14,272 nucleotides of DNA. Origin: Candidatus Thorarchaeota archaeon (GTDB taxonomy: Archaea > Asgardarchaeota > Thorarchaeia > Thorarchaeales > Thorarchaeaceae). Numbering within the stretch: the first letter of the stretch is position 1; every line of letters begins with the position of its first letter. The notes under the pieces are model-generated. The model was not told the origin of the DNA. It did not search any database and saw only the letters and a program-made list of their open reading frames with translations. The position numbers and the translations under genes were made by a program. This document shows positions 1 through 14,272 of the stretch, one piece after another. The DNA lies in the NCBI GenBank assembly GCA_004524595.1, contig SDOA01000106.1, positions 1 to 14,272 on the forward strand. The letters are read 5' to 3'.

Positions 1-1114
1 CAAAGAGCCAAGGTGTGAAGATAAGTCCATTACTTCCTGGAGGAACATTCTCGACAATTTTGTCAAATTCCTGATAGACCTCTGGATTGTTAAACCGACC
101 AGGATCATCACTATAGAGTACATTATCTCTCAAAAACTTGAGACATGCCCCTGCGGTCTCCTGTTCATTAGCGACAAAGTATCTTCCAGGTATTGATGAG
201 GGAAGTGCGGCCATGTTATGAGTGATATCCGTCTTCTTGAAAGGAACATGGCAGATTATCCAACTACTTGTGCCTACGTAGATGTGACCTTCAAAATCGC
301 GTACTGCACCAGACCCAATCACAGCTGATTGCAAATCCGGAGAGCCAACAACAACTTTGGTGTCTGTGCTGATTCCCAGTTCTTGAGCGACACCTTCCTT
401 TACGACACCAAGAATATCCACAGCCCTCATTAACCGAGGTAGTTTCTCCTGTTCTACTCCCATCTTGCAAATCAGACTATTGTTGTAATGAACATTATTG
501 ATATCACGAATATCAGTTACCCAATGAAGCATGATTGAGTCAAAAGAAGCAACAAACTTACCTGTCAGTCGAAGGTTCAGGTAATCCTTTGGTTCTAAGA
601 ACTTGTAAGTTGACTCGTAGATGTGTGGCCGCTCGTTCTTGATGTAGAGAATGTGGGCAATTGGGTCCTTTCCACTTTTTGCAGGAAGACCTCCTGTAGA
701 ACGCAACCAGCGAGCAATATTGAGAATACCATAACCTGAGATATTGATAATACCCTCATTTTTCTCTCGAATATAGGATTCACCTCGAGAGTCCATCCAG
801 ATGATGGCATTCATGAGATGATTACCTTCAGAGTCTACAGCAACTGTTCCAGACCATTGACTTGAAACGCATATAGCAACTATATCCTCATTTGAAACGA
901 TTTGTTTTGCCAGAAGACGCCGTGTCGCCTTGATAAAAGCAACCCACCATTCATCGGGATCCTGCTCCGCTCCTCCATCAGGATAGAGATAGAGAGGTGT
1001 GTCTTCATACTCGAATGCTAGTATTTCTCCACAGGTGTCAGCAAGAGCTACCTTCATTGCAGATGTACCATGATCAACTGCAATGATGTACTTCTTCACT
1101 TTCTCCGTTGTCAT
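1..1114 (-). CDS. FGGY-family carbohydrate kinase (xylulokinase-like), C-terminus cut off by window edge
   Basis: About 371 residues are visible; family members are usually about 480-520, so the last quarter lies beyond the left edge. The N-terminus has the phosphate-binding signature AVDHGTSAMK (residues 12-21, DxGTxxxK). It is followed by AEQDPDEWW (49-57) and the sugar-binding IWMDSR (105-110). The start of the second ATPase-fold domain is seen as GSPDLQSAVIGSGAV and YVGTSSW. These enzymes phosphorylate a sugar or polyol with ATP in the cytoplasm. Family membership is clear, but substrate (xylulose, ribulose, gluconate, glycerol or other) cannot be read from the visible part. The ATG at 1114 begins MTTEKVKKYI just before the first strand, and a TATA-like element lies about 38 bases upstream, so the gene probably has its own short-leader promoter. 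The upstream gene ends at 1172 on the same strand. No transporter or sugar isomerase is visible here. Confidence 0.88.
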   Translation of the reverse strand, partial: MTTEKVKKYIIAVDHGTSAMKVALADTCGEILAFEYEDTPLYLYPDGGAEQDPDEWWVAFIKATRRLLAKQIVSNEDIVAICVSSQWSGTVAVDSEGNHLMNAIIWMDSRGESYIREKNEGIINISGYGILNIARWLRSTGGLPAKSGKDPIAHILYIKNERPHIYESTYKFLEPKDYLNLRLTGKFVASFDSIMLHWVTDIRDINNVHYNNSLICKMGVEQEKLPRLMRAVDILGVVKEGVAQELGISTDTKVVVGSPDLQSAVIGSGAVRDFEGHIYVGTSSWIICHVPFKKTDITHNMAALPSSIPGRYFVANEQETAGACLKFLRDNVLYSDDPGRFNNPEVYQEFDKIVENVPPGSNGLIFTPWLF

Positions 1115-1147
1115 TTCCCTAACCAATTGTTCTAATAGGCAAACGAC

Positions 1148-1157
1148 CATATATACA
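1148..1157 (-). promoter_or_regulatory. TATA box of the FGGY kinase gene
   Basis: Read on the minus strand this is CTGTATATATGG, an archaeal TATA-like element. Its centre is about 38 bases upstream of the ATG at 1114, predicting transcription from about 1125 and a leader of about 10 bases. It sits in the 57-base gap after the preceding gene's stop. The placement is from spacing only; no BRE is obvious. Confidence 0.45.
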
Positions 1158-1171
1158 GTACCAATTTTTGA

Positions 1172-2386
1172 TTACATCTGAAGACGTTCTACTTTCCCAT
1201 TTTTGTCAATTGATTCTATGATGAGTGGAGATTCGCCACCTGTCATTTTCTCGAGTTTGAGATGTTCTTGCATCAATCCAAGAAAATCAAGGGGATTGAC
1301 GCAGGCTTCTGGAGGAAGAACACCTTTCTCGGTAATCTTACCTCGTTCCATGAGAATTGCGCCAAGGGCCGCAGGAATCCCAGTTCCTTCACCCATCGAC
1401 CGTCCTATCGATGCCATTGAAAAATCATATTGCTTAGACTCACCATCTTCTATGCCCTTAATCGTGATCTTTAGACACCCACGTTGCTCTCCGAAATTGG
1501 TCTCTTTCAGGATTCGTTCTCTCTCTTGGATGATGAAAGCGATAGCAAATTCTCTGGGGACAACTTCTTGATCACCAACCCTAAGCGGGGTCTCGCTTAC
1601 AATTCCCAATCTAGCAATCTCCTGAATCATTCGATAATACTCGGGTGGAATCACGCATCCGAGATTCGTTACTCGTTTGCACTTTATGTAGTTAGGAAGG
1701 GTTATTGTTTCTGGATGAGGGTATGGATAGCATCGGTATTTACCGACACAGTGGAATTCAACATCCTCTTCTAGTGCTTTTCCACTTTCACCGAAATAGT
1801 CCACTGTTGTAAACTTTCCATCTAGAAACATAGGGATGGGAGAAGTCATACTATGAATTCTATGAGCAACAACAGCTGCGCCCTCAGTTGGTTCGCCACC
1901 GTGAGCATGAAGGATATCAATCGAGTCCACTTCATCAAGCATTAGATTAGCACAGAATTTCACAAGCAAGTTTGCTACACCAGGAGAACTACCCATTCCT
2001 GTGAGGGCAGATATGTCTGCTTTCTTTGCTGCATTATTCATCTCAAGGAGTTTCTTAGTCGCGTCATAGTCATCACAGACATCAACATAGTTGATCTTTG
2101 ATTCTATTACAGCTTTCAAGACAATAGGACCAAGTCTATAGAATGGTCCACAGCAGTTAAGAACAATGTCAGAATCCTTGATTGCTTCTCTGATATCTTC
2201 CGGATTACTTGCATCAACTCTAAACGAGGATAGACATTCATCACCTATTTGAGAAACACACTCATTGGCCTTTTCGAGGTCAATATCTCCAATAATAATC
2301 TCTGAGAAGTCTCCAGATGAAACAAGAGTCTTGACCGCAACTGTGCCAACTACTCCGCATCCACCCAAGACAGTTACACGCGACAT
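1172..2386 (-). CDS. Saccharopine dehydrogenase-like NAD(P)-dependent oxidoreductase
   Basis: This 404-residue protein belongs to the saccharopine dehydrogenase/reductase-like superfamily (LYS9-type, COG1748). The N-terminal Rossmann motif VLGGCGVVGTVAV (about residues 6-18) is followed by IIIGDID, an acidic strand end typical of dinucleotide binding. Further family hallmarks are NCCGPFYRLGPIVLKA, YVDVCDD and TGMGSSPGVANLL. The reading frame extends upstream to 2467. I chose the internal ATG at 2386 because MSRVTVLGG starts right at the first strand and a TATA box lies about 24 bases upstream of it, giving a leaderless transcript; the extra 27 residues look like translated promoter. The substrate is unknown. 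Relatives act in lysine metabolism, in polyamine synthesis (carboxynorspermidine type) or as uncharacterised reductases. No lysine or polyamine genes are adjacent, so I assign family only. Confidence 0.85.
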   Translation of the reverse strand: MSRVTVLGGCGVVGTVAVKTLVSSGDFSEIIIGDIDLEKANECVSQIGDECLSSFRVDASNPEDIREAIKDSDIVLNCCGPFYRLGPIVLKAVIESKINYVDVCDDYDATKKLLEMNNAAKKADISALTGMGSSPGVANLLVKFCANLMLDEVDSIDILHAHGGEPTEGAAVVAHRIHSMTSPIPMFLDGKFTTVDYFGESGKALEEDVEFHCVGKYRCYPYPHPETITLPNYIKCKRVTNLGCVIPPEYYRMIQEIARLGIVSETPLRVGDQEVVPREFAIAFIIQERERILKETNFGEQRGCLKITIKGIEDGESKQYDFSMASIGRSMGEGTGIPAALGAILMERGKITEKGVLPPEACVNPLDFLGLMQEHLKLEKMTGGESPLIIESIDKNGKVERLQM

Positions 2387-2405
2387 ATAGAAACTATAGC
2401 TATAG

Positions 2406-2415
2406 CATATATTTA
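2406..2415 (-). promoter_or_regulatory. TATA box of the saccharopine dehydrogenase-like gene
   Basis: The minus strand reads CTAAATATATG, centred about 24 bases before the ATG at 2386. This spacing predicts a start of transcription at or next to the start codon (leaderless), and it argues against the longer reading frame that starts at 2467. Confidence 0.5.
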
Positions 2416-2561
2416 GGTATGATGGATAATGGATTTTGGAACGAATTTCAACCAAGTGTATATTCAATTCTAGTATAGATTAATGCTAATAAGCACCAGA
2501 CCACAAACTAATCTGTAAGAGTCATACTATCTCTTTTAGGCCGATCATTATTATTGTTCCT

Positions 2562-2972
2562 TCAATCAGAGTAATTTCTAATCGAGTCTATATGTTTAGC
2601 AATATCAGCAGCTATCTTTTCCACCAAGTCTGCACTCTCAACAATATGCCATTTCTCTTCAGGCCGAAGGGATGAACAGTCAACATAGTCTTCTAAATTG
2701 ATTTTCACTGTCGGCTCATTGCTATAATGCTCTGTACCAATCGCCGCACATAATTTTCCACACCCATCAACTGTAATAGTTGGGAACTTCTTTGCAAAGG
2801 CACGTTCACCTTCACCACCTGCAAGGAAAAGAGGAAGACAGATAGTGACAGTTTCGTCAGGTCTTAAATCATGAAGCACTCGCAAGGTCGCAGCTCGTGA
2901 AATATTTCCACCAGGACATTCTTCCCCACTACATGAGATTACACCAACTTTGGGAATATCACTCATATTCAT
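2562..2972 (-). CDS. Small DGC-domain putative zinc-binding protein (third DGC copy)
   Basis: This protein of about 136 residues has the layout of the DGC family (putative zinc-binding, Pfam DGC). It has an early cysteine in VISCSGEECPGG (C14 and C19), a central CLPLFLAGGEGE (C45) and the signature VDGCGKLC (C71 and C75). The family's conserved cysteines are proposed to bind zinc; the biochemical role is unknown. It is the last gene of a five-gene operon and overlaps the upstream DGC gene by 14 bases. The frame allows starts at 2984 (GTG), 2981, 2972 and 2966. I chose the ATG at 2972 because GGTGAT lies exactly 7 bases upstream, matching the 16S tail. The extra cysteine in GEEC is not shared with the neighbouring copies. 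Confidence 0.83.
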   Translation of the reverse strand: MNMSDIPKVGVISCSGEECPGGNISRAATLRVLHDLRPDETVTICLPLFLAGGEGERAFAKKFPTITVDGCGKLCAAIGTEHYSNEPTVKINLEDYVDCSSLRPEEKWHIVESADLVEKIAADIAKHIDSIRNYSD

Positions 2973-3357
2973 CACATCCATCACCTAAGATTATTTGGAC
3001 TATGTCCTTTGCCAAAAGTCTTCCACCATCACCAATGTTCCGAAGGGAGTCTGGTTTGTGCTCAGTATTTGCTGCAAGAACTTTGGGAACCATAACTTCC
3101 TTTGTCACTTTCACGCCAATCCGTTCAATACATAGTGTTGCACATTTTTTCGGACAGCCATCAATAGTATAGACATGTGAGTTCTGTACGAGACTGACTG
3201 CCTCTTGATCACCAGCCACCAACAGTGGCAAGCACATTGTCCTAAATTCATCGCTATGAGAGGTTTCCGTTAACTGATATGTTGCCTCTCTGGCGACTGT
3301 TCCGAAAGCTTTTCCGATTCCACTACATGGAATGACTATCTTTTTTGCATCACTCAT
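2959..3357 (-). CDS. Small DGC-domain putative zinc-binding protein (second DGC copy)
   Basis: This 132-residue protein has the DGC-family pattern: VIPCSGIGKAFGTVARE near the N-terminus (C11), MCLPLLVAGD in the middle (C42), and the signature IDGCPKKCATLC (C68, C72, C76). It is clearly a paralogue of the downstream protein and of the N-terminal half of the upstream fusion protein. The start ATG overlaps the upstream stop (ATGA arrangement at 3354-3357), implying translational coupling within the operon. Zinc binding by the cysteines is family-level expectation only. The cellular role is not known to me. Three copies in a row suggest either a heteromeric complex or stepwise transfer between related cysteine sites (inference). 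Confidence 0.83.
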   Translation of the reverse strand: MSDAKKIVIPCSGIGKAFGTVAREATYQLTETSHSDEFRTMCLPLLVAGDQEAVSLVQNSHVYTIDGCPKKCATLCIERIGVKVTKEVMVPKVLAANTEHKPDSLRNIGDGGRLLAKDIVQIILGDGCDEYE

Positions 3358-4199
3358 TCTGACACCTTCTTTCCTAGTTCATTTCTAGCCTTCTCGACCC
3401 CGTAGGTAAGATACTCAGTTGCAGTTTTCAAAATCTCCAACTCACTAATATCATCAGGTCGAATGATATACAACCAACCCTTTCCATATGGGTCCTCATT
3501 GATTAATTCTGGACTATTTTCTAGTTCGAGATTCCTATCAATAACAGTTCCTGAAACTGGTGATATAATCTCCATTGCGATTTTAGTCGACTCAAAAGAA
3601 CCGACATCATCACCTAATTCCACATGGGTTCCAACATCAACGAGATCAATGAAGTAAATATCAGAAACCATCTGCTGTAAGAGGTCTGTCGCGCCTATTC
3701 TCACAAGTTCACTCTCTTGTTGAACCCAAAAATCATTATCAGAATAGAAGAGTCCATTCTTTACTTTAAGGATAAATTTGTCAACCATCTCTGTCAAATA
3801 TTCATCTTCACAAGGTTGAAACACTTCATCTTTTGGAATATCAGTAGATGAAGTAACCCATTTTTTCTTTATCATGTCTACCAAGGCACTTACTGTTTCG
3901 TCTGTACTTCTAGTCGAAGCAATAATCTCTGTGACTTCAATAGAGTCGAATTCACGAGGTGTGTGTTTTTCTACCATTTTCGAAGCACATTTCATACTAC
4001 ACCCATCAATACATATCACAGAGGAAGATCGTAAATCTTTGATTTCTCCCGCACGTTCAGAAGCTAATGCTCCAATGCTACCAATAATCAATTCTGAATC
4101 CTCTGATTCTAATAGGTCAGCAACATGTCGTGATGTTTTTCCCCCAGGGCGATCATAACCCGCGCAAGGAAGAATATACTTCTTACTCAAATCGACCAC
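3354..4199 (-). CDS. DGC domain fused to a GcvH-like lipoyl-carrier domain
   Basis: This 281-residue protein has two domains. Residues 1-112 are DGC-like, with ILPCAGYDRPGGKTSRH (C12) and IDGCSMKCASKM (C67 and C71). Residues about 137-255 match the glycine cleavage H protein fold: LVRIGATDLLQQMVSDI, the lipoyl site FESTKIAMEIISPVSGTV with lysine 206 in the ESxK position, and NEDPYGKGWLYIIRP. In GcvH this lysine carries lipoate, which swings between partner enzymes. Here there are no glycine-cleavage P or T genes, so a different use is likely, as with the lipoate-binding proteins of Hdr-like sulfur oxidation (established elsewhere; inference here). The start is a GTG four bases after the upstream stop, with a weak AGGAT site. 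An alternative is the TTG at codon 4. I do not know this fusion as a named family. Confidence 0.85.
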   Translation of the reverse strand: MVDLSKKYILPCAGYDRPGGKTSRHVADLLESEDSELIIGSIGALASERAGEIKDLRSSSVICIDGCSMKCASKMVEKHTPREFDSIEVTEIIASTRSTDETVSALVDMIKKKWVTSSTDIPKDEVFQPCEDEYLTEMVDKFILKVKNGLFYSDNDFWVQQESELVRIGATDLLQQMVSDIYFIDLVDVGTHVELGDDVGSFESTKIAMEIISPVSGTVIDRNLELENSPELINEDPYGKGWLYIIRPDDISELEILKTATEYLTYGVEKARNELGKKVSE

Positions 4200-4203
4200 A
4201 ATC

Positions 4204-4506
4204 CTATACAGACCTTGCTTCTTTGATAATTTTCAAGATGTCCGATTTGTTTGGAAAAGATAAGGCATCTTTAGGACACATCTTTTGGCAAGCCTTGCAG
4301 AAGACCACACAGTTGTACTGATTTTTAACTTCTATTTTTGGAGGGTTATCTAAACTAATGTAGACTTGATGAGGACAGAATTTTAGACAATCAAACCCAC
4401 CAGCACACCCGTCGCATTTATCAACATCTACCACAGGCCACCAAGGTATTTTCTCTCTTGCAACACCCATGAATGTACTCCCTATTCCGCCCTCATTCGA
4501 CATCAT
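4204..4506 (-). CDS. 2[4Fe-4S] ferredoxin-like protein
   Basis: This 100-residue protein carries two cysteine clusters. The first is CDGCAGGFDCLKFCP (C31, C34, C40, C44), a CxxC-x5-CxxxCP pattern. The second is CVVFCKACQKMCP (C66, C70, C73, C77), a CxxxCxxCxxxCP pattern. Each is followed by proline, as expected for two [4Fe-4S] clusters. Both patterns depart from plain CxxCxxCxxxCP spacing: the first has five residues before its third cysteine and the second three residues after its first. It probably carries electrons between the HdrA-like protein and the lipoyl/DGC proteins encoded beside it (inference from operon position). The start at 4506 overlaps the upstream gene by 14 bases and has GGAG seven bases upstream. 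A second ATG follows immediately. The N-terminal segment before the clusters (about 25 residues) is not part of the ferredoxin fold. Confidence 0.88.
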   Translation of the reverse strand: MMSNEGGIGSTFMGVAREKIPWWPVVDVDKCDGCAGGFDCLKFCPHQVYISLDNPPKIEVKNQYNCVVFCKACQKMCPKDALSFPNKSDILKIIKEARSV

Positions 4507-4873
4507 AACCGTTCTCCTTCATTGTATTCATGACCTTTTCAAATGCTTCATCAGTGGTCATATCACGAACATCTAATGCGATGAGGTCTTCTTGCACATC
4601 AAGACCAGCTTTGGCAAAGGCATCACGGAATAACTTGTATTGCATTGCAGGGGCACATCCTGCTATTATGACCTTTTCACCGGCATTGAGTGTACTCTCC
4701 AGATATCGATCTCCGTCTTCTTCACAGAGCTGAGGATGGATCACACCATATTTGACAGGGAGTTCCATTCGTACTCGATTAATGAAGTCCCACATATCCA
4801 TCTTGGCAAAACCAGGACATTTTCCTGTACAGACACAAAAGAGGAATGCAGGTGGGTCATTCTTCGTTCCCAT
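4493..4873 (-). CDS. Stand-alone HdrA-type N-terminal iron-sulfur domain protein
   Basis: This 126-residue protein resembles only the first ~130 residues of heterodisulfide reductase subunit A. The similarity is seen in CVCTGKCPG (C13, C15, C19), HPQLCEEDGDRYLE (C50), KVIIAGCAPAM (C73), then LFRDAFAKAGLD and LDVRDM. In HdrA this module holds an Fe-S cluster and precedes the FAD domain. Here the FAD and ferredoxin domains are absent from the chain, and the next gene supplies a ferredoxin. The frame is open from 4897. I chose the ATG at 4873 because a full GGAGGT lies exactly 7 bases upstream (4881-4886) and the conserved sequence begins soon after. It is the first gene of the redox operon, with TATA box and palindrome just upstream. 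An electron-transfer role is likely; its partner is unknown. Confidence 0.8.
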   Translation of the reverse strand: MGTKNDPPAFLFCVCTGKCPGFAKMDMWDFINRVRMELPVKYGVIHPQLCEEDGDRYLESTLNAGEKVIIAGCAPAMQYKLFRDAFAKAGLDVQEDLIALDVRDMTTDEAFEKVMNTMKENGYDVE

Positions 4874-4880
4874 TAAATAA

Positions 4881-4886
4881 ACCTCC
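4881..4886 (-). promoter_or_regulatory. Strong ribosome binding site that sets the start of the HdrA-like gene
   Basis: The minus strand reads GGAGGT followed by a 7-base spacer and ATG at 4873. This consensus site rules against the earlier ATG codons at 4897 and 4894, the first of which lies inside the upstream palindrome. Confidence 0.7.
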
Positions 4887-4895
4887 ATGTTCATC

Positions 4896-4919
4896 AAATA
4901 TCGAATAATCTCGATATTT
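4896..4919. promoter_or_regulatory. 24-base perfect palindrome, candidate operator of the redox operon
   Basis: The arms AAATATCGA (4896-4904) and TCGATATTT (4911-4919) are exact reverse complements separated by six bases. The element lies between the predicted TATA box and the predicted transcription start of the minus-strand operon, overlapping the TATA edge. This is a common place for archaeal repressors to block polymerase recruitment. A regulator is not encoded in the window. An RNA hairpin is less likely because the element would mostly precede the transcript start. Confidence 0.55.
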
Positions 4920-4927
4920 AAATAAAT
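4915..4927 (-). promoter_or_regulatory. TATA box of the redox operon
   Basis: The minus strand reads ATTTATTTAAATA. A start of transcription about 25 bases downstream, near 4895, would give a leader of roughly 20 bases that contains the GGAGGT site. No other TATA-like element lies between here and the upstream gene's stop at 4954. Confidence 0.5.
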
Positions 4928-4953
4928 TGATAGTACACATTTGTGTGATTCTT

Positions 4954-5685
4954 CTATTCCAACGTGATACGGTCACCGATACGTACTGGAATGTAGTCGA
5001 TAGCACGCTTGTTCTTGGCTGACAATTCGATGGTTCCTGCACTTCCAATAACTGCAAAGATAGAAGAATCAGGGCCTTCTGCATATGTTGTGTAGGAGTC
5101 AATTTCACCGGAATAGGTATTCGTGGATATTTTCACTCGCTTTTTTGTAATGGGTGGCAGGTTAGTTACAACATTGCCAAAATGGTCGATTCTAACGACT
5201 TCACCAGTATTATGTTGAAGGTGAAAAGTCAAAGGTACTGTGAGGTCATTCAACGAATCTCCAATATCTCTGGGATGGGTTCCGCTATGATAACGACCTG
5301 CAGCTACAGCAAAGACATCCCGCCCATGAAAAGTGTGAGAAGTGTTTGAATTAATCTTAATCGAATATACATTGTAGGAAGATGCCTCTTTTAATGCAGG
5401 ATATAACAGACCATTATCAGGACCTACAAATACATAGTCAGGGGTTTCTACAAGTACAGCATTACGTGACGTCCCGACCCCTGGATCAACAACACAGACA
5501 AAGATGGAATGACTTGGAAAATATTTGTATGATTTGAGAAGAACCCATGCGGCTTCACGTATCGACTGAGGAGTGATGGAATGTGTAAGGTCAATAATCT
5601 TTACATCGCTGTCTAGGCTGTGAATGACACCTTTCATCACTCCGACATACTCAGACTCTCCAAAATCAGTCAAAAGCACAATCAT
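4954..5685 (-). CDS. SAM hydroxide adenosyltransferase (DUF62 family SAM hydrolase)
   Basis: This 243-residue protein has the DUF62 signatures throughout: LLTDFGESEYVGVMKG (4-19), IIDLTH, VVDPGVGTSR (65-74), VGPDNGLL (87-94), TFHGRDVFAVAAG and RIDHFGNVVTNLP. The family splits S-adenosylmethionine into adenosine and methionine with water or hydroxide, and is related to fluorinases and chlorinases. The hydroxide-type short architecture without the halogenase loop, and the archaeal setting, favour SAM hydrolysis. Length is close to the family's usual 250-270. The start ATG at 5685 lies 11 bases after the stop of the NAD kinase-like gene, and GAGGT overlaps that stop, so the two are co-transcribed and probably coupled. 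A role in limiting or recycling SAM is plausible; no methionine-cycle genes are adjacent. Confidence 0.92.
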   Translation of the reverse strand: MIVLLTDFGESEYVGVMKGVIHSLDSDVKIIDLTHSITPQSIREAAWVLLKSYKYFPSHSIFVCVVDPGVGTSRNAVLVETPDYVFVGPDNGLLYPALKEASSYNVYSIKINSNTSHTFHGRDVFAVAAGRYHSGTHPRDIGDSLNDLTVPLTFHLQHNTGEVVRIDHFGNVVTNLPPITKKRVKISTNTYSGEIDSYTTYAEGPDSSIFAVIGSAGTIELSAKNKRAIDYIPVRIGDRITLE

Positions 5686-5696
5686 ACTAATACCTC

Positions 5697-6824
5697 TTAC
5701 TCTATACGAATTAATCGAAGTTCATTGTAGTCAGTGATAACGCGGATATAACCTCTAAGTGATTCATCAACTGCCGTATCCCCTGTATCCACTTTGAAAG
5801 TTCCACCCGCAATACCTCTTAGTTTTGCAGGTGTCGAAATTACTATGATATGGTCACGTCCAACTCGTTCGATCACTCCGGGACTAATCTGTTGATTTCC
5901 TCGACCAAATAGCATGCCCTGATGTCCAATGGGTGAAACGATGATCCAAGTCTTGTTAAAATCATCGACTACTTCGATAATGCATGCTTCATTCACATCA
6001 TTGAATATCTGTCCATTATGATAGACATCGACACCAAGCGTAGTCTTCTTCATTCCTAGGACATCAGCCACTGTTTTGACAGTAGTCCCAGGTCCTAGAA
6101 TATACATTCCGTCGGGAATCATCTGCTCGACAACATACTTTGCAATAGCCTCTTGCGCTTCATGCTCATTTACAGTTTCAGGGCTAGCTTGTTTCGCACC
6201 TTGAAATCTGGCTGGGACAGAGGGACCTCTCATGTAACCATATAGTCTGATGATGAAACGGTCCTCTCTGAATGCCTCTTCATCAGCATCCATAATCTCA
6301 AACTCAGCAATACCAGCACCTCCATCATTAACAAGACCAACAACCTCTGCTGCATCAGGAGGACTCACAACAAATATGCCGCTATACATCTTCACACCAG
6401 AGGGGACTCCAATGACCAGCAAATCATCCAATCTGTGTTCAATGATGACATCCAAGATATTACGAGCTGTGCCATCACCTCCAACAAAAACCAGCAGTCT
6501 GACACCTTCATCATAGAGAGCACGGACACAGGTTGCAGTATCTTCGGATGTTGTCTTCTCACTAATCTTGACATCAATGATGCGATGGTCAAAATTGGTC
6601 TCACAAGCCATGTCTTCGCCCATCTCACCAGGGCACACAAGAAGTTCCACCCCGGACTTGTACTTGAAACGATTTTTCAGCGCTTTCAAGAATTCGCAGG
6701 CACGTCCAGGAGCAATAGGAAGAGCTCCGCGCTTAACAGCCTCATCAACAACACCATCTGTACCCTTTAGACCAACACGACCACCCATTCCTGCAATAGG
6801 ATTAACAAGAAGACCAACAAGCAT
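5697..6824 (-). CDS. ATP-NAD kinase family protein (COG3199 type)
   Basis: This 375-residue protein begins with the strand and loop LVGLLVNPIAGMGGRVGLKG (2-21) and has the kinase signature VFVGGDGTARNILDVI (112-127), where GGDGT is the nucleotide-binding loop of NAD kinases and lipid kinases. PSGVKMYSGIFVVSP (141-155) follows, as in the archaeal COG3199 group rather than the classical NadK. The predicted reaction is phosphorylation of NAD with ATP or polyphosphate to NADP. Other COG3199 members are uncharacterised, so the substrate is less certain than the fold. The C-terminal half contains IIVSPIGHQGMLFGRGNQQI and VISTPAKLRGIAGG, conserved-looking but of unknown role. The ATG at 6824 starts directly at the first strand and lacks a clear ribosome binding site, consistent with a short leader. 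It leads a two-gene unit with the SAM hydrolase. Confidence 0.85.
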   Translation of the reverse strand: MLVGLLVNPIAGMGGRVGLKGTDGVVDEAVKRGALPIAPGRACEFLKALKNRFKYKSGVELLVCPGEMGEDMACETNFDHRIIDVKISEKTTSEDTATCVRALYDEGVRLLVFVGGDGTARNILDVIIEHRLDDLLVIGVPSGVKMYSGIFVVSPPDAAEVVGLVNDGGAGIAEFEIMDADEEAFREDRFIIRLYGYMRGPSVPARFQGAKQASPETVNEHEAQEAIAKYVVEQMIPDGMYILGPGTTVKTVADVLGMKKTTLGVDVYHNGQIFNDVNEACIIEVVDDFNKTWIIVSPIGHQGMLFGRGNQQISPGVIERVGRDHIIVISTPAKLRGIAGGTFKVDTGDTAVDESLRGYIRVITDYNELRLIRIE

Positions 6825-6862
6825 GAAGACTCACAACCAATCGTATCTATTCAGACACATCT

Positions 6863-6888
6863 ACTCTAAAGCAGTTGTGATTTAGAGT
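6863..6888. repeat. Inverted repeat between the 193-residue gene and the NAD kinase-like gene
   Basis: The arms ACTCTAAA (6863-6870) and TTTAGAGT (6881-6888) are exact reverse complements with a 10-base spacer. The element begins 9 bases after the stop of the upstream gene and 38 bases before the next start. It could be a hairpin at the end of the upstream transcript or an operator for the NAD kinase-like gene. No T-run follows it, so I do not call it a terminator. Confidence 0.45.
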
Positions 6889-6897
6889 CATCTTCAA

Positions 6898-7479
6898 TCA
6901 TTTTAACGCTTTGACTTGTGCGGCGGATTGAATCCAGAATGATACTCTAACAAGTACCTCTTCGAGAAAACGCTCTCGGTCATCAGGGGTCGCATCTTCA
7001 GGCCATCGATTCTTACGATAATCATCAAACTTCTTGAATTCTTTCCCCCATTTCGTGGTCAGGGGTATCTCAACATACTTGTCAGCAGCAGTATTCAATG
7101 CTCGAATGAGGGTGACAAAGTCGAACCTGAGACGAAAGATCCATTTTCGGAGAGCTACGAAGAATGCACGGTCATTCATAAGATCCCAATGAAGTGGTTT
7201 CAGTGCCTCTCTATCCGCAGCATTGATTCTACCAGTATTGAAACTGCAATTCTTATCATAATTACATCTGGCACGGACAAAGAGCTGTTGTTTTGAGAGC
7301 CACATGATGATCTCATGCTCACCTTTTGTCTTCATCAGTTCCTTATGTTTCCCCGCAGGAAAGATGAGCTCGACCACACCGCCTTCTTTGAATTTTCCAC
7401 CAGCCTTGAAATAGAGGTCAAAAGCTCTGGAGAGCACTGGAATTGTATTGACTGGATAATAATCGTCAGGATCGGGCAT
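6898..7479 (-). CDS. Unrecognised 193-residue protein downstream of the small GTPase
   Basis: I do not recognise this protein. It appears soluble: there is no signal peptide or membrane segment, and it is rich in aromatic and charged residues. It has a possible strand-rich first third (VVELIFPAG, 35-43; EIIMWLSKQQLFVRARC, 56-72) and a helical second half with RAFFVALRKWIFRLRFDFVT (104-123) and a basic stretch WGKEFKKFDDYRKNRWP (144-160). Two cysteines, C72 and C78, lie in RCNYDKNCSF, too few for an obvious metal site. It starts 75 bases after the GTPase stop on the same strand, so co-transcription is possible. Functional linkage to the GTPase (effector, regulator or membrane adaptor) is only a guess from position. 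Base composition and codon use do not stand out. The ATG at 7479 is the first in frame; no convincing ribosome binding site precedes it. Confidence 0.7.
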   Translation of the reverse strand: MPDPDDYYPVNTIPVLSRAFDLYFKAGGKFKEGGVVELIFPAGKHKELMKTKGEHEIIMWLSKQQLFVRARCNYDKNCSFNTGRINAADREALKPLHWDLMNDRAFFVALRKWIFRLRFDFVTLIRALNTAADKYVEIPLTTKWGKEFKKFDDYRKNRWPEDATPDDRERFLEEVLVRVSFWIQSAAQVKALK

Positions 7480-7554
7480 AGAATCATTTCACACCATACA
7501 GTTCTTACTGATATGATTTCGTACTGAACACAATAAGAAGGTAATTGAACACCA

Positions 7555-8106
7555 TTACTGAGTCGATTGTTTCTCACGAGAAGTGACAAGAGTCTTAGCC
7601 AACTGCTCGAAGATGTCAACGATTCCCTCGCCGGTCTTTGCGGATGACTCGAGATAGGGCATATTATGACTATCAGCAAACTCACGACCCTCAGAAGGCT
7701 CAATGACCCGGTCAGGAAGGTCTGTCTTATTTGCGACGAGTACCAACGGGATATCCTTCCCAATCGCCTTCTTCAACTCATCAAGCCACTCCTCCAACAC
7801 GATGAAGGTCCTTCGCCGGGTCACATCATACACCAGCAGGCCTCCACTACTTCCTCGGTAATACATTGGGCGAAGAATTTGGAATCGTGATTGGCCGGCA
7901 ACATCCCAAATCTGTAATTTCACGGTCGTTCTGCTCGAATCAGGCTTGATAATCTCTACATTTTTGACAGCAAACTGGGAGCCAATGGTTGTTTTATAGT
8001 CAGTTCTGAAGAAGCCGTGAGAGAAGCGGGTAACAATAGCTGTCTTCCCGACAGCTCCTTCGCCTAAGACAACGATCTTGAAGAGAAAGTCGTAAGTACT
8101 ACTCAT
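7555..8106 (-). CDS. Rab/Ras-like small GTPase (eukaryotic-type)
   Basis: This 183-residue protein has the complete small-GTPase motif set. G1 is GEGAVGKT (15-22), G2 is threonine 40 in YKTTIG, G3 is WDVAGQSRF (67-75) with the catalytic glutamine 72, G4 is NKTD (126-129), and G5 is SSAK (154-157). MYYRGSSGGLLVYDVTRRRTF resembles the Rab-type stretch after switch II. The protein should bind and hydrolyse GTP as a molecular switch. It ends REKQSTQ with no C-terminal cysteines, so it cannot be prenylated like eukaryotic Rabs, and any membrane attachment must be indirect. The start ATG at 8106 has GGAGGG six bases upstream. Expanded Ras-superfamily families of this type are characteristic of Asgard archaea. 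The specific subfamily cannot be assigned by eye. Confidence 0.95.
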   Translation of the reverse strand: MSSTYDFLFKIVVLGEGAVGKTAIVTRFSHGFFRTDYKTTIGSQFAVKNVEIIKPDSSRTTVKLQIWDVAGQSRFQILRPMYYRGSSGGLLVYDVTRRRTFIVLEEWLDELKKAIGKDIPLVLVANKTDLPDRVIEPSEGREFADSHNMPYLESSAKTGEGIVDIFEQLAKTLVTSREKQSTQ

Positions 8107-8374
8107 TAGGAACCCTCCGGATGTAGAAGAGACCCGGACTAATATTTTTGACTATGATATTGACATATGAAGAGTCTGTGTATGTATTCATCCGAAGTCC
8201 CCGTGCAGTCAATTAACGTTAATCGTTGGTACGCGGTCGAAGCGTAAAGAGGCGTATGAACCTAATAAGGTTTCGCGAGATGTTGAACCTGTAAGTATGA
8301 GGATGATAATAAGTGTGAAGTGCCTTTTGATATTATTTTTGGGTATGTTCGAGGATGTAACGGGGAAGAGAGCC
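8107..8374. other. 268-base intergenic region with palindrome and small repeats, no gene seen
   Basis: This is the longest gap between genes in the window. It holds a perfect 12-base palindrome ATTAACGTTAAT (8212-8223), a small hairpin AACCT-AATA-AGGTT (8259-8272), and two copies of TGAACCT (8257-8263 and 8290-8296). The stretch 8190-8300 is richer in G and C than its flanks. I see no open frame with a ribosome binding site and no tRNA T-arm that pairs. It may be the GTPase gene's regulatory region or a small non-coding RNA; neither can be shown from this sequence alone. Confidence 0.4.
8113..8149 (-). promoter_or_regulatory. Ribosome binding site and TATA-like element of the small GTPase gene
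   Basis: GGAGGG (minus strand, 8118-8113) lies six bases before the ATG at 8106. About 25-30 bases further upstream the minus strand reads AAAAATATT (8149-8141), a plausible TATA box. If this box is used, the leader is very short and begins about at the ribosome binding site, so a more distant promoter in the AT-rich stretch near 8155-8170 is also possible. Confidence 0.45.
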
Positions 8375-8992
8375 TCAGACTATTGATTCACTCTCCATTA
8401 CATAAGATTCTGAATCTTCCTCAGAACCTTCTCTCTTCTGCATTAATCCAAATAGAACGAAGAGAAGCGTAATGAATCCAATCATTCCGAATAGAAGAAT
8501 TGTTGACAGAGCGAGGATAGTGGGTAACATAACAAGCGTGAACCCGATAGCTAGTGCACAGACGCCAAGCATTGAAAATACAGTGCCAAAGGTCGTAGCC
8601 TCATCCTTGGGGCGAATCCCAACCCCATAGCCCATTCCTAACCCTCCGAGAGAGCCAAGATAGGATAGAGCGATGGCCTGACTCTGATAGGAACTGAATG
8701 TTGAAGATACAAGACTAGTCCAGCTAACAAGGTCAGTACCACTAAGTCCGTGGATTGCAGACCCAGTCCAGGTTGCAAAGAGCCCAATGGAGTTCATGAC
8801 CAGAAAACCGGAGATGATTCCAATAACGAGTGATGCTATTGCACCAAGACCCCGAGTGATACTAACACCCATTCTTCGTGTAAGAATAAGCGCACAAAAA
8901 CTGGTAACAATGAAGGCACCGCCAAGTCCTAAGGCAAGTCCATCAAGTAAAGATACTTGAATGAGGTTCATGAAGAATGTATCTAATTGCAT
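8375..8992 (-). CDS. Five-helix membrane protein of unknown function
   Basis: This 205-residue, glycine-rich hydrophobic protein has about five membrane segments, at roughly residues 15-37, 48-72, 106-126, 134-156 and 158-184. They are followed by a short basic turn (QKRE) and an acidic tail (EEDSESYVMESE, 191-202). Positive residues RR (39-40) and R47 between helices 1 and 2 and the KRE after helix 5 suggest these loops face the cytoplasm. That would make the acidic tail cytoplasmic. The third helix has the glycine repeat YLGSLGGLGMGYGVG (111-125), suited to tight helix packing. I recognise no transporter, enzyme or channel motif. The start ATG at 8992 has GGTGA seven bases upstream and a TATA box about 45 bases upstream, so it appears to be a single-gene unit. 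No partner is evident. Confidence 0.75.
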   Translation of the reverse strand: MQLDTFFMNLIQVSLLDGLALGLGGAFIVTSFCALILTRRMGVSITRGLGAIASLVIGIISGFLVMNSIGLFATWTGSAIHGLSGTDLVSWTSLVSSTFSSYQSQAIALSYLGSLGGLGMGYGVGIRPKDEATTFGTVFSMLGVCALAIGFTLVMLPTILALSTILLFGMIGFITLLFVLFGLMQKREGSEEDSESYVMESESIV

Positions 8993-9003
8993 GAGGATGT
9001 CAC

Positions 9004-9040
9004 CGGATTATCCGACTGACAATTCCTATGGCATATAAAG
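9004..9040 (-). promoter_or_regulatory. Promoter of the membrane protein gene with a palindrome at the predicted start
   Basis: The minus strand reads CTTTATATGC at 9040-9031, a good archaeal TATA box. An 11-base palindrome CGGATTATCCG (9004-9014) lies where transcription should start, about 25 bases downstream, and overlaps the GGTGA ribosome binding site. It could be an operator; it is short enough to be chance. Confidence 0.4.
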
Positions 9041-9057
9041 ATGCAGGATTCACTTAC

Positions 9058-9852
9058 TCAGTGATTGTTCTCAACCCAGATGATGAATTTTTGTAAGAGT
9101 CTGTTGAACTCAGCTGGTTGCTCAATCATTGGAGCGTGGTCAGCATTTCGTACGATTGCCAAATCAGCTCGTGGAAGTCTGTTTTTGAAGTCGGACACTA
9201 CTGTGGGAGGAATTATATCATCATTCTCGCCAACGATGATGAAAGTAGGAATGTCGATTTCAGATATTCTACCAGAAATATCGAACTTATCACAAGCAAC
9301 AAGATCTCGTTGCATGACTATTGGGGTGGCATTTCGAAGTTCATCTTCATATTTCTTGATTTTGTATGTATCAGTGTACTCTTCAAATATCTTTGACTTC
9401 AACAGGAAAATCTTGTTCTCGACTGCCTCCTTTACAAGACCTGTGGCTAATTTTGATAGCTCTAAGTCAGGAGATGTATCAACCAGTACGAGAGCTATAG
9501 GAGTGGTTGTTTTGTCATGCAGAACATACGACATTGCTACTCCACCGCCCATGCTATGACCAATTAAGATGAATTCATCCAGATTCAGATGTTTTACAAG
9601 TGTATCGACTTCATAGGTATATCCTTCATCAATCGATACTTCACCTTCAGTATCTTCAGATTGCCCATGCCCTGACAGGTCGATTGCGATTGTCCGATGC
9701 GATTTTGAGAATTCTCTTAGCTGTAGCGCCCAAGAAATGTGTGATGAGCCTGCGCCATGAATAAAAAGCAATGTAATGCCCTTTTTCTTACAATTACGAT
9801 TATCAACGTCCACGTAATGCAGCTTTACTCCATTATACTGAAAGAAGGGCAT
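9058..9852 (-). CDS. Alpha/beta hydrolase-fold protein
   Basis: This 264-residue protein is a typical alpha/beta hydrolase of the esterase/lipase/epoxide hydrolase-like type. Oxyanion-hole motif HGAG (32-35), the strand-turn IDLSGHGQSE (57-66), and nucleophile elbow GHSMGG (98-103) with serine 100 are present. The acid is in VGENDD (207-212) and the catalytic histidine 239 in NADHAP. The lid region (about 130-190) is moderately long and charged. There is no signal peptide, so it acts in the cytoplasm. The substrate is not predictable; carboxylic esters or thioesters are possible. It is divergently arranged with the phosphohexomutase, the start codons being about 100 bases apart, with an AT-rich promoter region between. 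It ends 65 bases before the start of the membrane protein gene. Confidence 0.92.
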   Translation of the reverse strand: MPFFQYNGVKLHYVDVDNRNCKKKGITLLFIHGAGSSHISWALQLREFSKSHRTIAIDLSGHGQSEDTEGEVSIDEGYTYEVDTLVKHLNLDEFILIGHSMGGGVAMSYVLHDKTTTPIALVLVDTSPDLELSKLATGLVKEAVENKIFLLKSKIFEEYTDTYKIKKYEDELRNATPIVMQRDLVACDKFDISGRISEIDIPTFIIVGENDDIIPPTVVSDFKNRLPRADLAIVRNADHAPMIEQPAEFNRLLQKFIIWVENNH

Positions 9853-9879
9853 GATTTTTCACTAACGATTGCTGTTATC

Positions 9880-9892
9880 AATTTATTTTAAG
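9880..9892. promoter_or_regulatory. AT-rich promoter element between divergent hydrolase and phosphohexomutase genes
   Basis: The minus strand reads CTTAAAATAAAT, centred about 33 bases before the hydrolase ATG at 9852, predicting a leader of about 8 bases. The plus strand reads ATTTATTTTAAG and could also act as a TATA box for the phosphohexomutase, with transcription from about 9912. Shared use in both directions is inferred from spacing. Confidence 0.4.
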
Positions 9893-9954
9893 CTGGTCAT
9901 CGTGCTTTAGGTATCTTTTTCTTAATGCTTACAGAGAGATACATAGTGACTCCA

Positions 9955-11331
9955 ATGGCAAATCGACTCTTTGGGACTACAGGTGTACGAAAGATATATG
10001 GTGATGAGTTTGACCTTGAGGTGGCTTTGAATCTTGGAAAGGCTCTCGGAACTATGATTGATAATGGTACTGTACTCATTGCTAGAGATACAAGAACCAC
10101 TGGAAAAATAGTTGCAGATACACTTTCAGCTGGACTGATGTCCACTGGCGTACATGTCGTAAGAGCAGGAATCATCCCAACACCAACCCTTGCATTTCTT
10201 ACCATGAAGGATGGATATGATGCAGGACTCATGGTAACGGCATCGCACAACCCCCCAGAATATACAGGTATAAAGTTCTGGTCAAAGACGAGTATGGGAT
10301 TCACAGAAGTGGAAGAGAGAAAGCTTGAGGAGATATTTGAATCAAAGAAGTTTAAGGTTGCCTCATGGGATCAACTCGGGACTGAACATTCGATTGAAAC
10401 AGCAATTGAGGAACATATCACTGCTATTTTGCAGAGATGTGATAAAGATCTGATCAAGTCAAAATCATTCACTATTGTTGTTGATCCAGGTAATGGTGCT
10501 GCTTGTACTTTGTCACCATATTTGATGCAGAAACTTGCTGAGAAAGTAGTCACAATCAATGGTCAACCAGATGGACACTTTCCTGGAAGGCAATCTGAAC
10601 CAGATGAAGAGTCTCTCGGAGACCTGATGCAAATGGTCAAAGAAGTGGGAGCTGACCTTGGTATAGCTCATGATGGAGATGGCGATCGCGTTGTGTTCAT
10701 CACCGAGAAGGGCGAGGTCATTAGAGGAGATAGAACCATAGCTTTGTTAGCACAGGATTATCTTCTAACATCAAACAAGAGGGTGGTCGTAACAACTGTG
10801 GATAGCTCACTCGTTCTTGACGAATTAGTTGAGAAACGAGGAGGAATATCCATTAGAACTCCTGTAGGAGATATTCAAGTTGCAATGAAGGTTAGAGAAG
10901 AAGGTGCCGTTATAGGCGGAGAAGCCTGTGGTGTATTTATCCTTCCAGAACTTCACTTAGCACCAGAACCATTTCTTGCATCATGTCGAGTCCTTGAGAT
11001 GATGGCTCGAACAGGGAAGAGTTTTGGTGAATTAATCAAGGAGATTCCAATCTACCCATTAATGAAGGCCAAAGTGAAGTGTCCAAATGAGAAGAAATCA
11101 GCCGTTATGAAGAGTCTTGCCAAGACACTACCAAACGAATTGGGTAATGTAGTTCAAGTAATCACTGTAGATGGTCTAGGTATTACAACAAAAGAAGGAT
11201 GGGTTCTTGTACGGCCATCAGGTACTGAGCCGGTGGTGAGAATAACCTCTGAGGGATCTACTGATTCAATCGTTGATAATATACTAAATAGAACTAAGAA
11301 AATAGTTGAGAAAACAATTGAAGCAGTGTGA
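9955..11331 (+). CDS. Phosphohexomutase (phosphoglucomutase/phosphomannomutase/phosphoglucosamine mutase family)
   Basis: This 458-residue enzyme of the alpha-D-phosphohexomutase superfamily has all four domain signatures. The phosphoserine loop is TASHNPP with serine 97. The metal loop is DGDGDR (240-245). The sugar-binding loop begins GGEACG (322-326), and the phosphate-binding loop is RPSGTEP (420-426). It moves phosphate between C6 and C1 of a hexose. The sugar loop departs from the usual GE-x-SGH or GE-x-NGG and reads GEACGVFILPELH, so the substrate is uncertain. Archaeal members act on glucose, mannose or glucosamine phosphates. A glucosamine role would feed UDP-GlcNAc to the nearby BshA. 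The frame is open from an ATG at 9925; I chose 9955 because MANRLFGTTGVRK matches the family N-terminus. Both starts remain possible. Confidence 0.9.
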   Translation: MANRLFGTTGVRKIYGDEFDLEVALNLGKALGTMIDNGTVLIARDTRTTGKIVADTLSAGLMSTGVHVVRAGIIPTPTLAFLTMKDGYDAGLMVTASHNPPEYTGIKFWSKTSMGFTEVEERKLEEIFESKKFKVASWDQLGTEHSIETAIEEHITAILQRCDKDLIKSKSFTIVVDPGNGAACTLSPYLMQKLAEKVVTINGQPDGHFPGRQSEPDEESLGDLMQMVKEVGADLGIAHDGDGDRVVFITEKGEVIRGDRTIALLAQDYLLTSNKRVVVTTVDSSLVLDELVEKRGGISIRTPVGDIQVAMKVREEGAVIGGEACGVFILPELHLAPEPFLASCRVLEMMARTGKSFGELIKEIPIYPLMKAKVKCPNEKKSAVMKSLAKTLPNELGNVVQVITVDGLGITTKEGWVLVRPSGTEPVVRITSEGSTDSIVDNILNRTKKIVEKTIEAV

Positions 11332-11358
11332 TTTGAAGAAAGAATTATGCAAGCAATG

Positions 11359-11395
11359 TTTATAGCAATAACAAAACAATTGACAACTTACGGAG
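11359..11395 (+). promoter_or_regulatory. TATA box and ribosome binding site of the coiled-coil gene
   Basis: TTTATAGC (11359-11366) lies about 42 bases before the ATG at 11404 and predicts transcription from about 11387. GGAG (11392-11395) follows with an 8-base spacer to the ATG. Together they place the start at 11404 rather than at the upstream in-frame ATG 11347, which would lie before the promoter. Confidence 0.55.
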
Positions 11396-11403
11396 CAATA
11401 TCA

Positions 11404-11802
11404 ATGCCTGATGACAAGAAAGAACTTGAAGAAGCAGTTATGGAAGAGTTCGAATGGGCCCTCCAAGATCCAAACACCGAGAAGATACGTCAACTCGGAG
11501 AAGTGGTGAGTATCATCACTACCAAGCTTACAGAGGCAATTAGCGAACTTCAAGTGACAGTAAACCAACTTCAATCGAAAGTTGGAAATCTCGACTCAAA
11601 GATAGACTCTCTTGCTAGTCGTGTTTCAGGTGGTGCTACAGTATCCGCATCTCCAGTATCTGGTGCAGGATCAGAACCGATTCCCACAATGGAAAGATCT
11701 GCAACTGCTCCGCCACCATCTGCTGGCGGAGGTATGAGTATGATGGGTGAGCTAAAGCAACTTCTTGCAGCCAGAAGGAGAAAGGCAGACACAACGGAGT
11801 GA
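11404..11802 (+). CDS. Small coiled-coil protein with proline-rich linker and basic C-terminal helix
   Basis: This 132-residue protein has three parts. After an acidic N-terminus (DDKKELEEAVMEEFEWAL), a coiled coil covers residues about 35-75 with an unbroken 3-4 hydrophobic pattern: L42, I46, L49, V53, L56, V60, L63, I67, L70, V74. A low-complexity serine/proline/glycine linker (76-110) follows. The end is a short helix MSMMGELKQLLAARRRK (111-127), basic at its tail. The coil should make it an oligomer, dimer or trimer. I do not recognise a family. The layout recalls small scaffold subunits such as HSBP1 or WASHC3 (CCDC53), and the C-terminal helix loosely recalls short actin- or autoinhibition-type peptides, but these are impressions, not homology. 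It stands 72 bases after the phosphohexomutase with its own promoter and is convergent with the PIG-L gene (9-base gap). Confidence 0.75.
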   Translation: MPDDKKELEEAVMEEFEWALQDPNTEKIRQLGEVVSIITTKLTEAISELQVTVNQLQSKVGNLDSKIDSLASRVSGGATVSASPVSGAGSEPIPTMERSATAPPPSAGGGMSMMGELKQLLAARRRKADTTE

Positions 11803-11811
11803 AACTTCTAG

Positions 11812-12465
11812 CTACATAAGACTGGAAACATTATTCTCTGAATAGAATGGACCAGCATGTTCAGGTAATGTAATAGTAAATGCCTCAGCTCGTTCACACA
11901 TTGCTTGTACACCGCGTAATCGTGTCCTAGCATCATACAATTTCTCGTAAAAATTGTCAGCCTTCGAAATCTGAGACTTGTGCATCTTTAATGCTGCAAG
12001 AGCATATTTGTAAGTATCAGATACGTCAACGTGTACATGAGGTCTAGAGATTAGAGTATTGACCTCCATGTTATAGATTCGCTCAACGCGATGTGCATTA
12101 TCAAAAATAGTAACATGTGAAGCCCACTCCACAGCATCAAAGACTATCTTTGCGCATTCTTGGTGGTTAAGATTATAGTCCTCAATGGAATGAGTAATTA
12201 GTATTTTTGGGCGAGTCTTAAGAATTGCACCTACAACCTCATTTCGAAGGTTCTTATTGATCGCAAAATCATCACGTGCACTGTGGTACAGATTTCGCAC
12301 ACCAAGAATAGAACATGCTTCCTGTAGCTCAGCATTTCTAGTCTCATTTCCTGTCATACAATGGACGTCCACAGGGATGCCCATATCACAATGTCTTCGT
12401 ATTGTGCCTCCTGCACCAATACTCTCATCATCAGGATGCGCAACTACAACTAGAATCGAGTCCAT
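11812..12465 (-). CDS. bshB: PIG-L/LmbE-family deacetylase, likely GlcNAc-malate deacetylase (BshB role)
   Basis: This 217-residue protein has the PIG-L zinc-hydrolase signature AHPDDES (9-15), giving the metal ligands histidine 10 and aspartate 13. The third ligand is in THSIEDYNLNH (91-101) with histidine 101. ETRNAELQEACSILGV (41-56) is also typical of the family. PIG-L enzymes remove acetyl groups from GlcNAc conjugates. Divergent placement 94 bases from a bshA-type gene makes the bacillithiol precursor GlcNAc-malate the likely substrate. A residue usually aspartate before the last histidine is asparagine here (N100), a small departure. The frame is open to a TTG at 12495; I prefer the ATG at 12465, just before the first strand ILVVVAHPDDE. 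Chitin-type or mycothiol-type deacetylase roles are alternatives if the BshA assignment is wrong. Confidence 0.83.
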   Translation of the reverse strand: MDSILVVVAHPDDESIGAGGTIRRHCDMGIPVDVHCMTGNETRNAELQEACSILGVRNLYHSARDDFAINKNLRNEVVGAILKTRPKILITHSIEDYNLNHQECAKIVFDAVEWASHVTIFDNAHRVERIYNMEVNTLISRPHVHVDVSDTYKYALAALKMHKSQISKADNFYEKLYDARTRLRGVQAMCERAEAFTITLPEHAGPFYSENNVSSLM

Positions 12466-12559
12466 ACCGTACCTTTCTGTACCATATCTAATCAAGCTTT
12501 GGCATGCTTATTGTTCAAACCAAGTGCCTTAAAGGGAAGCATACACAATCAAGGAAAAG
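12466..12559. promoter_or_regulatory. Divergent promoter region between bshB and bshA genes
   Basis: This 94-base region must hold promoters in both directions. For bshA, GCTTATTG (12506-12513) or CCTTAAAG (12527-12534) could be the TATA box; AAGGA (12551-12555) is a ribosome binding site. For bshB the minus strand TTAGATATGG (about 12482-12491) is a weak candidate. Joint control of the pair through this region is likely from layout, but no clear operator is visible. Confidence 0.4.
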
Positions 12560-13732
12560 ATGGTCAGTATGAGAATAGGAGTGAATTTGTATCCATCAGT
12601 TGGTGGATCAGGATATGTTGCAACAAGATTGGGACAGCACCTAGCTGACCGTGGACATATTATCCATTTTGTCACATATCAAAGACCATTCTCAATGATG
12701 TGGCAGCAGACAAAGGGGATTCATGTTGATCTAGTAGATAGATTCGACTACCCGCTGTTCCAGGCAGTTGGACCCCCATATTCCATGGCATTGGCGTCAA
12801 AGATGATCAAGGTGGCAAAGGCTGCGGAATTGGATCTCATTCATTCTCATTATGCCATCCCACATGCAATGGCGGCATATATGGTCAGGGAAATAATAGG
12901 TCTCCCTTATGTTGTGACCCTTCATGGTTCTGATGTTCATACATTAGGATTGGATCCTGCATACAAACCGGTAGTGCAACACACTGTGGAGAGAGCTGAT
13001 GCAGTAACAGCTGTATCAGAGTTCCTTATGACGAAGGCTCACGAAGAATTAGGAATTAAAAGAGATATACATGTGATTCCAAACTTCATTGATACTACAA
13101 AATTCTCAAAAGTTTCAGGCATTCGCTTAGTTGTTGAGAGCGGCTGTGTTTCCTTAAGAAGAGAAGAAGATGCATTCGAAATAAGTCCGGAGGATAAGAT
13201 CATCCTCCATGCATCAAATTTCAGAGGAGTAAAACGAGTGGTTGAACTTGTTGAAGCAATGAAGATAGTAGTTGAAGCCATTCCGCAGGCGCGCCTGATA
13301 ATCGCTGGTGATGGACCTACTCGTATAGATGTTGAACGACGGATCGAGGCATTAAAACTCTGCAATAACATTCACCTGTTAGGCGTGAAGAGCAATATGC
13401 AAGAAATCATGTGTTCTGCAGATGTCTTTGTCTTGAATTCTACATTGGAAGGCATGCCCCTTGTTCTTCTTGAGGCAATGGCATGTAGTCTGCCAGTCGT
13501 TACTACTCCTGCAGGAGGGGTACCAGAACTGGTACGACCAGGGGTTGATGGAGTTGTCACAAAGGGCTATGAAACACAGGAATTGGCTGATGCGTTGATT
13601 AATATCCTTGAAAACGAAAGTTATCGTAAAAAGATGGGAAAAGCAGGATATCAACGGGTACAGGATAAATTCACTGCAAACAAAGTAGTGACCATGTATG
13701 AAAAGGTATTCGAAGAGGTCTGTAAGAGATAA
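12560..13732 (+). CDS. bshA: BshA-type glycosyltransferase (N-acetyl-alpha-D-glucosaminyl L-malate synthase)
   Basis: This 390-residue GT4-family glycosyltransferase matches BshA closely at the N-terminus. It has IGVNLYPSVGGSGYVATRLG (6-25), then FVTYQRPF, DYPLFQ, PPYSMALASKM, HSHYAIPHAMAAY and TLHGSDVHTLG. The C-terminal domain has IPNFIDTTKF, ASNFRGVKRV, IAGDGPTR and the EX7E motif EGMPLVLLE (E297 and E305), followed by AMACSLPVVTTPAGGVPELV. BshA transfers GlcNAc from UDP-GlcNAc to L-malate, the first step of bacillithiol synthesis. The SNFR-x-VKRV stretch and the YPSVGGSG loop separate BshA from general GT4 enzymes. AAGGA lies just before the ATG at 12560; an ATG three codons later is an alternative. 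It is followed after 16 bases by a bshC-like gene, which strongly supports the assignment. It is cytoplasmic. Confidence 0.88.
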   Translation: MVSMRIGVNLYPSVGGSGYVATRLGQHLADRGHIIHFVTYQRPFSMMWQQTKGIHVDLVDRFDYPLFQAVGPPYSMALASKMIKVAKAAELDLIHSHYAIPHAMAAYMVREIIGLPYVVTLHGSDVHTLGLDPAYKPVVQHTVERADAVTAVSEFLMTKAHEELGIKRDIHVIPNFIDTTKFSKVSGIRLVVESGCVSLRREEDAFEISPEDKIILHASNFRGVKRVVELVEAMKIVVEAIPQARLIIAGDGPTRIDVERRIEALKLCNNIHLLGVKSNMQEIMCSADVFVLNSTLEGMPLVLLEAMACSLPVVTTPAGGVPELVRPGVDGVVTKGYETQELADALINILENESYRKKMGKAGYQRVQDKFTANKVVTMYEKVFEEVCKR

Positions 13733-13748
13733 GTGGAGTGCCAGTTGA

Positions 13749-14272
13749 ATGATTCCTAGTGTTAACCGTGTGTATCATGACTTCATTTGGTATAGAGAGA
13801 ATGAGGAATTAGCAACAATTCTCTATGATACACCACCAATTACGATGGACTCAATTGCAGAGAGAGCTATTGGGATTCTAGGCAAATACTCTCAGATGCT
13901 CTGGCACCTCCCTGAGAAGATAGACCAGTTAGAAAAGGTACTTGTTAAATCCAATAAGAAACTTGGCTGTTTGACACCTGAAGTCAGAGCACGCATCAAG
14001 ACCCTGAGAGAGGGTGCGATTGAAACAGCACATCAGACAGTGACTCTAGGGGGACCAACATATATCCTGAATAAAGCTGCAACAGCTAATCGAATAGCAA
14101 CTTTTTGTTCTGAAAAAGAACTTCCTCTATCTACGTTTTTTTGCGTCGCTGACTATGACATTGTGCAATCAGAATTGACCAACATCCGTGTCCCAGTATT
14201 GGGACAAGGCGGTACACTTGCGAGTATTCCTGTAAGAGAAGGTTACGAGAATTCGCCTGTCAGTATGTTACC
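13749..14272 (+). CDS. bshC: BshC-like bacillithiol synthase (cysteine-adding enzyme), cut off by window edge
   Basis: Only the first 174 residues are visible; full BshC is about 530-540. An in-frame stop directly before the ATG at 13749 and GGAGTG eight bases upstream fix the start. The 16-base gap after bshA shows one transcript. The key match is AHQTVTLGGPTYILNKAATA (94-113) followed by FFCVADYDIVQSEL (130-143). These align with the BshC pattern GQQ-x-GL-xx-GPL-x-T-x-KA and the later A-x-DHD-x-xE. BshC joins cysteine to glucosaminyl-malate to finish bacillithiol. The usual GQQ is AHQ here and the EDHD-like motif is ADYD, so the protein is divergent and activity is not assured. Without the bshA neighbour I would call it only BshC-like. 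Confidence 0.75.
   Translation, partial: MIPSVNRVYHDFIWYRENEELATILYDTPPITMDSIAERAIGILGKYSQMLWHLPEKIDQLEKVLVKSNKKLGCLTPEVRARIKTLREGAIETAHQTVTLGGPTYILNKAATANRIATFCSEKELPLSTFFCVADYDIVQSELTNIRVPVLGQGGTLASIPVREGYENSPVSML

Follow-up and report, generated by a model that had tools for sequence, protein, structure and literature searches.

What does a lipoyl protein do in an operon otherwise made of iron-sulfur and DGC proteins? The question is raised by contig SDOA01000106.1 of a Thorarchaeota genome, from which a stretch of 14,272 nt was analyzed (the window, by which the whole of this stretch is meant). Five minus-strand ORFs occupy the 2562..4919 region, all present as placed in the original prediction. 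They overlap or nearly abut, with gaps of −14, +4, −4 and −26 bp from the ORF at 4493-4897 to that at 2562-2984, in agreement with the single operon that had been proposed. The features are:

4493..4897, minus strand: HdrAN, a free-standing protein related to the N-terminal Fe-S domain of HdrA (conserved cysteines and a profile match to 7bkb_A)
4204..4506, minus strand: two-cluster 4Fe-4S ferredoxin (Fer4_9 at 27.8 bits, cut-off 27; eight conserved cysteines)
3354..4199, minus strand: DGC-GcvH fusion, with DGC at residues 9-99 (46.5 bits) and a GcvH-like lipoyl domain at residues 151-265 (GCV_H, 114.7 bits)
3582..3584, minus strand: codon of lysine 206, the predicted lipoylation site (from invariance and alignment; coordinates counted from the ORF start, 4199)
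2959..3357, minus strand: DGC2, a stand-alone DGC protein with four conserved cysteines (Pfam DGC, 65.1 bits)
2562..2984, minus strand: DGC1, a stand-alone DGC protein with four conserved cysteines (Pfam DGC, 54.3 bits)
4896..4919, no strand assigned: perfect palindrome AAATATCGA-N6-TCGATATTT in the cassette promoter, a candidate ArsR-type operator (motif match compared with shuffles)

The true start of HdrAN is more likely the ATG at 4873 than the TTG at 4897, because GGAGGT lies just upstream of the ATG and the TTG sits within the promoter palindrome.

Conservation of the gene order, which had been proposed as a check, was examined in other genomes. The order HdrAN, ferredoxin, DGC-GcvH fusion, DGC, DGC is complete in 36 of 42 relative loci, which come from 38 genomes, include close relatives and are therefore not fully independent, so that Fisher p-values computed on them exaggerate their independence. 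Two loci (L003 and L004) were excluded from the 42 as they are the same places as L148 and L147. One genome contributes both L002 and L186, as separate contigs, and three genomes hold two cassettes each (L001 and L173; L151 and L172; L006 and L147). Within complete cassettes 143/144 intergenic gaps are 60 bp or less. Since the order recurs across phyla, in Asgard archaea, Acidobacteria and the phylum of Desulfosporosinus, the grouping is more than chance.

Conserved residues were examined in alignments from which only identical rows were merged and in which near-copies from overlapping loci remain. HdrAN has five invariant cysteines, C21, C23, C27, C58 and C81 (alignments of 57 and of 27 sequences). 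Its profile matches solved HdrA 7bkb_A (E 4e-4), with four of the five aligned to HdrA cysteines that we take to be cluster-binding; C27 is an extra cysteine that has no counterpart there. The Pfam scan gave no HdrA domain in 4493-4897 and the NCBIfam HdrA match is weak (E 0.006), so kinship with HdrA rests on the profile match to 7bkb_A. Thus the predicted stand-alone HdrA N-terminal domain is borne out by comparison with a solved HdrA and not by the family libraries. In contrast to HdrA (PDB 7bkb, 9sfi, 5odc), HdrAN stands alone, lacks the flavin domain and has one additional invariant cysteine; neither a thioredoxin-reductase-like FAD domain nor further clusters were found by Pfam or NCBIfam in this 134-residue protein. 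A search for HdrAN on plasmids gave no match. The ferredoxin retains its eight cluster cysteines in 53/53 aligned sequences, as the predicted two-cluster protein should.

All three DGC domains exceed the Pfam cut-off of 27 bits (PF08859), which together with the GCV_H score confirms the predicted fusion and two further DGC proteins. The cysteines of DGC2 are nearly invariant among 62 sequences (C11 at 1.00; C42, C68 and C72 at 0.98), and C18, C49, C75 and C79 of DGC1 are present in 29/29. Pfam describes the family as 'DGC domain' only, and 'PF08859' is absent from open-access PMC text. DGC1 was modelled (m8bca3cac8136, mean pLDDT 89.5). Fold searches with DGC gave no clear solved relative and no functional lead. 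Two possible relationships were rejected. Weak Foldseek rows linked DGC to LMW-PTP folds, and hence to ArsC of that type, where profile comparison found no relation (probability 1.1). Relation to HdrAN was not borne out either (probability 6.6).

Lysine 206 of the fusion (model m4d7648045bd0, mean pLDDT 88.4) is invariant in 36/36 fusions, and in 37/37 in a second alignment. In alignments it falls on the ESVK-motif lysine of solved GcvH structures, the residue that carries the lipoyl group there, and is accordingly predicted to be lipoylated, as first proposed. Lipoylation machinery was also sought: a lipoate-ligase-family gene is present in 26/27 of the relatives' cassette genomes, the one in which none was found being G135, a genome with two cassettes. 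Ligase and dihydrolipoamide dehydrogenase (Lpd) genes join some cassettes.

An arsenic context is suggested by the genes that flank the relatives' cassettes. The ars queries used found no ars gene or ArsR within the window itself, so the arsenic context is invisible from the window alone. Among the relatives, ACR3, ArsM, ArsP, ArsC or ArsA lies near 21/42 cassettes and 15/18 reduced HdrAN/ferredoxin loci, compared with 0/72 other gcvH loci; the neighbor families were picked after the flanks had been viewed, and the 72 controls were taken on GcvH alone, without a gcvT/gcvP criterion. With ACR3 or ArsM alone the counts are 20/42, 12/18 and 0/72, and for ArsR-family genes they are 36/42, 15/18 and 8/72. 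ArsR adjoins the cassette also in the two closest relatives (L001 and L002). The nearest ArsR has a CxC motif in 30/36 loci by printed motifs, and a strict CxC pattern matched only 19/36 ArsR proteins. No specific ars gene occurs in the stretch covered at the other 21/42 cassette loci, several of which are short contigs.

The names of these neighbors differ in certainty. Query proteins for ACR3, ArsM, Lpd and one LplA were backed by NCBIfam, those for one ArsP, one ArsR, one CMD and another LplA by Pfam, and the other ArsP, ArsC, ArsA, CcdA and some ArsR were named by eye. Representatives exceeded the NCBIfam cut-offs in 3/3 cases for ACR3, 3/3 for ArsM, 1/2 for lipoate ligase and 1/1 for dihydrolipoyl dehydrogenase. 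A separate tally covered 133 flanking proteins (24/42 loci, at most three ORFs per side, overlapping ORFs resolved in favor of those already annotated, a rule that leaves an element of choice in the tally), in which the commonest Pfam matches were ArsR-type HTH_5 (21), SBF/ACR3 (6), pyridine nucleotide-disulphide oxidoreductase (5) and LplA (5). ACR3 was called at 17 loci, four of them below the NCBIfam cut-off (L157, 247 bits; L171, 109; L178, 173, cut by the contig end; L182, 281.2 against 282.8). It lies in or adjoins the operon at L155, L156, L173, L174 and L182, the last just under the cut-off as noted. Over whole genomes, ACR3 above cut-off is absent from 6/27 cassette genomes. ArsM (NF008823) is above cut-off in 16/27 and is therefore not a universal partner. 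Glutaredoxin-type ArsC (TIGR00014) is above cut-off in 0/27, and LMW-PTP-family proteins, which the search does not distinguish from ArsC, occur in 23/27. The first count would agree with a cassette that stands in for ArsC, and the second keeps that idea tentative.

The promoter provides a second connection. The palindrome has one exact match against 0.01 expected in shuffles, and it runs into a TATA-like stretch. The same motif, with 0-1 mismatch, recurs in 11/12 other Thorarchaeota loci that have upstream sequence, ahead of ACR3 in L174 and ahead of HdrAN in the others, suggesting that it may be an ArsR-type operator. In the relatives the cassette resembles ars operons (ArsR, ACR3, ArsM, ArsC) in its ArsR-type regulators, most with CxC, in its ACR3, ArsM and ArsP neighbors and, in Thorarchaeota, in a palindrome shared with ACR3. 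It differs from them in its five core genes, none of which was hit by the ars queries used.

The operon had originally been read as an electron or sulfur relay. A lipoyl arm moving between Fe-S carriers and cysteine-rich DGC sites is still the best architectural reading; the sulfur part gives way to arsenic, because the neighbors and the shared palindrome point there. By association, the cassette is very probably linked to arsenic. Our preferred reading is an arsenic-handling module under ArsR control with a dedicated lipoylated carrier; the probability that a lipoyl redox module serves arsenic handling here, whatever the exact substrate, we put at roughly 0.65. In such a module K206 would be loaded by a lipoate ligase, and electrons would pass from the two-cluster ferredoxin to the HdrA-like Fe-S protein and on to the lipoyl arm. 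In some bacteria NADH electrons may also enter through a dihydrolipoamide dehydrogenase encoded directly upstream; where both Lpd and ferredoxin/HdrAN are present, electron flow is possible in either direction. The reduced dithiol arm would then reach the cysteines of the DGC domains, in the fusion and in the two separate proteins; there arsenate, thioarsenate or a methylated As(V) species might be reduced, or released as As(III), and the As(III) would be exported by ACR3 or methylated by ArsM.

This specific reductive chemistry is a tentative assignment, at somewhat less than even odds. Held a little more loosely still is the general proposal that GcvH-like lipoyl proteins include a further functional class dedicated to arsenic in anaerobic archaea and bacteria, with a ferredoxin-driven arm, an HdrA-like protein acting as ferredoxin:lipoyl reductase and arsenic species reduced or desulfurised on DGC cysteines. 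Arsenite classically attacks lipoyl groups; if the proposal is true, an arsenic-detoxifying machine has been made from a cofactor that arsenite itself poisons. Conservation of a lipoyl-arsenic module in bacteria as well as in Asgard archaea would give lipoate one more role and hint at what DGC proteins do. The module may give a low-potential, ferredoxin-driven arsenic route in anoxic sediments; ArsC of the thioredoxin type takes its electrons from NADPH.

Several other explanations were weighed against the arsenic module. That the fusion is an ordinary glycine cleavage H protein with unrelated neighbors is extremely unlikely, even though it has the GCV_H domain and lysine of such proteins and 25/27 cassette genomes encode a P-protein over cut-off. 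The cassette protein is fused to DGC, and in a GcvH-domain tree 30 fusion and 3 short-form rows are separated from 49 other GcvH rows (every second one of 77, plus the archaeal ones) by a branch with support of 96/89; once the short forms are set aside, the fusion rows have no support as a group (70/10). A further GCV_H match beyond that of the cassette occurs in 25/27 cassette genomes, and in 15/27 another GcvH lies directly beside the P-protein. In two cassette genomes, G612 and G515, no P-protein exceeds the cut-off. In G612 (about 3.1 Mb in all, with a contig of 3,069,953 bases) the cassette GcvH is the sole GcvH and the only two ligase-family genes both adjoin the cassette; the same holds for G515, with one ligase gene in place of two. 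On tree, P-protein and copy-number results a glycine cleavage role was rejected, consistent with the original view that this is not the standard system. A sulfur relay resembling the Hdr-like (sHdr) sulfur oxidation system was rejected as well, on the window and flanking proteins covered, and is very unlikely. Work on sHdr and LbpA (PMC6067878, PMC10332631) describes a similar combination, namely a GcvH-like lipoyl protein outside glycine cleavage, an HdrA-related Fe-S protein and ligases near some clusters. The cassette differs in having only the N-terminal HdrA part, three DGC domains and ars neighbors, and a term search found neither 'arsen' nor 'DGC' in the main texts of those two papers. 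No HdrB/C or sulfur-transfer family is present in the ten window proteins scanned, five of which are the operon itself, or among the 25 commonest of 112 Pfam families in the 133 flanking proteins, which upholds the earlier statement that HdrB/C genes do not lie beside the operon; the recurrent neighbors are ars genes. A thioarsenate substrate would merge the sulfur relay with the arsenic reading.

The remaining alternatives keep the thiol chemistry and change its purpose. The DGC proteins could act as chaperones that hold As(III) at sites of three or four cysteines; the lipoyl dithiol would then ferry As(III) to ACR3 or ArsM, and ferredoxin, HdrAN and Lpd would do no more than keep thiols reduced. 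The conserved DGC cysteines and the five loci with ACR3 in or beside the operon agree with such a carrier, as does the binding of As(III) to vicinal thiols and, weakly, to lipoic acid, according to PMC6205960. Nevertheless, a strictly conserved 8Fe ferredoxin and an Fe-S HdrA-like protein would seem to exceed the needs of thiol upkeep, half of the cassette loci lack a specific ars gene over the stretch covered, and we consider a carrier in place of a reductase unlikely. The arm might instead deliver reductant to partner thiol enzymes (OsmC, AhpD-like CMD proteins, ArsE-like thioredoxin, ArsM, ArsC) and not to arsenic itself. Lipoyl proteins serve as reductants of OsmC/Ohr and of mycobacterial AhpD, OsmC-like genes adjoin all three short-form cassettes (L005, L019, L023), and CMD and thioredoxin-like genes each occur in 5/42 loci. 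Such partners vary and none of them reaches half of the 42 loci, in contrast to the constant DGC proteins, making this role distinctly improbable. Least probable among these thiol-based alternatives, and only barely credible, is a response to another thiophilic element such as antimony, mercury or selenium, with the ars neighbors explained by shared regulators. ArsR-family proteins do sense several metals, and L139-L141 have a gene resembling cysteine desulfurase/selenocysteine lyase close to the cassette; the specific neighbors, however, are arsenic genes (ACR3 and ArsM, less surely ArsP, ArsC and ArsA).

The original prediction knew of no description of this gene set. None was found in the portions of open-access PMC text consulted; the passages available from arsenic papers likewise make no mention of the lipoyl and HdrA-like parts. 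A parallel is the arsC-1 context of Fusibacter sp. 3D3, where PMC9751042 places a ferredoxin and a redox-active disulfide protein and proposes As(V) reduction fed by reduced ferredoxin. The likeness, a ferredoxin in an ars context, was drawn by description and not by sequence, and unlike the cassette parts the text contains 0 occurrences of 'lipo', 'heterodisulfide' and 'zinc-binding'. Two further records concern named bacteria. Desulfosporosinus sp. FKB, with a genome record that bears no MAG label, carries the cassette (L047 in G019; cassette in L086), and Eubacteriaceae bacterium ES3 encodes the fusion; with these two the system looks testable in cultured bacteria.

The original prediction described five overlapping or abutting minus-strand genes, and this arrangement was borne out, with successive gaps of -14, +4, -4 and -26 bp:

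4493-4897, minus strand: HdrAN, a stand-alone Fe-S protein like the HdrA N-terminus
4204-4506, minus strand: Fd, a two-cluster ferredoxin
3354-4199, minus strand: the DGC-GcvH fusion
2959-3357, minus strand: DGC2
2562-2984, minus strand: DGC1

The predicted three DGC domains, all above the Pfam cut-off, and one GcvH domain were recovered, and the ferredoxin was confirmed by eight cysteines kept in 53/53 aligned sequences. The proposed relation to HdrA is genuine but distant. A profile of 27 HdrAN sequences matched the N-terminal domain of a solved HdrA (7bkb_A, E 4e-4). Of the five cysteines that are invariant in HdrAN, C21, C23, C58 and C81 align on HdrA cysteines and C27 is extra. K206 of the fusion indeed lies in the lipoyl position: in alignment with solved GcvH proteins it falls on the ESVK lysine, their lipoyl lysine, and it is invariant in 36/36 aligned fusions. 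Structure models were confident for the fusion and DGC1 (mean pLDDT 88.4 and 89.5); with a pTM of 0.55 for the fusion, how its two halves are placed relative to each other is uncertain.

The same gene order was sought in other genomes. A contig scan with the fusion as query gave 80 loci, and the full order was seen in Thorarchaeota (L001) and Acidobacteria (L003, L004, L006). When wider stretches were examined, the five-gene order was complete in 36/42 cassette loci, with intergenic gaps of at most 60 bp in 143/144 cases. L002 and L186, among the six incomplete loci, are truncated at contig edges. Another of the six is L150 (G182:C1, near 1327210), whose DGC-GcvH gene is not intact, the GcvH profile matching over a short stretch only. 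Among the 36 closest HdrAN loci (E below 1e-45), 34 have the order HdrAN-Fd-DGC/GcvH; of the other two, L082 stops at a contig edge and the fusion of L100 is incomplete. Whole-genome searches with HdrAN (E <= 1e-15) found matches in 25/195 genomes of the phylum of G001 (Asgard), 6/199 of that of G003 (Acidobacteria), 19/348 of that of G019 (Desulfosporosinus) and 1/247 of that of G014 (a Desulfobacteraceae MAG). Predicted proteins matching HdrAN at E <= 1e-3 numbered 1,326; those matching the fusion numbered 108, a count that includes the window protein itself and a few that are fragments or have a single domain. The predicted operon is confirmed, and outside the window it recurs as a widely conserved module. 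The other three of the six incomplete loci carry a short form made up of an unfused GcvH, two DGC genes and also an OsmC-like gene, lacking HdrAN and Fd and with ArsR close by:

L005:7977-9711, short form
L019:7959-9874, short form
L023:8010 to about 9460, short form

The neighbours of the module suggest its role. Three representative ACR3 proteins scored above the 282.8-bit cut-off and three ArsM proteins above 263 bits; a lipoate-protein ligase from L143 was above cut-off, that of L147 was a part match only, and the family identity of the dihydrolipoyl dehydrogenase (Lpd) representative was confirmed. Counted from confirmed representatives and further queries, some of which were identified by eye, specific ars genes (ACR3, ArsM, ArsP, ArsC, ArsA) occur in 21/42 cassette loci, 15/18 reduced loci (more distant HdrAN loci without DGC or GcvH) and 0/72 other gcvH loci, controls of similar length. 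ACR3 or ArsM alone gave 20/42, 12/18 and 0/72, and ArsR-family genes 36/42, 15/18 and 8/72, respectively. ACR3 was called at 17 loci, four of them under the NCBIfam cut-off (L157; L171, 109 bits; L178, cut by the contig end; L182, 1.6 bits short). Other neighbours of the 42 cassettes were ligase (8), Lpd (5), CMD (5), thioredoxin-like (5) and OsmC-like (3) genes. In 133 flanking proteins from 24/42 loci, with overlapping ORFs chosen with help of the earlier neighbour annotation, the commonest Pfam families were HTH_5 (ArsR-type, 21), SBF/ACR3 (6), pyridine nucleotide-disulphide oxidoreductase (5) and LplA (5). ArsR proteins that sense As(III) are distinguished by a CxC motif close to the recognition helix; the nearest ArsR has CxC in 30/36 loci by printed motifs and 19/36 by a stricter pattern. 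The cassette is a widely conserved module that very likely serves arsenic, and the sulfur part of the original prediction is unsupported.

Several further genes lie near relatives' cassettes. A second DGC pair is found in L177 (1347-2298, divergent, beside ArsR) and L139 (13420-15880, with its own ArsR and ligase). A cysteine-rich 110-aa protein follows the cassette in L140 (4458-7685) and at like places in L141 and L142, joined in L140 and L141 by a cysteine desulfurase/selenocysteine lyase-like gene; further on in all three are an Fe-S motif protein (PF04060) and two ArsP-like permease halves, family scans covering L140 only. Four loci hold a small cysteine-containing protein of about 94-102 aa, which in L150-L152 is flanked by ArsR on one side and an additional DGC gene on the other; the two members scanned had no Pfam match:

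L149:8116-8409, small cysteine-containing protein
L150:10962-11270, small cysteine-containing protein
L151:5181-5474, small cysteine-containing protein
L152:5306-5590, small cysteine-containing protein

With the same gene queries no ars gene or ArsR was found in the window. In L001 and L002, the window's nearest relatives, ArsR comes 6 bp after DGC1; in its place the window has a saccharopine dehydrogenase-like gene. The window does carry an exact palindrome, AAATATCGA-N6-TCGATATTT, at 4896-4919 (0.01 expected). Among 12 other distinct Thorarchaeota loci with upstream sequence, 11 have it, with at most one mismatch, immediately upstream of HdrAN (L001, L149, L156, L171, L173, L177, L178, L181, L182, L186) or, in L174, in front of ACR3, the first gene. 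In the remaining locus, L155, only a two-mismatch copy is present, at the ACR3 ORF start. L156, L173 and L182 likewise have ACR3 before HdrAN, with the palindrome between them, and two-mismatch copies occur upstream of ACR3 in L156, L171 and L182. On both strands, with duplicate loci L081 and L082 included, the motif had 23 hits in 157 kb of these loci versus 12 in 968 kb of control loci. Other Asgard loci (L153, L157, L183, L184) have a different palindrome of at least 24 bp between HdrAN and a divergent ArsR. From these promoter patterns, the window cassette is likely also under ArsR-type control, by a regulator that would be encoded elsewhere.

HdrAN was present in 17, Fd in 16 and DGC or GcvH in none of the 18 reduced loci, a set that takes in L170, whose HdrAN match (E 7.6e-7) is doubtful and which has nothing around it. 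Since 17/18 have an ars gene or ArsR, HdrAN and ferredoxin may form an arsenic-metabolism electron-delivery unit in their own right. The more distant HdrAN tier (L158-L169, L187-L191) lacks DGC and GcvH, mostly has a ferredoxin, and lies inside or close to ars operons; L164, for example, has ArsR along with ArsP-like genes and two ArsA-like ones.

A lipoate-ligase-family gene, candidate lipoylation machinery, is present in 26/27 cassette genomes. A role of the cassette GcvH in glycine cleavage is very unlikely on tree, copy-number and P-protein results. The tree was built from 82 GcvH domains, with few columns and some long branches; in it, a branch supported at 96/89 parts 30 fusion and 3 short-form rows from 49 other GcvH; fusion rows without the short forms make no supported group (70/10). 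All 27 genomes have GcvH (25 with more than one match), 25/27 have P-protein above cut-off, and in 15/27 a non-cassette GcvH directly adjoins P-protein. The telling exceptions are G612 (a contig of 3,069,953 bases, the genome given as 3.1 Mb) and the draft G515: the cassette GcvH is their only GcvH, their sole ligase-family genes adjoin the cassette, and these are the two genomes without P-protein above cut-off. ACR3 was above cut-off in 21/27 cassette genomes, ArsM in 16/27 and glutaredoxin-type ArsC in 0/27.

Of the constant parts, Fd and HdrAN would donate electrons, the predicted lipoyl group on K206 would be a swinging dithiol, and the three DGC domains would provide cysteine centres. Among the variable parts, ligase would load the lipoyl arm and Lpd reduce it; OsmC, CMD and thioredoxin-like proteins may use it; ArsR would sense arsenic, and ACR3, ArsM and ArsP dispose of it. 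In the simplest chain, each step conditional, electrons would pass from ferredoxin through HdrAN, lipoyl and DGC to an arsenic species, yielding As(III) for ACR3 or ArsM. The strongest rival holds that the DGC and lipoyl thiols carry As(III); in an arsenic resistance gene survey, lipoic acid is named as a thiol bound by arsenite, the sole 'lipo' match, and 'ferredoxin', 'glycine' and 'DGC' have no matches (PMC6205960). As to electron transfer from ferredoxin, a study of Fusibacter 3D3 describes a ferredoxin near arsC and proposes arsenate reduction with reduced ferredoxin as the electron source (PMC9751042).

The domain families are each known; their conserved combination and arsenic context appear new. 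Within the portion of the open-access literature covered, no description was found of arsenic genes together with a set of lipoyl, HdrA-like and DGC proteins, and a term search of the main texts of two LbpA/lipoate papers gave neither 'arsen' nor 'DGC' (PMC6067878, PMC10332631).

Other genes in the window include the following:

12560-13732, plus strand: glycosyltransferase above the NCBIfam equivalog cut-off for BshA (374 vs 273.7 bits)
11812-12495, minus strand: BshB1-like deacetylase beside the BshA gene (84.6 bits, under the cut-off of 182.5)
7555-8106, minus strand: Ras-family small GTPase (Pfam E 1e-49)

A comparable BshA/BshB1-like pair occurs in L177 (same family results) and L186 (by eye), and a bacillithiol-like thiol pathway in Thorarchaeota is possible. 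The small GTPase is expected in an Asgard archaeon.
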